Part shown: positions 1 through 64,000 of the stretch, in pieces
How the letters are laid out: the number at the start of each line of letters is the position of its first letter
Numbering within the stretch: the first letter of the stretch is position 1
Assembly: GCF_003350405.1 (NCBI RefSeq)
Contig: NZ_QQAW01000006.1
Coordinates: 1-64,000, forward strand
DNA length: 64,000 nt
Source of the DNA: Gluconacetobacter liquefaciens
GTDB taxonomy: Bacteria > Pseudomonadota > Alphaproteobacteria > Acetobacterales > Acetobacteraceae
Direction of reading: 5' to 3'
The notes under the pieces: generated by a model
What the model was told of the DNA's origin: nothing
Databases searched by the model: none
Seen by the model: the letters and a program-made list of their open reading frames with translations, nothing else
Position numbers and translations under genes: made by a program

Positions 1-68
1 AAGATACATTTGGTTACATGAAAAAATCTGACCAAATGGCCTTGGTATAACTCATGATTTCAAGCTAA
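1..68. other. AT-rich non-coding edge sequence
   Basis: All three forward frames contain stop codons here (for example positions 19-21, 29-31, 48-50, 55-57 and 66-68). The sequence is much richer in A+T than the coding DNA that follows. It immediately precedes a gene whose 5' part is missing, so it may be a recombination or insertion boundary. No insertion-sequence end can be recognised from this short piece. Confidence 0.5.
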
Positions 69-848
69 TTTCTGACTTTCCAAACAGTCACTAAGACCTG
101 TCTCGCCATCATCCTCGTAATTCCCGCTCTGCTGTGGCTATTTTCCACACTCGCACGCAGCCGCAGAACGGCGGCAATCGCCCTGGCCTGCGGAACGGCT
201 GGCAGTCTGATCGGCGCGCTTTTCGGCTATCTGATCTGGTGCAGCGTGACCAACAACGATCCGACAGCCCCGTTTCAGAGCATGACCTTCACGGGCCGCA
301 CGGACCTCTGGACCTTCATGCTCCTCGAAATCCAGAAGCGTCCGTGGTTTGGGGCCGGTTTCTATTCATTCTGGGCCATCAACCCGGCCATCCAGCCCAG
401 CCTGAAAACATCCATGTGGTTCGGCAGCGAGGTTCATATCAACGAAGGCCACCAAGGCTACATCGATCTGCTGGCGACAGGAGGCATCGTCGGATTTGCC
501 CTAGGCGTCGGGGTCCTGATCTATGCAATCATATTGGCCATAAAGGCCATCGGTAAAACACCGGCGTGGAATAGAACGCACCCGGTGACCATGACCAGGC
601 CCGTGGCATTCTTCCACCTTGCCTTTCTTCTTGCCCTGAGCATTCATAATTTCACTGAATCCAATCTGTTTAGTAATAATGGCTTTCTGGCCATGGCGCT
701 ATATTTTTCATTATTTGAGCTGACCAGCTGGAACAGACAGCAGAACATGCTAGATCCGGCGCGCAAACCATGGGAAGGATCGGCCTCCGTCATCTTATCT
801 GCCCATGAGAACGATGCCCCCCCTCGCCCATTGATCAGGACGACGTGA
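69..848 (+). pseudogene. 5'-truncated O-antigen ligase / polymerase-like membrane protein (Wzy_C family)
   Basis: The frame is open from position 69 to the stop at 846-848. It encodes membrane segments and then a TFTGRTDLW motif with a following WFGAGFYSFW, typical of the C-terminal half of O-antigen ligase and ExoQ-type polymerases. Such proteins are usually about 400 residues with some ten membrane helices; only about 250 residues are present. There is no ATG; the only usable start is a GTG at 246, which lies inside the conserved domain. Homologous-looking sequence already begins near position 87. In the family the protein joins or polymerises lipid-linked glycans at the periplasmic face of the inner membrane. 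The following gene is a glycosyltransferase, so this is probably the end of an exopolysaccharide cluster. It could be a remnant or be expressed as a fragment. Confidence 0.6.
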
Positions 849-989
849 TGGCGGATCAACGATCCGCGCTCGTCCCTCCTGCACGGAAGCTGCTTTCGTA
901 TCTGGAGATACTTACCCACGCCTCAATGACAAAGGCAGCTTCGCATAGATCACCATTTTTTTGGAAACACTTAAGGAATCAATAGACCC

Positions 990-1937
990 ATGACAGAAGT
1001 CGGAGAGCGAGCATTGGCCCCCTCCACCATCGATATCAGCATCGTGGTTCCATGTTACGACCGCCTGAATCTGCTGGAACGCACGCTCCAGGCCTGCCTG
1101 GCTCAGCAGGTGGATGCTGGAATCTCGTGGGAGATTGTTGTCGCGGACAACCATCCCGCCCGCTTGGCTGCACCGATAGTCGCGGCTTTCAACAGCCAGA
1201 TCCCACTGCATCATGTCGCGGCTGGCGATCGCAATATCGCCGAAGCACGCAACCTTGGCGTCAAGGCTGCGAACGGCGCATTCATCGCATTCGTGGATGA
1301 TGACGAGGCACCCGAGCCCGATTGGCTGATGGCCCATTATCGGTGCCTGGCCCGCACCGGTGCCGATGCCAGCTTTGGCGCGATCTACCCGATTTTCGAA
1401 GGAGGCTCCCCCCCGGCGTGGGATACGCAGGGCCGCTACTACAGCACGGATTTCGGATTGCCCGACGGCACGAAAATCGAGCCGCTGAAATGGTTCCCCC
1501 CCCGTCCCCGCGGTGTCAGCACGGCAAATGTCATGCTGAAACGCTCCTCCTGTTTTCCAGGAGAAAAGCCATTCGACGAGGCATTCGGACGCACCGGAGG
1601 GGAGGATACATTGTTGCTCCTGCGTCTGGCCCAGGCAGGAAGGCGATTCGTGTGGTGTGCGGATGCCCATGTCATCGAATTCAATGAAATCGGCCGGTTA
1701 AGCTTTCGCTATATGTGTCGGCGGGTTCAACGGAGTTCCCGGCATTCGGCCGAAGTCCGCATGGCGATCAGCTCTAACAAAATGGCTACGCGCATCAGCA
1801 TCTATTTTATCGCATTGTCACAATTATCGGTTTACGGGGCTTTATGGATATTGCGCCGCAAGCCGGCTTATGTGCTGCAAATCTGCAAAGCCCTTGGAAA
1901 ACTGGGTTTCGCTCGCCTGGAATTCATACCGGAATAA
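990..1937 (+). CDS. Family 2 glycosyltransferase
   Basis: A 315-residue cytoplasmic GT-A fold enzyme expected to move a sugar from a nucleotide-sugar to a lipid-linked or growing glycan. The N-terminus has the family strand IDISIVVPCYDRLNLLERT (about residues 14-32). The acidic metal/nucleotide site is DDDEAPEPDW at about 103-112. A C-terminal hydrophobic stretch near residue 270 may touch the membrane. A weak AAGGA element lies about a dozen bases before the ATG. It follows a truncated ligase-like gene in the same direction, which fits an exopolysaccharide locus continuing to the left of the window. The sugar donor cannot be read from the sequence. Confidence 0.8.
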   Translation: MTEVGERALAPSTIDISIVVPCYDRLNLLERTLQACLAQQVDAGISWEIVVADNHPARLAAPIVAAFNSQIPLHHVAAGDRNIAEARNLGVKAANGAFIAFVDDDEAPEPDWLMAHYRCLARTGADASFGAIYPIFEGGSPPAWDTQGRYYSTDFGLPDGTKIEPLKWFPPRPRGVSTANVMLKRSSCFPGEKPFDEAFGRTGGEDTLLLLRLAQAGRRFVWCADAHVIEFNEIGRLSFRYMCRRVQRSSRHSAEVRMAISSNKMATRISIYFIALSQLSVYGALWILRRKPAYVLQICKALGKLGFARLEFIPE

Positions 1938-1946
1938 AGCGGAGGA

Positions 1947-1966
1947 GGGACGGCTCAGACCGTCCC
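1947..1966 (+). terminator. GC-rich hairpin after the glycosyltransferase
   Basis: GGGACGG (1947-1953) pairs perfectly with CCGTCCC (1960-1966) across a six-base loop, nine bases after the glycosyltransferase stop codon. No T-run follows, so it is only a possible terminator or 3'-end stabiliser. Confidence 0.35.
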
Positions 1967-2051
1967 ACAAAACTGCGCCATAAATATGAATGATGACTGT
2001 TCATATCCGACTGCGTGCATGATGCGCAGACCGTGAATTTAATCATCTGTC

Positions 2052-2078
2052 AATGGCTTCTTTTATCAAGAAGCCATT
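2052..2078 (-). terminator. Perfect 10-bp hairpin downstream of tRNA-Glu
   Basis: AATGGCTTCT (2052-2061) and AGAAGCCATT (2069-2078) form a perfect 10-bp stem with a seven-base loop. It lies just beyond the 3' end of the minus-strand tRNA-Glu, where a transcription terminator is expected. It also lies downstream of the plus-strand glycosyltransferase and could serve both. The T-run on either strand is poor. Confidence 0.5.
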
Positions 2079-2097
2079 ATGCCACTAACAAAGTCAG

Positions 2098-2173
2098 TGG
2101 CGTCCCGTACGGGATTCGAACCCGTGTTACCGCCGTGAAAGGGCGGTGTCCTAGGCCTCTAGACGAACGGGAC
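2098..2173 (-). tRNA. tRNA-Glu (anticodon UUC)
   Basis: The minus strand reads a 76-nt cloverleaf with 7-bp acceptor arms GTCCCGT/ACGGGAC, an encoded CCA end at 2098-2100, and the T-loop GGTTCGAATCC. The anticodon loop is CTTTCAC, giving TTC (Glu). The D-arm CTAGAGGCCTAGG is typical of tRNA-Glu. Confidence 0.97.
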
Positions 2174-2187
2174 GTTGGACGAGGCAG

Positions 2188-2216
2188 CTTCTATGACATC
2201 GCGAGAGGGGACGCAA
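2188..2216 (-). promoter_or_regulatory. Candidate sigma-70 promoter for tRNA-Glu
   Basis: Read on the minus strand, TTGCGT (2211-2216) is separated by 17 bases from TAGAAG (2188-2193). The tRNA 5' end lies 14 bases further on. The spacing is ideal and both boxes are fair matches to the housekeeping consensus. Confidence 0.4.
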
Positions 2217-2280
2217 CCCACCCGGAGCAGGAAAATTGGTTTGCGGCACATTTTTTCCAAGTTCGAAGCTTTTCAGGCGA

Positions 2281-2685
2281 TTACGGAGCGGGCACGACCT
2301 GCACCGCCACCGGGCTCATGACCAGCCGGCCAACGATTCGCCGGTTCTGAACGTCCCACAGCAGCACCCGGTCGGGGCCGCCGCCGCCAGTCAGCGCCAC
2401 CGCCAGCACCCCTTCCCTCTCCCGCGTCATGCCGCTGACATGCGTGCCAACGGGTTCGCCCAGCACCAGTTCGCCATCATTTCCCGCCGCTCCCGCCAGC
2501 ACAGCCGGTTCAGCGTTGAGCCCGGCAATCGCCGCCGGCTTCGGATGGGATATCCGATGGACCAGCACACCGACCAACACCAGAGAGCCCACCGCCAACA
2601 GCACCCCCATGCCGATCACGGCGGCCAGCAACCCTCTGGAGGCAGCCACGCTCGTTCCCGGTCCACTCACGCCCTGTCCATTCAT
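2281..2685 (-). CDS. DUF6476-like small inner-membrane protein
   Basis: A 134-residue protein starting MNGQGVSGPG. It has one strong membrane helix at about residues 18-43, ending in a histidine- and proline-rich HRISHPKP turn. A periplasmic beta-rich tail follows, with RVLLWDVQNRR near the C-terminus. It is divergent from rluD, with rpoH beyond. In other alphaproteobacteria a short membrane protein of unknown function occupies the same place beside rluD, so position and architecture support the family call. The frame stays open upstream through the opposite strand of rluD, but that extension is an artefact of high GC; the ATG at 2685 is the sensible start. Function unknown. Confidence 0.65.
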   Translation of the reverse strand: MNGQGVSGPGTSVAASRGLLAAVIGMGVLLAVGSLVLVGVLVHRISHPKPAAIAGLNAEPAVLAGAAGNDGELVLGEPVGTHVSGMTREREGVLAVALTGGGGPDRVLLWDVQNRRIVGRLVMSPVAVQVVPAP

Positions 2686-2751
2686 GATTGTCTTGATCCA
2701 ACTTGGCCCGGCATGATGTTCCGACCGGGCGATTTCCGTTAAGAGCCGTGC

Positions 2752-3720
2752 ATGACCGACGACACGCCCCCCCTCCGCGTCACCGCGACCGAACAGCATA
2801 CCGGCCAGCGAACCGACCGCTTCCTGGCCGACGCGCTCGATACGCTGTCCCGTTCGCGCGTCAAGGCGCTGATGGAAGCCGGCCACGTACTCCGCGACGG
2901 CCAGATCCTGCGTGAGCCCGCCGATCCGGTGCGGCCCGGTCTGTGTTATGAAATCAGGGTCCCCCCGGCAATCCCCGCCACGCCCCAGGCCCAGGACATC
3001 CCCTTCGCCATTCTGCACGAGGACGCCGACCTGATCGTGCTGGACAAGCCCGCCGGCCTGGTGGTGCATCCGGCACCGGGCAACGAGGACGGCACCCTGG
3101 TCAATGCCTTGCTGGCCCATTGCGGCGACAGCCTGACGGGAATCGGCGGCGAGCGGCGCCCCGGCATCGTACACCGGCTGGACAAGGATACGTCGGGCGT
3201 CATGGTCGTGGCCAAAACCGAACAGGCCCACAAGGCCCTGTCCGACGCCTTCGCGACCCGCGATATCGACCGCACCTATCTGGCCCTGGCATGGGGATTG
3301 ATGACCCCCGCCAGCGGCGGGTTCGAAGGTGCGATCGGCCGCGACAAGCGTGACCGCAAGCGCATGGCCGTGGTCACCCATGGCGGCAAGGCGGCACTGA
3401 CGCACTACCGCACCCTCTCCACCCACCATGGCGCGCTCAGCCTGGTGGAATGCCGGCTGGCGACCGGCCGCACCCATCAGATCCGCGTCCATTTCTCGCA
3501 TGGCGGCCACCCGCTGGTCGGCGATCCAGTCTATCTACGCCGCATCCCTGCCGCCGCACGCACCCTGCCCGACGACGCAAAACGCGCCGCGCTGGACTTC
3601 CCGCGCCAGGCCCTGCACGCCGCGCGCCTGGGTTTCACCCATCCCCGCACGGGCGAAGCCATGCTGTTCGAGACCGCCCTGCCGGACGATTTCAAGGCGC
3701 TCATGGCAAAGATTGCTTAG
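2752..3720 (+). CDS. rluD: Ribosomal large subunit pseudouridine synthase, RluD type
   Basis: A 322-residue RluA-family enzyme that isomerises uridines in 23S rRNA. In E. coli RluD the targets are 1911, 1915 and 1917 in helix 69. Residues 8-75 resemble an S4 RNA-binding domain. The catalytic motif HRLDKDTSG starts at about residue 141, with D144 as the expected nucleophile, and RTHQIRVH follows near 240. Its position divergent from a DUF6476-like gene and upstream of rpoH matches other alphaproteobacteria. A second, more distant family member lies at 25992-26969, so the exact target site is inferred from context. Confidence 0.88.
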   Translation: MTDDTPPLRVTATEQHTGQRTDRFLADALDTLSRSRVKALMEAGHVLRDGQILREPADPVRPGLCYEIRVPPAIPATPQAQDIPFAILHEDADLIVLDKPAGLVVHPAPGNEDGTLVNALLAHCGDSLTGIGGERRPGIVHRLDKDTSGVMVVAKTEQAHKALSDAFATRDIDRTYLALAWGLMTPASGGFEGAIGRDKRDRKRMAVVTHGGKAALTHYRTLSTHHGALSLVECRLATGRTHQIRVHFSHGGHPLVGDPVYLRRIPAAARTLPDDAKRAALDFPRQALHAARLGFTHPRTGEAMLFETALPDDFKALMAKIA

Positions 3721-3747
3721 TTTTAAGGCAATATCCTAGGAGCTTCC

Positions 3748-3776
3748 TTGACGCTCCCAGACCTGGCCGATAGGCT
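3748..3776 (+). promoter_or_regulatory. Candidate sigma-70 promoter in the rpoH leader
   Basis: TTGACG (3748-3753), a 17-base spacer and TAGGCT (3771-3776) form a plausible housekeeping promoter. It would give an untranslated leader of nearly 190 bases before rpoH. Long leaders that sense temperature are known for rpoH mRNAs, but the folding here was not computed. Confidence 0.4.
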
Positions 3777-3970
3777 TAACTCATGCTTCGACGGGTGACG
3801 CTACCGTCGGAATGGACGTCCCGCGATGGTGCGGCCCTCGGAGGGGGTACCACGCGGGGACGTGAAGTCCATCCACGCGTCATACGGGCCGGCCATGCAA
3901 CCCTGTCGCCAGATGTGCCTTTAGGACATCAGCGGGACATGGCCTCCCTCAGGGAAAAGGAGTCCGACCA

Positions 3971-4855
3971 ATGGCCTCTTCAGTTCTCAATGTTGGTCCC
4001 GAGACCAACCTTTCAAGGTACCTCCAGGATATTCGCAAGTTTCCGATGCTCTCGCCGGAAGACGAGCAGCGTCTATCGCGGAGCTGGCGGGACAAGGGCG
4101 ATACCAAGGCCGCCCATGCACTGGTCACCTCACACCTGCGCCTGGTCGCCAAGATCGCGATGGGATATCGCGGCTACGGCCTGCCGCTGGGCGAACTGAT
4201 CAGCGAAGGCAATATCGGGATGATGCAGGCGGTCCGCCGCTTCGACCCCGATCGCGGCTTCCGGCTGGCGACCTATGCGATGTGGTGGATCCGCGCCGCG
4301 ATCCAGGAATATATCCTGCATAGCTGGTCGCTGGTCAAAATGGGCACCACCGCCGCCCAGAAGAAGCTGTTCTTCAATCTGCGCCGCCTCAAGGGCCAGA
4401 TGCAGGCCATCGACGATGGCGACCTGCAACCCGAACAGGTGAACCAGATCGCCAAGTCGCTGGGCGTGCCGGAACAGGACGTGATCAACATGAACCGCCG
4501 GCTCTCGGCGCCCGATCACAGCCTGAACGCCCCCCTGCGTGCCGACAGCGAAGGCGAATGGCAGGACTGGTTGGTCGACGACCACGACAACCAGGAAGAG
4601 ACGCTGGCGGAAAGCGAGGAATTCAGCGGCCGCAAGGCCTTGCTGGACAACGCGCTGAAAACCCTGAACGAGCGCGAACGGCATATCCTGACCGAACGCC
4701 GCCTGAAGGACGAACCGTCAACGCTTGAAGATCTGTCGCACACCTACAACATCTCGCGCGAGCGGGTGCGCCAGATCGAGGTCCGGGCCTTTGAGAAGGT
4801 GCAGGCCGCGATGAAGGCGGAAGTCGAAACCCATCGCGGCGCCAGCGCGGCCTGA
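3971..4855 (+). CDS. rpoH: RNA polymerase sigma-32 factor
   Basis: A 294-residue alternative sigma factor that directs RNA polymerase to heat-shock promoters. Region 2 is clear (YRGYGLPLGELISEGNIGMM, then FDPDRGFRLATYAMWWIRAA). The diagnostic RpoH box QKKLFFNLR follows, near residue 136. Region 4 ends with an HTH (SRERVRQIEVRAFEKVQAAM). Length and motifs are typical of alphaproteobacterial RpoH. An AAAAGGAG element lies about a dozen bases before the ATG. A long leader and a candidate promoter lie upstream, and a strong bidirectional terminator lies downstream. In the family its activity is controlled by DnaK and FtsH. Confidence 0.96.
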   Translation: MASSVLNVGPETNLSRYLQDIRKFPMLSPEDEQRLSRSWRDKGDTKAAHALVTSHLRLVAKIAMGYRGYGLPLGELISEGNIGMMQAVRRFDPDRGFRLATYAMWWIRAAIQEYILHSWSLVKMGTTAAQKKLFFNLRRLKGQMQAIDDGDLQPEQVNQIAKSLGVPEQDVINMNRRLSAPDHSLNAPLRADSEGEWQDWLVDDHDNQEETLAESEEFSGRKALLDNALKTLNERERHILTERRLKDEPSTLEDLSHTYNISRERVRQIEVRAFEKVQAAMKAEVETHRGASAA

Positions 4856-4877
4856 CCGCCCGGCGAGACCTCAACAA

Positions 4878-4909
4878 AAAAGGGCCGGACCATCAGGTCC
4901 GGCCCTTTT
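4878..4909. terminator. Bidirectional intrinsic terminator between rpoH and purA
   Basis: AAAAGGGCCGGACC (4878-4891) pairs perfectly with GGTCCGGCCCTTTT (4896-4909) around an ATCA tetraloop. The A-run on one side and T-run on the other give a U-tract on both transcripts, so it can end both convergent genes. Confidence 0.93.
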
Positions 4910-4919
4910 CGTATAGGCG

Positions 4920-6209
4920 TCAGCCCTCGAACGGGTCGCGCATCAGGATGGTGTCGTCGCGCTCGGGACTGGTGGAGAGCAGCGTCACCGGCGCTTCGAC
5001 CAGTTCCTCGATCCGGCGCACATACTTGATCGCCTGAGCCGGCAGATCGGCCCAGGAACGGGCACCACGGGTGCTGTCGGTCCAGCCTTCCATCGTCTCA
5101 TAGATCGGGGTCACCCGAGCCTGCGCCGCCGGAGCCGAGGGGAAGCTGCGGATTTCCTTGCCGTCCAGTTCATAGCCGACGCAGACCTTGATCTCCGGCA
5201 GTCCGTCCAGAACGTCCAGCTTGGTCAGCGCCAGCCCGTTGATCCCGCCGACGCGCACTGCACGGCGTACCAGCATGGCGTCAAACCAGCCGCAACGGCG
5301 CGGACGGCCGGTCACGGTGCCGAATTCATGCCCGCGCGTGCCCAGTGTACGCCCCATCTCGTCATGCAACTCGCTGGGGAACGGCCCCTCGCCCACGCGC
5401 GTCGAATAGGCTTTGGCAATACCCAGCACGAAACCGACCGTACCAGGCCCCACGCCACTCCCCGTCGCCGCATTGGCCGCGATGGTGTTGGAACTGGTCA
5501 CGAACGGATAAGTCCCATGATCGACGTCCAGCATCACCGCCTGCGCACCCTCGAACAGGATGCGACGGCCAGCCCGGCGCGCGTCGTCCAGCAGGTCCCA
5601 CACCGTGTCCATATAAGGCAGCACGCGAGGCGCCAGTGCATTCATGTGCTCAAGCAGCGCGGCCTTGGTAAAGGTCGGCGCCCCCAGCCCGGCCAGCAAC
5701 GTATTGTGATGCAGCAGCAGTTCGTCCAGCTTCCAGTCCAGCGTCTCCGGCTCGGCCAGATCGCACAGACGGATGGCCCGACGCGCCACCTTGTCCTCGT
5801 AGGCCGGGCCGATCCCACGCCCGGTGGTCCCGATCTTGCGCGCGCCGCGTGCTTCTTCGCGGGCCCGATCGATCGCACCATGCACCGGCAGGATCAGCGG
5901 CACGTTCTCGGCGATGCGCAGCGTCTCCGGCGTCACCTTCAACCCCTGCGCCGACACACGGTCGATCTCGGCCAGCAGCGCTTCGGGGTCGACGACAACG
6001 CCATTGCCGATCACGCCCATCTTGCCACGCACCAGGCCGGAGGGCAGCAGCGACAGCTTGTAGGTCTGGTCACCCACCACCAGCGTATGGCCGGCATTGT
6101 GCCCGCCCTGGAAACGGACGACGATATCCGCCCGGCTGGCAAGCCAGTCGACGATCTTGCCCTTCCCCTCGTCACCCCATTGGGCGCCGATCACGGTGAC
6201 GTTGGACAT
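4920..6209 (-). CDS. purA: Adenylosuccinate synthetase
   Basis: A 429-residue cytoplasmic enzyme that makes adenylosuccinate from IMP, aspartate and GTP, the first committed step to AMP. The N-terminal P-loop [14 protein letters not shown] (about residues 11-24) and [15 protein letters not shown] are signature motifs. [20 protein letters not shown] and [11 protein letters not shown] are also present, and the length is normal. It ends the minus-strand argC-tRNA-serC-hisZ-purA series, about 90 bases after hisZ. A strong terminator lies just past its stop codon. Confidence 0.97.
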
Positions 6210-6296
6210 CAGAAGCTCCTCAGAAAAACGATCCGGCCGGAACGCAACACAAAAGGGGGGGCACCGGCCGCCCAGTCGCCCGGCTTAACAGGCGCG

Positions 6297-7442
6297 TCAG
6301 TTCAGCGCCACCACTCCGTCGCCGGCCACGATCATATCGCATTCCAGGCGCCGCGCCTCGGCCTTGCTGTCCGCGACAGGCACCAACCCATCGACGGTCG
6401 CATAACCCTCGGCCCGTAACCGCTTACCGACTGCCGGATCGCAGTCCACAGGCAGAAACACGCGCACCCGGCCGGCCCTGGCGGGCGCCGCGCGCAGCAG
6501 CGCCTCAGGCCGCAGCGTCAGGCCACAGGCCGGCTCGTCATTATTGGACACATAGCGTCCACCACGACCCAGCTCTTCATGCTGCCCACGCGCATACACC
6601 GTCACACAGACGCCGGTATGATAATGCAGCCCCCGGAATTCGACCGGGTCAACGGTCAGGCGGATATCCGGCACCCGCGCCTTGATCGCGGCAAAGGTGG
6701 CAGCCAGACGTTCGCTCAGCACCCGAACCGGCGCGGGCAGCACCAGGCCACCCAGCACCGACAGGGCCCGCTCGGCCGGCCCGGCCGCATGCAGCAACTC
6801 GGTCAACACCGGCGCCAGCCCGCCGGCCAGCTTCGCCACCGCCGCCGCATCCTTACGGTCCAGCGCCCGCATCAGCGCCTGCCTCTCGGCAGGCGTAAAG
6901 CCCACTTCTGCAATCAGCGCCGGCACCAGCGGCGGCATCGTCAGGTCGAACGACACGCCGGGCACACCCAGTGCCGCCAGCGCCTCGGCCCCCAGCGCGA
7001 CGACCTCGGCATCTGCTTCGGGCGTATCCGGCCCGATCAGTTCGATACCAGCCTGCGAAATCTGCCGGTCGCTCTCCCGCGCCCCACCACTCGCCTGCAC
7101 ACACAGCCCGGTATAGGAAAGGCGCAGCGGACGCGGCGCATCGGCCAGCCGCGTCGCGGCAATCCGCGCGATCTGCGGCGTGATATCGGGCCGCAACGCC
7201 ATCATCCGCCGCGTATCCGGGTCCATCAGGCGAAAGGCCTGATCGGCCACCGCCGCGCCGGACCCGCTCAGCAGCGTGTCCTCGAACTCCAGCAAAGGCG
7301 GCTTCACCCGGCTATAGCCATGCGAAGCAAAGACCCGCATCAGGCTTTCCATACCGGCGGCCTCGGCCTCGGCGTCGGAAGGCAGCAGATCGACAAAGCC
7401 TGCAGGCAGCAGGGCGGGATTGGGAGGCGGATCGTCCGTCAT
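6297..7442 (-). CDS. hisZ: ATP phosphoribosyltransferase regulatory subunit
   Basis: A 381-residue paralogue of histidyl-tRNA synthetase catalytic domains. In organisms with a short HisG it forms the HisG-HisZ complex for the first step of histidine synthesis. It opens with the class II fold (LPAGFVDLLPSDAEAEAAG), followed by YSRVKPPLLEFEDTLL and RMMALRPDITPQIARI. There is no anticodon-binding domain and the catalytic HisRS motifs have degenerated, as expected. The neighbours serC and purA are the usual ones in Rhodospirillales. Confidence 0.92.
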   Translation of the reverse strand: MTDDPPPNPALLPAGFVDLLPSDAEAEAAGMESLMRVFASHGYSRVKPPLLEFEDTLLSGSGAAVADQAFRLMDPDTRRMMALRPDITPQIARIAATRLADAPRPLRLSYTGLCVQASGGARESDRQISQAGIELIGPDTPEADAEVVALGAEALAALGVPGVSFDLTMPPLVPALIAEVGFTPAERQALMRALDRKDAAAVAKLAGGLAPVLTELLHAAGPAERALSVLGGLVLPAPVRVLSERLAATFAAIKARVPDIRLTVDPVEFRGLHYHTGVCVTVYARGQHEELGRGGRYVSNNDEPACGLTLRPEALLRAAPARAGRVRVFLPVDCDPAVGKRLRAEGYATVDGLVPVADSKAEARRLECDMIVAGDGVVALN

Positions 7443-7491
7443 GCGCGCGCCTATATCATCCTTGCGGCCATTCGTCAGCCCACGCGCCAGG

Positions 7492-8676
7492 TCAGGCGAA
7501 CTCTGAACGCACTTGGGCTTCGGCCCAGTCCAGCCACGGCATCAACGCACGCAGGTCATCGGCCTCCACGGTCGCGCCACCCCACAGCCTCAGGCCCGGC
7601 GGCGCATCGCGATAGCTGCCGATATCCAGCCCCACACCCTCGGCTTCCAGCAGGCTGACGATCCGCTTGGCCGCCTTGGCCTGCGTCGCCGCATCCAGCG
7701 CCACGAACCAGGGTGCCACGATGGTCAGGCAGATCGCCGTGCTCGACCGCTCGGCCGGGTCAACAGCCAGAAAAGAAGCCCAGCCGGACCGCGCAACCCA
7801 GTCTGCCACCACGGCCAGATTCGCCTGGCTGCGGGCGACCAGTGCCGGCAACCCGCCGATCGCCTCGGCCCAGCGCAGCCCGTCCAGTGCGTCCTCCACA
7901 CAGAGCATGGAGGGCGTGTTGATCGTATCGCCCTTGAAGATGCCCTCGATCAGCCGCCCCTTCGCCGTCAGCCGGAAAATCTTCGGCAGCGCCCGCGGCG
8001 GCGGCGTCTCCTCCAGCCGGCGCACCGCACGCGGCGACAGGGCCAGCATGCCATGCGCGGCCTCACCGCCCAGCACCTTCTGCCAGGACCAGGTCACCAC
8101 ATCCAGCCGATCCCACGGCAGATCCATCGCAAAGGCGGCCGAGGTCGCATCGCAGATCACCAGCCCGTCGCGCTCCACGGGAATCTGCGCACCATCGGGA
8201 ATACGCACGCCCGATGTCGTGCCGTTCCACGCCAGCACCACGTCATGCGACCAGTCCACCTGCCCCAGATCCGGCAGGCGGCCATATCCGGCTTCCAGCA
8301 CCCGCGCGGCCGGAGCATGCAACTGGTTGATGATATCGTCAGCCCAAGTCGCCGAAAAACTCTCGAAGGCAAGCACGTCGACCGGGCGCTCGCCGACCAG
8401 CGACCACAGCACCATCTCCACCGCACCGGTATCCGATGCAGGGACGATCCCCAGCTTCCAGTCCTCCGGCAGACCAAGAATCGCCCGCGACCGTGTAATG
8501 ACCTCGTTCAGCCGGGCCCGTCCCTCGGGCGCGCGATGCGAACGACCCAGCAACGCGCCCGAGAGCGCATCCAGCGACCATCCCGGACGCTTGGCACAGG
8601 GACCGGAAGAAAAGCAGGGATTTGCGGGGCGAACGCCCGGCTTCACGATCACGTCGGGAGAGAAAGCAGACATCAT
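7492..8676 (-). CDS. serC: Phosphoserine aminotransferase
   Basis: A 394-residue class V PLP aminotransferase converting 3-phosphohydroxypyruvate and glutamate to phosphoserine and 2-oxoglutarate. The PLP lysine lies in [17 protein letters not shown], and [16 protein letters not shown] lies near the cofactor phosphate. The chosen start is the first of two adjacent ATGs (MMSAFSPD). The open frame continues upstream, but only by reading through the tRNA-Leu gene, which cannot be coding. The ATG is 14 bases from the tRNA CCA end, with no good ribosome-binding site between them. hisZ follows 49 bases later. The usual partner serA is not in the window. Confidence 0.93.
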
Positions 8677-8690
8677 CCGGTCCGGAGAAA

Positions 8691-8774
8691 TGGTACGAGA
8701 GAGGGGACTCGAACCCCTATGCCTTGCGGCGGTCGATTTTGAGCCGACTACGTCTACCGTTCCGTCACTCTCGC
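8691..8774 (-). tRNA. tRNA-Leu (anticodon CAA)
   Basis: The minus strand folds into an 84-nt class II tRNA. The acceptor arm is GCGAGAG/CTCTCGT with a G-U first pair. The D-arm contains GGTAGACGT, the anticodon loop is CTCAAAA (anticodon CAA), and there is a long variable arm around CGCCGCAAGGC. The T-arm GGGGTTCGAGTCCCC and an encoded ACCA end complete it. It reads UUG leucine codons. Its 3' end lies only 14 bases before serC. Confidence 0.95.
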
Positions 8775-8785
8775 CTGCGGGCCTC

Positions 8786-8813
8786 CTTATCAGCAAACCG
8801 GGCCGGCAGGCAA
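8786..8813 (-). promoter_or_regulatory. Candidate sigma-70 promoter for tRNA-Leu (and perhaps serC)
   Basis: On the minus strand TTGCCT (8808-8813), a 16-base spacer and GATAAG (8786-8791) precede the tRNA by 11 bases. The boxes are reasonable. No separate promoter can exist between the tRNA and serC, so serC probably shares this one or an upstream argC promoter. Confidence 0.35.
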
Positions 8814-8835
8814 TCATGCAGGAGCGATCAAACGA

Positions 8836-9780
8836 TCAACCGGCGCGGGGCACTGGCGCCGCCAACCCCAGCATCAGGGCGATATTCTGGATCGCGGCAC
8901 CCGAGGCCCCCTTGCCCAGATTGTCCAGCCGCGCGGTCAGCACTGCCTGCCGCCGCGATTCGTTGGCATGAACCCGCAATTCCATCAGGTCAGTCCCCGC
9001 CAGCGTCTCGGCGGAAAGGTCCGGCATGGCCTCGGCCACGCTGATCCGGTCCGAACCGGCATAGAAATCGGCCAGCACCGTCCGCAGGTCATCCCCCGTC
9101 GCCGACTGGGCCAACATGTCCAGATGCAGCGGCACCGAGACGATCATCCCCTGCGGAAAATGCCCGACCGACGGCACGAAGACGGGCGCACGGGTCAGCC
9201 CGGCATACCGGGTGATCTCGGGCAGATGCTTGTGCTCCAGCCCCAGCCCATACAGCAGGAAAGCCGGCCCACCCTCCTGCTCATGCGCCTCGATCATCGC
9301 CCGGCCGCCGCCGCTATAGCCGCTCACCGCATTGATCGTCAGCGGCGTATCAGACGCAAGCAGCCCCGCCTGAACCAGCGGCCGCAACAGCGCGATCGCC
9401 CCGGTCGGATAGCAGCCGGGATTCGAAACCCGCGCCGCCCCCGCGACCTGCGCCGCGCACCCTTCCCCCATTTCCGGAAACCCATAGACCCAGTCGGGAT
9501 CGACCCGAAACGCCGTACTGGCGTCCAGCAGCCGCGGCGCCCGGCCGCCGGTGGCCGCGATCTCCTCCGCCATCGCCGCGGCCTCACGCGACGCCGCATC
9601 GGGCAGGCACAGCACCACCAGATCGACCGATTCCATCATCGCACGGCGGGCACCGGCATCCTTGCGCTGTTCCGGCGCGATCGAACGCACCGTCACCGGC
9701 AGCGCGTCGAGGCGCTGGCGAATGCCCAGCCCCGTCGTGCCCGCCTCGCCGTCAATGAAAACCGTCGCCTGTCCGTCCAT
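8836..9780 (-). CDS. argC: N-acetyl-gamma-glutamyl-phosphate reductase (short type)
   Basis: A 314-residue NADPH-dependent enzyme of arginine synthesis that reduces N-acetylglutamyl phosphate to the semialdehyde. The nucleotide-binding start is VFIDGEAGTTGLGIRQRL. The active-site cysteine is in VSNPGCYPTGAIALL, and GLEHKHLPEI and PSVGHFPQGM are family motifs. It is the compact ArgC2 form rather than the roughly 345-residue form. The ATG at 9780 is preceded by a GGGGGAT Shine-Dalgarno-like run; an in-frame ATG at 9792 is possible. It heads the minus-strand series that contains tRNA-Leu and serC, and is divergent from mazG. Confidence 0.92.
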   Translation of the reverse strand: MDGQATVFIDGEAGTTGLGIRQRLDALPVTVRSIAPEQRKDAGARRAMMESVDLVVLCLPDAASREAAAMAEEIAATGGRAPRLLDASTAFRVDPDWVYGFPEMGEGCAAQVAGAARVSNPGCYPTGAIALLRPLVQAGLLASDTPLTINAVSGYSGGGRAMIEAHEQEGGPAFLLYGLGLEHKHLPEITRYAGLTRAPVFVPSVGHFPQGMIVSVPLHLDMLAQSATGDDLRTVLADFYAGSDRISVAEAMPDLSAETLAGTDLMELRVHANESRRQAVLTARLDNLGKGASGAAIQNIALMLGLAAPVPRAG

Positions 9781-9923
9781 GATATCCCCCATCCTGGGCG
9801 CGGGACTATAATCCCGCTCCGCCCCGCCAGCCAGAGCCTCCAGGCCCCGCGTCACGCTGGACGCGCCCGCCACACCGGTGCAGAGAGAAAACGATCCCGC
9901 CGACACCAGCACGGAGCCCCCGG

Positions 9924-10706
9924 ATGTCCGACGCCGCCCAGGCCCTCTCGCGCCTTCTCGACATCATGGCCCGCCTGCGCGACCCGGTCAGCGGCTGCCC
10001 ATGGGACCGCGAGCAGGATTTCGCCTCGATCGCCCCCTACGCGATCGAGGAAGCCTACGAGGTCGAAGACACCATCGCCCGACAGGACTGGGCCGCCCTG
10101 CCCGACGAACTGGGCGACCTGCTGCTCCAGGTCGTCTATCACGCCCGCATGGGCGAAGAGGCCAGCCTGTTCGATTTCGCGACCGTCGCCGGCATGATCG
10201 GCGACAAGATGGTCCGCCGCCACCCCCACGTCTTCGGCGATGCCGCCCTGGCCCCCGGCCAGTGGGAAGATGGCAAGGAACAGGAACGCCTCGCCCGTCG
10301 CGAGCGCGGAACGCTGGCCGGCATTCCCACGGCCCTCCCCGCCCTGCTTCGCGCACGCAAACTCTCGGCCCGCGCCGCCCGCGTCGGATTCGACTGGCCC
10401 GAGGCAAAGGACGTGGCCGAAAAGGTGGATGAAGAAATCGCCGAACTGAAAGTCGAGCTCGATTCGGGCGACCGCGACCGAATCGCTGACGAACTGGGCG
10501 ACGTGCTGTTCACCCTCGCCACCCTGGCCCGCAAACTGGACCTCGACCCCGAAGCCTGCCTGCGTCAGGCCAACGCCAAATTCACCCGCCGCTTCACCGG
10601 GGTCGAGCAGCACCTGGCCGAACGCGGCATGACCCCGGCCGACAGCACCCTTGCCGACATGGAAGCCGCCTGGCAGGCCGTGAAGCGGCAGGAACGCAAA
10701 GCCTGA
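9924..10706 (+). CDS. mazG: Nucleoside triphosphate pyrophosphohydrolase
   Basis: A 260-residue enzyme that hydrolyses (deoxy)NTPs to NMP and pyrophosphate. It carries two tandem MazG domains. The first has the metal-binding EEAYEVEDTI and DELGDLLLQVVYHARM (about residues 41-75). The second repeats the pattern with KVDEEIAELKVEL and DELGDVLFTLATLARK (about 170-215). GCPWDREQDFASIAPY near residue 29 is diagnostic. In E. coli MazG lowers ppGpp and removes aberrant nucleotides. It converges on the phosphatase-like gene that follows, with only seven bases between the stops. Confidence 0.94.
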   Translation: MSDAAQALSRLLDIMARLRDPVSGCPWDREQDFASIAPYAIEEAYEVEDTIARQDWAALPDELGDLLLQVVYHARMGEEASLFDFATVAGMIGDKMVRRHPHVFGDAALAPGQWEDGKEQERLARRERGTLAGIPTALPALLRARKLSARAARVGFDWPEAKDVAEKVDEEIAELKVELDSGDRDRIADELGDVLFTLATLARKLDLDPEACLRQANAKFTRRFTGVEQHLAERGMTPADSTLADMEAAWQAVKRQERKA

Positions 10707-10713
10707 CCCGAAA

Positions 10714-11553
10714 TCAACCCGGGTCGAGCAGCAGGTCCCGCAGATCCTGCCAGCTTGCCCGATCGGGGGCATAAAGCAGCCCCCCGGCACGATCGGTCAC
10801 GCAATAGGGCGATCCATCGAAATGGGCACAATAGCCGCCGGCCTCGCGGTGGATCAGCCAACCGGCCAGATGGTCCCACGGCATGGTGCGGTTGAAGAGC
10901 AGGAAATGGCATTTCCCGTCCACCAGCATCAGATATTCATGCGCCGCACAGCGGAAATCCCACGACCCCATCACCCGCGGCAGGTTTCGGGCCACCAGGT
11001 CACGCACCGGACGCGGCAGATAGCGCCAGGAGGCATTGCCGCACATCTCGGCCGCCGGCACGGGTGGCGCGCAGCGTAGCGGTCGCTCGGCATCGTCCGG
11101 TCCCACCAGCCAGGCCCCCCCCCCTCCACGCACCGCCAGCGCCGCGATATTGCAGACCGGATCGAGGATCGCCGCCCCGATCACCTCGCCCCGCCGCAGG
11201 ATCGCCACCATGACGCCGAACAGCGGCACCCCCGCCGCATAATTCGCCGTCCCGTCGATCGGGTCGATCACATAGGCCAGGTCCGCATCCTCGATGGCAT
11301 CCATCAGGTCGGGCCGAACGCAGACAGCCTCCTCCCCGATCACCACAGCACCGGGCGAAAGACGCAGAAAGGCGGCCGTCATGTCATGTTCGGCCGCTTC
11401 GTCGGCCACCGTCACCACATCCATCTTGCTGCTCTTGCAACGGATGGCGTCCACGCCCAGATGGCGGAAGGACGGCATGATCCGCTCCGCCGCCGCCTGC
11501 CGCATGATGTCCAGAACCGTGCGCATATGCGCGCCCGAAACCGCGACCGTCAT
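10714..11553 (-). CDS. Inositol monophosphatase family phosphatase
   Basis: A 279-residue metal-dependent sugar or nucleotide phosphatase. The family metal site is complete: GEEAV (about residue 74), DPIDGTANYAAGVPLFG (about 97) and WDHLAGWLIHREAGG near 227. Candidate substrates in this family are inositol-1-phosphate, histidinol phosphate (HisN) and 3'-phosphoadenosine-5'-phosphate (CysQ). The sequence does not decide between them. It lies 42 bases after hflX on the minus strand and may be the last gene of the ntr-hfq-hflX transcript. Confidence 0.82.
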   Translation of the reverse strand: MTVAVSGAHMRTVLDIMRQAAAERIMPSFRHLGVDAIRCKSSKMDVVTVADEAAEHDMTAAFLRLSPGAVVIGEEAVCVRPDLMDAIEDADLAYVIDPIDGTANYAAGVPLFGVMVAILRRGEVIGAAILDPVCNIAALAVRGGGGAWLVGPDDAERPLRCAPPVPAAEMCGNASWRYLPRPVRDLVARNLPRVMGSWDFRCAAHEYLMLVDGKCHFLLFNRTMPWDHLAGWLIHREAGGYCAHFDGSPYCVTDRAGGLLYAPDRASWQDLRDLLLDPG

Positions 11554-11595
11554 GACATCACCTCCCCTTCCCGACCATCGGGCCCGGGCGGGCGC

Positions 11596-12882
11596 CTACC
11601 GGTCGCGACTGGCCAGTTGCTGTTCGAACCGCGCGCGATCGGCCGGCAGCAGCCGCACCGTCACCACGATAGCCTGCTCGCCGTCATCCCGCGACGTCAC
11701 TTCGCCATGAGCATACAGCCATGCCAGCAACGCACCGTCCTTCACCGGGATGGTGTAGTCGACGATTTCCATCGCCTCGGTCAGGCGCTGGTCGATCGCC
11801 GCCAGCAATTCCGGCAGCCCGTCACCCGTCATCGCCGAAATCGCGACGCTCCCGGCCCGCACAGGCACCGCGTCGCACCCGCCCAGCAGGTCGGCCTTGT
11901 TCTGCACCTCGACCACCCGCCGGCGCCAGTCGGTCTCCAGCGTCCCGCTGGTCGCCATGCCTTCCAGCACCTCTTCCACATCGGCGCGCTGCGCCGTGGT
12001 GTCGGGATGCGAGATGTCGCGCACATGCAGGATGATGTCAGCCTCGGCCACCTCTTCCAGCGTCGCGCGGAACGCCGCGATCAGTTCCGTCGGCAGGTCG
12101 CTGATGAACCCCACCGTATCGGAAAGGATGATCCGCCGGCCCGACGGTAGCCGAATCCCGCGCATCGTGGGGTCCAGCGTCGCGAACAACTGGTCCTGCG
12201 CATAAACGGTCGCCCCGGTCAGGGCATTGAACAGGGTAGATTTTCCGGCGTTGGTATAGCCCACCAGCGCCACGACCGGAAATGGCACCCGCCGCCGCGC
12301 GGCCCGATGTAGCCCACGGGTGCGCCGCACCTGCTCCAACTCGCGCTTCAGCCGCACGATGCGGTCGCCGATCATCCGGCGATCGGCCTCGATCTGCGTC
12401 TCACCCGGCCCACCGAGGAAGCCGAAGCCACCACGCTGCCGCTCCAGATGGGTCCAGGTCCGCACCAGCCGGCTGCGCTGATATTCCAGATGGGCCAGTT
12501 CGACCTGAAGCGAGCCTTCCTTGGTGGCAGCGCGCTCGCCGAAAATATCCAGGATCAGGGCCGTCCGGTCGATCACCTTGCAGCCCAGCGCCTTTTCCAG
12601 GTTCCGCTGCTGCACCGGGGTCAGGCGGGTATCGACCACCACGACGGCGACGCGATCCTCCTGCACAGCCTGGCGCAGCGACTCCACCTGCCCGCTGCCC
12701 AGCAGCGTGGCCGGCCGGCGCGCGCGCAGCAGCAGCACCGCCTGGCGCACGATCACCAGCCCGATCGACGCCGCCAGACCCACGGCTTCTTCCAGCCGGG
12801 CTTCGGCGGCGCGAACCTCGTCCTGACGGTCAGGCCGCTCCCATGGCAGGATGACGGCCGCCCGCGTGGGCGACTGCGCCAC
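11596..12882 (-). CDS. hflX: Ribosome-associated GTPase HflX
   Basis: A 428-residue GTPase that splits stalled ribosomes under heat stress in E. coli. The N-terminal HflX domain is glycine-rich near residue 150 (RGGFGFLGGPGETQIEADRR). The G domain follows, with P-loop GYTNAGKST (about 205), DTVGFISDLP and VQNKADLLGG. A coiled-coil segment around residues 150-190 links the two. It begins seven bases after hfq, the classical hfq-hflX pair. Confidence 0.95.
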   Translation of the reverse strand: MAQSPTRAAVILPWERPDRQDEVRAAEARLEEAVGLAASIGLVIVRQAVLLLRARRPATLLGSGQVESLRQAVQEDRVAVVVVDTRLTPVQQRNLEKALGCKVIDRTALILDIFGERAATKEGSLQVELAHLEYQRSRLVRTWTHLERQRGGFGFLGGPGETQIEADRRMIGDRIVRLKRELEQVRRTRGLHRAARRRVPFPVVALVGYTNAGKSTLFNALTGATVYAQDQLFATLDPTMRGIRLPSGRRIILSDTVGFISDLPTELIAAFRATLEEVAEADIILHVRDISHPDTTAQRADVEEVLEGMATSGTLETDWRRRVVEVQNKADLLGGCDAVPVRAGSVAISAMTGDGLPELLAAIDQRLTEAMEIVDYTIPVKDGALLAWLYAHGEVTSRDDGEQAIVVTVRLLPADRARFEQQLASRDR

Positions 12883-12889
12883 GGGTGCG

Positions 12890-13186
12890 TCAGACGAGAT
12901 CGGATTCCCCCGTCAGATCCCTGTCGGACAGATCCACGGCCGCGCCTTCGGGGCGCGAGGGGTCGAACAGCATGACCGGCGTCGCCGGCATCACGGTGCT
13001 GATCGCGTGCTTGTAGACAAGCTGCGTGTGGCCATCACGCCGCAGGAGGACGGAAAAATTGTCGAACCAGGTGATGATGCCCTGCAACTTGACACCATTG
13101 ACCAGAAACACCGTAACCGGCGTCTTGGAGCGCCTGACATGGTTGAGAAAAACATCCTGAACGTTCTGCGTAGGTTCTTTTGCCAC
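12890..13186 (-). CDS. hfq: RNA chaperone Hfq
   Basis: A 98-residue Sm-like protein that forms hexamers and pairs small RNAs with mRNAs. Sm1 covers [16 protein letters not shown] and [20 protein letters not shown]; Sm2 is [10 protein letters not shown]. The YKHAIST tract is the classic proximal-face site. A short acidic tail ([14 protein letters not shown]) completes it, a feature seen in alphaproteobacterial Hfq. Order ntrX-hfq-hflX is conserved in alphaproteobacteria. In diazotrophic relatives the homologous gene (nrfA/hfq) affects nifA expression. Confidence 0.97.
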
Positions 13187-13299
13187 GGTTGGGCCTTACT
13201 TGCTCTGTCGGCGAAGACGAACGCCGCGCAAGCCGCTCCGTTCCCCGCCAATAATACGGTTGGCTCTCTCTAGCAGGCCCTTCCCCAGGGGGCAAAACC

Positions 13300-14691
13300 T
13301 CATCCTGCACCCCGCTCGTCGGACGTCACGCCCAACTGCTTCAACTTGCGGTGCAATGCGCTGCGCTCCATGCCCACAAAGCCTGCGGTGCGGCTGATAT
13401 TGCCGCCGAATCGCAGCAACTGGGCCTGGAGATACTGGGTCTCGAACAGGTCCCGCGCTTCGCGCAGCGGCAGGCCCATCACGTCGGCGGCGGGGTCGAA
13501 TTTCAGCAGCGTCGGCGCGCCCTGCCCCACCTGCGGCGGCAGCATCTCGGCGCGGATCGGGTCGGTGCCGTTCCCCGGCATCATGATCAGCAGCCGCTCC
13601 ATCAGGTTGCGCAACTCGCGCGAATTGCCGGGCCAGTCATAGCTCTGCAAAGCCGCGATGGCGTCACCCGACAGGTCGCGCAACGGCAGGCCGGCATTCT
13701 CCGCCGCGCGGTGCAGGAACATCCGCGCCAGGCCCGGAATATCCTCGCGCCGCTCCCGCAGACTGGGCACGCGCAGCGGCACCACCGCCAACCGGTAATA
13801 CAGATCCTCGCGGAACCGCCCGGCGGCAATCGCCTCCTGCAGGTCGCGATTGGTCGCCGCCAACACGCGGACATCGACCTTCACCCGCGTGGCTCCTCCC
13901 ACGCGTTCGAAACTCTGGTCCTGCAACGCCCGGACGATCTTGCCCTGGGTCTCGATCGGCATGTCCGCCACTTCGTCCAGCAGCAGCGTGCCCCCATGGG
14001 CGCGCTCCAGCACCCCGGTGCGCCGCCCGCTGCCGTCGGCGGTACCCTCGATGCCGAACAGCTCTTCCTCAAAGCGGCCCGGCGCCAGCGTAGCGCAGTT
14101 CAGGGCGACGAACGGCCCTTCGGTCCGGCGCGAGCGGGCATGGATCATCCGCGCCGCGACCTCCTTGCCCGCACCGGCGGCCCCCGAAATCAGCACGCGC
14201 GAGCCGCTGGGCGCCACTCGCTCGATCTGGTTGCGCACGGCGGCAATGGCCGGGCTGTCACCGAACAGCGTCGCCTCGGCTCCGGCGCGCAGCCGCAGTT
14301 CCGCATTCTCCCGCGCCAGACGCGAGGCCTCCAGCGCCCGGCGGACCACCAGCAGCAGACGATCGGACTGGAACGGCTTCTCGATAAAATCGTAGGCACC
14401 GTGCTGAAGCGCGGCAACGGCCGTCTCGATCGTGCCATGGCCGGAAATCATGATCGTGGGCACGACCGGCTCTTCACCCTGGATCGCCTGCAGAATGCCC
14501 AGTCCATCCAGCCGCGATCCCTGCAACCAGACATCCAGAATCACCAGTGACGGCCTGCGCGCCCTAAACGCGCTGATCGCCGAATCCGAATCTCCCGCCA
14601 ACCGGGTCTCGTATCCTTCGTCCCGAAGGATACCCTCGATCAGCAGCCGGATATCCGGTTCGTCATCAACGATCAGGATTTCATGCGCCAT
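13300..14691 (-). CDS. ntrX: NtrX response regulator
   Basis: A 463-residue response regulator paired with NtrY. The receiver domain has the phospho-acceptor D53 (SLVILDVW). An AAA+ module follows, with a modified P-loop GAAGAGKE (canonical GExGTGKE) and Walker [15 protein letters not shown] Fis-type HTH ends the protein ([20 protein letters not shown]). The GAFTGA loop that contacts sigma-54 is absent; the corresponding stretch reads [18 protein letters not shown]. Classical sigma-54 activation is therefore unlikely. In the family NtrYX affects nitrogen metabolism, redox response and envelope functions. The gene overlaps ntrY by 11 bases. Confidence 0.93.
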
Positions 14692-16969
14692 GCTCGTCCT
14701 TTACCGGCAGTACCAAGATCGAAACAGCTCCCCGCCCGTCTGGCCTGTCTTCCAGACGGATGCTTCCCCCGTGATCTTCCAGAATTTTCTTGACGATGGC
14801 CAGCCCAAGCCCGGTTCCCTTCGGCTTGTGGGTCACATAAGGCTCGGTCAGACGCCGCCTGTCTTCCTCAGGCAGACCGATCCCATCGTCGACGACCGCG
14901 ATGTGCGCGGCCGTGCCTTCGATACGCAAGACAATCCGGATAGAGCCGACCGATCCGGCCGTGCGATCGGCAGCATCACCATCTTTCGGAAGCATTGCAA
15001 TGGCATCGGCGGCATTTTGCAACAAATTGGTCAACGCCTGCCCGACCAGTCGCCGGTCACAGGACACGATCGGCCCATGGTCCGGCAGGTCGGTCTCGTA
15101 CCGGATCTCGGGATGCGCGTTACGTTGCAGGATCAGGGCCTCGCGCACGATTCGCGACAGGTCCTCGGGCCGCATGATCGGCTGCGGCATCCGCGCGAAC
15201 GCCGAGAACTCGTCCACCATGCGCCCGATATCGCCGACATGGCGCACAATGGTATCCGCGCACTGGCTGAACGTCTCGGGGTCGGAGGTGATTTCCCGCA
15301 GGAAACGACGCTTCAGCCGTTCAGCCGCAAGCTGGATCGGCGTAAGTGGATTCTTGATCTCATGCGCGATCCGCCGCGCGATATCGGCCCACGCCGCCTT
15401 GCGCTGGGCGGCCTGCAAGGCCGTGATGTCATCGAACGTCACCACATACCGGTCAGGCGCCCCCCCGGTGGTCTCGCTCCCGATCCGGACCAGCAGCGTG
15501 CAGGCCTTCGTGCCCGATCCCACATGGATCTCGCCCGTCCACACCCGGTCGGGCGCACTCGCCGCCTCATTCAGCATCGGACCGAATTCGGGAACCACAT
15601 CCACCAGATGCTGCCCGACGGCGGCCGTCAGATCATGCTGCAACAGCACGCTGGCCGCCCGATTCGGCAATTCGATCACCTGCTGCGCATCCAGCCCGAT
15701 CACCCCGGCCGACACGCCCGAGAGCACCGCCTCGGTAAAACGCCGGCGCTCGTTGATCTGCCCATAGGCGATCATCAGTTCGGACCGCTGGCTGGAAAGC
15801 TGGTCGGTCATGCGGTTGAAGGCGCGCGACAGGCTCGACACCTCGTCATGCCGCTCGCCTTCCGGCACCCGCACCTTCAGGTCGCCGTCGCTGATGCGCT
15901 CCGAGGCCAGGATCAGCAGCCCCAGCGGCCGCACAATCTGGTTGGCCAGCACCAGCCCCACCAGCACGGCAGCGAAGAGCACCAGCAAACCCACCAGCGC
16001 GAAGATCAGCACGAAGGTAAACTGGATCTTGGACCGGTTCCGGTTCAGCCGCTGGTAATCCGCCACCACCATTTCGGTCTTGTGCATATGGTCGAGAATC
16101 GACGGATCAACCGGCCGGGTAATCACCAGCATCAGCGCCGGCGTATCGCCCAGCGAGATCACCGCCCGCACAGTCTTTTCGTCCGGCGAATCGAGAATCG
16201 CGATCTCGTTGGTGCGGGCCATCATCGTGGCCGAGGGTGGCGGCAGGGCCTGCATGTCGCCCGCCCGGCTCATCAACCCGCCCTTGGCCACCACGGTATT
16301 GGTCAGCGGGTCATAGATCACCGCTTCGTTCAACCCGCGCAGGGTCGCCTGCGAATCCAGCACCTGATCCAGCGCCTCGGGGTCATGCATCAGGTCCGAC
16401 CCCGACCCCTCCAGGCTGTTCGCGGCCCCGGCCAGGTAATTGGCCAGCGAGAACGCCTCGGTCCGGATATTGGCGTTATGTTCCTGCAAATAGCCGCGAG
16501 AGGCCTGGAGCGCCTCGTTCAGCGCCGTGTTCACCCGGTCGCTGAACCAGATCTGGATGCCATAGTGAAAGAAGACGGCGGCAAACGTACCCACGACCAC
16601 CGTCGGCGCCACCGCGACGATGCCGAACAGCGTGACGAGCCGCACATGCAGCCGCGCCCCCGCCAGGCCGCGCCGCCGGTCGGCCATCACCCGCCCCAGC
16701 CGCTCCGCCAGCGCCAGCGCCAGCAGCAGCAGCACCAGGAAGTTGAGAATGAAGATCAGCGCCTGGATGTGCGGATAATGCGTCACCGACATCCCGCCCG
16801 ACAGCACGACAAAGGTCGCAACGCCGAAGCATAGCGCCAACGCCACCAGGGCGATGGCGACATTCCGTCGGGCCAGCAGGCCGAACAGCCCGCGCATCAA
16901 CCCCATTCCCGACGCCAGCCGCCTCAGATTGAAACCGTGCCGGGGGGTCAGCACCAGCTTGTCGCCCAA
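14681..16969 (-). CDS. ntrY: NtrY membrane sensor histidine kinase
   Basis: A 762-residue inner-membrane kinase for NtrX. Several membrane helices lie in the first 100 residues and another at about 315-340, with a periplasmic loop between. HAMP, PAS and kinase domains follow. The H-box is IAHEIKNPLTPIQLAAERL, the N-box LTNLLQNAADAIAM, and the ATP lid contains GIGLPEEDRRRLTEPYVTHK then GTGLGLAIVKKI. Length and architecture fit alphaproteobacterial NtrY. The signal it senses is unknown. It sits 22 bases after ntrC and overlaps ntrX. Confidence 0.95.
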   Translation of the reverse strand: MGDKLVLTPRHGFNLRRLASGMGLMRGLFGLLARRNVAIALVALALCFGVATFVVLSGGMSVTHYPHIQALIFILNFLVLLLLALALAERLGRVMADRRRGLAGARLHVRLVTLFGIVAVAPTVVVGTFAAVFFHYGIQIWFSDRVNTALNEALQASRGYLQEHNANIRTEAFSLANYLAGAANSLEGSGSDLMHDPEALDQVLDSQATLRGLNEAVIYDPLTNTVVAKGGLMSRAGDMQALPPPSATMMARTNEIAILDSPDEKTVRAVISLGDTPALMLVITRPVDPSILDHMHKTEMVVADYQRLNRNRSKIQFTFVLIFALVGLLVLFAAVLVGLVLANQIVRPLGLLILASERISDGDLKVRVPEGERHDEVSSLSRAFNRMTDQLSSQRSELMIAYGQINERRRFTEAVLSGVSAGVIGLDAQQVIELPNRAASVLLQHDLTAAVGQHLVDVVPEFGPMLNEAASAPDRVWTGEIHVGSGTKACTLLVRIGSETTGGAPDRYVVTFDDITALQAAQRKAAWADIARRIAHEIKNPLTPIQLAAERLKRRFLREITSDPETFSQCADTIVRHVGDIGRMVDEFSAFARMPQPIMRPEDLSRIVREALILQRNAHPEIRYETDLPDHGPIVSCDRRLVGQALTNLLQNAADAIAMLPKDGDAADRTAGSVGSIRIVLRIEGTAAHIAVVDDGIGLPEEDRRRLTEPYVTHKPKGTGLGLAIVKKILEDHGGSIRLEDRPDGRGAVSILVLPVKDEHGA

Positions 16970-16991
16970 CGCATGAAAAGACTCATCATCG

Positions 16992-18446
16992 TCAGCTTAC
17001 GCCGCGAACGACCGGTATTTCCAGATCCCGTATCTTCTTGCGCAGGGTATTGCGGTTCAGGCCCAGCATCGCCGCGGCCTTGATCTGGTTGCCCCGCGTG
17101 GCGGCCAGCGTCATCTGGATCAGCGGCCGTTCGACCTCCGCAATCACCCGATCATAGATATCATGCAGCGGCATGCCATCCTGTCCCGCCGCCAGAAAAT
17201 GCCGGATATGCCGGGCCACGGCATCCGCCAGCGGCTCCTTGGCCAGAATCTCCGGCGCTTCCGCCTCCAGATCGTGCGATGCCGCTTCCGCCAGTTCCTG
17301 GTCCACCAGGTCCGCCGTAATCGTCTCCTGCGGATACAGCGCCGCCAGACGGCGCATCAGGTTTTCCAGTTCGCGCACGTTCCCCGGCCAGCGGCTGGCC
17401 TGCAGGCGTTCGATCGCCCCATCGGCCAGGATCTTGGCCGGCAACCCGTCCTCGCGGCAGCGATCCAGAAAATGCCGTGCCAGCAGCGGAATGTCCTCGA
17501 CGCGCTCGCGCAGCGGCGGCAGGCGGATCGGCACCACATTCAGCCGATAGAACAGATCCTCGCGAAACGTCCCGTTCCGGATCGACTGGCGCAGATCGCG
17601 ATGCGTGGCCGCGACAATGCGGACATTGGCCCGAATCGGCTGCCGCCCGCCAACGGTGGTGAACTCGCCCTCCTGCAACACGCGCAGCAGGCGCGTCTGC
17701 GCCTCGGGAGGCATGTCGCCGATCTCGTCGAGAAACAGCGTTCCCCCCGCCGCCTGCTCGAACCGGCCCGGATTACGGCTGGTCGCCCCCGTAAATGCCC
17801 CCCGCTCATGCCCGAACAGTTCGCTCTCGATCAGTTCGCGCGGAATGGCCGCCATGTTGACGGCCACGAACGGCCCACCCCGCCGGCGCCCGTAATCATG
17901 CAGCGCACGCGCCACCAGTTCCTTGCCGGTGCCGCTTTCGCCATTGATCATCACCGTCAGGTCGGAGGTCGTGAGCCGCGCGATGATGCGATAGATATCC
18001 TGCATCGCCATCGACCGGCCGATCAACGGCATCCGCTCCTCGGATTCGGGCGGCGTCGCCGGCTCGGCCAGCGTGCGGGCCGGCGACGCCAGCGCCCGCT
18101 CCACCACCGCCAGCAATTCCTTCAGGTCGAACGGTTTTGGCAGATATTCGAACGCCCCGCGCTGGGTCGCCTTCACCGCCGTCATCAGCGTGGATTGCGC
18201 GCTCATCACCAGCACGCGCATGTCCGGCCGCGCCCGCTTGATGCGCGGGATCAGGTCCAGCCCGTTCTCGTCGGGCATCACCACATCGGTAATGACCAGG
18301 TCGCCCTCGCCCTCTTCGATCCACTGCCAGAGGGTGGCGGCGCTGGCGGTGGTGCGCACCTGATAACCGGCGCGCCCCAGCGCCTGGCTGAGAACGGTGC
18401 GGATGGAACGGTCGTCATCGGCAACAAGAATGGTCGGAAGGGGCAT
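16992..18446 (-). CDS. ntrC: Nitrogen regulatory protein NtrC (sigma-54 activator)
   Basis: A 484-residue response regulator that activates sigma-54 promoters when nitrogen is short. The receiver domain has D54 ([12 protein letters not shown]). The AAA+ domain has the intact P-loop GESGTGKE, the sigma-54-contacting GAFTGA within [16 protein letters not shown], and Walker [14 protein letters not shown]. The C-terminal Fis-type HTH is [20 protein letters not shown]. It follows ntrB by 83 bases and precedes ntrY. The intact GAFTGA contrasts with the paralogue NtrX in the same block. Confidence 0.97.
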
Positions 18447-18529
18447 ACGAAATCCGGTCTCTCAGTCGAAACGGGCAATAGGGAATAGAAAATCAAGGAA
18501 CGAAAAATACGGCCGCGCGGCGTGGCGGG

Positions 18530-19648
18530 TCAGGGGTGCACCCGCCCCTCCGCCACCACGGGCAGGTGCAGCAGGACTTCGGTCCGACCGGGCCGGCTAT
18601 TCACCTCGATCACCCCGCCATGGTCGCCGATGATCTTGCCCGCCAGCGCCAGCCCCAGGCCGCTCCCCCCCGCCTTGGTGGTCAGGAAGGGCTCGAACAG
18701 ATGGGGCCGGATACTTTCGGGAATCCCGGCCCCATTATCGCGCACCGACACCACCAGCGGCAGTTCGACCCGCTGCTCCATACCCGGCACCGCCAGACGC
18801 ACGCCATGGCGATAGGCGGTACCAAGCGTGATTTCGCCCTTCCTACCCTCTCCGGCAACGGCTTCGGCGGCATTCTTGACCAGGTTCAGCAACACCTGAA
18901 CCAACTGGTCGCGATTCCCCCACACTGGCGGCAGCGACGGATCATATTCCTCGATAAAGCGGATATCGGCGGCGAACCCCTTTTGCGCCAGCAGCCGCAC
19001 ATGCTCCAGCACCCGATGGATGTTCACCGGCCTCCGCTCCAGCGGCTTGTCGCTGAAAATCTCCATCCGGTCGACCAGATCGCGGATGCGGTCGGCCTCA
19101 TCGCGGATCAGCACCGCCAGTTCCCGGTCACTCTCCGAGACCGATCCCTCCAGCAACTGCGCCGCGCCCCGGATACCAGAGAGGGGATTCTTCACTTCAT
19201 GCGCCAGAATCGCGGCCATGCCGGAGACGCTGCGCGCGGCAGAACGGAATGTGAGTTGCCGATCCAACGCCCGCGCCGCAGACGAATCGTGGAAAGTCAG
19301 CAGCACCCCGTCCGGATGCTCGGCCACCAGCGTCCCCTGCACGGTAATGCCACTGCGATGCAGCCGAGGCCCGTCCAGATTCAGCTCATGTTCCGCGATC
19401 GTCACCCCATCGCGTCGCACCTGCTCCACCAGCAGAAAGATCGGATGGTCGGAAGCCAGCACCTCCGTCAGATGCATCTGCTCCAGATGCTGGCTGGACA
19501 TGCCGAAGAACGGCTCGGCCGCGCTATTGACGTGGCGGATACGGTTATTCTCCCCCACCAGCATCACCGGCAGGGGCATGGCATCCAGCAGCGCCGCCCC
19601 GTCCGGCCGGGGCAATGCGTCGGGCGGCAGGCTCGCTTGCATGGGCAT
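18530..19648 (-). CDS. ntrB: Nitrogen regulation sensor histidine kinase NtrB
   Basis: A 372-residue soluble PAS-histidine kinase/phosphatase that controls NtrC under PII signalling. The PAS domain lies at about residues 18-125. The H-box is LAHEVKNPLSGIRGAAQLLE, the N-box VLLNLVKNAAEAV, and the G-box region NGAGIPESIRPHLFEPFLTT then GGSGLGLAL. It starts [10 protein letters not shown]; a second in-frame ATG is at 19642. The ATG overlaps the dus stop codon as ATGA, showing translational coupling in the dus-ntrB-ntrC unit. Confidence 0.96.
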   Translation of the reverse strand: MPMQASLPPDALPRPDGAALLDAMPLPVMLVGENNRIRHVNSAAEPFFGMSSQHLEQMHLTEVLASDHPIFLLVEQVRRDGVTIAEHELNLDGPRLHRSGITVQGTLVAEHPDGVLLTFHDSSAARALDRQLTFRSAARSVSGMAAILAHEVKNPLSGIRGAAQLLEGSVSESDRELAVLIRDEADRIRDLVDRMEIFSDKPLERRPVNIHRVLEHVRLLAQKGFAADIRFIEEYDPSLPPVWGNRDQLVQVLLNLVKNAAEAVAGEGRKGEITLGTAYRHGVRLAVPGMEQRVELPLVVSVRDNGAGIPESIRPHLFEPFLTTKAGGSGLGLALAGKIIGDHGGVIEVNSRPGRTEVLLHLPVVAEGRVHP

Positions 19649-20709
19649 CAGGCCGCCTGGGCGGCGTCCTGGCCGCCCGACGCACTGCCCCGGCGCTCCC
19701 GGCCCGACCCGGCGGCAATCTGGCGGTCGTAGAAATCCCCGATCATGGCGATCGCCACAGCCGCCTCGTCCACCTTGTTGATCGCAGCCCGGAAACCCGC
19801 CGAATCCGGCAGGCCGGCCGAGTACCACGACACATGCTTGCGCGCCAGGCGCAGGCCCGGATGCGCGCCGAAATGCGAAAGCATCATGTCGTAATGCTCC
19901 AGCACGATCGCCTTTTCCGTCGCCAGATCCGGGTCCGGCACCTCTTCGCCGGTCGTCAGGGCATGCCCCACCTGCGCCAGGAACCACGGCCGGCCATAGC
20001 AGCCACGCCCGATCATCACCCCGTCGGCACCCGACTGCGCCAGCGCCCGCCGCGCGTCATCGACGGTCAGGATATCGCCATTCACGATCACCGGCAGCGA
20101 AACCGCTTCCTTCACCGTGCGGACGAAGGCCCAGTCGGCGGTCCCGGTATAAAATTGCTGCCGCGTACGGCCATGCACCGTAACCATGCGGATTCCGGCC
20201 TGCTCCGCCATCCGCGCCAGCACCGGCGCGTTCAGGCTGGCATGGTCCCAGCCCATGCGCATCTTCAGCGTCACCGGCACGTCCACCGCCCGCACCACGG
20301 CCTCCAGCAACCGCCCCGCCAGTGCCTCGTCGCGCATCAGCGCCGAGCCCGCCTGCTGGCCCACCGCCACTTTCTTGACCGGACAGCCAAAATTGATGTC
20401 GATCATGTTCGCGCCACGATCGACGGCGATCCGCGCCGCCTGCGCCATCGCCTCGGGCTCACAGCCGGCAAGCTGCACAGCGTTCGGCCCCTCATCGTCC
20501 GCCACTTCGGCCATACGCAGGGTCGCCTGATTCTCGCGCACCATGGCCCAGGACGCGATCATCTCGGACACCACCAGCCCTGCGCCCAGGCGGCGCGCCA
20601 GGCGGCGGAACGGCAGGTCCGTCACGCCCGACATCGGGGCGAGAATCACCGGCGTGCGCAGCACCACACCCCTCCCCAGATCGACAGGACGCAACAATTC
20701 GGACGACAT
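19648..20709 (-). CDS. dusB: tRNA-dihydrouridine synthase (DusB / NifR3)
   Basis: A 353-residue FMN enzyme that reduces uridines in the tRNA D-loop. It has the TIM-barrel start [18 protein letters not shown], the catalytic cysteine in [13 protein letters not shown], and [14 protein letters not shown] with the flavin-binding VNGDI. The gene was historically called nifR3 because it leads the ntrBC operon in Rhodobacter and relatives, as here. The ATG at 20709 ([11 protein letters not shown]) is chosen; an in-frame start 18 bases upstream would add residues not typical of the family. It is divergent from ispDF. Confidence 0.94.
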
Positions 20710-20939
20710 GGACGGCACTACCCCCATCTGGGCTGACAGATCATGCCTTCGCCTCGCGGCGCGACACCGGAATGGACGAATTTCCAGCATGTATGCTCAG
20801 GATTTAAGCAGAATATCGACTTTGAAAGCATCACGCAATCGCGATAGCAGCCAAACGGGACGGAAACGGAGCGGCCGACGCCCGAAACAAATGCGTCCCG
20901 GCGCTTGACGGCGCGGGGCGTCCGCCGCATTGCTCCGCC

Positions 20940-22094
20940 ATGCGTGTTGCAGCCATTCTTCTTGCCGCGGGCGTGGGCCGACGTTTCAGCGCCACGACGG
21001 CATCGCCTGTCGCCAAGCAGTATCTGACGCTCGGCGGCCGGCCCATCATCCGCCACGCGGCGGATGCCCTATTCCCTCATGTGGACCTGCTCCAGCCGGT
21101 CGGCGACACCGCCGCGCTGACCGAGGCCCTGCACGGTCTGGACACCCTCCCGCCCGTCGCCGGCGGCGCCAGCCGCCAGGAAAGCGTCCGCGCGGGGCTG
21201 GAGGCGCTGGACCGCCTGCCGGCATCCGAACGCCCCGACCTGGTGCTGGTCCATGACGGCGCCCGCCCCTACGTCCCCGCCGAGGTTACGCAGGCGGTCA
21301 TCGCCGCCCTCGCCACCCACCCCGGCGCCATCCCGGCGGTGCGCGTGGCCGACACGCTCAAGCGCGGCCATGGCGGCGTCATCACCGCCACCGTCCCGCG
21401 CGACGACCTCTATCGCGCCCAGACCCCCCAGGGCTTCCGCTTCGCACTGCTGCGCGACCTCCATCGCGGCGCCGCCGCCACCGACGCCACCGACGACGCC
21501 GCCCTGCTGGAAATGGCAGGCCACACGGTCGCGCTGGTCGCCGGTTCGGAAGACAATATCAAGCTGACCTACGAGGAAGATCTGATGCGCCTGGAACGGC
21601 TGATCGGTCCGACATTGCTGCCGCGCACCGGCATCGGGTACGACGTGCATGCCTTCGCCGAAAACCGCCCGCTGATCATCTGCGGCATCACCGTGCCCCA
21701 CGATCTCGGCCTGGCCGGCCATTCCGACGCCGATGTCGGAATCCACGCCCTGTGCGACGCGATTTACGGTGCCCTGGCCGAAGGCGATATCGGCCGCCAC
21801 TTCCCGCCCAGCCAGAACGAGTGGAAGGATGCCGACAGCGCGCGCTTCCTCATCCATGCCGGGCAGCGCATCCGCGACCGTGGCGGCATGCTGGTCAACG
21901 CCGACGTCACGCTGATCTGCGAACGCCCCAAGATCGGCCCGCATTCCGAAGCGATGCGCCAGCGCCTGGCGGACCTGCTGGAAGTCGACATCGACCGCAT
22001 CTCGGTCAAGGCCACCACCTCCGAACGACTGGGCTTCACCGGCCGCGAGGAAGGCATCGCCTGCACCGCCAGCGCCACAGTCCTCGTTCCCTGA
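20940..22094 (+). CDS. ispDF: Bifunctional IspD/IspF isoprenoid synthesis enzyme
   Basis: A 384-residue fusion for two steps of the MEP pathway. The IspD part (about 1-225) is a cytidylyltransferase with [21 protein letters not shown] and [10 protein letters not shown]. The IspF part (about 228-384) is the MECDP synthase with [37 protein letters not shown] and the C-terminal [16 protein letters not shown]. The fusion is usual in alphaproteobacteria and the length is normal. It is divergent from dusB; a repeat-filled intergenic region follows. Confidence 0.97.
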
Positions 22095-22158
22095 AGCCTG
22101 CCCGGAAATGCGCGCTGGTGGCGATCCGGCGCGCGTTTCCTGCGCTTCGCTGCTCACG

Positions 22159-22396
22159 GCCATCAAGGCCGCTCCGCTGCGATGCTCGGAAACACACGCC
22201 GGCCGTGCCGCTACGCAGCACTCTCGCTCACCAGCCCACATTTCCGGGCAGGCTTCCCACACTCCGACCCCAGCGAACGCCAGCATTTCGTTCGCAGCCA
22301 TCAAGGCCGCTCCGCTGCGATGCGCAGAAACACACGCCGGCCGTGCCGCTTCGCAGCACTCTCACTCACCAGCCCACGTTTCCAGGCAGGCTTCCC
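22159..22396. repeat. Pair of about 100-bp direct repeats with an inverted arm, downstream of ispDF
   Basis: The stretch 22159-22258 recurs at 22297-22396, an exact 138-base offset with only a few differences. Each copy begins GCCATCAAGGCCGCTCCGC and ends GGCAGGCTTCCC. The sequence just after ispDF (about 22093-22120) is a partial inverted copy of the repeat's end, so the whole block resembles a degenerate palindromic intergenic element. No protein-coding pattern is seen in 22095-22436. Confidence 0.8.
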
Positions 22397-22436
22397 GCCT
22401 CTCCCGGCCCGTGGCGATACCAGAATTTCGCCTAAT

Positions 22437-22649
22437 TCAGCCGTCGATTGCCATGATGACAACGACGACGGGCACGACCGCCAGCAGCACCCACGCACCC
22501 ATGGCGCAGGTCGCGACCCAGTGCGCAACACGCTGCCGGACACGGCGCGACGAACCGGCGTGATCAGCCCGGCCTTTCGATGCCCGGTCGATCTCATGCG
22601 CGGCAATCCCCGGCATTTCCGAAAGCGGCCGCAAATCGATCAAAGCCAT
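22437..22649 (-). CDS. Small single-pass membrane protein of unknown function
   Basis: A 70-residue protein with a charged N-terminal half (DRASKGRADHAGSSRRVRQR) and one membrane helix at about residues 46-68, ending in MAIDG. An excellent AGGAG Shine-Dalgarno sits seven bases before the ATG on the minus strand, which supports real translation. The cytoplasmic basic segment before the helix predicts the N-terminus inside. No known domain is recognised. It lies after the ATP12 end of the rarA operon on the same strand, separated by about 130 bases, so it probably has its own promoter or is the last gene of that unit. Confidence 0.6.
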   Translation of the reverse strand: MALIDLRPLSEMPGIAAHEIDRASKGRADHAGSSRRVRQRVAHWVATCAMGAWVLLAVVPVVVVIMAIDG

Positions 22650-22782
22650 GCGCTCACTCCTGAGTCGTCGTTGTTCTCCGTCCCTTCTACAGCGAAGCTC
22701 TGTAACAGAGTGTTTGGCTCGGTGTCGGAACGCAAGCCGGAAGCTGCCGGCACTTTATGGCGGTTCCATGACCACCCAGCAG

Positions 22783-23544
22783 TTACGAATCGGCGTGCAG
22801 CAGCGCCAGAAACGATGCCGCGTCCTTAACATCCATCCCCAGCATCTCCAGGCGCGCAGCCTGCTCGGCATCCTGCCCCCAGAGTTCCATCTGGGTCCGC
22901 TCGTCCAGGGTCGCGCAGGCCATGGCCTGCTCGGCCGTCAGCCGTCCATCCACCAGCGCCAGCCCCAGCACCAGACTGCCCAGCGCCGGCACAGCCACGC
23001 CCAGCGCGGCCAGCGCCCCGTCCGGCAGCCCCTCAAGCACCGATTGCAGCCCCGCCAGCGCCTCGGGCGACTGATCGACCGGCATCACCCCGTCGGTGCT
23101 CCGCAACACGACATCATATCGGGCACGCAGCCATTCCAGCCACGGGTCCCATTCCTGCTGCTGGCGTTCGACCAGCAGCGCCGGGTAGCGCACGCGGTAA
23201 CACAGCAATTCATGGCGCGCGTATCCCAGCAATACGCCAATCACAGCCGCCCGATCGGGCGCGATCCGCTCCAGCATCGTCCCCGCGATCCGTGTCAGCC
23301 GCAGGTCGGACGGCGCGAACTCGCCCCCCTTCCCGCCGCCGCCCGCCGCCTGCCACTCCCCGGCCAGGGCCTCGGCCAGCGCCCGGCTCCCCACACGCAG
23401 CACCGCCCCACCCGGCAGACGCACCGGCCGGCCATCCAGCCGGACCGCAAAGCCCTCGGGTTCCGACACCACCTCGGTATGGTCCCAGAAGCGGCGCCGC
23501 GTGGCAGGGGCGGAAGAACGAGGCGTCACAGGCGTATCATTCAT
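22783..23544 (-). CDS. ATP12-type F1-ATPase assembly chaperone
   Basis: A 253-residue homologue of mitochondrial Atp12p, which in mitochondria protects the F1 alpha subunit during assembly. Family features are RFWDHTEVVSEPEGFAVRLD near the N-terminus, PVRLPGGAVLRVGSRALAEA, the central YARHELLCYRVRYPALLVER and the C-terminal WGQDAEQAARLE. The role in alphaproteobacteria is inferred from homology. Its ATG overlaps the stop of the AsmA gene as ATGA, so the two are translationally coupled. Confidence 0.9.
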   Translation of the reverse strand: MNDTPVTPRSSAPATRRRFWDHTEVVSEPEGFAVRLDGRPVRLPGGAVLRVGSRALAEALAGEWQAAGGGGKGGEFAPSDLRLTRIAGTMLERIAPDRAAVIGVLLGYARHELLCYRVRYPALLVERQQQEWDPWLEWLRARYDVVLRSTDGVMPVDQSPEALAGLQSVLEGLPDGALAALGVAVPALGSLVLGLALVDGRLTAEQAMACATLDERTQMELWGQDAEQAARLEMLGMDVKDAASFLALLHADS

Positions 23545-25988
23545 CGAAATAATCCAAGACCACGCAGAATATTCATCACTTTCGGCGCCTTGGCCTTCGG
23601 CGCGGCATCCGGCGCCGGGCCGGGCTGTTCCTCGCGCGCCGCCTTCAGCGCATCGGGGCACGGATCGCCGATCGCCGCCGACGGCCCGATGGTCAGCATG
23701 AAGCGATGCCCCGGCCCCGCCGCTTCCGGCCGGGGCTGCGGCGCCCGGATGGTACCGGCCACCACGATCGGCATCGAGGCGCCGCTGCCACCGATCAGCA
23801 ATTGCGGCATCAGGTGCAGGTCCAGGTCCTGCTGCGCCAGGCCGATCGTCCCGTGGCCCGTCATCGCCAACCGAAAGGTCTGCAACCCGATCGTATCCAG
23901 CGCCGCCCGCCCGTCGCCCAGCGTCATATGCACGCCCAGACAACGCAGCGCGACCGAAGTCCCCCGTGTGGCGGCCGAGGCATCCGGCCCCAGCAGGCGG
24001 CCCAGCGTATTGCCGTCGACCTGCCCCCTGACCATCGACAGGCCCAGATGCCCTCCCAGATTGTCACGCAGCGCAGCGCGATCATTCCCCTGGGTTTGCA
24101 CGCTGCCGACCAGTTGCAGGCTGCCACGCAGCATCGGCGTCAGGTCGAAAGCCTGGGCCAGCCAGTCGGCCGGCAGCACCAGCGTCCGCACATCGGCCGA
24201 CAGGCGCGGCACTGCACCCGATGCGTCGACGGACAGCACGGCATCCAGACTGCGCCCCACGCCATCGGCATGCAGCGGATCAATCGTCAGATGCCCGCCC
24301 CGCAACACGAAATGGGCTTCGGCGGCATGATAATCCTCATCATACAGCCGCATCCGGTCCGCCGTGAGGTCCAGATCTCCATCCATCTGCCGCAGACGCT
24401 CGAATGGCAGCGGCGCATCATCAGCGCCCCCCTCCCGCACCGCCGATGGCGCCCCCCCGTCAGCCGAAGGCTCCGCAACCGGGGCGGCGGCACGCACCGT
24501 ATCCACATCCAGCCGGCTCGCATGCAGCCGCCCGTTCAGCAGCGGAACCCCATTCGTCCCCCCCTGTCGAAGAAAAGAGAGGTCCCCATCCAGCGTCATC
24601 TGCGCCGAATCCAGCCGCAGCCCGGTCAGCCGTATGTCGGAACCGCCCCGAACCGCCAGATGCGCATCGGCCGTCAAATGATCCAGCACCAGATTGCCGG
24701 GCAGCGACAGCCTGCCGGCGGTCAGATGACCGTCCAGAGCCGACTGACCACCCCCAACGGTTCCTCCCAGCCGCAGATTCCCACCCGCGACATCCACCAC
24801 CAGATCCAGCGGCATCGCACTGCTCAGGAAGTTGTGTGCCGCAGCCATGGTCTCGGCCGGCGTCCCCAGCGTGCCATGCAGCGCGAACGGCTGGCCGGCG
24901 TAATGCCCGGCGGTCTCGATCGCCACATGATCGGCCGGCGTCGGCACATCCACCGCCAGACGATCCAGCACCAGCCCACTCACCACCGGCAGGCTGCCGA
25001 TCGCCCCGGTGCGCAGCCGCACCTGCCGCAGGCCCGGCATCGGCGCCGTATCCGATCCCAGATCAACCACATGCGCCGTCAGGTCGATATCATGAATATC
25101 CGGCAGATTCGCATGCACGAACAGTCGGTTGAGATCCGCCAACTGCCCGATCGCCAGATGCACCGCCGCATCATAGCCGCGCAGGCGCATCGGGTCGGAG
25201 AGATTACCCTCCAGCGTGGCGGAACCCGCATCCCGCCCCTCGATCCGCAACGAAGCCTGCAAGCGAACCGGCCATGCCGAGTTCTCCGCCCCGAAAATCT
25301 GGCCAACCTGCCCCGACAGGCTGACAACCGCGGAGGAATCCCCCTGCCGATGCGCCTGCACGCCGACCGAGGGTTTCGCCCCGGTCAGCCCCGACAGATC
25401 CAGGCTGTCCAGTGTCACCGCCCCGCTGGCATGGGCGCGCTGATCGTCCCAGCGCAGATCGGCATCCCGGACCCGCGCGCTGCCGATCCGAATCCGCCAT
25501 GGGGTCGAGGGGGAAGAGACACCACCCGGCGGCCTGTCCGATTCGGCCGGGGGCCGCATCTGCCAGTTCGCGCGCCCGTCCGCCATCCGCTCCACCAACA
25601 GGTCGGGATGGATCAGGCGCACATCTTCCAGCCGGATTTCGTGCCGCAACAGCGGCAGCAGCGCCAGCCGCGCATCCAGTTCGGTCGCCGTCAGCATCTC
25701 CGGCCGCGCCCCACCCGGCATGTCCGACAACGCCAGATCCCGAATGGAGACCGACGGGTAAGGCAGCAGATGCACCTGCACCGCCCCCACCTTCAGTACA
25801 CGGCCGGTCTGCTGCCACACCGCCGCCACCGCCTTCTCGCGCAGCCCGGCGGGGTCAAGCCGCATCCACGCGCCCATCACGCCGGCGCCCCCCAGCAGCA
25901 CAAGCGCGGCGAGCACCTTCAACAGGCGCAGGCGACGGCGCTTCGGTCGCGGCGGCTTCGGCTCCCCTTCCAACACGACCGGCAGCAT
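23541..25988 (-). CDS. AsmA family envelope protein
   Basis: An 815-residue protein with a basic N-terminus (PKRRRLRLLK) and one membrane helix at about residues 22-42. A very long periplasmic beta-rich region follows, resembling the bridge-like AsmA/TamB/YhdP lipid-transfer superfamily. The N-terminal AsmA signature is seen in VGAVQVHLLPYPSVSIRDLA. The C-terminal conserved part is near LLGPDASAATRGTSVALRCL. Family members help move or balance phospholipids between inner and outer membranes; that role here is inferred. It begins three bases after the pseudouridine synthase gene and overlaps ATP12. Confidence 0.85.
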   Translation of the reverse strand: MLPVVLEGEPKPPRPKRRRLRLLKVLAALVLLGGAGVMGAWMRLDPAGLREKAVAAVWQQTGRVLKVGAVQVHLLPYPSVSIRDLALSDMPGGARPEMLTATELDARLALLPLLRHEIRLEDVRLIHPDLLVERMADGRANWQMRPPAESDRPPGGVSSPSTPWRIRIGSARVRDADLRWDDQRAHASGAVTLDSLDLSGLTGAKPSVGVQAHRQGDSSAVVSLSGQVGQIFGAENSAWPVRLQASLRIEGRDAGSATLEGNLSDPMRLRGYDAAVHLAIGQLADLNRLFVHANLPDIHDIDLTAHVVDLGSDTAPMPGLRQVRLRTGAIGSLPVVSGLVLDRLAVDVPTPADHVAIETAGHYAGQPFALHGTLGTPAETMAAAHNFLSSAMPLDLVVDVAGGNLRLGGTVGGGQSALDGHLTAGRLSLPGNLVLDHLTADAHLAVRGGSDIRLTGLRLDSAQMTLDGDLSFLRQGGTNGVPLLNGRLHASRLDVDTVRAAAPVAEPSADGGAPSAVREGGADDAPLPFERLRQMDGDLDLTADRMRLYDEDYHAAEAHFVLRGGHLTIDPLHADGVGRSLDAVLSVDASGAVPRLSADVRTLVLPADWLAQAFDLTPMLRGSLQLVGSVQTQGNDRAALRDNLGGHLGLSMVRGQVDGNTLGRLLGPDASAATRGTSVALRCLGVHMTLGDGRAALDTIGLQTFRLAMTGHGTIGLAQQDLDLHLMPQLLIGGSGASMPIVVAGTIRAPQPRPEAAGPGHRFMLTIGPSAAIGDPCPDALKAAREEQPGPAPDAAPKAKAPKVMNILRGLGLFR

Positions 25989-25991
25989 GGC

Positions 25992-26969
25992 TCAGCTCCG
26001 CCGAGGCGCCGGCGTCGCACCGGCGGTAAACCCGAGTTGCCGGAAAGTCTCGCGCATATGGGCCGGCAGTTCCGCCGACACCTGCAAGCGGCCGCCCGCC
26101 GGATGCGGCAGGTCCAGCGACCGCGCATGCAGATGCAGCCGGTCGACGAACCCCTCGGGGTGCGCCGCGTCTCCGCCATATTTCGGGTCACCCAGAATCG
26201 GCGTCCCCAGCGCCTCGCAATGCACGCGCAGCTGATGGGTCCGCCCCGTCAGCGGCGACAGCGCCAGCCAGGACAGACGGCGCCCGGCGGCATCCAGAAC
26301 CTCGTATTCCGACAAAGCATGGACCGCGTCCTCATCCTTGCGCGACGCCACCACCGTCAGCGCCCCCGGCCCCACTCCCAGCCGAGCCAGCGGCTGGTCG
26401 ATCACCCCGCTGGCCGGCGTCGGCCGACCGATCACCACCGCCCAGTAGGTCTTGCGCACATCGCGCCCACGGAACGACGCCGCCAGCTTGGCCGCCACGC
26501 CGGGCGTCCGCGCCAGTAGCAGCAGCCCCGACGTGTCCCGGTCGATCCGGTGCACCAGACGCGGGCGCGGATCGTCATCATTGTCCTTCAACGCATCCAG
26601 CATGCCGTCCACATGGTGGGTGATGCCCGGCCCGCCCTGCACCGCCAGCCCGGCCGGCTTGTTCAGGACGATCACCTGCGCATCGCTGTACAACACCATA
26701 CCCCGGATCTCGCGCACCGTCCGCTCGTCCAGCACGGGCCGTGGCGGCGGTGCCGGACGCGCGGCGGCAGGGATCGGCGGCACACGCACCGCCTGCCCCG
26801 GCACCAGGCGGGTCGCGGTGTCGGCACGCTTGCCATCCACCCGCACCTGTCCCGTGCGGCACAGCTTCTGCAATGCCCCCTGGGTCAGATGGGGATAATG
26901 GCGGCGAAACCAGCGGTCGAGGCGGATATCGGCTTCGTCATCGCTGACGGTCAGGGTCACTACACTCAT
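25992..26969 (-). CDS. RluA/RluC-type pseudouridine synthase
   Basis: A 325-residue RNA-uridine isomerase. The N-terminal S4 domain (about residues 5-75, LDRWFRRHYPHLTQGALQKL) is followed by the catalytic HRIDRDTSGLLLLART near residue 155 and RTHQLRVHCEALGTPILGDP. It resembles RluC, which in E. coli modifies 23S positions 955, 2504 and 2580; the target here is inferred. The ATG at 26969 (MSVVTLTVSD) is chosen because it overlaps the rarA stop codon as ATGA. It is distinct from the RluD-type gene at 2752. Confidence 0.88.
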   Translation of the reverse strand: MSVVTLTVSDDEADIRLDRWFRRHYPHLTQGALQKLCRTGQVRVDGKRADTATRLVPGQAVRVPPIPAAARPAPPPRPVLDERTVREIRGMVLYSDAQVIVLNKPAGLAVQGGPGITHHVDGMLDALKDNDDDPRPRLVHRIDRDTSGLLLLARTPGVAAKLAASFRGRDVRKTYWAVVIGRPTPASGVIDQPLARLGVGPGALTVVASRKDEDAVHALSEYEVLDAAGRRLSWLALSPLTGRTHQLRVHCEALGTPILGDPKYGGDAAHPEGFVDRLHLHARSLDLPHPAGGRLQVSAELPAHMRETFRQLGFTAGATPAPRRS

Positions 26970-28339
26970 GACTGACGGCTTTCCCGCAGTCTGGCCCACC
27001 TGTCCAGCCGTCGCGCGATTTCAGCCTCGAATCCCCACCCGCTGGGGCGATACAGCACTTCGCGCCGCATCTCGTCCGGGAAGTAATTCTGGCCGGAAAA
27101 TCCCTCTTCGCTGTCGTGGTCGTATTCATAACCCCTGCCGTAGCCGAGATCCTTCATCAGTCCGGTCGGCGCATTCAGGATATGGGCCGGCGGCATCAGG
27201 CTGCCGGTCGCCTTCGCCAGCCGCCGCGCCGCGTTGTAGGCGGTATAGACGGCATTCGATTTCGGCGCGGTGCCCAGATGCACCACCAGTTGCGCCAGCG
27301 CCAGTTCCCCCTCGGGCGAGCCGAGTCGCTCGTAGGTCTCCCACGCCGCCACCGCCAGCGGCAAAGCCTGCGGATCGGCCATCCCCACATCCTCGGCCGC
27401 GAACCGGGTCAGCCGCCGCGCGATGAAACGTGGGTCCTCTCCCCCTTCGAGCATCCGCGCGAACCAGTACAGCGCCGCGTCGGGGTCCGAACCCCGCAGC
27501 GATTTATGCAGCGCCGAAATCAGATTGTAATGTTCCTCGCGGTCCTTGTCGTAAAGCACCGCCCGCCGCGCCAGCAGAGCGGACAGCCCCTGCCCGTCCA
27601 GCGGCGCCCCCTCCGGCAGCGCCAGCACCTGCTCGACCATGTTCAGCAGATACCGCCCGTCACCATCCGCCATCGCACGCAACGTCGCCCGACCATCCGC
27701 CGTCAGCGGCAGGTCCCGCCCGCTCTCGGCCTCGGCCCGGCACAGCAACCGCTCCAGCGCGTCATCATCCAGCCGCCGCAGCACCATGACCTGGCAGCGC
27801 GACAGCAGCGCGCCATTCAGGGCGAAAGACGGGTTCTCCGTCGTCGCCCCCACCAGCACCACCGTCCCGTCCTCGACCACCGGCAGAAACCCGTCCTGCT
27901 GGGCGCGATTGAAGCGATGGATCTCGTCCACGAACAGCAAAGTGCCCTGCCCGATGGCAGCCCGCTGCCGGGCCTCCTCAAACGCCCGCTTTAAATCCGC
28001 AACGCCCGAGAACACGGCCGAAATCTGCACGAAGCGCAGCCCCGCCGCGTCGGCCAGCAAGCGGGCGATGGTCGTCTTGCCCACCCCCGGCCCGCCCCAC
28101 AAGATCAGGCTGGCAAGCGTGCCCCGGTCCAGCATGCGCCGCAGCGCGCCATCCGGCCCCAGCAGATGGTCCTGCCCCACCACCTCGTCCAGTGATGCCG
28201 GGCGCAGCCGGTCGGCCAGAGGCTGCGTGCGCGGCGGTGCCGGACGCCCACGCCGCCCGGCCGGATCATGCCGGGTATCGACAGCCGCCGAACCACCGAA
28301 CAGATCCCCGCTTCCCCGCTCATCCTGCCTGCCTGCCAT
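26966..28339 (-). CDS. rarA: Replication-associated recombination protein RarA (MgsA)
   Basis: A 457-residue AAA+ ATPase of the clamp-loader type, acting at stalled replication forks. Walker A is GGPGVGKTTIARLLAD, and Walker B is LFVDEIHRFNRAQQD, followed by sensor 1 LVGATTENPSFALN. The C-terminal tetramerisation domain has YNLISALHKSLRGSDPDAAL and YGRGYEYDHDSEEGFSGQNY. The frame is open further upstream, but ATG 28339 starts close to the usual N-terminal length. A GAGGCGGGG element precedes it. It is the first gene of the rarA-rluC-asmA-atp12 overlapping operon. Confidence 0.92.
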   Translation of the reverse strand: MAGRQDERGSGDLFGGSAAVDTRHDPAGRRGRPAPPRTQPLADRLRPASLDEVVGQDHLLGPDGALRRMLDRGTLASLILWGGPGVGKTTIARLLADAAGLRFVQISAVFSGVADLKRAFEEARQRAAIGQGTLLFVDEIHRFNRAQQDGFLPVVEDGTVVLVGATTENPSFALNGALLSRCQVMVLRRLDDDALERLLCRAEAESGRDLPLTADGRATLRAMADGDGRYLLNMVEQVLALPEGAPLDGQGLSALLARRAVLYDKDREEHYNLISALHKSLRGSDPDAALYWFARMLEGGEDPRFIARRLTRFAAEDVGMADPQALPLAVAAWETYERLGSPEGELALAQLVVHLGTAPKSNAVYTAYNAARRLAKATGSLMPPAHILNAPTGLMKDLGYGRGYEYDHDSEEGFSGQNYFPDEMRREVLYRPSGWGFEAEIARRLDRWARLRESRQS

Positions 28340-29113
28340 GGCGCCCCGCCTCATATTCCCACCGGCATGCGCCGGACACGCATCCATCTGCCCGATATCA
28401 CGGCCATGGCCGGCTACAGAAATGGGATTACCGCGAGGCAAATGCCATGCCCCCATCTGCCGGCCACCCAGCAAACCCGTCCCCTTTCCCACGAAGACCA
28501 TCCCAGGCTGAGGGGCCCATCGCGTATGCCGTTCCGATGGTCGCGATCGCAACGCCTTTACCACCCCGACAACCACCCATGCGCACTACGTGATTTGTCT
28601 CATTTTTGGTGACGTCTCGATTAGGCACTTGCAGTCATTTTTACACCATTTAATTATGAACGCGCAAAAATTTGCACCCACGTAATTCACAAGAAATTAC
28701 AGTATTAATAGAATTTTTAATGAAAGAATGACGACGAATACGGAAAAATAATGAACATTACAATAATATATCAAAATATATACCCCACCCATCAACAATT
28801 GGCAGTCTTGAGTATTTATTTTTAATATTTGCAGTATCAAAAATAAATACTCAAGTGATGCAATTCCACATGGAAATCTATCGGGAAACACTCCACAGTT
28901 TTGATTCAAAAAATTTTTCATAAGGGACTTTTTATATCAAACAATATAGAATATTAATAAAATATCTTTTTGCGGTTCTGTGATTGATTGTCCAATCCAG
29001 CACACCGGGCTTGCCCGGATCAGCAGTTTCTTGAGGTCTTGTGAGTCGGTAGAAAGCATACGGACGTCCTACCCTACGACCGGGGCGCATGTCTGATATC
29101 TGGTTGGAATTCC
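28340..29113. other. Intergenic region upstream of bcsAB, with a strongly AT-rich core
   Basis: No convincing gene is seen. From about 28,618 to 28,985 the sequence is far richer in A+T than anything else in this half of the window. It carries small dyads: GCAAAAATTTGC (28664-28675), GTAATT/AATTAC (28682-28700) and the 17-bp hairpin described separately. The last 120 bases before bcsAB return to high GC and form its leader. A short minus-strand frame at 28697-28921 shows only AT-biased composition and is not called. Confidence 0.6.
28807..28855. promoter_or_regulatory. 17-bp perfect inverted repeat upstream of bcsAB
   Basis: CTTGAGTATTTATTTTT (28807-28823) is perfectly complementary to AAAAATAAATACTCAAG (28839-28855) across a 15-base loop. 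It lies about 260 bases before the bcsAB ATG, in the AT-rich core. It could be an operator, an attenuator or a bidirectional terminator isolating the operon from rarA upstream. An intrinsic terminator would normally have a GC-rich stem, which this lacks. Confidence 0.6.
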
Positions 29114-32100
29114 ATGATGCGTCGGTTGGATATGACAGTAAATTCGGGCCTGCTTCGTCGGGTCGCGCTCGATTCTGCTTTCGCTGCCATCGTCGGACTG
29201 ACATTGATCGTCCTGGTCAGTGCGCTTCAATTGTCCGACACCCAACAGGGTCTTTTTGCGCTCGGCACGGTTGGCCTGCTTCTCCTGGTCAATCGTTTCC
29301 AGGGACGCCTGGCCAGTTGCTTCCTGATCACGCTGTCGATCATGATGTCACTGCGTTATATCGTATGGCGCGTGGGGACAACGATCACCCACGACAACAT
29401 CCTCCAATTTACTCTATCCATCGCACTGCTTCTTGCCGAATGCTATGCGCTATGGGTTCTTTGCCTGAGCTATTTCCAGATGGTCTGGCCACTGGGAAGG
29501 CAGGTGCACCCACTGCCCGAAGATGAATCCCTCTGGCCTTCGGTGGACGTCTTCATCCCCACTTATCATGAAAGCCTGGATGTGGTGCGCGCGACGGTGC
29601 TCGCTGCCCAGGCGCTCGACTGGCCGGCCGACAAGCTAAATGTCTATCTTCTGGATGATGGTAGGCGGCAGGCTTTCCACGATTTCGCACTCGAAAGCGG
29701 TGCCGGTTACATTACACGTCCGGATAATCGCTATGCCAAGGCTGGCAATCTCAACCACGCACTTGAAGTGACCGGAGGCGCACTGGTCGTCGTCTTCGAC
29801 TGCGACCACGTCCCGGTACATGATTTTCTGAAACAGACCGTCGGCTGGCTGGTGGCCGACCCGACGATGTCCATATTGCAGACGGCGCATTATTTCTATT
29901 CGGCCGATCCCTTCCAGCGCAATCTGACGGCAGTCGAACAGGTCCCACCCGAAGGCAATATGTTCTACGGCCTGATCCAGGACGGCAACGATCTGTGGGA
30001 TTCGACCTTCTTCTGTGGCTCATGTGCCGTGATCCGGCGGAAGGCACTGGAAAGCGTCGGCGGTTTCGCCACCGAGACCGTAACCGAAGACGCGCATACC
30101 GCCCTGAAAATGCAGCGCAAAGGCTGGAGTACCGGCTATCTTCGCTTGGCTCTGGCAGGCGGGTTGGCGACCGAGCGGCTGATCTTTCATATCGGCCAGC
30201 GCATGCGCTGGGCACGCGGCACGCTGCAGATCATACGGCTGGACAATCCCTTGTTCGGATCCGGCCTGCGGTGGGAACAGCGTCTGTGCTACCTGTCATC
30301 AATGTCGCATTTTCTGTTCGCGATACCCCGCATCATCTTTCTGACCGCCCCGATGGCCTTTCTGCTTCTGGGGCAGAACGTCCTGATGGCATCGCCCCTG
30401 GCGGCCCTTGCCTATGCCGGGCCCCATATCGTGCATTCGATGCTCACCCTATCGCGGATCGAGGGGCGCTGGCGTTATACTTTCTGGAGCGAGTTGTATG
30501 AAACCTCGCTGGCCATGTTTCTTGTAAGGGTCACGATCTCCACCTTCCTGCAGCCCACCAAGGGAAGCTTCAACGTCACCCGCAAGGGCACGCAACTTCA
30601 CAATAATTATTTCGATCTGCGTGCGGTCTATCCCAACGTCGTTCTTGCCATTCTGCTCGGTGCCGCCGTGCTGCGCGGCATTTTCGGGGTGTTTATCGAA
30701 CATCTGGACCCGGCCGAATTCCAGTCGATGCTGCTCAACACGTTCTGGGGCCTGTTCAGCCTGTTCATGGTACTCGCGTCGATCGCGGTCGCCCGCGAAA
30801 CGCGCCAGAGCCGCGTCCAGCATCGTGTGCGTGCCGATCTGCCGGTGCACGTGCGGATGGCCTCCGGCGAGGTCTGGAAGACCCGCACCACCGATCTGTC
30901 CCTGGGCGGGGTCGGGCTCCTGGCACCGGGCGGAGCACAACTCAACGGGCCCACACAGGTCATGCTCGACTACTACGATGCCCAGGATCATATCAACGTC
31001 TCGGTTCCCGTCGAAATCCTGCGTCAGCGCGGCGATCGAATGCATGGCCGCTGGCTGATTTCGGATCTGGATCAGGAGCGTCAGGTCGTCTCGATGATTT
31101 TCGGTCGTCGTGATGCGTGGGATTCATGGTCCGACTTCCCTCGCGACCGGCCCTTCAAAAGCTTTTTCATCATCCTCAGGAACATCGCAGCCATGTTCAG
31201 GCCCCGTTCCGGTGAGGTTCGTTCGTCCGTCATTCCTGCCGATGATGCTTCGTCCGATGGCGTCGCAACGGCCCAGACATTGGAGAAGGCGAGTTTCGTG
31301 TTGAAACCTTCACGACAAGCTACGCAGCGCGGCGTAGTGGCTTCCTGTGTCCTGGTTGCCGGCCTGGCAATGGCAGGTATCCCTGTCGCCCATGGACAGA
31401 CCGACGGGACACCTCTCGGCTCCATCCCCGCGGAAGGTGATCCGACACTCGCCTTGCCGATGCCTGCGCCGCCCGAAGCCAGGCCGGCCATCACCTTGCC
31501 GGCGCGCCCGTCCACGCCAGGGGCACCCGGCCTGCCGATCGATGACCCCAATGCCGGTGACCGCAATCCGGCAATCGGCAGCGACGCCGCCATCGCGACA
31601 CGCATCTCCGACACCGAAGTGACGAATACCCTTTCCCTGCATGATCTGGGCGTATCCGGTCCCATGATCCTGCGCGGTTACAGCCCATTGCAGGGCGTGA
31701 CCGTGGGCATCCCGGCCAATCGTATCGTCACCCATGCGCAACTGACATTGTCCGGTGCCCTGTCGCCCGAACTGCTTCCTGAAGCGAGTGCGGTGACCGT
31801 CACGCTGAACGAGCAATATATCGGCACCATCAAGGTCGATCCGGCGCATCCACAGTTCGGGCCGCTGACGTTTGACGTCAATCCCATGTATTTCGGCGGA
31901 AAGAACACACTGAATTTTCAGTTCGCCGGCGAATACAGGCGCGATTGTAACGATCTTTATAACGAGGTCCTTTGGGCTCGTATTTCCGACCAGTCACATA
32001 TCACGCTTACGACGGTAAGGATCGCCCCCGAACGGACCCTGGCACGTCTGCCGGCACCATTCTTCGATCCGAACCTGCGGACCCCCGTCCGGGTCCCGAT

Positions 32101-33751
32101 GGTGCTCTCCGCCAATGAACCGAATTTGCGCGCCAGCGGCATGATCGCCTCCTGGTTCGGTAAACTGGCGGATTTCCGGCAATTCTCCTTTCCGGTCACC
32201 AACGCGATCCCTGACGCGGGCAATGCGATCCAGATCGGTGAAAACCTGCCCGTGGGGCCCGATGGCCAGCTTCCACAAGGGCCAACACTGCTCGAAATAC
32301 CCAACCCCAACGATCGCTGGGGCACGGTTCTGGTCGTAACCGGCCGCAACCCCCGTGAAGTGGAAGTCGCGGCACGCACGCTAGTGCTCTCGCCCACGAC
32401 ATTGGGCGCGGTGAATGCACAGGTGGTGTCCGATGTCGCCACAACGCCGCGCAAGCCTTATGACGCCCCCTCTTTCGTGCCGACCGATCGCCCGGTTCGT
32501 TTCGGTGAACTGGTGCCGGCCGACACGCTGCAGGCAAACGGCTTTGCCCCCGCGCTGCTCAATATGCCGTTCCATTTGCCGACCGACCTCTTCACGTGGC
32601 GGCAACGGCCGTTCCTGATGGATCTGTGGGTCCACCCGCCCGGCGTCATCGGCGGAACGTCCGTCGACCTGGCCAGTTCGCGGCTTGATGTGTCGGTCAA
32701 TGATATTTTCCTGCAGCGGTCTTCAATGATCGCTTCGGGCTCCTGGGATACCTGGTCGCGACGCCTGCTCAATCCGCATTTCGGTACGGTCGGCATTCAG
32801 GTGGCCCTGCCGCCGGAGACATTGTTCGGCCAGAACCAGTTGCAATTCGCGTTTGATGCCAGACCGGTCGATCGCGGTGCCTGCCGCCACGTTCCGATCG
32901 ACCTGCATACAAGTGTCGACGAATCATCGGTGCTCGATTTCCGTCGGGCCTATCATTTCACCAGCCTTCCCGACCTGGCCCAGTTCGCCCAGATTGGCTT
33001 TCCCTTCACACGGATGGCGGACCTGTCGGAAACAACGGTCGTCATGCCTCGTCATCCCGACAATGCAGTCATCGGGGCCTATCTGGACCTGATGGGCGTC
33101 TTCGGCGCGACGACCTGGTATCCCACGACTGACGTCTCGATCGCATACGCGGGCGATGCAGATGCCGAACCTCCGTCGGGCGACATCATTCTGCTGACGA
33201 CGGCCGGAAAGGTGCATGAAGTCGATACGCTGCTGTCCCGCTCTCCGTATCAGGTCGATCAAAGCTGGATCACAGTGGGCCAGCACACGGCCTTGCAGGG
33301 TATCCGCAACCTGTTCCAGGACCGTGATCAGGCCGGGCTACGCAATGCCGTGACGGCAAAGCTGCGGGCACCGATCGCGGGTGCAGGCCTGCTGATTGGC
33401 GCGCAATCTCCCTCCGATCCGCACCGATCCGTGGTGGCGATCATAGGCGACACGCCCCAACGGTTGCAGGAGATGGTGCTGGCGCTACGCGACAACACGG
33501 TCCATCCCATGATTCAGGGCGATCTGGTCATCAAGAATGGCGATCAGGTTTCCAGCTATCGCACGGCGCCGCGCTATACGGTGGGCTCACTGCCGCTATG
33601 GATGTGGCCGGCCTGGTACCTGGATGGCCATCTGCTGGCTCTGTCGGTGATCGGTCTGCTCGGCACTGGCCTGCTGGCCTACGTGATCTGGCGGGCCCTG
33701 AAGCGCCGGGCGCGTCGTCGGCTGGGCGATATGCCTTCCAATGATGATTGA
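29114..33751 (+). CDS. bcsAB2: Fused cellulose synthase, catalytic BcsA plus BcsB (type II)
   Basis: A 1545-residue inner-membrane enzyme that polymerises UDP-glucose to beta-1,4-glucan and passes it out. The BcsA half has membrane helices and the GT2 site: D181-D182-G, DCD at 229-231, TED at 324-326 and QRMRW at 362-366. A PilZ domain follows with RVQHR (567-571) and DLSLGG for cyclic di-GMP activation. At about 739-766 a hydrophobic segment (RGVVASCVLVAGLAMAGIPV) resembles a buried BcsB signal peptide. The periplasmic BcsB half follows and ends in a C-terminal anchor helix. The fused form followed by bcsX-bcsY-bcsC is the type II operon of acetic acid bacteria. The start has two adjacent ATGs. 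Confidence 0.95.
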   Translation: MMRRLDMTVNSGLLRRVALDSAFAAIVGLTLIVLVSALQLSDTQQGLFALGTVGLLLLVNRFQGRLASCFLITLSIMMSLRYIVWRVGTTITHDNILQFTLSIALLLAECYALWVLCLSYFQMVWPLGRQVHPLPEDESLWPSVDVFIPTYHESLDVVRATVLAAQALDWPADKLNVYLLDDGRRQAFHDFALESGAGYITRPDNRYAKAGNLNHALEVTGGALVVVFDCDHVPVHDFLKQTVGWLVADPTMSILQTAHYFYSADPFQRNLTAVEQVPPEGNMFYGLIQDGNDLWDSTFFCGSCAVIRRKALESVGGFATETVTEDAHTALKMQRKGWSTGYLRLALAGGLATERLIFHIGQRMRWARGTLQIIRLDNPLFGSGLRWEQRLCYLSSMSHFLFAIPRIIFLTAPMAFLLLGQNVLMASPLAALAYAGPHIVHSMLTLSRIEGRWRYTFWSELYETSLAMFLVRVTISTFLQPTKGSFNVTRKGTQLHNNYFDLRAVYPNVVLAILLGAAVLRGIFGVFIEHLDPAEFQSMLLNTFWGLFSLFMVLASIAVARETRQSRVQHRVRADLPVHVRMASGEVWKTRTTDLSLGGVGLLAPGGAQLNGPTQVMLDYYDAQDHINVSVPVEILRQRGDRMHGRWLISDLDQERQVVSMIFGRRDAWDSWSDFPRDRPFKSFFIILRNIAAMFRPRSGEVRSSVIPADDASSDGVATAQTLEKASFVLKPSRQATQRGVVASCVLVAGLAMAGIPVAHGQTDGTPLGSIPAEGDPTLALPMPAPPEARPAITLPARPSTPGAPGLPIDDPNAGDRNPAIGSDAAIATRISDTEVTNTLSLHDLGVSGPMILRGYSPLQGVTVGIPANRIVTHAQLTLSGALSPELLPEASAVTVTLNEQYIGTIKVDPAHPQFGPLTFDVNPMYFGGKNTLNFQFAGEYRRDCNDLYNEVLWARISDQSHITLTTVRIAPERTLARLPAPFFDPNLRTPVRVPMVLSANEPNLRASGMIASWFGKLADFRQFSFPVTNAIPDAGNAIQIGENLPVGPDGQLPQGPTLLEIPNPNDRWGTVLVVTGRNPREVEVAARTLVLSPTTLGAVNAQVVSDVATTPRKPYDAPSFVPTDRPVRFGELVPADTLQANGFAPALLNMPFHLPTDLFTWRQRPFLMDLWVHPPGVIGGTSVDLASSRLDVSVNDIFLQRSSMIASGSWDTWSRRLLNPHFGTVGIQVALPPETLFGQNQLQFAFDARPVDRGACRHVPIDLHTSVDESSVLDFRRAYHFTSLPDLAQFAQIGFPFTRMADLSETTVVMPRHPDNAVIGAYLDLMGVFGATTWYPTTDVSIAYAGDADAEPPSGDIILLTTAGKVHEVDTLLSRSPYQVDQSWITVGQHTALQGIRNLFQDRDQAGLRNAVTAKLRAPIAGAGLLIGAQSPSDPHRSVVAIIGDTPQRLQEMVLALRDNTVHPMIQGDLVIKNGDQVSSYRTAPRYTVGSLPLWMWPAWYLDGHLLALSVIGLLGTGLLAYVIWRALKRRARRRLGDMPSNDD

Positions 33752-33777
33752 GAAGTGAATTTTCCAGGGACACTAAG

Positions 33778-33801
33778 ATGAAGAACGGAATCCGGGTATG
33801 A
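33778..33801 (+). CDS. Putative seven-codon leader ORF coupled to bcsX
   Basis: ATG at 33778 follows a good CCAGGGA Shine-Dalgarno and encodes MKNGIRV before a TGA at 33799-33801. The bcsX ATG (33798) overlaps that stop as ATGA, while bcsX itself has no separate ribosome-binding site. Either ribosomes re-initiate on bcsX after this minigene, or a one-base shift separates bcsX from a slightly longer N-terminus with a basic start. The sequence alone cannot decide. Confidence 0.35.
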   Translation: MKNGIRV

Positions 33802-34472
33802 GTGCACTTCTCGCTGGCCTAACGCTACTGATCATTGGCGACAGCCATGTCACCTTCAAGGACTCGCTGCTGTCCGTGCTGCCCGATGCGCTGACGGCAC
33901 AAGGGGCGAAGGTCGTGGCCTATGGCGTCTGTTCGTCCCAGGCCGCAGACTGGGTGGTCCCCAACCCGAACAATGGCTGCGGCGCGGCGGAACGCATTGA
34001 CGATGCCCCGCTCGGGCCGCCGAACATGCAGCCGGCCGCACCACCGTCGATGTCGTCCCTGCTGGAAAAATGGCATCCGAATGTGGTGATGGTGGTCCTG
34101 GGCGACACCATGGCGTCCTACGGTCAGGAAAGCGTTTCCAAATCGTGGCTCGATGAGCAGGTAAAAACCCTGACCTACACGATCGGCAAGACCGCCTGTA
34201 TCTGGGTCGGGCCAACCTGGGGCCAATACAGCCCGCGCTATGGCAAGACCGATGCGCGGGCTGCGGAAATGGCCGCCCTCCTCAAGACGGAGGTCGCACC
34301 CTGCACCTATATCGACGGCACGGCCCTGATGAAGCCCGGCTCGGTCTCCACCATCGACGGCATTCATGCCACGCCAGCCAGCTATCGCGTATGGGGTGAC
34401 GCGATCCTGCGGGCGACTGTGCCGCTGTTGCAGAAAATCAAGGACGGGACGGCCTCGGCGCCCGCGCCATAA
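33798..34472 (+). CDS. bcsX: BcsX, SGNH/GDSL-family hydrolase of the cellulose operon
   Basis: A 224-residue SGNH hydrolase. Block I is LLIIGDSHVTF, with the nucleophile serine at about residue 16; the Asp-His pair lies in DGIHATP near 187-190. A short hydrophobic stretch precedes GDSH, but no full signal peptide is present from this start, so the location is uncertain. In the type II operon BcsX and the acyltransferase BcsY are thought to put acyl groups on cellulose. BcsX would supply the transferase or esterase site that in OatA-like proteins is fused to the membrane part. It lies 46 bases after bcsAB. Confidence 0.87.
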   Translation: MSALLAGLTLLIIGDSHVTFKDSLLSVLPDALTAQGAKVVAYGVCSSQAADWVVPNPNNGCGAAERIDDAPLGPPNMQPAAPPSMSSLLEKWHPNVVMVVLGDTMASYGQESVSKSWLDEQVKTLTYTIGKTACIWVGPTWGQYSPRYGKTDARAAEMAALLKTEVAPCTYIDGTALMKPGSVSTIDGIHATPASYRVWGDAILRATVPLLQKIKDGTASAPAP

Positions 34473-34526
34473 CCCATTCGGGCTCGTTCGCATTCCTTTA
34501 GCGGCGCCTTTGTACGGAAGACTGGA

Positions 34527-35687
34527 ATGTTACAGCGCACCACCATCCCCTCTGCCGCAGGCAGTTGGACAGAAGCCCTGCGGCGGGCTTTCTTTCCCGC
34601 CGACCGTCGCAGGGATGTCGACGGACTTCGCGGTCTGGCCGTTTTGCTGGTGGTGCTGTTTCATGCAGGCTGGATTCGCGGCGGCTTTATCGGCGTCGAT
34701 GTTTTCATCGTGATTTCCGGCTATTTCATGGGCCGTTCGGCATTATTGCAATCGCCGTTCCGGCCCGTGAATTTCGTTTGCCGCCGCCTCTACCGCCTGC
34801 TGCCTGCCCTGCTCTGCATGATCGTTGTCGTGTGCTCGGGAATGCTCTGGTGGGTCCTCTCCAGCGATCGGGCCGATATCGCGCTCAACGGCGCTTATTC
34901 GCTGGTCTACCTGTCGAATCTATGGGCAGCCGGTCATGTAGGATATTTCGAAGGGCAGAGTATCGCCTACCCCTTCCTGCATACATGGTCGCTTTCATTG
35001 GAGATGCAGTTCTACACGATCATTTTCTTCATGGCGCTTTTCCTGCCCTATGTCAGGCATCGTGGCTGGGCGATCATCGGGATCTTCATACTCTCCCTCA
35101 TTGCCAGCATAACCGCTCACCTGCGCGGCGATGCTCAAGCCTACTACAGTATTTTCGATCGGATGTGGCAGTTCTCGCTTGGGACCATGATCTGGCTTCT
35201 GCCCCAGCATCGCATGTCCTCGCTTGCAGCAAACCTGGCCAGTGCCCTGGCCTGCGCGACGATCATCATGGCAGGCCTGTTCTATACCCTGCGTTTCGCC
35301 TGCCCGTCCTATATGTCGATATTGCCGTGTCTGGCCGCCGCCGTGCTCATCGCACTGCCGCAGACCTGGGTGTCCCGGACGATGCTGGGCTTGCTGTCCC
35401 CCCTCGGGGTCATGTCCTATTCCGTCTATCTCTGGCATTGGCCCTGTATCGTCGTGGCCAATTACCTGATGGCCTTTTCCGTGCATGGCCCGGTCATGGC
35501 CGGTGTCCTGGTACTGGCCCTGGTGGCCAGCGTCATCAGCTATCTTTCCATCGAACAGACCGGACTGGCCTATGAAGGGCGCGTGGCGCTGCCCGTGCGG
35601 GTTCGCGGGGCATTGTGCCTGGTCGCAGCCAGTGGGTTCGTCGCACTGGGCCTGTCCATCATATCGGCCGTATCCCGTGTCCATTAG
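34527..35687 (+). CDS. bcsY: BcsY, membrane acyltransferase (Acyltransferase 3 family)
   Basis: A 386-residue integral membrane protein with about ten helices. It has the family signature R35-x10-H46 inside RRDVDGLRGLAVLLVVLFHA, followed by GGFIGVDVFIVISGYFMG. Such proteins carry acyl groups across the inner membrane and hand them to glycans. There is no C-terminal SGNH domain; the neighbouring BcsX may provide it. A GGAAG element precedes the ATG. The next gene, bcsC, starts 29 bases after the stop. Substrate and acyl donor are inferred from the operon. Confidence 0.9.
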   Translation: MLQRTTIPSAAGSWTEALRRAFFPADRRRDVDGLRGLAVLLVVLFHAGWIRGGFIGVDVFIVISGYFMGRSALLQSPFRPVNFVCRRLYRLLPALLCMIVVVCSGMLWWVLSSDRADIALNGAYSLVYLSNLWAAGHVGYFEGQSIAYPFLHTWSLSLEMQFYTIIFFMALFLPYVRHRGWAIIGIFILSLIASITAHLRGDAQAYYSIFDRMWQFSLGTMIWLLPQHRMSSLAANLASALACATIIMAGLFYTLRFACPSYMSILPCLAAAVLIALPQTWVSRTMLGLLSPLGVMSYSVYLWHWPCIVVANYLMAFSVHGPVMAGVLVLALVASVISYLSIEQTGLAYEGRVALPVRVRGALCLVAASGFVALGLSIISAVSRVH

Positions 35688-35715
35688 GTTGCGCTCGCCC
35701 CAGAGGAACGGACAA

Positions 35716-38700
35716 TTGCGTGCATATTTGACTGGCATGACAATGCTGGGCGGCCTGATCGCGTGGGCGCCGGGCATCGCATATTCTCACGAAGCGTCCG
35801 ACAGCACGGCGCCGACGGTCTCCGGTGACACCACCCCGGCGTCGACAAAGGCCGATACCCGGCTGTCTCACGCCAGGTCGGTATTGGACCTGGTGCTGGA
35901 GCAAGGTCACTACTGGATCGATGCAGGCCAGTTCGTCCGGGCGCATGAAAGCATTCAGCGTGCACTGGCGATCCAACCGAACAATGCCGACGCACTGAGC
36001 ATGTTGTGCGTCGTGCAGATCGAGACCGGTGACGTCACGGCTGCACAGCAGACATTGAGCCGGCTGGCCGCGGCCGGCGGCAGCGCGGCCCAGCTCTCGC
36101 GACTCCGGGCGGCCCTCAAGGCAGGTCCGGTGGACCAGAAAGAACTCGCTGAGGCACGCAAGCTTGCCGGGTCGGGCAGCATGCTGGCCGCGATGCTGCG
36201 CTATCGTGCGCTGTTTCATAACAGCGAGCCGCCCCCTGCACTGGCGCTGGAATATTACCGTGTCCTGGGTGGCACCATTCTCGGATATAACGACGCCCGC
36301 GCCAAACTGTCGGCTCTGGTGGCGGAAAGCCCGCACGATCTGAATGCACGCCTCGCTCTGGCGCAGATCCAGACCTATCGCGATGTCTCTCGCGCCCAGG
36401 GACTGGAGGAACTGCGCCGCCTGGCGGGTGCCGACACACAACCCCTGATCCGTAACCAGGCCATTGCCGCCTGGCGTGCGACATTGTCTTGGGTCCCCAT
36501 CGTGGGTGCCAGCATTCCACTCTACATGGACTGGCTCGCCCAGCATCCGGACGATGCGGCAATCGTCACCCGGCTGGAAAAGGCCCGCTCCGTTCAGGCG
36601 ATAATTGACGAAGGCAACGACCGGACAGAAGGCTTTGTCCTGCTGGGGCACGGACGTCTGGATGCCGCCACTGCGGCGTTCCAGCGCGCGTTGATCGTCA
36701 ATCCAAAGGATGCCGACGTCCTGGGCGGCCTGGGGCTTGTCGCTCAGAGGCACAGCCAGGTCGCCATTGCCCGGCGCTACTTCCATCAGGCGATCGATGC
36801 GGATCCGGGGCACGCAGCCCACTGGCGCACGGCCTTGAACGCATTGAATGCTGTCGGTGGAAACGATCCGGAGATCGTCGCGATCAACCGGCTGGCGGCG
36901 GCAGGACAGTACGACGCTGCGCGGGCGCGCCTGGAGCATCTGGCACGTCGCCCTGAAATGGCATTCGCGGCATTGCTGATGACGGCCGGTCTCGACCGCC
37001 TGCAAGGACGGACGGCCGAAGCCGAACAGCTTTACAGGCGGGCATTGCAGCAGCGTCCGGCCGATCCAAATGCCCTTTTCAATCTGGCGGACCTCCTCTT
37101 CCAGGCGGGACAACTGGACGAAGCCCGGTCCCTTGCAGCCCGGGTTGCGACTCTGCGGCCGGCCTTGCTACCCCGCCTTCAGGCCGCGGACGATACGGCT
37201 CGCGCCGCGCGAGCCAGCACCGACGCCGAGCGGATCGCCCTGTTGCAGCAGGCTCTGGACAGAGTTCCGGGCGATCCGTGGCTGACCCTGCGCCTTGCCC
37301 TGGCGCTCCATCACAACGGCCAGTCGACCGAAGCACGGACGTTGATGGCGGCTCTGACCGACAATCCCCATGCCTCCCCTTCCAGGTTGCAGGCCGGCGT
37401 CACGTTCGCGATGAATATGCGGCATTACGAGGACGCGGCCACATTGCTGGACCGGCTGCCGCCTGCGGGCCGCAACTCGGCGATGCAGCGTGCCGCCGAA
37501 CTGGTCGCATTCTTCCGCCAGGTCGCCGCCACGCCGCAGAACGACACCCGTTCCCTGCGGGCCATGGCCGACCAGGCGGACCCGACCGGCGATCGCGCGG
37601 CAATCCTGGTCGACGCTTTGCTGGCACGCCACGATCGCGACGGCGCGCGCTGGGTCCTGGCGCATGAGAGCGCGATCACCCTGTCGGCCACACCCGCACA
37701 GAAGCTGTTGTACACCGGTCTGGCATTGCGTCTGCAAGCGCCCGCCGACGCGCAGCGCGAACTGGATGCCTATGACCGGCTTGTCCGTGCCGAAGGCCTC
37801 CCTCCGGCCGCAGATGCCGCTCTGGCCCGCGCGGATTTGGCGGTTGGGATCACGATCCAGCAGAGTGATGAGGAAATACGCGCAGGCCGGCCGCAGCAGG
37901 CCTACCGCATGCTCGCACCGATCGTCAGCCTGCATCCCAATTCGACGGCCGCATGGCTGGCCCTGGGGCGCGTCTATCACGCGATGAACCAGCCGCAGAT
38001 GGCATTGCGCGCCGATCAGGAAGCCTTGCGACGGGGTCCCAAATCCGTCGACGCCCTGACCGCCGTGGCACAGGATGCACTGGCTTTGGACGACCGTCCC
38101 GCAGCGCGGGCGATGGAACGGCGCCTGATGGCCAGCGCCCCTCATCGGTCAACGACCTGGCAGGTCAAGGCCCAGAATGACCGGGCCGATGGACGTGACC
38201 GCCTGCAGGAGGCCGATCTGGTCTTCGCCCGCCAACTGCAATGCGACGCGGAACAGGATCCCGCTTGCGCACCCGCAGTCCGGCAGAAGCCGGATTACCG
38301 TTGGCCCGATATCGAGACCGCATACGTGCCGCTGCGCGGCGCTCCGTTGCCCGCCACGGAACATTACCTCCCGCAGGACGGTCAGGTCGGGTCCATGAAC
38401 CGGCAAATCGTCTATCTGCAGGAAAGTACAGCGCCGCAGCTGGATGCCAATACCTATGTCCGCGGCCGCATGGGCACGGCCGGACTGGGTCAGTTGACCG
38501 AACTGGCGGTGCCCATCACCGGCACGATCCCCTTCGAGTCCTGGCAGCACCGGATTTCATTTTCGGTCACGCCGACATTCCTCTTCTCAGGCGATCCGTT
38601 GAGCCACGCCTATAGTGCTTCCCGGTTCGGCACGGTCCCACTTTATGGCAGCGGGTCCACCCGCCATCATGCATACGATGCTCAGGGCGTCGGGCTGGAT

Positions 38701-39507
38701 GTCCGCTATGTCAACCACTGGTTCGCAGCCGACGTCGGCTCAAGCCCCCTCGGCTTCCCTCTCGCCAATGTCCTGGGCGGCGTCGAATTCTCGCCGCGGC
38801 TGACCGATAACCTGACTCTGCGAATTACCGGCGACCGACGCATGGTGACCGACAGCGAACTGTCCTATGCTGGCATGCGCGATCCGGGAACCGGCAGGGT
38901 CTGGGGCGGCGTCACGCGCGTCGGCGGCCATGGCGCACTCGAATGGTCCAGCGAGAAATGGAACGCCTACGCCGGCGGCGGTTTCGGGCTGCTGGAAGGA
39001 ACTCACGTCATCAACAACACTGCAGCGGATGCCGAACTGGGGGGCAGCGTTACAGTATGGCAGAAGGATCAGCGGCAGAGGGTCCGCGTTGGCGTCAATG
39101 CCGAATACCTCGCCTATCGTCGGAACGAATATGAATTCACCTACGGAAACGGTGGTTATTTCTCGCCCCGGAGCTATTACGCCATCATGCCGTCGGCCGA
39201 CTATATAGGCCATATCGATCGCTGGACGTGGTCGGTCATGGGCAATATCGGTTACCAGAACTTCCATGTAAACGGGACGTCGTATTTTCCGCTGGATCCC
39301 ACCATGCAGAGGATGATGGGCCTGCTGGGACCGAACCGATATGACGGCCAGAGCGCCAGCGGTATTGCCGGCACCGGAAAGGCACGAATCGTCTATCAGG
39401 TAACCGACGGTCTGCGGCTCGGGGTCGAAGGCCAATATATCCGGTCGGGCAACTGGTCTGAAGCCAGTGGCATGCTGATGGCCCATTATCGGTTCGGCAC
39501 CCCGTAA
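35716..39507 (+). CDS. bcsC2: BcsC, outer-membrane cellulose export protein with TPR scaffold
   Basis: A protein of about 1263 residues. From residue 45 to about 830 it is built of TPR-type helical repeats (for example the AHESIQRALAIQPNNADALS pattern) in the periplasm. From about 858 (DYRWPDIETAYVPLRG) to the end it matches the BcsC C-terminal beta-barrel. The start chosen is TTG 35716, giving MRAYLTGMTMLGGLIAWAPG, a good signal peptide with a basic residue; AGAGGAA lies eight bases before it. An ATG at 35737 would lose the basic residue. The frame extends further upstream only inside bcsY. It exports the glucan made by BcsAB. Confidence 0.92.
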   Translation: MRAYLTGMTMLGGLIAWAPGIAYSHEASDSTAPTVSGDTTPASTKADTRLSHARSVLDLVLEQGHYWIDAGQFVRAHESIQRALAIQPNNADALSMLCVVQIETGDVTAAQQTLSRLAAAGGSAAQLSRLRAALKAGPVDQKELAEARKLAGSGSMLAAMLRYRALFHNSEPPPALALEYYRVLGGTILGYNDARAKLSALVAESPHDLNARLALAQIQTYRDVSRAQGLEELRRLAGADTQPLIRNQAIAAWRATLSWVPIVGASIPLYMDWLAQHPDDAAIVTRLEKARSVQAIIDEGNDRTEGFVLLGHGRLDAATAAFQRALIVNPKDADVLGGLGLVAQRHSQVAIARRYFHQAIDADPGHAAHWRTALNALNAVGGNDPEIVAINRLAAAGQYDAARARLEHLARRPEMAFAALLMTAGLDRLQGRTAEAEQLYRRALQQRPADPNALFNLADLLFQAGQLDEARSLAARVATLRPALLPRLQAADDTARAARASTDAERIALLQQALDRVPGDPWLTLRLALALHHNGQSTEARTLMAALTDNPHASPSRLQAGVTFAMNMRHYEDAATLLDRLPPAGRNSAMQRAAELVAFFRQVAATPQNDTRSLRAMADQADPTGDRAAILVDALLARHDRDGARWVLAHESAITLSATPAQKLLYTGLALRLQAPADAQRELDAYDRLVRAEGLPPAADAALARADLAVGITIQQSDEEIRAGRPQQAYRMLAPIVSLHPNSTAAWLALGRVYHAMNQPQMALRADQEALRRGPKSVDALTAVAQDALALDDRPAARAMERRLMASAPHRSTTWQVKAQNDRADGRDRLQEADLVFARQLQCDAEQDPACAPAVRQKPDYRWPDIETAYVPLRGAPLPATEHYLPQDGQVGSMNRQIVYLQESTAPQLDANTYVRGRMGTAGLGQLTELAVPITGTIPFESWQHRISFSVTPTFLFSGDPLSHAYSASRFGTVPLYGSGSTRHHAYDAQGVGLDVRYVNHWFAADVGSSPLGFPLANVLGGVEFSPRLTDNLTLRITGDRRMVTDSELSYAGMRDPGTGRVWGGVTRVGGHGALEWSSEKWNAYAGGGFGLLEGTHVINNTAADAELGGSVTVWQKDQRQRVRVGVNAEYLAYRRNEYEFTYGNGGYFSPRSYYAIMPSADYIGHIDRWTWSVMGNIGYQNFHVNGTSYFPLDPTMQRMMGLLGPNRYDGQSASGIAGTGKARIVYQVTDGLRLGVEGQYIRSGNWSEASGMLMAHYRFGTP

Positions 39508-39517
39508 GGAGCGGATC

Positions 39518-41224
39518 ATGCGCTTTGCAGGCCACCTGAACCCCTGCGGGCTTCTGTTCTGGTCAGCCTGCATGGTGGTCTTGACGACCGCGCCGACAAT
39601 GGCGGCCGAAGACTGCCCGGTTTCCGGCGCACCCGAGATGGTGTGCATTGGCAGCGGGGCTGTCCCACCAGACCGCCAACCTGGCAGCCACGACGATTCG
39701 CGGGCAGGCTTCGCCGTCGGCGATTTATGGCAAGCCGGGGGGCGGGTCTGGCACGCCGTTTCGGTCCAGCCCGATGCTGCACGCTGGGACCCGGTGCCCC
39801 TGAGCCGGCCAGGCGACGCGTTCGGCAACCATACCGTCTTCGCTGGCGGTACGATGAGGATGATTGCGGATTATACCGGTCCGGCACTGGATGTCGCGAT
39901 AACGCATGCCGGCCGCATTGAACAACGCACGATCGCAATTCGTCCGGACGGACATTTCGATGCACCGGCGCTGGAAAGTGCGCTGCTGACACGCGACAGG
40001 GGTACGGCCGCACAGGTCACGCGCATCTATGACCAAACCGGCCACCATCATGATCTGACAGCCGTTCCCGATCATGCGGCGGCGCATATCGGCGCGGTGC
40101 GCATCGCGGGACAGGACGTCATTTCGTGGGGTGAACAGAACGGGCCAGGAGGATTCTCGCTCCCTGCGGACCTGGTCCTGCCGCGCGACGGATTTTTCTT
40201 TGGCACCACGGGGATGGTCGCCTCGTCCAATAGTGCCTCGGGCGCCTATCCCATCCTTGCGACTTTCGGCCAGGGTGAACAGGCCGTTCGCATCTTTACC
40301 GGCAGCTATACGCTCGACGGCTTCGTCCATCTGGGAGATGCGAACAATCCTGATCAGCGGAGTGGCTTTGTACTGCCCAGCAGTCCGGCGGCATTCGGAA
40401 TCGGCTCAGGGCCCGATGGTTATCGGCTCATGTCATCTCGGGCAAAAGTGCCACATCCCAGCAGGATCGGCCCGGGGACATTGAGCGGAGGCTTCATCGG
40501 TTATGGCGGCGCAGAGGCCAATGCGCATGCGTGGGTCGCCCAGGGACACGGAACTGGCCTTTACACCGGCATCGTCATCGCCGATGCGACGCCTTCAGAT
40601 GGCATGCTGCTGGCTTTTCAGGCAGCAGCGGCGGCCGACAGTCACGACCTTCCCCAGCAACGCACCGTGTTCGTGGCAATCGGAGATAGCCGAACCGAGG
40701 GATATCAACTGGCGGATGGCGCGAACTGGCCCGTCCGAATGCAGCAGATGGCGCGATACCAAAGCTATAACTTCGCGGTATCGGGCGCCACGACGCGACA
40801 GATGCTCGCAGCCCTGCCTGCGGCGGGTGTGGCGGCGTCAGGAGCCTCCCGGCGTGTCGCAGTGGTATTCGGAGGTTTCAACGACCATCTGCAACATGAC
40901 AAGATCCCGGTCGACGAGACCATTGCCAACCTAGCAACGATCGTGAAGACATTGAAAGCATTCGGTTTCAAAGTTGCGCTCATGGCAGAGGCCACGACCG
41001 ATATGTCCTGCCGGACAGCGATCGCGAATGCACTTCATCAAGGCCGTCTTGCCCCCGATCTCGTCATCGACCCCTTTGCCGAAGGGCAACCGCTGTCCAA
41101 TATAGCCGATCGCCGTTACTGGCAGGCGGATTACACGCATCCGACCGACGCCGGCGCTGCCATGCTGGCAGACGTCGTGTGGGCAGGCGTGAAGTCCATG
41201 CTCTCTCCTGTCGAGCATCCCTGA
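39518..41224 (+). CDS. Secreted two-domain protein: GH54-like N-terminal half plus SGNH hydrolase
   Basis: A 568-residue exported protein starting ten bases after bcsC, so almost surely in the same operon. Residues 1-29 form a signal peptide ending TAPTMAA. The middle carries VTRIYDQTGHHHDLTAVP (about 166-184), strikingly like the IYDQSGNGNHLTQAP stretch of GH54 alpha-arabinofuranosidase catalytic (concanavalin-like) domains. The C-terminal third is an SGNH hydrolase: GDSRTEG with S390, SGATTRQM, GGFNDH and DYTHPTDAG. It looks like an exported polysaccharide esterase with a lectin-like module. It may remove or edit acyl groups added by BcsX/BcsY, or act on a branched or co-secreted glycan. 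It is not part of the classic bcsAB-X-Y-C description known to me. Function is inferred. Confidence 0.75.
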   Translation: MRFAGHLNPCGLLFWSACMVVLTTAPTMAAEDCPVSGAPEMVCIGSGAVPPDRQPGSHDDSRAGFAVGDLWQAGGRVWHAVSVQPDAARWDPVPLSRPGDAFGNHTVFAGGTMRMIADYTGPALDVAITHAGRIEQRTIAIRPDGHFDAPALESALLTRDRGTAAQVTRIYDQTGHHHDLTAVPDHAAAHIGAVRIAGQDVISWGEQNGPGGFSLPADLVLPRDGFFFGTTGMVASSNSASGAYPILATFGQGEQAVRIFTGSYTLDGFVHLGDANNPDQRSGFVLPSSPAAFGIGSGPDGYRLMSSRAKVPHPSRIGPGTLSGGFIGYGGAEANAHAWVAQGHGTGLYTGIVIADATPSDGMLLAFQAAAAADSHDLPQQRTVFVAIGDSRTEGYQLADGANWPVRMQQMARYQSYNFAVSGATTRQMLAALPAAGVAASGASRRVAVVFGGFNDHLQHDKIPVDETIANLATIVKTLKAFGFKVALMAEATTDMSCRTAIANALHQGRLAPDLVIDPFAEGQPLSNIADRRYWQADYTHPTDAGAAMLADVVWAGVKSMLSPVEHP

Positions 41225-41473
41225 ACCGCAGCGCCCGCCGCTCCCCCGTCATGCCGGCCGCACGTTCCCGCTCAGAACGGAAACGCCGATAAAGGCCAAA
41301 TAAAACGACGCAACGCACGCGCGCGGGCCGATTTTTCAAACCCTCTCCGGGAGGCATTCGCCTGTGGCTTTCGGGCAACGTGCATCCGGGGAATAGCTGA
41401 CGGAACCCGCTGGCCGCCTCCACGTATTGCGATCAGTTCTCATTCGCGTGTATGTGTCAGCCCCTTTCACGGC

Positions 41474-43750
41474 TTGCCATTGAGGCCACCCTTGCACGCT
41501 CGATCGCTTCTCAATGCTCTCCGCCATACTGCGGCTTATGCAACGATACTGACGCTCCCAGTGTCGATATCCACCGTTGCATCCGCCCAGGATCAGGCAC
41601 AGGCCGATACCCGAACAGCCGGAAACACCTCCAGGCCAACCCAGCCTGTCGCCCCGACAACAGTCCGGACCGACGCGGCGAACAAGGCTGGTCCATCCGA
41701 CGAGCAGATTGTCGTGCAGGCCCGGCGCCGCAACCAGATGGAAGTCATCTCCGGCGGCCAGCTCGGCGTCCTCGGCACCAAGAAGGGCCTGGACGTGCCC
41801 TTCAACGTCCGCAGCTACACGTCGGCCCTGATCCTGAACCAGCAGTCGCAGACCCTCGGCCAGGTGCTGGAGAACGACCCGTCGGTGCGCACGACCTACG
41901 GCTACGGCAATTTCTCCGAGCAGTTCGTCATTCGCGGCTTCCCCGTCTATGGCGACGACGTATCGATCAACGGGCTCTACGGCATCGTGCCCCGCCAACT
42001 CGTCTCGCCGCAGCTTTACGATCAGGTGCAGGTACTCAACGGCGCCAGCGCATTCCTCAACGGCGCGGCCCCCGGCGGCTCCTCCATCGGCGGCAACATC
42101 AACCTGATGTTCAAACATGCCGGCGAAACCCCGCTGACCCGCGTTACCGGCGACTACGAGAGTGCCGGCATGGGCGGTGGCAATATCGATGTCAGCCGCC
42201 GTTTCGGCACCGACAACCAGTTCGGCGTGCGGATCAATGTCGCGGGCAAGAGCGGCCAGACCGCAATCGACCTGGAGCGCCGCCATTCGGTCGCCGTCGG
42301 CGGCGGCTTCGACTGGCGCAGCCGCGACGGTGCAACCCGCGTGACGCTGGACATGGATTACGAAAACCAGGGCGTAAACCAGGGCCGCCCCGGCGTGCTG
42401 CTGGGCGCGGGCCTCACGCGCGTGCCCCGCGCCCCCTCCCCGTCGAGCAATTACGGCCAGCCCTGGACCTATACCGAGCTGAACTACATCTTCGGCATGC
42501 TCAACGTGGAACATGATTTCTCGAAGCACCTGACGGCCTACGCAGCCTTCGGCGGCCTCGGCGGTAACGAGAAAGGGAATTATTCGACCCTGACCGTCAC
42601 CAACGCCGCAACAGGCGCGGGCAGCTCGGGTTCGATGTATGTGCCTTATGTGCAGACCAACGAGAGCACCCGCGCCGGCATCCGGGCTCACTTCACCACC
42701 GGTCCGCTGAAGCACGAGATCAACGCGGGCGGCTCCGGCCTCTGGTCGGAGAAGGACACGGCCTATGCGTTCTCCCTGACATCGCTGGCCACCAACCTCT
42801 ACCGCCCGACATTCTACCGCCAGTCCGCCCCCGAGACACTCGTGGGTGGTAACGTCAACAACCCCCGGAAGAACGGCTACACCAGCCTCTACAGCCTGTT
42901 CTTCTCCGATACGGTGTCCGCGTTCGATGATCGCGTAGCCCTCACGGCAGGCTTCCGCTACCAGAACATGCTGGTGAACGATTACGGATACGGAAACTAC
43001 TTCACCCGCTACAATCAGGATGCCTTCACCCCCGTCGTCGGGCTGGTGGTGCACCCCACGCGCCAGACCTCCATCTATTTCAACCGGATCGAAGGGCTGG
43101 CACAGGGCCCGCAGGCATCGGGCAACGTCATCAATACCGGGCAGGTATTCCCACCCTATCAGACCGTGCAGTACGAAATCGGCGCGAAATACGATATCGG
43201 GCGCTTCAGCACCTCCCTCGCCCTCTACCAGATCTCGCAGCCCAACGCGTACGCGGTGCCCTACGGCAATGGCGGGCAGTCCATCTTCTCGGTCGACGGG
43301 CAACAGCGCAATCGCGGTATCGAATGGACGGTCAACGGCGAGATCGTGAAGGGGCTGCGCTTCAACGGCGGCACCGCGATCATCGACGCGAACCAGCGAC
43401 GGACCTCTCAGGGCATGTATGACGGTAATCGCGCCATCGGCGTGCCGGGCTACACCATCAACGCCAACCTCGAATACGACCTGCCGTTCATCAGGGGCGG
43501 CACACTGACGGGCCAGGCCATCCGCACCGGTCATCAATGGGCCGACAACGCCAACACCCTGAAGGTTCCAGGCTGGACACGTTTCGACCTCGGCGCGCGC
43601 TATACGTTCCTGGTGGACCACAAGGCACTGACCGCCCGCTTCGGCGTCGAGAACCTGGCCAACACGCGCTACTGGACATCGGCCTTCGGCGGCTTCTTGC
43701 TGCAAGGCATGCCCCGCACGTTCAAATTCTCGATCACCGCGGACCTGTAA
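41474..43750 (+). CDS. TonB-dependent siderophore receptor
   Basis: A 758-residue outer-membrane receptor. It has a signal peptide (cleavage near TVASA|QDQ) and the plug domain (VPFNVRSYTSALILNQQSQT, then QFVIRGFPVYGDDVSINGLY, with GGSSIGGNINLMFK). A 22-strand barrel follows and ends in FKFSITADL, whose terminal hydrophobic pattern suits outer-membrane insertion. It resembles FhuE/FcuA-type ferric-siderophore receptors; the ligand is unknown. The longest frame begins with TTG at 41474, or TTG at 41480, with no strong ribosome-binding site, so the start is uncertain. It lies about 250 bases after the cellulose operon and upstream of sodC. Confidence 0.87.
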   Translation: MPLRPPLHARSLLNALRHTAAYATILTLPVSISTVASAQDQAQADTRTAGNTSRPTQPVAPTTVRTDAANKAGPSDEQIVVQARRRNQMEVISGGQLGVLGTKKGLDVPFNVRSYTSALILNQQSQTLGQVLENDPSVRTTYGYGNFSEQFVIRGFPVYGDDVSINGLYGIVPRQLVSPQLYDQVQVLNGASAFLNGAAPGGSSIGGNINLMFKHAGETPLTRVTGDYESAGMGGGNIDVSRRFGTDNQFGVRINVAGKSGQTAIDLERRHSVAVGGGFDWRSRDGATRVTLDMDYENQGVNQGRPGVLLGAGLTRVPRAPSPSSNYGQPWTYTELNYIFGMLNVEHDFSKHLTAYAAFGGLGGNEKGNYSTLTVTNAATGAGSSGSMYVPYVQTNESTRAGIRAHFTTGPLKHEINAGGSGLWSEKDTAYAFSLTSLATNLYRPTFYRQSAPETLVGGNVNNPRKNGYTSLYSLFFSDTVSAFDDRVALTAGFRYQNMLVNDYGYGNYFTRYNQDAFTPVVGLVVHPTRQTSIYFNRIEGLAQGPQASGNVINTGQVFPPYQTVQYEIGAKYDIGRFSTSLALYQISQPNAYAVPYGNGGQSIFSVDGQQRNRGIEWTVNGEIVKGLRFNGGTAIIDANQRRTSQGMYDGNRAIGVPGYTINANLEYDLPFIRGGTLTGQAIRTGHQWADNANTLKVPGWTRFDLGARYTFLVDHKALTARFGVENLANTRYWTSAFGGFLLQGMPRTFKFSITADL

Positions 43751-43894
43751 CCCCCGACGACGGACGGTCACGTTTCGGTCAATGCACAGAATCGGATATC
43801 GCGTTTCGGACGAACCACGCGAATCATGCTAGCTTTTCAGGACATTGCGCGGGCCGACCCCAAACCGGGCCGCGCAGAATTCGAGGAGGAAACG

Positions 43895-44434
43895 ATGGCG
43901 TATTCATGCAGGAACTGGGTCGCGGCCCTCGGCCTGGGGCTGCTCGCCCTTCCGATGTCCGCCTACGCGGCCGACAAGCTGACGGGCGACCTCAAGGGCA
44001 GCGACGGCGCCTCCCACGGCACGGTCGAGGTCACCGAAGCACCCAAGGGCGTCATCCTGCGCATCACCGCGACCGGCCTCACGCCCGGCTGGCACGGCGT
44101 GCATTTCCACGAAAAAGGCGACTGCACGCCGCCCGCGTTCAAGAGCGCCGGCGGCCATGTCCATGCGCACGATGTCGCCAAGCCGGTCCACGGTCTGCTC
44201 AACGCCAATGCCAACGATGACGGCGACCTGCCCAACATCCATGTGGGCACCGACGGCACCGCCACGGTCGAGCTTTATTCCACTCTGGTGTCCTTCAAGG
44301 GCGACGGCGGACGCCCCGCCCTGCTCGATGCCGACGGCTCCTCGGTGGTCATCCACGCCAAGCCCGACGACTACCAGACCCAGCCGATCGGCGGCGCTGG
44401 CGATCGCGCGGCCTGCGCGGTCCTGGCCCAGTAA
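43895..44434 (+). CDS. sodC: Periplasmic Cu/Zn superoxide dismutase
   Basis: A 179-residue exported enzyme that dismutates superoxide. The signal peptide ends about LPMSAYA. Metal-site motifs are HGVHFHEKGDC, GGHVHAHD, GDLPNIHVGTDGTA and the C-terminal VIHAKPDDYQTQPIGGAGDR. Two cysteines for the conserved disulfide are present (GDC and AACAV). The ATG at 43895 follows an excellent GAGGAGGA Shine-Dalgarno; an upstream in-frame start would add an unlikely extension. A perfect terminator hairpin follows the stop. Confidence 0.94.
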   Translation: MAYSCRNWVAALGLGLLALPMSAYAADKLTGDLKGSDGASHGTVEVTEAPKGVILRITATGLTPGWHGVHFHEKGDCTPPAFKSAGGHVHAHDVAKPVHGLLNANANDDGDLPNIHVGTDGTATVELYSTLVSFKGDGGRPALLDADGSSVVIHAKPDDYQTQPIGGAGDRAACAVLAQ

Positions 44435-44451
44435 ACCACCACAGCCCGGTC

Positions 44452-44482
44452 GGGAGGAGACAGGTTCAGCCTGTCTCCTCCC
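44452..44482. terminator. Perfect 13-bp hairpin between sodC and the convergent lipoprotein gene
   Basis: GGGAGGAGACAGG (44452-44464) pairs with CCTGTCTCCTCCC (44470-44482) around TTCAG. It sits between two convergent genes and probably stops both. No long T-run follows. Confidence 0.7.
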
Positions 44483-44499
44483 CCTCCGATTCGGCCAGA

Positions 44500-44766
44500 C
44501 TATTTCCCCGGATGCACGTTCCCGTAGGACGGCGCACCCAATCCCGGGCATGAGCAATCGGACCCCAGCGGCACCTGCGTCGGCAGATGGCAGCTATAGG
44601 CACCCGCCTTGCAGAGATATCCGTATCCGGCGATCGGGGTCCCCGGCGGCGGCGGATACCCCTCCGCCACACCCGTACACCCCGCCGGCACCACCGCCAG
44701 CCCTGCCAGAAGCAGGAACATCCGCCCCCGCGCAACCAGCGGGCGCGCAATCAGATCAGTCGCCAT
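44500..44766 (-). CDS. Small cysteine-rich putative lipoprotein
   Basis: An 88-residue exported protein starting MATDLIARPL. It has a hydrophobic segment MFLLLAGLAVVPAGC whose cysteine is a candidate lipidation site; proline at -3 is not ideal for a lipobox. The mature part is rich in glycine, proline and cysteine (GYLCKAGAYSCHLPTQVPLG, then SDCSCPGLGAPSYG). The regularly spaced cysteines suggest disulfides. A GGGAGG element lies five bases before the ATG, better than for the in-frame start upstream. No function is known to me. Confidence 0.65.
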   Translation of the reverse strand: MATDLIARPLVARGRMFLLLAGLAVVPAGCTGVAEGYPPPPGTPIAGYGYLCKAGAYSCHLPTQVPLGSDCSCPGLGAPSYGNVHPGK

Positions 44767-44838
44767 TCCATCCTCCCGTTCAAGAACCATGCAAATCCTG
44801 AAACGGCTGGTGGGACCAACGAGTTGCGCGCCCCGCGA

Positions 44839-46035
44839 TCAACCCTTCCCGGCGATCGCACGTCCCGCCGCATGGCCGCTGGCCCAGGCCCACTGAAAAT
44901 TATAACCGCCAAGCCAGCCCGTCACATCCACCGCCTCGCCCACCGCATAAAGGCCGGCCACCTCCCGCGCCTCCATGGTGCGCGACGACAGGTCGCCCGT
45001 ATCAATGCCCCCGCGCGTCACCTCGGCCTTGGCATAGCCCTCGCTCCCGGCCGGCATCAGGCGCCAGCCGGCCAGCACCTGCCCCAGGCGGTTCAGCACC
45101 GCGTCAGGCACATCGCCAACCGGCCGGTCCGGCAGATGACGCGCCGCCATCGCCTGGGCGAAACGCTGCGGCAGGAAACCGCCCAGCATCGTCCGCCCCT
45201 CCACCCGTGGCCGCTGCCGCTTCGCCTCGCGCAACACCGCGCCGGCATCGCATCCAGGCAACAGGTTCAGGCTGATCTCCCGCCCCGGCTCCCAATAGGA
45301 CGAAATCTGCAGGATCGCCGGACCCGACAGGCCGCTATGGGTAAACAGCATCGCTTCGCGAAAGCGCTTGCCGCCACACTGTGCCTGCACGTCCAGCGAA
45401 ACACCGGCCAGTTCGCGCGTCCATCCCTCCCCGACCGCATCCAGCGTCAACGGCACCAGCGCCGGAGCCGTCGCCGTCACGCCCAGCCCGAACTGCCGCG
45501 CAATTCCGTGCGCAAGACCGGTCGCACCCATACGCGGGATCGAAAGTCCACCAGTCGCCAGCACCAGGGCCGGCGCACGGAACACCCCGCGATCGGTCTC
45601 CACCCGGAACCCCTCGCCGCCACTCACCCCCACGATCCGGTGCGACAGGCGGATATCCACGCCTCCGGCCGCGCACTCCGCCAGCAACATGGCCACCACC
45701 TGCCGGGCCGATCCGTCGCAGAACAATTGCCCCAGCGTCTTCTCGTGCCAGGCAATGCCATGGCGGTCGATCATCTCCAGAATGTCGGCGGGCCTGAACC
45801 GCGCCAACGCCGATTTGGCGAAATGCGGATTGCCGGAGAGAAACCGCCCAGGCTCGGTATCCAGGTTGGTAAAGTTGCAGCGTCCCCCGCCCGAAATCAG
45901 GATCTTGCGCCCGGCCTCGGCCGCATGGTCCAGCACCACCACCCGCCGTCCGCGCTGGCCGGCCGCCAGCGCCGCCATCAGCCCGGCCGCGCCCGCGCCC
46001 AGCACGATGGCGTCCGTCTCGATCATCTGGGACAT
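44839..46035 (-). CDS. HI0933/BaiN-type FAD-dependent flavoprotein
   Basis: A 398-residue FAD protein. Its Rossmann start is DAIVLGAGAAGLMAALAAGQ, followed by the family hallmark KILISGGGRCNFTN. PALVLATGGLSIPRMGATG and the C-terminal GEAVDVTGWLGGYNFQWAWA complete the signature. Family members are of uncertain biochemical role; some act on bile-acid-like or other ring substrates. The ATG at 46035 is used; another lies nine bases on. It is seven bases downstream of the FzlA-like gene, likely co-transcribed. Confidence 0.9.
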   Translation of the reverse strand: MSQMIETDAIVLGAGAAGLMAALAAGQRGRRVVVLDHAAEAGRKILISGGGRCNFTNLDTEPGRFLSGNPHFAKSALARFRPADILEMIDRHGIAWHEKTLGQLFCDGSARQVVAMLLAECAAGGVDIRLSHRIVGVSGGEGFRVETDRGVFRAPALVLATGGLSIPRMGATGLAHGIARQFGLGVTATAPALVPLTLDAVGEGWTRELAGVSLDVQAQCGGKRFREAMLFTHSGLSGPAILQISSYWEPGREISLNLLPGCDAGAVLREAKRQRPRVEGRTMLGGFLPQRFAQAMAARHLPDRPVGDVPDAVLNRLGQVLAGWRLMPAGSEGYAKAEVTRGGIDTGDLSSRTMEAREVAGLYAVGEAVDVTGWLGGYNFQWAWASGHAAGRAIAGKG

Positions 46036-46042
46036 CGCGCGC

Positions 46043-46711
46043 TCAGAAATCGAGGTCGGCGTAATGATCCGGCGGCACGATCCCCGTCACCCGGTCGTTC
46101 AGCAACGCGCGGAAACACGGGCGGGACTTCATCCGGGCGTACCAGTCCTTGGCCGCCGGCGCCTTGCTCCAGTCGACATCGTTGATGAAATCCAGGCACG
46201 ACAGATGCGCGGCGGCGGCGAAATCGGCCAGCGAGAGCGTCGGTCCCGCCAACCATTTCCGCGTCTCGGCCAACCAGTCCAGATAGGACATATGATAGCG
46301 GATATTGGCATACCCCGCCCGCAGCGCGTTGCCGTCCGGGTTGCCGCGCCCCGCGATCCGCTTCATCACCTTCTCATGCAGCAGGTTCTGCGTCACTTCG
46401 CTGGCGAATTTCTCGTCGAACCACGCGACCAGCCGCCGCACCTCGACCCGCTCGGCCAGTGTGCGCCCCAGCAGCGGCGTGTCGGGATAGGCTTCTTCCA
46501 GATATTCGCAGATCACCGACGAATTGGGGATCGAAAGCCCGTTTTCCTCGACCAGCATCGGGACGGTACCGGCCGGGTTGACCGCAAGATAGTCGGGCCG
46601 TCGTTCCCACACCCGTTCCATCATCAGTTCGAACGGCAGCCGCTTCTCGCCCAGAACCAGACGAACCTTGCGACAAGAGGGCGAAAGCGGAAGATGATAG
46701 AGGATACGCAT
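46043..46711 (-). CDS. fzlA: FzlA-like glutathione S-transferase fold protein
   Basis: A 222-residue GST-fold protein: a thioredoxin-like N-domain (LYHLPLSPSCRKVRLVLGEK) and a helical C-domain (LADFAAAAHLSCLDFINDVD). The C-terminus HYADLDF and the sequence as I recall it match FzlA of Caulobacter. FzlA binds FtsZ filaments, curves them, and is needed for constriction. It is divergent from minCDE, so this is a small division locus. Enzymatic GST activity is not needed for FzlA's division role; the assignment as FzlA is from remembered similarity and context. Confidence 0.78.
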   Translation of the reverse strand: MRILYHLPLSPSCRKVRLVLGEKRLPFELMMERVWERRPDYLAVNPAGTVPMLVEENGLSIPNSSVICEYLEEAYPDTPLLGRTLAERVEVRRLVAWFDEKFASEVTQNLLHEKVMKRIAGRGNPDGNALRAGYANIRYHMSYLDWLAETRKWLAGPTLSLADFAAAAHLSCLDFINDVDWSKAPAAKDWYARMKSRPCFRALLNDRVTGIVPPDHYADLDF

Positions 46712-46859
46712 TCTACCACTTTATGCCATCGCAACACGCCGCGCCAAGAGCCCACGCACGCCTCGATGGAAATCTGCGCCCAAACGCGCGGATCGCTCGA
46801 CAGCGCCCCGTTCTCACGGTAGCTGAAACGGGTTCCCTTCCCAGCAAACGTGAAGGTCC

Positions 46860-47591
46860 GTGACGCCCTTGTCCGACGAAACCCGCCCGCTTCCCCGCAT
46901 TCGCGCCCGTGGCCGTTCCTTCCTGGCCCTGGTACTCTCCCCCGAAGCCGAACTCGATGACTGGCTGCGTGGACTGGATGCCCAGATCGCACGCTCGCCC
47001 TCCTTCTTCGTGGGCAAGCCGATCATTCTCGATCTCGGCCTGCTGTCGGGCGATGCCGAAGGGCTGGCGGAACTCTATCCGGCCCTGCTGGAACGCGGGG
47101 TCCGGATCATCGGAATCGAGGGCGCCGATCCGGATTGGCCGGCCGTAGCCGGCTGGGACTGGCCCATGGCGTTCGAGGGCGGCCGCGCCGCCGGCACAGT
47201 GGAACTGCCCGACGAAGACACGGACGGCACGGCACCTGCCGTCGTCCAGCCGGCAGGGCCCTCATCGGCGCTGGTCGTCGAAGGGCCGGTGCGGTCCGGG
47301 CAGTCGGTCCAGAATCCCGACGGCGACGTGGTCGTCATCGGGTCCGTGGCATCGGGGGCCGAGATTTCGGCCGGCGGGTCGGTCCATGTCTACGGCACGC
47401 TGCGCGGGCGGGCGATCGCCGGCATGGGCGGGCAGACAGGGGCGCGGATCTTCGCAGGCGTGATGAAGGCGGAACTCCTGGCGATCGACGGCTATTACAT
47501 GATCGCGGAGGAGATCGACCCGGCCCTGCACGGCCGCTCGGCCCAGGCCATGCTGGAGGACGATACCCTCGTCGTCCGGACACTGAACTGA
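46860..47591 (+). CDS. minC: Septum site-determining protein MinC
   Basis: A 243-residue inhibitor of FtsZ assembly. The N-terminal domain (about 1-110) begins RIRARGRSFLALVLSPE with ILDLGLLSGDAEGL. A Pro/Ala-rich linker (about 115-140) joins the beta-helical C-domain with VVIGSVASGAEISAGGSVHV, YGTLRGRAIAGMGGQTGARI and FAGVMKAELLAIDGYYM. The C-domain dimerises and binds MinD. It leads minC-minD-minE. Confidence 0.94.
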   Translation: MTPLSDETRPLPRIRARGRSFLALVLSPEAELDDWLRGLDAQIARSPSFFVGKPIILDLGLLSGDAEGLAELYPALLERGVRIIGIEGADPDWPAVAGWDWPMAFEGGRAAGTVELPDEDTDGTAPAVVQPAGPSSALVVEGPVRSGQSVQNPDGDVVVIGSVASGAEISAGGSVHVYGTLRGRAIAGMGGQTGARIFAGVMKAELLAIDGYYMIAEEIDPALHGRSAQAMLEDDTLVVRTLN

Positions 47592-47694
47592 CGATCGCTC
47601 CGCTTTCCCGTTGCCCTCACCACATTTCCGCCATTAGATTCATATTCAAGACGTTGCCGCAGGACGGCAGGTCCCGACATAAGGAAACACGCAT

Positions 47695-48510
47695 ATGGCC
47701 AAGGTGCTGGTTGTCACTTCGGGTAAGGGCGGTGTGGGCAAGACCACATCGACCGCTGCCCTCGGCGCGGCACTGGCCCAGACCGGGAAGAACGTCGTCG
47801 TCGTCGATTTCGACGTCGGACTGCGCAACCTGGATCTGGTGATGGGTGCGGAACGCCGCGTGGTGTTCGACCTGATCAACGTCGTGCAGGGCGATGCAAA
47901 GCTGGCGCAGGCCCTCATCCGCGACAAGCGGGTGGAAACCCTCTCCATCCTCCCCGCCTCCCAGACACGGGACAAGGACGCCCTGACCCCCGAAGGCGTC
48001 GCGCGGGTCATCGAGGAACTGCGTGAGAAGTTCGACTGGGTGATCTGCGACAGCCCCGCCGGCATCGAGCGCGGCGCGCAACTGGCGATGTACCACGCCG
48101 ACCAGGCGGTGGTGGTGACCAATCCCGAGGTCTCCTCGGTCCGCGACAGCGACCGCATCATCGGCATGCTCGACAGCACCACCGAGCGCGCCAAGAAGGG
48201 CGAGAAGATCGACAAGCACCTGCTACTGACGCGCTACGACCCCGCACGCGCCGCACGTGGCGAGATGCTGCGCACCGAAGACGTGCTGGAAATCCTGTCG
48301 ATCCCCCTGCTGGGCATCATTCCCGAAAGCGAAGAAGTCCTGCGGGCATCGAACCTCGGCATGCCGGTCACGTTATCCAATCCGACCAGTGCACCGTCTC
48401 GCGCCTATTTCGAAGCGGTGCGCCGCCTGGAAGGCGAGACACTGGATGTCAGCGTGCCGACCGAACGCAAGGGCCTGTTCGACTGGCTGTTCAAGCGGAG
48501 TGTCGCATGA
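47695..48510 (+). CDS. minD: Septum site-determining ATPase MinD
   Basis: A 271-residue ParA-type ATPase that brings MinC to the membrane. The deviant Walker A is [12 protein letters not shown] (K11 and K16). [20 protein letters not shown] and [14 protein letters not shown] are diagnostic. The C-terminal amphipathic membrane-targeting tail is [19 protein letters not shown] lies nine bases before the ATG. Its stop overlaps the minE start by four bases. Confidence 0.97.
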
Positions 48511-48776
48511 GTTTTCTGGCCTCATTCTTCGGACGCAAAACCTCGGCCCCTGTCGCCCGTGACCGTTTGCAGATCCTTCTGGCGCACGAACGCGCCGGCG
48601 AGGGTCAGTCGGAACTGATCGCCAAGCTCCAGGAGGAAATCCTGGAGGTCATCAAGCGGCATATCTCGGTCGATCAGGACAAGGTCCAGATCAAGATGGA
48701 TCGCGGCACAGGCGTCTCGATGCTGGAGATCGACATCGAGGTTCCCGAAACCAGACCGGCGGTCAAAACCGCCTGA
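48507..48776 (+). CDS. minE: Cell division topological specificity factor MinE
   Basis: An 89-residue protein that stimulates MinD ATPase and drives pole-to-pole oscillation. It has the N-terminal membrane-binding FLASFFGRK, the MinD-contact helix [14 protein letters not shown], and the dimerisation domain [20 protein letters not shown] with a final strand [11 protein letters not shown]. The four-base ATGA overlap with minD indicates coupled translation. Confidence 0.95.
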
Positions 48777-48790
48777 ACAGGGGCTATCCA

Positions 48791-48817
48791 GCCGGGCCCG
48801 GTCTGACCGGCCCCGGC
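48791..48817. terminator. GC-rich hairpin after minE
   Basis: GCCGGGCCCGG (48791-48801) pairs with CCGGCCCCGGC (48807-48817) with one mismatch and a five-base loop. It lies 15 bases after minE and just before the stop of the convergent small gene. No T-run follows; a probable shared transcription end. Confidence 0.55.
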
Positions 48818-48830
48818 CGCCGCCCCACGT

Positions 48831-49058
48831 TCACCATCCCTGCCGCACGCGCTCCGCATAGGGCACGTCCTGGCGGCCCCATATTCTGATGGCGTTACCC
48901 AGCGTCAGCAACACCAATATATGGCGGCCGTACCAATCCAGCATTTCCAGGCAGAACGGCACCTGGAAACCAAAGCCGCCCACCATCAGGCAAGCACCCG
49001 CGATGATGACGGCGATCGTCGCCACATGAGCGGCACGGCGTAGGATATCCCCCCTCAC
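48831..49058 (-). CDS. Small two-helix membrane protein of unknown function
   Basis: A 75-residue protein with two likely membrane helices (about 9-32 and 40-60) and a basic C-terminal tail (GRQDVPYAERVRQGW). Its GTG start overlaps the GntR stop as GTGA, so it is likely translated with it. Start and identity are tentative because no domain is known. It would be the last gene of the exporter-regulator unit and might assist that transporter; this is inference from position only. Confidence 0.5.
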   Translation of the reverse strand: MRGDILRRAAHVATIAVIIAGACLMVGGFGFQVPFCLEMLDWYGRHILVLLTLGNAIRIWGRQDVPYAERVRQGW

Positions 49059-49831
49059 GGCTGGTCCCGTACCATACCTTGCGACAGTAACGGCTCGATC
49101 CAGCTCCGCGCATAATCCGCATCGACAATCAGCGCGCGGGTCGCGGCCTCCGGATCATGCGCCCGCAACGCGGCGATCAGGTCCTCATGGGGGTGGTGCA
49201 TCCCGGCCGGCCGCGCGGGCGGCGCGGTACGGGCCAGCGCATAAAGCGGCCCGATCCGCGCCCACAGGTTATGCAGGATATTCGCCGTCAGCGGCAGGTC
49301 GGCAATGCCCGCCAGCATGGCATGAAAATCGGCATTCCCGGCCGCCATCATGCCTTCATCCTGCCGCGCACAGGCAAGCTGGAACTGCTCATGCACATCC
49401 GACAGCGCATCCAGTTCCTCAGCCGTGGCGCGCAGGGCCGCCGCCTGGATCAGCCGGCTTTCCAGATCGACGCGCAGCGAATGGATTTCGCGAAAACTGG
49501 CGGGCGTGATCTCGGGCACCACCGCCGTATTGCGATCGTTCAGGTCCAGCGCCTGCTCCGATACCAGCCGCAACAGGGCCTCGCGCACCGGCGTGGGGCT
49601 CAACCCCAGCTCAGCCGCCAGCGGGCGCAACACCAGCCGCTGGCCCACCTTGTAGCGACTGCGGATTAGCCCGCCGCGAATATATTCATAGGCTTCGGCA
49701 CTCAGCGCCCGCCGGCCATTCTCCATCGCCGCAGGGCTGGGCCCCGCCGCCCTCTCCGCGACATGCCCCCGCCCTTCAGGCAAAGCCGCCACACGCTCCA
49801 TCACCTCAACCTCGTCCCGATCCGTCATCAT
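49055..49831 (-). CDS. GntR/FCD-family transcription regulator
   Basis: A 258-residue FadR-type repressor. The N-terminal winged helix is YIRGGLIRSRYKVGQRLVLR, then PLAAELGLSPTPVREALLRL (about residues 48-108). The C-terminal all-helical FCD ligand domain (about 115-245) has FREIHSLRVDLESRLIQAAA and a metal-type histidine in DFHAMLAGIAD. It lies four bases after the ABC exporter gene and probably regulates that unit. The ligand is probably a small organic acid, as is usual for FCD, but unknown. Confidence 0.9.
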   Translation of the reverse strand: MMTDRDEVEVMERVAALPEGRGHVAERAAGPSPAAMENGRRALSAEAYEYIRGGLIRSRYKVGQRLVLRPLAAELGLSPTPVREALLRLVSEQALDLNDRNTAVVPEITPASFREIHSLRVDLESRLIQAAALRATAEELDALSDVHEQFQLACARQDEGMMAAGNADFHAMLAGIADLPLTANILHNLWARIGPLYALARTAPPARPAGMHHPHEDLIAALRAHDPEAATRALIVDADYARSWIEPLLSQGMVRDQP

Positions 49832-49835
49832 CTCG

Positions 49836-51695
49836 TTACACCACGTCCTCGATAAACATGGACTGGCGTTCGAGGAAATCGCGATATGGGCCTTCGGTCC
49901 GTTCCAGCACGCTCACCGGCCCATCCTGCACGATCCGGCCATGATCCATCACCACGATGCGGTCGAAATCACGCAGGGTAGAAAGCCGGTGCGCCACCGC
50001 AATCACGGTACGCCCCACCTTCAGGCGGTCCAGCGCCTCCTGCACGCGCTGCTCGCTCTCGCTATCCAGCGCGCTGGTGGCCTCGTCGAGGATCAGGATG
50101 GGCGCATTGCGCAGAAACGCGCGCGCAATGGCAATCCGCTGCCGCTGGCCACCCGAGAGCTTGACGCCGCGATCCCCCACCTCGGTCTGGAAGCCCTCGG
50201 GCATCGCGTCGATAAAGTCGCGACACCCGGCGGCGATCGAGGCCGCGATCACCTCGTCATCCGTCGCATCCGGCCGGCCATAGCGGATATTCTCCATCAC
50301 CGACCGCCGCAGCAGCGACACATCCTGCGGCACTACCGACATGCAGGCCCGCAGGCTCGATTCGTCCAGATCCCGCAGATCGACCCCGTCGATCTGGACC
50401 GCTCCCCCCTGCACGTAACGCAGGCGCTGCACCAGCGCCAGGATCGTGCTCTTGCCCGAGCCCGACCGCCCCACCAGTCCAACCCGCGTCCCGGCCTCGA
50501 TCACCAGATTGAAATGCGACAGCACCGGCGTGCCGCCCGGATAGGCGAACATCACGTCGCGAAACGCGACTTCGCCCCGCACCGGGCCGGCAAAGCCGCG
50601 CGCATTCGGCGAATCGACCATGTCATGCGGCACCAGAATGGCCGAGAGCGCCTCGTCCAGCCGCGCGATATGCTGGATGGTCTCCACCAGCGCCACCGCC
50701 AGATCGCGTGTGCCATGCAGGATCATGAAGCCCAGATTGGCCACCATCACCACGTCGCCGATGCTGGCGCGGCCCAGATGCCACAGCATCACCACCCAGA
50801 ACAGCAGGCCGGCCGTCAGCACCGCCGTCAGCACCGCATGCACCAGCCGCAGCTTTTCCATATAGCGCAGCGACCGGCCCCGCGCGCCCATCTCCTGGCG
50901 CATCGTCTCGCCCAGACGCAGCCGCTCATAACCCGTCATCCCGAAGGACCGGACCAGCGGCAGGTTGTTGACGATGTCCAGCATCTCGCCATCCACGCGC
51001 GCCGCCTCGGCGGCATAATGCTGGTGCATGCCCCGCCCGCCGGCCGCCATGCGGAACATCAGCAGGCACAGCCCGGCCGACAGCGCCACGATCACCCCCG
51101 CCATCACCGGGCTGATCGTCAGCAGCAGGCTGACCGACAGCGCCACGTTCAGGCAGGGCGGCAGCACATTCCACGCCGCCAGATTCTCCAGCGTGAAGAC
51201 CGACATCGAGGCGGTGGAAATGCGCGTCGCCATGGCGCCGGACATCCGGTCGGCGAAATAGCCGGCGGAATGGCCCGTCAGGTAACGGAACAGGTCGCGC
51301 CGCACGTCGCCGGTCATGTCCACGAAGGCATAGGTCGCGAACCACCCGGCCACCCGCCACGACATGTTGTCGAAGGCAATGACCACGACCAGGGCCACCA
51401 CGGCGTTCCAGACGGGCGGCATGTCTCCCACACCGTGCGCGGTCATGGTATCGACCAGGAAGCGGGTGGCATAGGTGGCCCCGACGGTGCACGCCACGGC
51501 GACCATGACGGAGAGGAAGATCACGGCATGCAGCAGCGCATGACCCCGCGCATAGCGGAAGACGAAGGCAAGCGGCCGGCCCGGATAATGAACCAGCTGA
51601 TCGTCTGAAATGGTGGTTCTGGTCTCAGTCGCCAAAATCGGCTGCCCTCTCTGCTGCCGGCCTGTCCGGTCGTCGTGACGCGCGGAAAGTTCCAC
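49836..51695 (-). CDS. ABC exporter, fused membrane and ATPase domains
   Basis: A half-transporter of up to 619 residues: six membrane helices in about the first 340 residues, then the ATPase. The ATPase has Walker A GLVGRSGSGKST, Q-loop VVPQDVSLLRR, signature LSGGQRQR, Walker B ILILDEATSALD and H-loop AVAHRLST. It belongs to the lipid/peptide/drug export group (MsbA-like); the substrate is unknown. The longest start is GTG 51695; a TTG nearer the conserved N-terminus (before ATETRTTISDD) is possible, as both have weak ribosome-binding sites. It is divergent from the GT4 gene and leads the exporter-GntR-small protein unit. Confidence 0.88.
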   Translation of the reverse strand: MELSARHDDRTGRQQRGQPILATETRTTISDDQLVHYPGRPLAFVFRYARGHALLHAVIFLSVMVAVACTVGATYATRFLVDTMTAHGVGDMPPVWNAVVALVVVIAFDNMSWRVAGWFATYAFVDMTGDVRRDLFRYLTGHSAGYFADRMSGAMATRISTASMSVFTLENLAAWNVLPPCLNVALSVSLLLTISPVMAGVIVALSAGLCLLMFRMAAGGRGMHQHYAAEAARVDGEMLDIVNNLPLVRSFGMTGYERLRLGETMRQEMGARGRSLRYMEKLRLVHAVLTAVLTAGLLFWVVMLWHLGRASIGDVVMVANLGFMILHGTRDLAVALVETIQHIARLDEALSAILVPHDMVDSPNARGFAGPVRGEVAFRDVMFAYPGGTPVLSHFNLVIEAGTRVGLVGRSGSGKSTILALVQRLRYVQGGAVQIDGVDLRDLDESSLRACMSVVPQDVSLLRRSVMENIRYGRPDATDDEVIAASIAAGCRDFIDAMPEGFQTEVGDRGVKLSGGQRQRIAIARAFLRNAPILILDEATSALDSESEQRVQEALDRLKVGRTVIAVAHRLSTLRDFDRIVVMDHGRIVQDGPVSVLERTEGPYRDFLERQSMFIEDVV

Positions 51696-51921
51696 ACCCT
51701 GAAATGTTTATCTATCCGGATCGGGGGCAGGAAAGATAGGCTCTCCCTGCCCATCCCCGCAGATGCCGGGCAGGTCGGCCCGTCAGACGGAACAACCTTT
51801 AACGCGCTTCGTTCCACCTGCTGCCACAGCCCGCCCTCCGGCGTGCCATTGATTTGCCGTTTCCCGATGGCACGCTAGCATCCCCTGTCCATTCATGCGG
51901 AAGAAAGAAGTGACCAGCCCC

Positions 51922-52956
51922 ATGCGTATCGCCCAGATCGCGCCGCTCCATGAAGCCGTACCGCCCAAACTGTATGGCGGCACCGAGCGTGTCGTGTCTT
52001 TCCTGACGGAAGAACTGACGGCCATGGGCCATGATGTGACCCTGTTCGCCAGTGGCGACAGCGTGACCTCCGCCCGGCTGACCGCCTGCTGGCCCCAGGC
52101 CCTGCGCCTCGATCCCGCGATTCGCGACCCGATCGCGCCGCACATGCTCATGATGGAGCAGGTCGCCCGCGCGGCGGAGCAGTTCGATATCCTGCATTTC
52201 CATATGGATTACTGGCCCTTCACCTATTTCAGCCGCCAGCCCACGCCGATGCTCACCACGATGCACGGTCGCCTGGACCTGATGGAACTGCAACCGGTCT
52301 TCGACGCCTTCCCCAAGGTGCCGATCGTCTCCATCTCCAACAACCAGCGCCTGCCCCTGCCCCAGGCCCATTATGTGCGCACCGTGCTGCACGGCCTGCC
52401 CGAAAAGCTGCTGACGCCCCAGCCGGGCCCGCGCGACTATTTCGCCTTCCTGGGCAGGATCTGCCCGGAAAAAGGCGTGGACAAGGCAATCCGCATCGCC
52501 CGCGCCCTCAACGTGCCGCTCAAGATCGCCGCCAAGATCGACAAGGTGGACGCCGAATATTTCGAGCGCGAGATCGTCCCCATGCTCGGCGAGGGCGTGG
52601 AACTGATCGGCGAGATCAACGACCGCCAGAAACCCGCCTTCCTGTCGGGCGCGCGCGCCCTGCTGATGCCGATCGACTGGCCCGAGCCGTTCGGCCTGGT
52701 GATGATCGAGGCCATGGCCTGCGGCACCCCCGTCGTCGCCTTCCGCCGCGGCTCGGTCCCCGAAGTGCTGGAAGACGGCCTGACCGGCCTGATCGTGGAT
52801 GACGAGCACGAGGCCATCGCCGCCTGCGCCCGCCTGCCCGAAATGCAGCACGACCGCATCCGCCAGCGATTCGAGGAACGCTTCACCGCCCGCCGGATGG
52901 CCGAGGACTATCTCGACATCTACCGCGAACTGATCGAAGCCAAAAAGACGGCCTGA
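51922..52956 (+). CDS. Family 4 glycosyltransferase
   Basis: A 344-residue GT-B enzyme. The acceptor domain begins MRIAQIAPLHEAVPPKLYGG with the donor-gate motif GGTERVV. The donor domain has FAFLGRICPEKGVDKAIRIA (about residue 175) and the retaining-GT4 EX7E motif in EPFGLVMIEAMACGTPVV, followed by VPEVLEDGLTGLIV. The ATG at 51922 is chosen because it starts the canonical first strand; an ATG 27 bases earlier is possible. Proteins of this type act on trehalose, sucrose, lipids or capsule sugars, and the sequence gives no further hint. A convergent MFS gene follows, separated by a strong hairpin. Confidence 0.86.
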   Translation: MRIAQIAPLHEAVPPKLYGGTERVVSFLTEELTAMGHDVTLFASGDSVTSARLTACWPQALRLDPAIRDPIAPHMLMMEQVARAAEQFDILHFHMDYWPFTYFSRQPTPMLTTMHGRLDLMELQPVFDAFPKVPIVSISNNQRLPLPQAHYVRTVLHGLPEKLLTPQPGPRDYFAFLGRICPEKGVDKAIRIARALNVPLKIAAKIDKVDAEYFEREIVPMLGEGVELIGEINDRQKPAFLSGARALLMPIDWPEPFGLVMIEAMACGTPVVAFRRGSVPEVLEDGLTGLIVDDEHEAIAACARLPEMQHDRIRQRFEERFTARRMAEDYLDIYRELIEAKKTA

Positions 52957-52969
52957 TCAGCCACCTGAG

Positions 52970-53018
52970 CCTGACCGGAACAGCGCGCCGAATCGACCGG
53001 CGCGCCCATCCGGTCAGG
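52970..53018. terminator. Nested hairpin between the GT4 and MFS genes
   Basis: Outer arms CCTGACCGG (52970-52978) and CCGGTCAGG (53010-53018), with inner arms GCGCGCCG (52983-52990) and CGGCGCGC (52998-53005), form an extended stem. It ends inside the MFS stop region and can terminate both convergent genes. Confidence 0.7.
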
Positions 53019-54216
53019 CGCGCGGCCGCGTCGTCTCGCCAGCGACCACCTGCCGCCCCAAGGCGATCAGGGGCAGCACCGCCCCGGCCAGCGAGACCGC
53101 CTGCCATCCACCGTGATGAAACAGGGCGGCCGCCAGCACCGAACCCGCCGCCCCACACAGAAAAACAATGGTCATGAACAGCGCGTTCAGCCGTCCCCTT
53201 ATCTCCGGCCGCAGCAGATAGATCGCGCGCATGCTGACCACCTGGTTAGTCTGCACCCCGGCATCCAGCACGATCGCCGCCACCGCCAGCGGCACCAGCG
53301 CATGGGCCGTCACCGCCACCAGACCCAGCGCGAATCCTCCCGCCACCAACAGCATCGCCCCGGTCGTGGCCGCATTCGTCAGCCCCCGGTCCGCCAGCCG
53401 CCCGGCCAACGGGGCCGCCAGCGCACCACCCGCCCCGGCCAGGGCGAAGAGCGCAATCCCCGTCTGCCCCAGATGAAACGGCGCCGAAGCCAGTTGCAGC
53501 GGCACCGCCGTCCAGAAAATATTGAACGCGGCGAACACCGACCCCTGATAAAACGCCCGTCGGCGCAGCAGCGGCGTCTCCCGCAGGATACCGGGCAGCG
53601 AGGCCAGAATATGCCCGTAGGTCAGCCCGTCATGCACGGGCTGCCGACGCGGCAGGCCCCGCGCCAGCCCCACCATCAACAGCAGCGTCATCACGCACGA
53701 TATCAGGAAGACGGCATGCCACCCGGCATGATCGGCCACCACGCTGGAAAACGGCCGCGCCAGCATGATCCCGCCGATCAGCCCGCCCATCACCGTGCCG
53801 ACCACCCGCCCGCGATCCTTCTCGGCCGAGAGATGCGAGGCCAGCGGCACCAGCACCTGCGTCGCGGTCGCGAACACGCCGATGGCAAACGCCAAGACCA
53901 GAAACGCCCCAGCCGACCGCGCAAAGGCGGAGGCCAGCAGCGTCAGGGCCAGCCCGCCCAGCGCCACCAGCACCAGCCGCCGGTTCTCCAAGATATCGGC
54001 CAGCGAAACCAGGCCGATCATGCCGCAGCCATATCCCAGTTGGGTCAGCATCACGATGCTGCCCAGCCATGCCGGTGCCAGGCCGATATCCGGCCCGATC
54101 AGGCCGATCAGCGGTTGCGCATAATAGATATTGGCCACCACCAGCCCGGCGGCACAGGCGATCAGGCGAATGATTCCGGCCCCGGCCGGCGCGGAAGAGG
54201 CGGAGGAAGCAGTCAT
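53014..54216 (-). CDS. MFS transporter
   Basis: A 400-residue permease with about twelve membrane helices. The loop 2-3 signature is degenerate (SLADILENRRLVLVALGGL), and a matching repeat in the second half is LADRGLTNAATTGAMLLVAG. The sequence resembles drug/sugar efflux members of the YdhP/YgaY-like group; no substrate is evident. It starts MTASSASSAPAG and lies alone, convergent with the GT4 gene and about 100 bases after the Sel1-protein gene on the same strand. Confidence 0.85.
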   Translation of the reverse strand: MTASSASSAPAGAGIIRLIACAAGLVVANIYYAQPLIGLIGPDIGLAPAWLGSIVMLTQLGYGCGMIGLVSLADILENRRLVLVALGGLALTLLASAFARSAGAFLVLAFAIGVFATATQVLVPLASHLSAEKDRGRVVGTVMGGLIGGIMLARPFSSVVADHAGWHAVFLISCVMTLLLMVGLARGLPRRQPVHDGLTYGHILASLPGILRETPLLRRRAFYQGSVFAAFNIFWTAVPLQLASAPFHLGQTGIALFALAGAGGALAAPLAGRLADRGLTNAATTGAMLLVAGGFALGLVAVTAHALVPLAVAAIVLDAGVQTNQVVSMRAIYLLRPEIRGRLNALFMTIVFLCGAAGSVLAAALFHHGGWQAVSLAGAVLPLIALGRQVVAGETTRPRA

Positions 54217-54323
54217 CTCGTCATCCCGATACGTATGACGGAACTCTATCCCCCGAAAGGCGGTATTGCCAAAATCCGGACCAGAGCCAGGACCGGTGGC
54301 CGCCGCCGATCCGGCTCCCCCGG

Positions 54324-55049
54324 TCAGGCCCCCGATCCATCCACCTCGCCGGCCGGGGCAAACCGCATGCCCCCCTCGTCCTGCATCCCACCCCCCGCCA
54401 GAAAACGGTCCATCTTGGCGCGAAAGGCCGGTGTCGCGGTCCGACCGGCAATCTCGAAATGCCGATGCGCCTGCGCCGTCCGCCCCTCCGCCAGCAGGAA
54501 GCGCCCCAGATTGAAATGTCCGCGAAAATCGCCGCCATCGGCGGCGCGGGCATACCAGGCCCGTGCCTGCGCCAGATCGCGCGTCACGGCCCAGCCGTCT
54601 TCATAAAAGCCGCCGATGATATTGAACGATTTGCAATGCCCGCGCGCGGCGGCCCGCCGCAACCACGCCAGCGCCCGCCCATGATCGGGCGGGCCGTCCC
54701 ATCCCAGGGTCAGCCCGGTGGCGTAATTGTACATGCCCCAATCCAGACCGGCGCAGGCAGCCCGCCGATACCAGCGCATCGCCTCCGCCGGGGCCGGGGG
54801 CATCCCCCACCCCAGTTCGCAGCAGCGCCCGACCATGTTGCACCCCATGGGGCTGCCCTGCCGTGCCGCCGCCAGAAACCAGCCCAGGGCGGCGCGCGGG
54901 TCGCGCGGCAACAGCACGCCGTCCAGCAGGATCTGCCCCAGCGCAAGCTGCGCATCGGCCACCCCGCCGCCGGCCAGGTCGCAGATCGTCGTAACCCCGG
55001 CCGTCACCGCGTCCCGTCCAGCCTCCGGCATGGCGGCACCCTTCGGCAT
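54324..55049 (-). CDS. Sel1-repeat protein of the iron-receptor module (first paralogue)
   Basis: A 241-residue helical repeat protein with about five Sel1 units of roughly 36 residues, such as RAALGWFLAAARQGSPMGCN, EAMRWYRRAACAGLDWGMYN and ARAWYARAADGGDFRGHFNL. The ATG at 55049 (MPKGAAMPEAG) is chosen; AGGCGGA lies six bases before it. The start is only 15 bases from the receptor gene's stop, so they form one operon. Sel1 proteins adjoin Fiu/PiuA receptors and PiuC in other proteobacteria; the role is unknown. The sequence is clearly paralogous to the Sel1 protein at 60425. Confidence 0.88.
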   Translation of the reverse strand: MPKGAAMPEAGRDAVTAGVTTICDLAGGGVADAQLALGQILLDGVLLPRDPRAALGWFLAAARQGSPMGCNMVGRCCELGWGMPPAPAEAMRWYRRAACAGLDWGMYNYATGLTLGWDGPPDHGRALAWLRRAAARGHCKSFNIIGGFYEDGWAVTRDLAQARAWYARAADGGDFRGHFNLGRFLLAEGRTAQAHRHFEIAGRTATPAFRAKMDRFLAGGGMQDEGGMRFAPAGEVDGSGA

Positions 55050-55063
55050 GGCAATCCGCCTGC

Positions 55064-57391
55064 TCAGAAATGCGCGTTCAGATTGACCATCGCCGTCCGC
55101 CCCGGCGCCTGCATCGCGTAATGCGTGGTGTAGGCCTGGGTGAAATAACGCCGGTTGGCCAGGTTCTGGATGTTGAGCTGAAGCGTGTAGTGCGTCAGGA
55201 ACCGGTAGCTCGCCATGATGTCGAACCGGTAATAGCCCGGGATGAATTTCGGCGCGGTGGGGGAATCCGTGCCATAGACCTTGGCCATGTAATAGACGCC
55301 ACCCGCGATCGTCAGCGGCTCGATCGGGCGATAGGTCGTCCACAACGCCAGGCTGTTCTCCGGCGTGTTCGGCGCATGCCGCCCATCCATCACCCCGGCG
55401 GCGGCACCCGCGCCACCGGCCTTCAGCAGGCGCGCGTCCAGATAGGTAAAGCCGCCATTGATCGACCATTTGCGGGTAATTTGCCCGTTCACGCCAACCT
55501 CGAAACCCCGTACCCGCTTGGTCCCGCCATTGTCGATCCCGCCCGTCGCGGTCGTGATCTTGAAGTTCGTGGCGTCGATCTGGAACAGCGCGCCGGTCAG
55601 CAGCAGCCGGTTATGCAGCACGTTCCACTTGGTGCCGACTTCGATCGTCCGGTCGCGCTCGGGCTTCAGCACGGCTCCCACATTGCCGCTGCGGTCGGCG
55701 CCCAGACTGATATCGTCCGACCCCTGCCCCACGGAATTGCCCGGCGGAATCGCCGACGTGGCGTAAGACGCATAGATCGACCCGTTGGAACGCGGCTTGT
55801 AGACCAACGCGCCCTGATAGGTGAACAGATTGTCTCCGCGCCCATACTCGCTCGTCGCCGTGCGATAGGTGCTCTGCACATTGTCGTAACGCAGGCCGAC
55901 ATTGGCCTGAAGCTGCTTCAGCAGCGTGATCGTATCGAACAGATAGACGGCCTTGGTATCGAAGCGCGTGCTGTTCGGGTTGCCGGTACGCTTCAGGTCG
56001 CCCGTCCACAGATCGTTCGGGTTCGGATCGAGCAGCGACGTGCAGGTATGCGACGAAAAGGCCAGCGCCGTCGCGCAGCGCGTGAAGTTCGTCCCCGACC
56101 CCACGTTCTGGCCATTCACATAGGCCGTATAATTGTCGTTCTTGCCCTGCTCGCGGGTAAACTCGGCCCCCGAGGCAAACTGGTTCTTGAAACCCGCCAG
56201 ATCGAACGAGCCAAAGAAATCGGTCTGGTTGGTCGCCGTATCGAAGGTTGAGAAGCGGCTGTTCAGGCGGCGATAGACATAACCGTAATAGATATTGCCC
56301 TGGCTGTCGTCCGGCATCGTCCAGCGGTCGTTCTGGGTCGTTTCCGAATAGCGCGTGGTATTGCGCAAATGCAGCGTGCTGCTGAAATCATGCTCCAGCC
56401 GCAGCGTTCCCATATCGATGCCATCCTGGTTGGAATCCCGGTTTTCCAACCCGTACCACGTATCGAACGGCACCTTCACCGGCGCGCCGCTCCCCGTTCC
56501 CAGCACCCGCGCCGTGCCATCCGAACGCCGGTTGAAAGTCGGATTGCTGTAGGGAATGCCGACATCGGGCAGGTCGTCATTCTGCATGTGATAATACATG
56601 ACGGTCACGCGATTGGCCGTCCCCAGGCCGAACGACAGCGACGGTGCCACGCCGAACCGGCGATAATGGGTCGGCCCGCGCCCGGCCACCCCCTGGTCGT
56701 CACCCATCAGGTTCAGGCGGAAGGCTCCGGTATCCGTCACCCGCCAGTTGCCGTCGAACGTGCCGCGTTTGTAATCGGCATTCCCGAAACCAAGATTGGC
56801 GTCGATCGCATTCTTCAGCGTCGGCATCTTGCTGTTGATCAGCAGCGCGCCACCGGCACCGCCGCGCCCGGCAATGGCGCCGGAATCACCCTTCACGACC
56901 TCGATCGATTCCACATTGAACGTCTCGCGCGACTGCGCGCCCACATCGCGCAATCCATCGACGAAGGTGCTCGACTGCGCATCGAATCCGCGCAGGAACG
57001 GCCGGTCGCCCACCGGATTGCCGCCCTCTCCCGCCCCCATCGTAATGCCGGGCACATTGCGCAGCGCATCGGCCAGCGTGTTCGAGGCAGTCTGGCTCAA
57101 CAACTGGCGGGAGATGATCGAAACGCTCTTGGGCGTATCCAGCAGCGGCGCGGTGAATTTCGGCGACATGTCATGCCACTGGCCCACAACCTCGATATGC
57201 TCGTGCCGGGGATTCGCCCGTTCTTCCTGCGCCTTTTTCTTTTCCTCGTCGGTCAGCCTGTCCGCCGCCGCCACGCCCGGCGTCGCGGCCAGCCCCTGGC
57301 CACCAATCATCGCCATCGCCAGCCCACACAGGACCTGACCGCGCTGGGGCGCCACCTGCCGCACGTTACGCCATTTTCCAGTGACACCCAT
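55064..57391 (-). CDS. TonB-dependent catecholate siderophore receptor, Fiu/PiuA type
   Basis: A 775-residue outer-membrane receptor. Its signal peptide ends around GQGLAATPGVAAA. A short charged stretch (DEEKKKAQEERANPRHEHIE) precedes the plug (TPKSVSIISRQLLSQTASNT, LADALRNVPGITMGAGEGGN, then SIEVVKGDSGAIAGRG). The barrel ends with a terminal strand GRTAMVNLNAHF, good for outer-membrane insertion. ATG 57391 (MGVTGKWRN) is chosen; a GTG seven codons upstream is less typical. Fiu/PiuA receptors take up monomeric catecholate-iron complexes. A 19-bp dyad, a possible Fur box, lies about 30 bases before the start. Confidence 0.9.
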   Translation of the reverse strand: MGVTGKWRNVRQVAPQRGQVLCGLAMAMIGGQGLAATPGVAAADRLTDEEKKKAQEERANPRHEHIEVVGQWHDMSPKFTAPLLDTPKSVSIISRQLLSQTASNTLADALRNVPGITMGAGEGGNPVGDRPFLRGFDAQSSTFVDGLRDVGAQSRETFNVESIEVVKGDSGAIAGRGGAGGALLINSKMPTLKNAIDANLGFGNADYKRGTFDGNWRVTDTGAFRLNLMGDDQGVAGRGPTHYRRFGVAPSLSFGLGTANRVTVMYYHMQNDDLPDVGIPYSNPTFNRRSDGTARVLGTGSGAPVKVPFDTWYGLENRDSNQDGIDMGTLRLEHDFSSTLHLRNTTRYSETTQNDRWTMPDDSQGNIYYGYVYRRLNSRFSTFDTATNQTDFFGSFDLAGFKNQFASGAEFTREQGKNDNYTAYVNGQNVGSGTNFTRCATALAFSSHTCTSLLDPNPNDLWTGDLKRTGNPNSTRFDTKAVYLFDTITLLKQLQANVGLRYDNVQSTYRTATSEYGRGDNLFTYQGALVYKPRSNGSIYASYATSAIPPGNSVGQGSDDISLGADRSGNVGAVLKPERDRTIEVGTKWNVLHNRLLLTGALFQIDATNFKITTATGGIDNGGTKRVRGFEVGVNGQITRKWSINGGFTYLDARLLKAGGAGAAAGVMDGRHAPNTPENSLALWTTYRPIEPLTIAGGVYYMAKVYGTDSPTAPKFIPGYYRFDIMASYRFLTHYTLQLNIQNLANRRYFTQAYTTHYAMQAPGRTAMVNLNAHF

Positions 57392-57422
57392 TCGCCCCGG
57401 TTTCCTCAACACAACACATGAA

Positions 57423-57441
57423 AATGCGACCTATTCGCATT
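57423..57441 (-). promoter_or_regulatory. 19-bp perfect dyad, possible Fur box, upstream of the catecholate receptor
   Basis: AATGCGA (57423-57429) and TCGCATT (57435-57441) are perfectly complementary around CCTAT. Size and symmetry match iron-regulator operators, and it lies about 30 bases upstream of the receptor start. Which regulator binds (Fur or another iron-responsive factor) is not shown by sequence. Confidence 0.5.
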
Positions 57442-57704
57442 AAACGATTATGTTTCATGAGAGATACAAAGCGTCAAGGAACCTAATTAAGACAAAAAAT
57501 GTCCGGTTTCCCGAAAGCCGGAAACACCTGTCGCAAGCGGCGCCGAAAACGATCCCTCGGCCCCTGCCGACCGGCGGGCTCCATACCGTGCGCTACCCCC
57601 CGATCGGCCTGCCGCCATGGCCGGTTGCGGGGCGATATGTTCAGTCGCCCATATCAGGCGGTTTGCAACATTTTCCAGATCATCGAGGCCAAACCAGACA
57701 GATA

Positions 57705-58676
57705 TCAGGCCACGACCTTCTTCCAGTAATCCCTCAGAGAGAGGAGAGTCGCATTGGCGGCGCGCTCCCATTCATAGCGCACGGAAGCGCCGATCACATG
57801 CGGGCGAAGGACTGGAGGCTGCCCAAAGCTCGCAAGCATCTTCGCAGCGCCGACAGACGCAAAACTATCGAAATCGAATGTCAGTTTCTTCGCCGCAGAA
57901 AGCCTCAACGCTTCCCATATCAACAGCATGTTGGCACCCGGTATCGACGCACTCCGATCACGCGCAGACAGCCAATAATAAAGGTTCTTCTCATCCCATA
58001 TCAATACTGATGAAGAGACCTGTTTTTTCTTTTCATCGTAGGCGCTGATCACGCACGCCCTGTCGTGCCGCAGGCAGGCCTCGAAGATTTTCGCCATCTT
58101 CGTAAAATCATGCCTGTTTTCCGACACCGACTGGTCGACCAGGGACATGCGAATGAAATCTTCAATGTCCGAGCTTTGAGTAACCTCAAGTTTTTGCGAC
58201 GCCGATCGGATCAGGTTCCGCGTCTTCTGGTCACATTGCTCCAGGACGGCACAGGGCGTCACATCCGGCGGTATGCGGAAGGTAAACTCATTTCTTATCT
58301 GCAAGCCGCAGATCGAAAAAGCGAATGCAGAATCATCCGATGGATCAAGACGAATTTTCAGATGATCGTATTTCGGAAGCTTCTGCATAAGTTCAGCGAC
58401 GATGTTCCGTATCTTCTGCCCTCTACGGAACGGCTTCGAAGCAGGAAGGAAGAAACGCGGCCCCAATGTTCTTGTATAAGGAGGAGGAATTATATACCGC
58501 ATCCCCAAATGCTTTTTCCGACAATAATGAAAATCAGAGACAATATTCCCCCCATTTTTTATTTCGAGGGTCTCATAATTTCCATCAGTCGCGGCGTCCA
58601 TCCACCAGTTTTCATGAAATATCGAATGCTCAACGGAAGGGTAAGAAGCATCGGAGGAAGATGATGACATTAACAT
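57705..58676 (-). CDS. FemAB/BioF2-like GNAT-fold acyltransferase
   Basis: A 323-residue protein in the Acetyltransf_6 group. The split GNAT pattern is visible in MRYIIPPPYTRTLGPRFFLP, LDPSDDSAFAFSICGLQIRN, and a second half CVISAYDEKKKQVSSSVLIW then KNLYYWLSARDRSASIPGAN. The second half also contains FDFDSFASVGAAKMLASFGQ, the typical signature of these enzymes. Family members transfer acyl or aminoacyl groups to envelope polymers. Composition is markedly richer in A+T than the flanks, and it interrupts an otherwise compact iron module, pointing to acquisition by transfer. An AT-rich stretch lies immediately upstream. Confidence 0.78.
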   Translation of the reverse strand: MLMSSSSSDASYPSVEHSIFHENWWMDAATDGNYETLEIKNGGNIVSDFHYCRKKHLGMRYIIPPPYTRTLGPRFFLPASKPFRRGQKIRNIVAELMQKLPKYDHLKIRLDPSDDSAFAFSICGLQIRNEFTFRIPPDVTPCAVLEQCDQKTRNLIRSASQKLEVTQSSDIEDFIRMSLVDQSVSENRHDFTKMAKIFEACLRHDRACVISAYDEKKKQVSSSVLIWDEKNLYYWLSARDRSASIPGANMLLIWEALRLSAAKKLTFDFDSFASVGAAKMLASFGQPPVLRPHVIGASVRYEWERAANATLLSLRDYWKKVVA

Positions 58677-59576
58677 TTTGCCGGCGACTCAAATTTGTGT
58701 CTTTATGTGTCTATTGATACACAATGTATCCAAAGGTTTCATATGACAAATATTTTATATTTCGTCAATGATCAGTCGCATCGAGATAATGATCGTCACC
58801 AGCCGCAATGCCGAACGAGTGCCCCATTGCGGCCGAACCGAAATTACTCAATAAGTTATTGATTTACTTTACTATTATGCCGACGTTTCTTTTGCACGGC
58901 GCGTCCAGTTGCAATTCCGCCCGCGCTTCCGCCCGCATCGCGGTCCAAGCCAACCGCCCGTTGTTATGTAACAATTGCAATCCATCAAGCTGACGAAAAG
59001 CGTGCGGATCGCGACAACACGCCAGCGTCACGGACCTCAAACACCACAATCGAGGGGCGCACAACCGCAAGCCATCTGCGGCAACCCGGCGCATAAAGTC
59101 CGGCGGCAACGACCAGACACGTTCCCGCCTTCATGACCCGTGACAGCCAAGACGAGGCACGAGGAGCGTTTCCACCGAAAGCAGGTTCGGCGCAAATACG
59201 CTAGTTTGTTGTTTTTACGAAAATCTTCACCTGTTTGAATGCACGCCTTCAAACAGGACCTGCTCTATACGGCCACCATGCCGGCGGCGGATCACCTCGC
59301 GCAAACGATATCGCACCTCCGGCCCGCCATGACGGGGCGTGGCGTGGCGTGGCGTGGCGTGGCGTGGCGTGGCGTGGCGTGGCAAGAGGCACGCCATACG
59401 CGGCAACCGGGCAAGGGCTTTGTCAGCCAGCCGAAAAACCGGCGCGCAACGGCAGTTCGGGTGCCTCTGTCGTCACACAGGGGCCACCGAGCCCTCCGTC
59501 AGTCCACACGCGTCCGATCATCGACGTCCGAAGGGCTTTTCAGAGCCCCAGCCAGACGACCTTCTGTGTCACGCGC
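58677..59576. other. Long intergenic region with AT-rich start and a pentanucleotide repeat
   Basis: No convincing gene is found in 900 bases. The first part (to about 58,900) is AT-rich and contains the upstream region of the acyltransferase gene. The middle has ordinary composition without a coding pattern. Near 59,336 it contains a GGCGT tandem repeat described separately. Forward frames from about 59,239 exist only because the repeat has no stop, and they later run antisense to piuC. Confidence 0.55.
59336..59383. repeat. GGCGT pentanucleotide microsatellite, nine full units
   Basis: Nine perfect, uninterrupted copies of GGCGT run from 59336 to 59380, followed by GGC. A pentanucleotide shifts the reading frame when units are gained or lost. 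No confident gene contains it, but weak forward frames do, so it is a candidate length-variable site. Confidence 0.95.
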
Positions 59577-60263
59577 TCAGAGCTCACACCATTGGCGCAT
59601 GAGATTATGATAGCAGTTCACGAGTTCCAGCACGGCGGGGTCATCGTCCGGCAGGCGCGTGCGCAGATCCATGATCGTGCGATCGAGGTCGAACAGAATC
59701 CGCCGCCGCTCCACATCCCGCACCATCGACTGCGTCCAGAAGAACGACGCCCAGCGACTCCCGCGCGTGATCGGGGCCACGTCATGCAGCACCGTGGTAT
59801 CGTAAACGATCATGTCGCCGGCAGGCAGCTTGATCTCCTGCACGCCCGACGCATCATGAATCCGCAACGCGCCTCCCTCGTACTCCTCCGGATCGGTCAG
59901 GAAGAGCGTGGAAGACACATCCGTGCGAATGCGCATCCCGCCGGAATTGGGGATCGGCCGTATGGCATTGTCCACATGCGCGCCGAACGACATGCCTTCG
60001 TCGTAGCGGTTGAACAGCGGCGGCACGACACGCAGCGGCACCACCGCGCTGTTGAACAGCGCGTTCCGCCCCAGCGCACGCAGCACGATCTCACCCAGCG
60101 ACCGATGCAGCGGATGGTCCAGCGGAATCTGGAGATTATGCTTGGCCGACGCCGATTGCGGCCCCGCCGTCACCTTGCCGTCCGCCCACGGCGCGTCGGC
60201 CAGCGCACGACGACAATGCAGGACTTCCTCGGCCGAAAGAACATCGGGGATATGCAGCAACAT
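59577..60263 (-). CDS. piuC: PiuC/YbiX-type Fe(II)/2-oxoglutarate dioxygenase
   Basis: A 228-residue PKHD-type hydroxylase. The metal triad is H96-x-D98 in FGAHVDNAI and H160 in YDTTVLHDVAPI, with R170 (TRGSRWASFFW) for 2-oxoglutarate. Length and spacing match E. coli YbiX and Pseudomonas PiuC, which accompany Fiu/PiuA receptors and affect siderophore-drug uptake. The ATG at 60263 (MLLHIPDVLS) is chosen; the longer frame is not typical. It lies divergent from a Sel1 gene. An AT-rich region with a 12-bp dyad separates them. Confidence 0.9.
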   Translation of the reverse strand: MLLHIPDVLSAEEVLHCRRALADAPWADGKVTAGPQSASAKHNLQIPLDHPLHRSLGEIVLRALGRNALFNSAVVPLRVVPPLFNRYDEGMSFGAHVDNAIRPIPNSGGMRIRTDVSSTLFLTDPEEYEGGALRIHDASGVQEIKLPAGDMIVYDTTVLHDVAPITRGSRWASFFWTQSMVRDVERRRILFDLDRTIMDLRTRLPDDDPAVLELVNCYHNLMRQWCEL

Positions 60264-60359
60264 GGCAGTCTCGATCAGGGAGCAGGCCCGGCCCGGCATG
60301 GGCAGCCGGCATGGACAACATGGCAACGCTGCTGAATAGCCACATTGCAACAGATTATC

Positions 60360-60371
60360 AATTGCACAATT
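60360..60371. promoter_or_regulatory. AT-rich dyad between piuC and the second Sel1 gene
   Basis: AATTG-CA-CAATT (60360-60371) is a symmetric element, and TTGCAA (60345-60350) lies nearby, in the shared promoter region of the divergent genes. It could be an operator for an iron-responsive regulator. The match to any known consensus is not established. Confidence 0.3.
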
Positions 60372-60424
60372 AATCAACCCATGGTTTGTAACCGCCGACT
60401 GCCAATCGTTACGGGTCCCAGCAC

Positions 60425-61195
60425 ATGCGGATTGTCCACGCCCTGAAGAAGGCCACCCGCCGGCGCCGCCCCGTCAGGGAAACGCCCCCCGCCCTGCCTG
60501 ACTTTATCGAGGCGATCCGCACCCGCGCGGCGCAGGGCCATGTGGCGGAACAGGTGCGCTGGGGCGACATCCTGCTCGACAGCATCTATGTGCCGTCCGA
60601 CCCGGCACAGGCACGACGGTGGTACCAAATCGCGGCCTCAGCCGACTACGCGCCCGCCCATAACATGCTGGGGCGCTGCCATCATTTCGGCTGGGGCGGC
60701 CCGCCCGACCTCCCGGCCGCCGCCGCCAGCTACAGAAGGGCCGCCGATCTCGGCGATCTCTGGGGCTGCTACAATCTGGGCATCATGACCATGCGCGGCA
60801 TCGGCATGCCGGCCGACCTGCGCCGCGCGCTGGACCTGTTCCGCAGCGCCGCCGAGCGCGGCCACGCCAAGTCGATGAACCTGGTCGCCCGCTTTACCGA
60901 GGAAGGCTGGCACACCGAACGCGATCCCGCCGTGGCCCTCCAGTGGTATCGCCGTTCGGCCGAAGGCGGCGATTATCGCGGGCAGCATAATTATGCCACG
61001 GCCCTGCTGGCGATGGGCGACCGCACCCAGGCGCTCGACTGGTGGCGGCGCGCAGTCGGCGATGCAACCTCGGACGTGCTGCTGGCCATGGCGCGCACTC
61101 TCCACACACTTGGACCGGACGGCGACCCCACCCTGCTGCAACAGGTGCGCGACCGGCTCGATAGCCTGGGCATCCCGCACCCCGTACCGGCCTGA
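60425..61195 (+). CDS. Sel1-repeat protein of the iron module (second paralogue)
   Basis: A 256-residue protein with Sel1 units such as QARRWYQIAASADYAPAHNM, RALDLFRSAAERGHAKSMNL and VALQWYRRSAEGGDYRGQHN. It shares repeat order, motifs (LGRCHHFGWGGPPD against GRCCELGWGMPPA) and length with the Sel1 protein at 54324, so the two arose by duplication. A basic N-terminus (KKATRRRRPVR) precedes the first unit; no signal peptide is seen. It is divergent from piuC. Function is not known; Sel1 repeats usually mediate protein contacts. Confidence 0.88.
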   Translation: MRIVHALKKATRRRRPVRETPPALPDFIEAIRTRAAQGHVAEQVRWGDILLDSIYVPSDPAQARRWYQIAASADYAPAHNMLGRCHHFGWGGPPDLPAAAASYRRAADLGDLWGCYNLGIMTMRGIGMPADLRRALDLFRSAAERGHAKSMNLVARFTEEGWHTERDPAVALQWYRRSAEGGDYRGQHNYATALLAMGDRTQALDWWRRAVGDATSDVLLAMARTLHTLGPDGDPTLLQQVRDRLDSLGIPHPVPA

Positions 61196-61227
61196 TCCGG
61201 CGCCTGCTCCCAGACAGGCCGGCCATC

Positions 61228-62334
61228 TTACCGCCGCAGACGCTCCAGCACCCGCGTCGCGGCCACGGGCAGGCCCTGCTGCGCCACCCGCCCCCCACTG
61301 ACCGGCCGCCCTGCCCCGGTCGTTCCAGGGAAAGAGAGCGGCAGCCCCCGCACGGCCCGCGCGGCGAGAAACCCGAAGCACTGGGCCTCCAGCGCATCGC
61401 CATCCCACCCCACGTCCTCGACCGGCTCCACGACGGCCCCCAACGTCTCCCGCAATCCATCCATCAGCACCGGGTTGTGGCGTCCCCCACCGCAGACCAG
61501 CCAGCGGCACGGCTGAAACGGCAGCGGCAGACTCGCCACGGCCCGCACGGTAAAGGCGGCCAGCGTCGCCGCCCCATCGGCGGGCGAAAGCGGCGCCAAC
61601 AGATCCATCGCCCGATGAAACGCCAGCCGATCCAACGATTTCGGCGCGGGCCGGGCAAAGAACGGGTCGCCCATCAGGCGCGCCAGAACCGCGGCATCGA
61701 CCCGCCCCGCCCGTGCCAGCGCGCCGTCACGGTCACAGGGCACACCGGTATGGCGCATGGCCCAGTCATCCAGCAGCGCATTGCCCGGCCCCACATCGCA
61801 GGCCAGCAACGCCCCATCCGCCCCGATCAGCGAGACATTCGCCACCCCACCGATATTCAGCACGGCCAGCGGGTGCGCCAGCCCCCGCGCCAGCGCCTGG
61901 TGAAAGACCGGCACCAGCGGCGCGCCCTCGCCTCCCGCCGCAAGATCGGCGCTGCGGAAATCATGCACGACCGGCACCCCGGTTTCCAACGCCAGCAGGG
62001 CGGCATCGCCGATCTGCCAGCTTCGGCGCTCCGCCGGACGATGCAGGATCGTCTGGCCATGAAAACCGATCAGTTCGGCCGGCCAGTCCAGCGCGCGCAC
62101 AGCCGCGACATGCAGCAGCGTCAGATCCCGCTCGGCGGCCAGCAACTCCCGGTCATTCCCCGGCAGGTTCCCCGCACGATCGAGAATGGCACGGGTCCGC
62201 GCGCGCAGTTCGGGCGGGAAAGGAATGGTCACCGTCGGTCCGGCCGCGCCAACCGCTACGCCGTCCGTCTCGATCCCGGCAGCATCGACCCCATCCAGCG
62301 ACGTGCCGCTCATCAGACCGATCACACGGACCAT
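61228..62334 (-). CDS. anmK: Anhydro-N-acetylmuramic acid kinase
   Basis: A 368-residue kinase of peptidoglycan recycling. It converts 1,6-anhydro-MurNAc to MurNAc-6-phosphate. The sugar-kinase start GLMSGTSLDGVDAAGIETDG is diagnostic. Further motifs are HGQTILHRPAERRSWQIGD, LNIGGVANVSLI and CDVGPGNALLDDWAM. The ATG at 62334 (MVRVIGLMSG) is chosen; the frame is open 16 codons upstream. It is about 70 bases downstream of coaA on the same strand. Confidence 0.94.
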   Translation of the reverse strand: MVRVIGLMSGTSLDGVDAAGIETDGVAVGAAGPTVTIPFPPELRARTRAILDRAGNLPGNDRELLAAERDLTLLHVAAVRALDWPAELIGFHGQTILHRPAERRSWQIGDAALLALETGVPVVHDFRSADLAAGGEGAPLVPVFHQALARGLAHPLAVLNIGGVANVSLIGADGALLACDVGPGNALLDDWAMRHTGVPCDRDGALARAGRVDAAVLARLMGDPFFARPAPKSLDRLAFHRAMDLLAPLSPADGAATLAAFTVRAVASLPLPFQPCRWLVCGGGRHNPVLMDGLRETLGAVVEPVEDVGWDGDALEAQCFGFLAARAVRGLPLSFPGTTGAGRPVSGGRVAQQGLPVAATRVLERLRR

Positions 62335-62406
62335 GGGCCCTACCCCCTGCGAAACAGCGGCAAGCCTATCCCACCCTGGCACATTCCGGAACCGGGCCGC
62401 CCACCA

Positions 62407-63375
62407 TCAGAGATAGCGCAGGCGAACCTCGCTGATGGCGTGCGACCGCGCCTTACGCATGATCAGCCGCGCACGTTCGCGCGTCGGCAGAATATTGGCT
62501 TCCAGATTGGGCAGGTTGATCCGGTTCCAGATCCGCCCCGCCACCTGTGCGGCCTCGGCGGGCGAAAGGTCGGCATAATGATGGAAATAGGATGTCGGCT
62601 TGCGGAACGCCGTGCGCTGCAACAGCAGGAACCGCTCCACGTACCACGATTCGATATCGCTGGTGGTCGCATCGAGATAAATCGAAAAATCGAAATAATC
62701 CGACGCCACCATCGACCGGTCGGTACCGGTCTGCAGCACGTTCAGCCCCTCGAAGATCAGGATATCCGGCCGGTCCACCGTCTGGAACCGGTCGGGCACG
62801 ATGTCGTAGGCTTCGTGCGAATACAGCGGCACTTCCTGCAACCGCTCGCCCGCCTTCACGGCGGCGAGAAAGCCGATCATCCGCCGCAGGTCGTAGCTCT
62901 CCGGAAAGCCCTTGCGCTGCATCAGGCTCCGCTCTTCCAGAACCCGCGTCGGCAGCAGAAACCCGTCCGTCGTCACCAGATCGACCCGCGGATGGTCCGG
63001 CCAGCGCGACAGCACGGCCTGAAGCAGCCGGGCGAAGGTGCTCTTGCCCACCCCCACGCTCCCGGCAATCCCGATGATGAACGGCACCGAAATGCGCGGA
63101 CAACCCAGAAACGCACTCTCCACCATGCTGTTCAGGCCGCGCGAGGCCATCACATACAGGTTCAGCAGGCGTGACAGAGGCAGATAGACCTCGGCGATAT
63201 CCGCCATCGAAACGGGCTCATTGCGCCCACGCAGCGCCGCGATATCCTCTTCCGACAGCGAAAGCGGCACATTGGCCCGCAACGCCGCCCACTCCGCACG
63301 CGAAAAATTCAGATACGGAAGCGGCGGATCGCCATCACGCGATACCGACCCCCAGGGAGGCATACGAAGCATCAT
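62407..63375 (-). CDS. coaA: Pantothenate kinase, type I
   Basis: A 322-residue kinase for the first and rate-limiting step of coenzyme A synthesis. The P-loop is [40 protein letters not shown] and [15 protein letters not shown] are family hallmarks, and [10 protein letters not shown] and [10 protein letters not shown] also match. The N-terminal [20 protein letters not shown] is typical. Start chosen at the first of two ATGs (MMLRMPPWG); a third ATG follows. CoaA of this type is usually feedback-inhibited by CoA. Confidence 0.95.
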
Positions 63376-63606
63376 GAATCTATGTCCGCGCCGGACAGAT
63401 GCCGCCGGGTCTCGTGCCAACAACCGTCATGAATCCGCTTCCCCAGGATGGGCCATCATTCCGGCCTCGTTCAGCGCGGCGTAACACCAACGGTTGGAGC
63501 GATCCAGTGGACCACGTTCCCCCGCCCGGCCGATCTGGCCCAAAAGGGCTGAAAACCGCCATATTCCGCCACGCTCATGACAGAGACGTGACCCACGGCC
63601 GCCAAT

Positions 63607-64000
63607 CTAACGCCCGGTCGTCGTCTGCCCACGATTACGGGCGCCATAACTCACCTGCGTGTCGGGAATAACGTAATGGCCGCCCTCTTCCTTCTCGCTA
63701 TCATCCCCGGCGGCATTGGCATCGAAGCCGGACGCGATCATCTGCATGCCCCAGGCATCGGGAAGCGGCTGATAGTCGGGCTGCCGCCCCGCCGGCGCGG
63801 CAGACATGGGCTGCGACCCGTCCTTGTTCCCCTTACCATCCGCGGATGCCGTCTTTTTGGCATAGCCCGGCCGTTCCTGCCCGCTGAACAGGGTCAGGGG
63901 CGGCACATCGATCGACTCTCCATCCGGCCGCTTGAACCCGCAGGCCGTCAGACCGGCCAGCAGAACCAGCAAAGCAAGGCCGCGCGGCCCCGCCTGCCGG
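63607..64000 (-). CDS. Putative lipoprotein, 5' end beyond the window
   Basis: The frame is open to the window edge; the visible part is about 131 residues. A lipoprotein signal peptide is visible (LALLVLLAGLTACG), with the lipobox L-T-A-C. The mature part is hydrophilic and low-complexity (KKTASADGKGNKDGSQ) and ends in YVIPDTQVSYGARNRG. The start FKRPDG resembles the small LptM-type lipoprotein start, but the rest does not decide it. It is upstream of coaA on the same strand by about 230 bases. Function unknown. Confidence 0.6.
   Translation of the reverse strand, partial: RQAGPRGLALLVLLAGLTACGFKRPDGESIDVPPLTLFSGQERPGYAKKTASADGKGNKDGSQPMSAAPAGRQPDYQPLPDAWGMQMIASGFDANAAGDDSEKEEGGHYVIPDTQVSYGARNRGQTTTGR

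Follow-up and report, generated by a model that had tools for sequence, protein, structure and literature searches.

The bcsII operon is hypothesized to make acylated cellulose. In Komagataeibacter xylinus E25, Szymczak et al. (2022) named bcsZ as the fifth gene of this operon and described a product with a signal peptide, a lectin-like middle domain and a C-terminal SGNH domain having the catalytic triad Ser403/Asp550/His553 (PMC9318390). The same report gives expression of bcsZ as far below that of bcsX, a significant decrease of bcsZ in ethanol while most bcsII genes rise, a decayed bcsZ copy in K. diospyri, and K. hansenii ATCC 53582 as a strain listed without bcsZ (PMC9318390). Deletion of bcsY in K. 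hansenii ATCC 53582 is reported to raise Young's modulus and lower crystallinity, with no acetyl visible by FTIR (PMC10106347), and FTIR of pellicle cellulose from another strain is reported to contain no acetate band (PMC12412545). As described for a Pectobacterium phage, an SGNH-bearing tail fibre deacetylates the host O-polysaccharide, and an SGNH module can therefore act on a surface glycan (PMC9569702).

Here we analyse a 64,000-nucleotide stretch of DNA (the window) that carries a bcsII operon, and report that the fifth gene of the operon is bcsZ and that phage phiAX1 and prophages code for relatives of its product. An earlier note on the same DNA had set this gene apart from the classic bcs set; that description is right for the four-gene set but not in the sense of an unknown gene, the gene having carried the name bcsZ since 2022 (PMC9318390).

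Results

The window contains an intact bcsZ at the end of a type II operon

The window lies on contig C6 of a 4.17-Mb genome, in which an own-genome search finds a single BcsB match, and has the gene order bcsAB, bcsX, bcsY, bcsC, bcsZ (Table 1). The earlier note had called the last gene the fifth of a type II bcs operon, and Pfam and NCBIfam matches identify bcsAB-X-Y-C upstream of it. The ORF begins, as described there, ten bases after bcsC, is intact over 568 residues and contains all of the motifs quoted (GDSRTEG, residues 389–395; GGFND, residues 452–456; DYTHPTDAG, residues 538–546). The ORF is not a chance one, because its product matches PF13472 above cut-off (52.5 bits versus 32.9), it occupies the same operon slot elsewhere, and dN/dS is low in the two pairs computed (0.125 and 0.177). 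The gene is thus bcsZ of the bcsII (putatively acylated-cellulose) operon, already named and not new. The name collides with that of E. coli BcsZ, a GH8 endoglucanase; the two proteins have the name in common only, and neither Pfam nor NCBIfam gives a GH8 match for the window protein.

The 10 nt between the bcsC stop codon and the bcsZ ATG are GGAGCGGATC; the GGAG right after the stop codon, with an ATG 10 nt on, suggests that bcsC and bcsZ may be translationally coupled. The listed bcsC ORF shares about 200 nt with bcsY (35485–35687), and the real bcsC start is therefore probably downstream of the listed one. On the 3′ side of bcsZ are genes for a TonB receptor and a Cu/Zn superoxide dismutase, and a scan for terminators 3′ of bcsZ, whose yield was that of chance (9 candidates against 10.6 expected), gave no candidate on the + strand.

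Table 1. Features of the bcsII operon and of bcsZ in the window.
Feature	Coordinates	Strand	Basis
bcsAB, fused cellulose synthase with PilZ domain	29114..33751	+	CelA, BcsB and PilZ matches (Pfam/NCBIfam); sole BcsB match found in genome
bcsX, SGNH-like protein	33798..34472	+	weak GDSL match only, E 0.25 (Pfam)
bcsY, membrane acyltransferase	34527..35687	+	PF01757 Acyl_transf_3, 90.4 bits
bcsC ORF as listed	35485..39507	+	PF05420 BCSC_C, E 4e-79
bcsC stop (39505–39507), then GGAG directly	39505..39517	+	sequence; 10 nt from stop to bcsZ ATG
bcsZ, 568 aa, intact, ATG start	39518..41224	+	ORF and Pfam
Probable Sec signal peptide, residues 1–30	39518..39607	+	N-terminus read by eye; signal peptide reported for K. 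xylinus E25 BcsZ
N-terminal module, residues 60–94 (DDxxxGYxxGDLWQ..VW.A...A.W), tentatively CBM5/12-like, three strands	39695..39799	+	weak 1ed7 match; strands from model
GH54-like beta-sandwich domain, residues 105–376	39830..40645	+	profile, hhalign, structure model
GH54-like motif VTRIYDQTGHHHDLTAVP, residues 167–184	40016..40069	+	sequence and profile match
SGNH/GDSL esterase domain, residues 383–560	40664..41197	+	Pfam and fold matches
Ser391, nucleophile	40688..40690	+	34/34 aligned rows; equivalent to Ser403 of K. xylinus E25 BcsZ
Asp538 to His541, remaining triad	41129..41140	+	both in 34/34 aligned rows

The window protein corresponds to BcsZ of K. xylinus E25 (WP_025439171.1) in its slot after bcsC, in a signal peptide (read by eye in the window protein), in a lectin-like middle domain (here a sandwich fold by model), and in residues S391, G423, N455, D538 and H541, which equal the published 403, 435, 467, 550 and 553 with a constant offset of 12 (PMC9318390). 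Whereas the middle domain was matched in that report to thrombospondin and legume lectins, its best match here is GH54 (PMC9318390). Intact Komagataeibacter copies are 47–53% identical to the window protein, whose host is Gluconacetobacter-like, and the nearest named bcsZ relatives are those of Gluconacetobacter asukensis (81% identity) and G. sacchari (70% identity). The earlier description of the protein as secreted is consistent with a hydrophobic N-terminus that looks signal-like by eye.

BcsZ has an intact SGNH domain and a predicted GH54-like sandwich

The SGNH triad region seen in the earlier note is borne out by the alignment: Ser391, Gly423, Asn455, Asp538 and His541 are invariant in 34/34 aligned rows. 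A model of the whole protein (pLDDT 75, pTM 0.76) has the GH54 arabinofuranosidase 6SXS as its best PDB match (E 4e-9), followed by SGNH proteins that are mostly hydrolases and also include the acyltransferase SsfX3 (3skv, E 4e-7). The C-terminal domain has its fold and catalytic blocks in common with E. coli TesA and other SGNH esterases; TesA, unlike the SGNH domain of BcsZ, is a free-standing domain.

The earlier note had likened the middle segment to GH54, and a model of residues 50–376 (pLDDT 87.7, pTM 0.90) does give a GH54-like fold: GH54 chains take the first five places among its PDB matches (E 2e-9 to 8e-9; TM 0.58–0.61 by query length), and the sixth match drops to E 1e-5. At the level of sequence, a GH54 profile matches over 79 positions (E 3e-9), covering the first ~75 residues of the domain only, and hhalign to GH54 gives 97.8% over 70 columns. 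The score of the window protein to PF09206 is 13.8 bits, below the cut-off of 25 bits (15 bits for the domain alone); among 21 related domains, 16 match PF09206 at E up to 5. The likeness thus stands as a fold, seen in the five best PDB matches, and not as a demonstrated enzyme, the window copy being under the Pfam cut-off and without a loop Asp.

This loop Asp, in a glycine-rich segment (N-A/M-D-G-G) where the GH54 acid/base may lie, is kept in 20 of the 23 bcsZ rows and is missing in the window copy, in L019 and L075, and in 11 remoter rows of the alignment. Judged from these rows, the subgroup comprising the window copy and its two nearest relatives, L019 and L075, is one that has lost the residue. 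Asp267, Asp274 and Asp279 are invariant in all 23 bcsZ rows, and residues 280–376 contain no strictly invariant acidic column among those rows. The middle of the domain is not reliably alignable to GH54, and the nucleophile is thus unplaced; the catalytic residues of GH54 are Glu221, named in the title of entry 6SXR, and Asp297.

With GH54 alpha-L-arabinofuranosidase B (1WD3, 2D43, 6SXR–6SXT), the domain has in common the beta-sandwich fold and the region of the YDQSG motif, and the window copy differs in falling under the Pfam cut-off and having no candidate acid/base. In BcsZ the domain is followed by the SGNH domain and not by the GH54 arabinose-binding domain. We read the GH54-like domain of the window copy as a binding fold. 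Residues 60–94 weakly match the chitinase A1 chitin-binding domain (1ed7, E 0.21), and Pfam gives no CBM match.

Close copies of bcsZ are tightly linked to bcsX-Y-C

We searched three samples of genomes. Among 249 genomes of the family, with the window protein as query (E 1e-3), 15 have a match, 9 of them (window included) close copies, and 88 have BcsB, so bcsZ marks a minority of cellulose-synthase carriers. Among 299 genomes of the order, an 11-row profile (E 1e-3) matches 105, many by the SGNH part alone; we counted as bcsZ only the 25 close copies, which are about 44–82% identical to the window protein where intact and come from Komagataeibacter (14), Gluconacetobacter (6), Acetobacter (3) and Novacetimonas (2), the genera being assigned through matching contigs in a named collection. 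A class-wide search with a profile of the N-terminal domain (E 1e-6) matches 3/337 genomes, namely the window's own, one with a true GH54 and one other. There is no plasmid copy of the window protein at E 1e-3; a prophage relative has one partial plasmid match.

Of the 24 intact close copies, 23 have bcsC directly upstream; a contig break divides the other one (G385), whose N-terminal residues end contig C830 just after bcsC and whose remainder opens C889. In the named collection, whose organisms overlap the order sample, the order X-Y-C-Z is found in all 21 close copies, the scan returning 26 loci in total (the 21, one in Asaia, and 4 short matches of 34–36% in metagenome assemblies). In Acetobacter (L063, L064, L065, L102–L104, L106), separate bcsA and bcsB genes surround the accessory genes in the order bcsB-X-Y-C-Z-bcsA. 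The remaining copy of the 25, in G349 (L084:7556-8202), follows bcsC and is broken into pieces, resembling the decayed copy reported for K. diospyri (PMC9318390).

Thirty other genomes in the order sample have a BcsX at 69–96% identity. A BcsX match at E 1e-40 is found in 42/299 genomes, with at least 69% identity in 31; bcsZ is present in 24 of these 31, once in broken form, and absent from 7, indicating that it is dispensable. One genome (G389) has bcsZ and no BcsX match at that level.

Phage phiAX1 and prophages code for relatives of BcsZ

The earlier note had proposed a survey of type II bcs operons and named wide occurrence of the gene away from them as a refuting result; for the gene itself that result was not seen, the linkage being tight. 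The remote full-length relatives lie outside bcs operons, and several of them are in prophage tail clusters. In tblastn against 50,697 phage records, the window protein gave one match, to BCZ75921.1 of Acetobacter phage phiAX1 (L032:13749-15533; E 2e-30, with 30% identity across 90% of the query), which is kin to bcsZ end to end. This protein is labelled "DNA-binding protein, KilA-N domain"; in Pfam it gives no KilA-N match and a GDSL domain alone. Its gene is ~4 kb past the last identified tail-type gene, behind regulator genes, and so in no plain tail cluster; phiAX1 is reported as predicted to be incomplete, and for this strain a tail fibre is not marked in the table of electron-microscopy results (PMC8566455).

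Tail clusters are found around several other relatives. A relative of 991 aa (L028) is coded in Asaia krungthepensis by a prophage that also has portal, major head and minor tail genes. IMG/VR has relatives on 8 contigs, hosts not given (2 and 6 loci with phage proteins as queries); a search of viral contigs with the 11-row profile gave 71 pattern matches and no relative. Gene context among the 8 contigs was scanned in L119 and L115: in L119 the gene directly follows a minor tail gene (phrog_290) and has a second such gene one ORF downstream, portal and head genes lying before and a tape measure gene after, and the scan of L115 covered a portal and an upstream minor tail gene. The two clusters checked on both sides, L119 and L028, have the same layout, with minor tail genes on either flank. 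A terminase gene is near the relative in L068, and the relative at L030:9793-11493 is behind prophage tape-measure and tail-assembly genes. The L030 protein scores 57 bits to the GH54 model (PF09206), above the 25-bit cut-off.

The proteins of phiAX1 (BCZ75921.1) and of the prophages (L028, L068, L114–L121) have the DD..GY..GD.W module, the GH54-like domain and the SGNH domain in bcsZ order, and those of phiAX1 and L028 align with bcsZ end to end at about 26–30% identity. They differ in that they are coded in phage or prophage genomes and have no signal peptide that we could see, while bcsZ has a signal-like N-terminus and a place in a bcs operon; N-terminal parts are longer than that of bcsZ in L028, L068, L119 and others. 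The window gene, correspondingly, is not in a phage tail module and has a signal-like N-terminus in place of a virion-attachment part.

The bcsZ rows form one clade in each of two trees (23 rows, 100/99, in the first tree, of 34 rows; 14 rows, 100/100, in the second, which drops 10 near-duplicates and adds 5 viral rows); two further comparisons used 21 and 23 of the 34 rows, the latter with the phage record left out. In the second tree the bcsZ clade is beside a clade of 10 rows (91/89), 8 of them phage or prophage. Further out, some rows are phage (L030, and probably L069 and L070) and others chromosomal in look (L029). By the count of rows a phage ancestor of bcsZ would be favoured, in trees that are both unrooted and have long branches. 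From their gene position, the prophage copies are probably receptor-binding proteins. BcsB is absent from 5 of the 9 tested genomes with remote relatives, so cellulose need not be what the phage copies act on.

The main text of the K. xylinus E25 report contains neither "phage" nor "GH54" (PMC9318390). Our literature search, in which most subscription papers were out of scope, found no published link between a Komagataeibacter tail fibre and cellulose synthase, and a report elsewhere is possible.

Two further proteins, in two genomes of one genus (L029:6320-7861 and L066:7062-8714), have a similar layout, and the retrieved sequence around their genes matches neither bcsAB nor bcsC; BcsB is on another contig in these genomes.

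Discussion

On balance, we think it somewhat probable that BcsZ is a secreted, glycan-binding SGNH esterase that acts on acyl groups placed by BcsY and was perhaps captured from a phage. The protein would be exported across the inner membrane, and the small CBM-like module and the GH54-fold domain would hold it on the emerging glucan. The SGNH domain, whose active-site residues are intact, would hydrolyse the acyl esters placed by BcsY, both the substrate and the direction of the reaction being our proposal. BcsZ would thereby set the final acylation of a minor cellulose, and so the sticking of this polymer to cells and crystalline fibres. The editing of acylation that the earlier note had suggested is plausible as read from the sequence. 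Counting against this reading are the two reports of no FTIR acetyl signal in pellicle cellulose (PMC10106347, PMC12412545), the low and ethanol-lowered expression of bcsZ in K. xylinus E25 (PMC9318390), and the lack of bcsZ in 7 of the 31 genomes with a BcsX of at least 69% identity.

The lectin-type sandwich (by model here, and as reported for K. xylinus E25), together with kin coded in phage tail clusters, would suit a protein that is mainly an adhesin, its lectin-like part tying cells to acylated and crystalline cellulose and its SGNH domain being secondary (PMC9318390); we regard this as rather unlikely, since invariance of the SGNH catalytic residues in all 34 rows is unlike a domain kept for binding only. 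Alternatively, the SGNH domain might be an acyltransferase that finishes periplasmic O-acylation of the glucan. The operon does contain a membrane acyltransferase, BcsY, and an SGNH-like protein, WssF, is linked to Pseudomonas cellulose acetylation as described in PMC9318390. The presence of SsfX3 among the good fold matches also counts against hydrolysis. The better-scoring SGNH matches are mostly hydrolases, however, TesA among them, and tail fibres that remove acetyl groups from host polysaccharide can contain SGNH domains (PMC9569702); we consider a transferase unlikely.

A working GH54 enzyme was rejected as the main reading, given a score under the Pfam cut-off, a mid-domain that does not align, and the missing loop Asp in the window copy. 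That BcsZ, or copies outside the window subgroup, is a GH54-type glycosidase trimming side chains of a branched glucan seems to us very improbable. GH54 is the best fold match and the first ~75 residues match it by sequence, and the loop Asp in 20 of 23 close copies, with the three invariant Asp residues, leaves such activity possible in other copies, a point against our main reading. Against it stand the sub-threshold score, the region that cannot be aligned reliably and the absence of the loop Asp from the window copy, L019, L075 and the 11 remoter rows. We found nothing in support of a branched glucan, which the earlier note had raised with a "perhaps", and no evidence of side chains.

A conserved esterase within the operon offers a direct handle on bcsII acylation, and its removal of acyl groups could explain why FTIR sees none. 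The phage-related binding and esterase modules are also potential tools for shaping bacterial cellulose.

The three-module architecture is common to bcsZ and the prophage tail clusters, and bcsZ was probably taken once from that pool. Against this origin stand the long branches of the unrooted trees, the distance of the phiAX1 gene from tail-type genes and the unmarked tail fibre of that strain (PMC8566455). We give roughly even chances to a specific form of this history, with bcsZ as a phage receptor-binding protein that was domesticated: an ancestor of Acetobacter, Komagataeibacter, Gluconacetobacter and Novacetimonas would have captured a glycan-binding, deacylating tail protein, added a signal peptide and fixed the gene in the operon. 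In that case one tool would serve phages and operon alike, acting on the same kind of acylated polymer, and by removing acyl groups from the receptor bcsZ might alter how phages adsorb. The common architecture would also hint at what such phages bind.

A remote bcsZ-like gene in Asaia krungthepensis (L027:9207-10820, also L109) is convergent to bcsC, has no signal-like start and was not counted as bcsZ. Genes for a hybrid kinase and for a response regulator adjoin it, and within the compared set a prophage protein of the same genome is closest to it (38%). A copy of this type is absent beside bcsC in the three other Asaia genomes examined; with its single occurrence and convergent orientation, it may or may not be an independent capture beside bcsC.

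A second, more distant BcsX is present in G123, G300 and G304 (54–55% identity) and in G258, G273 and G307 (49–52%), and a distant BcsX is the only match in G290 and G329 (55–56%), pointing to another bcsX-bearing locus in some Gluconacetobacter and Acetobacter genomes.
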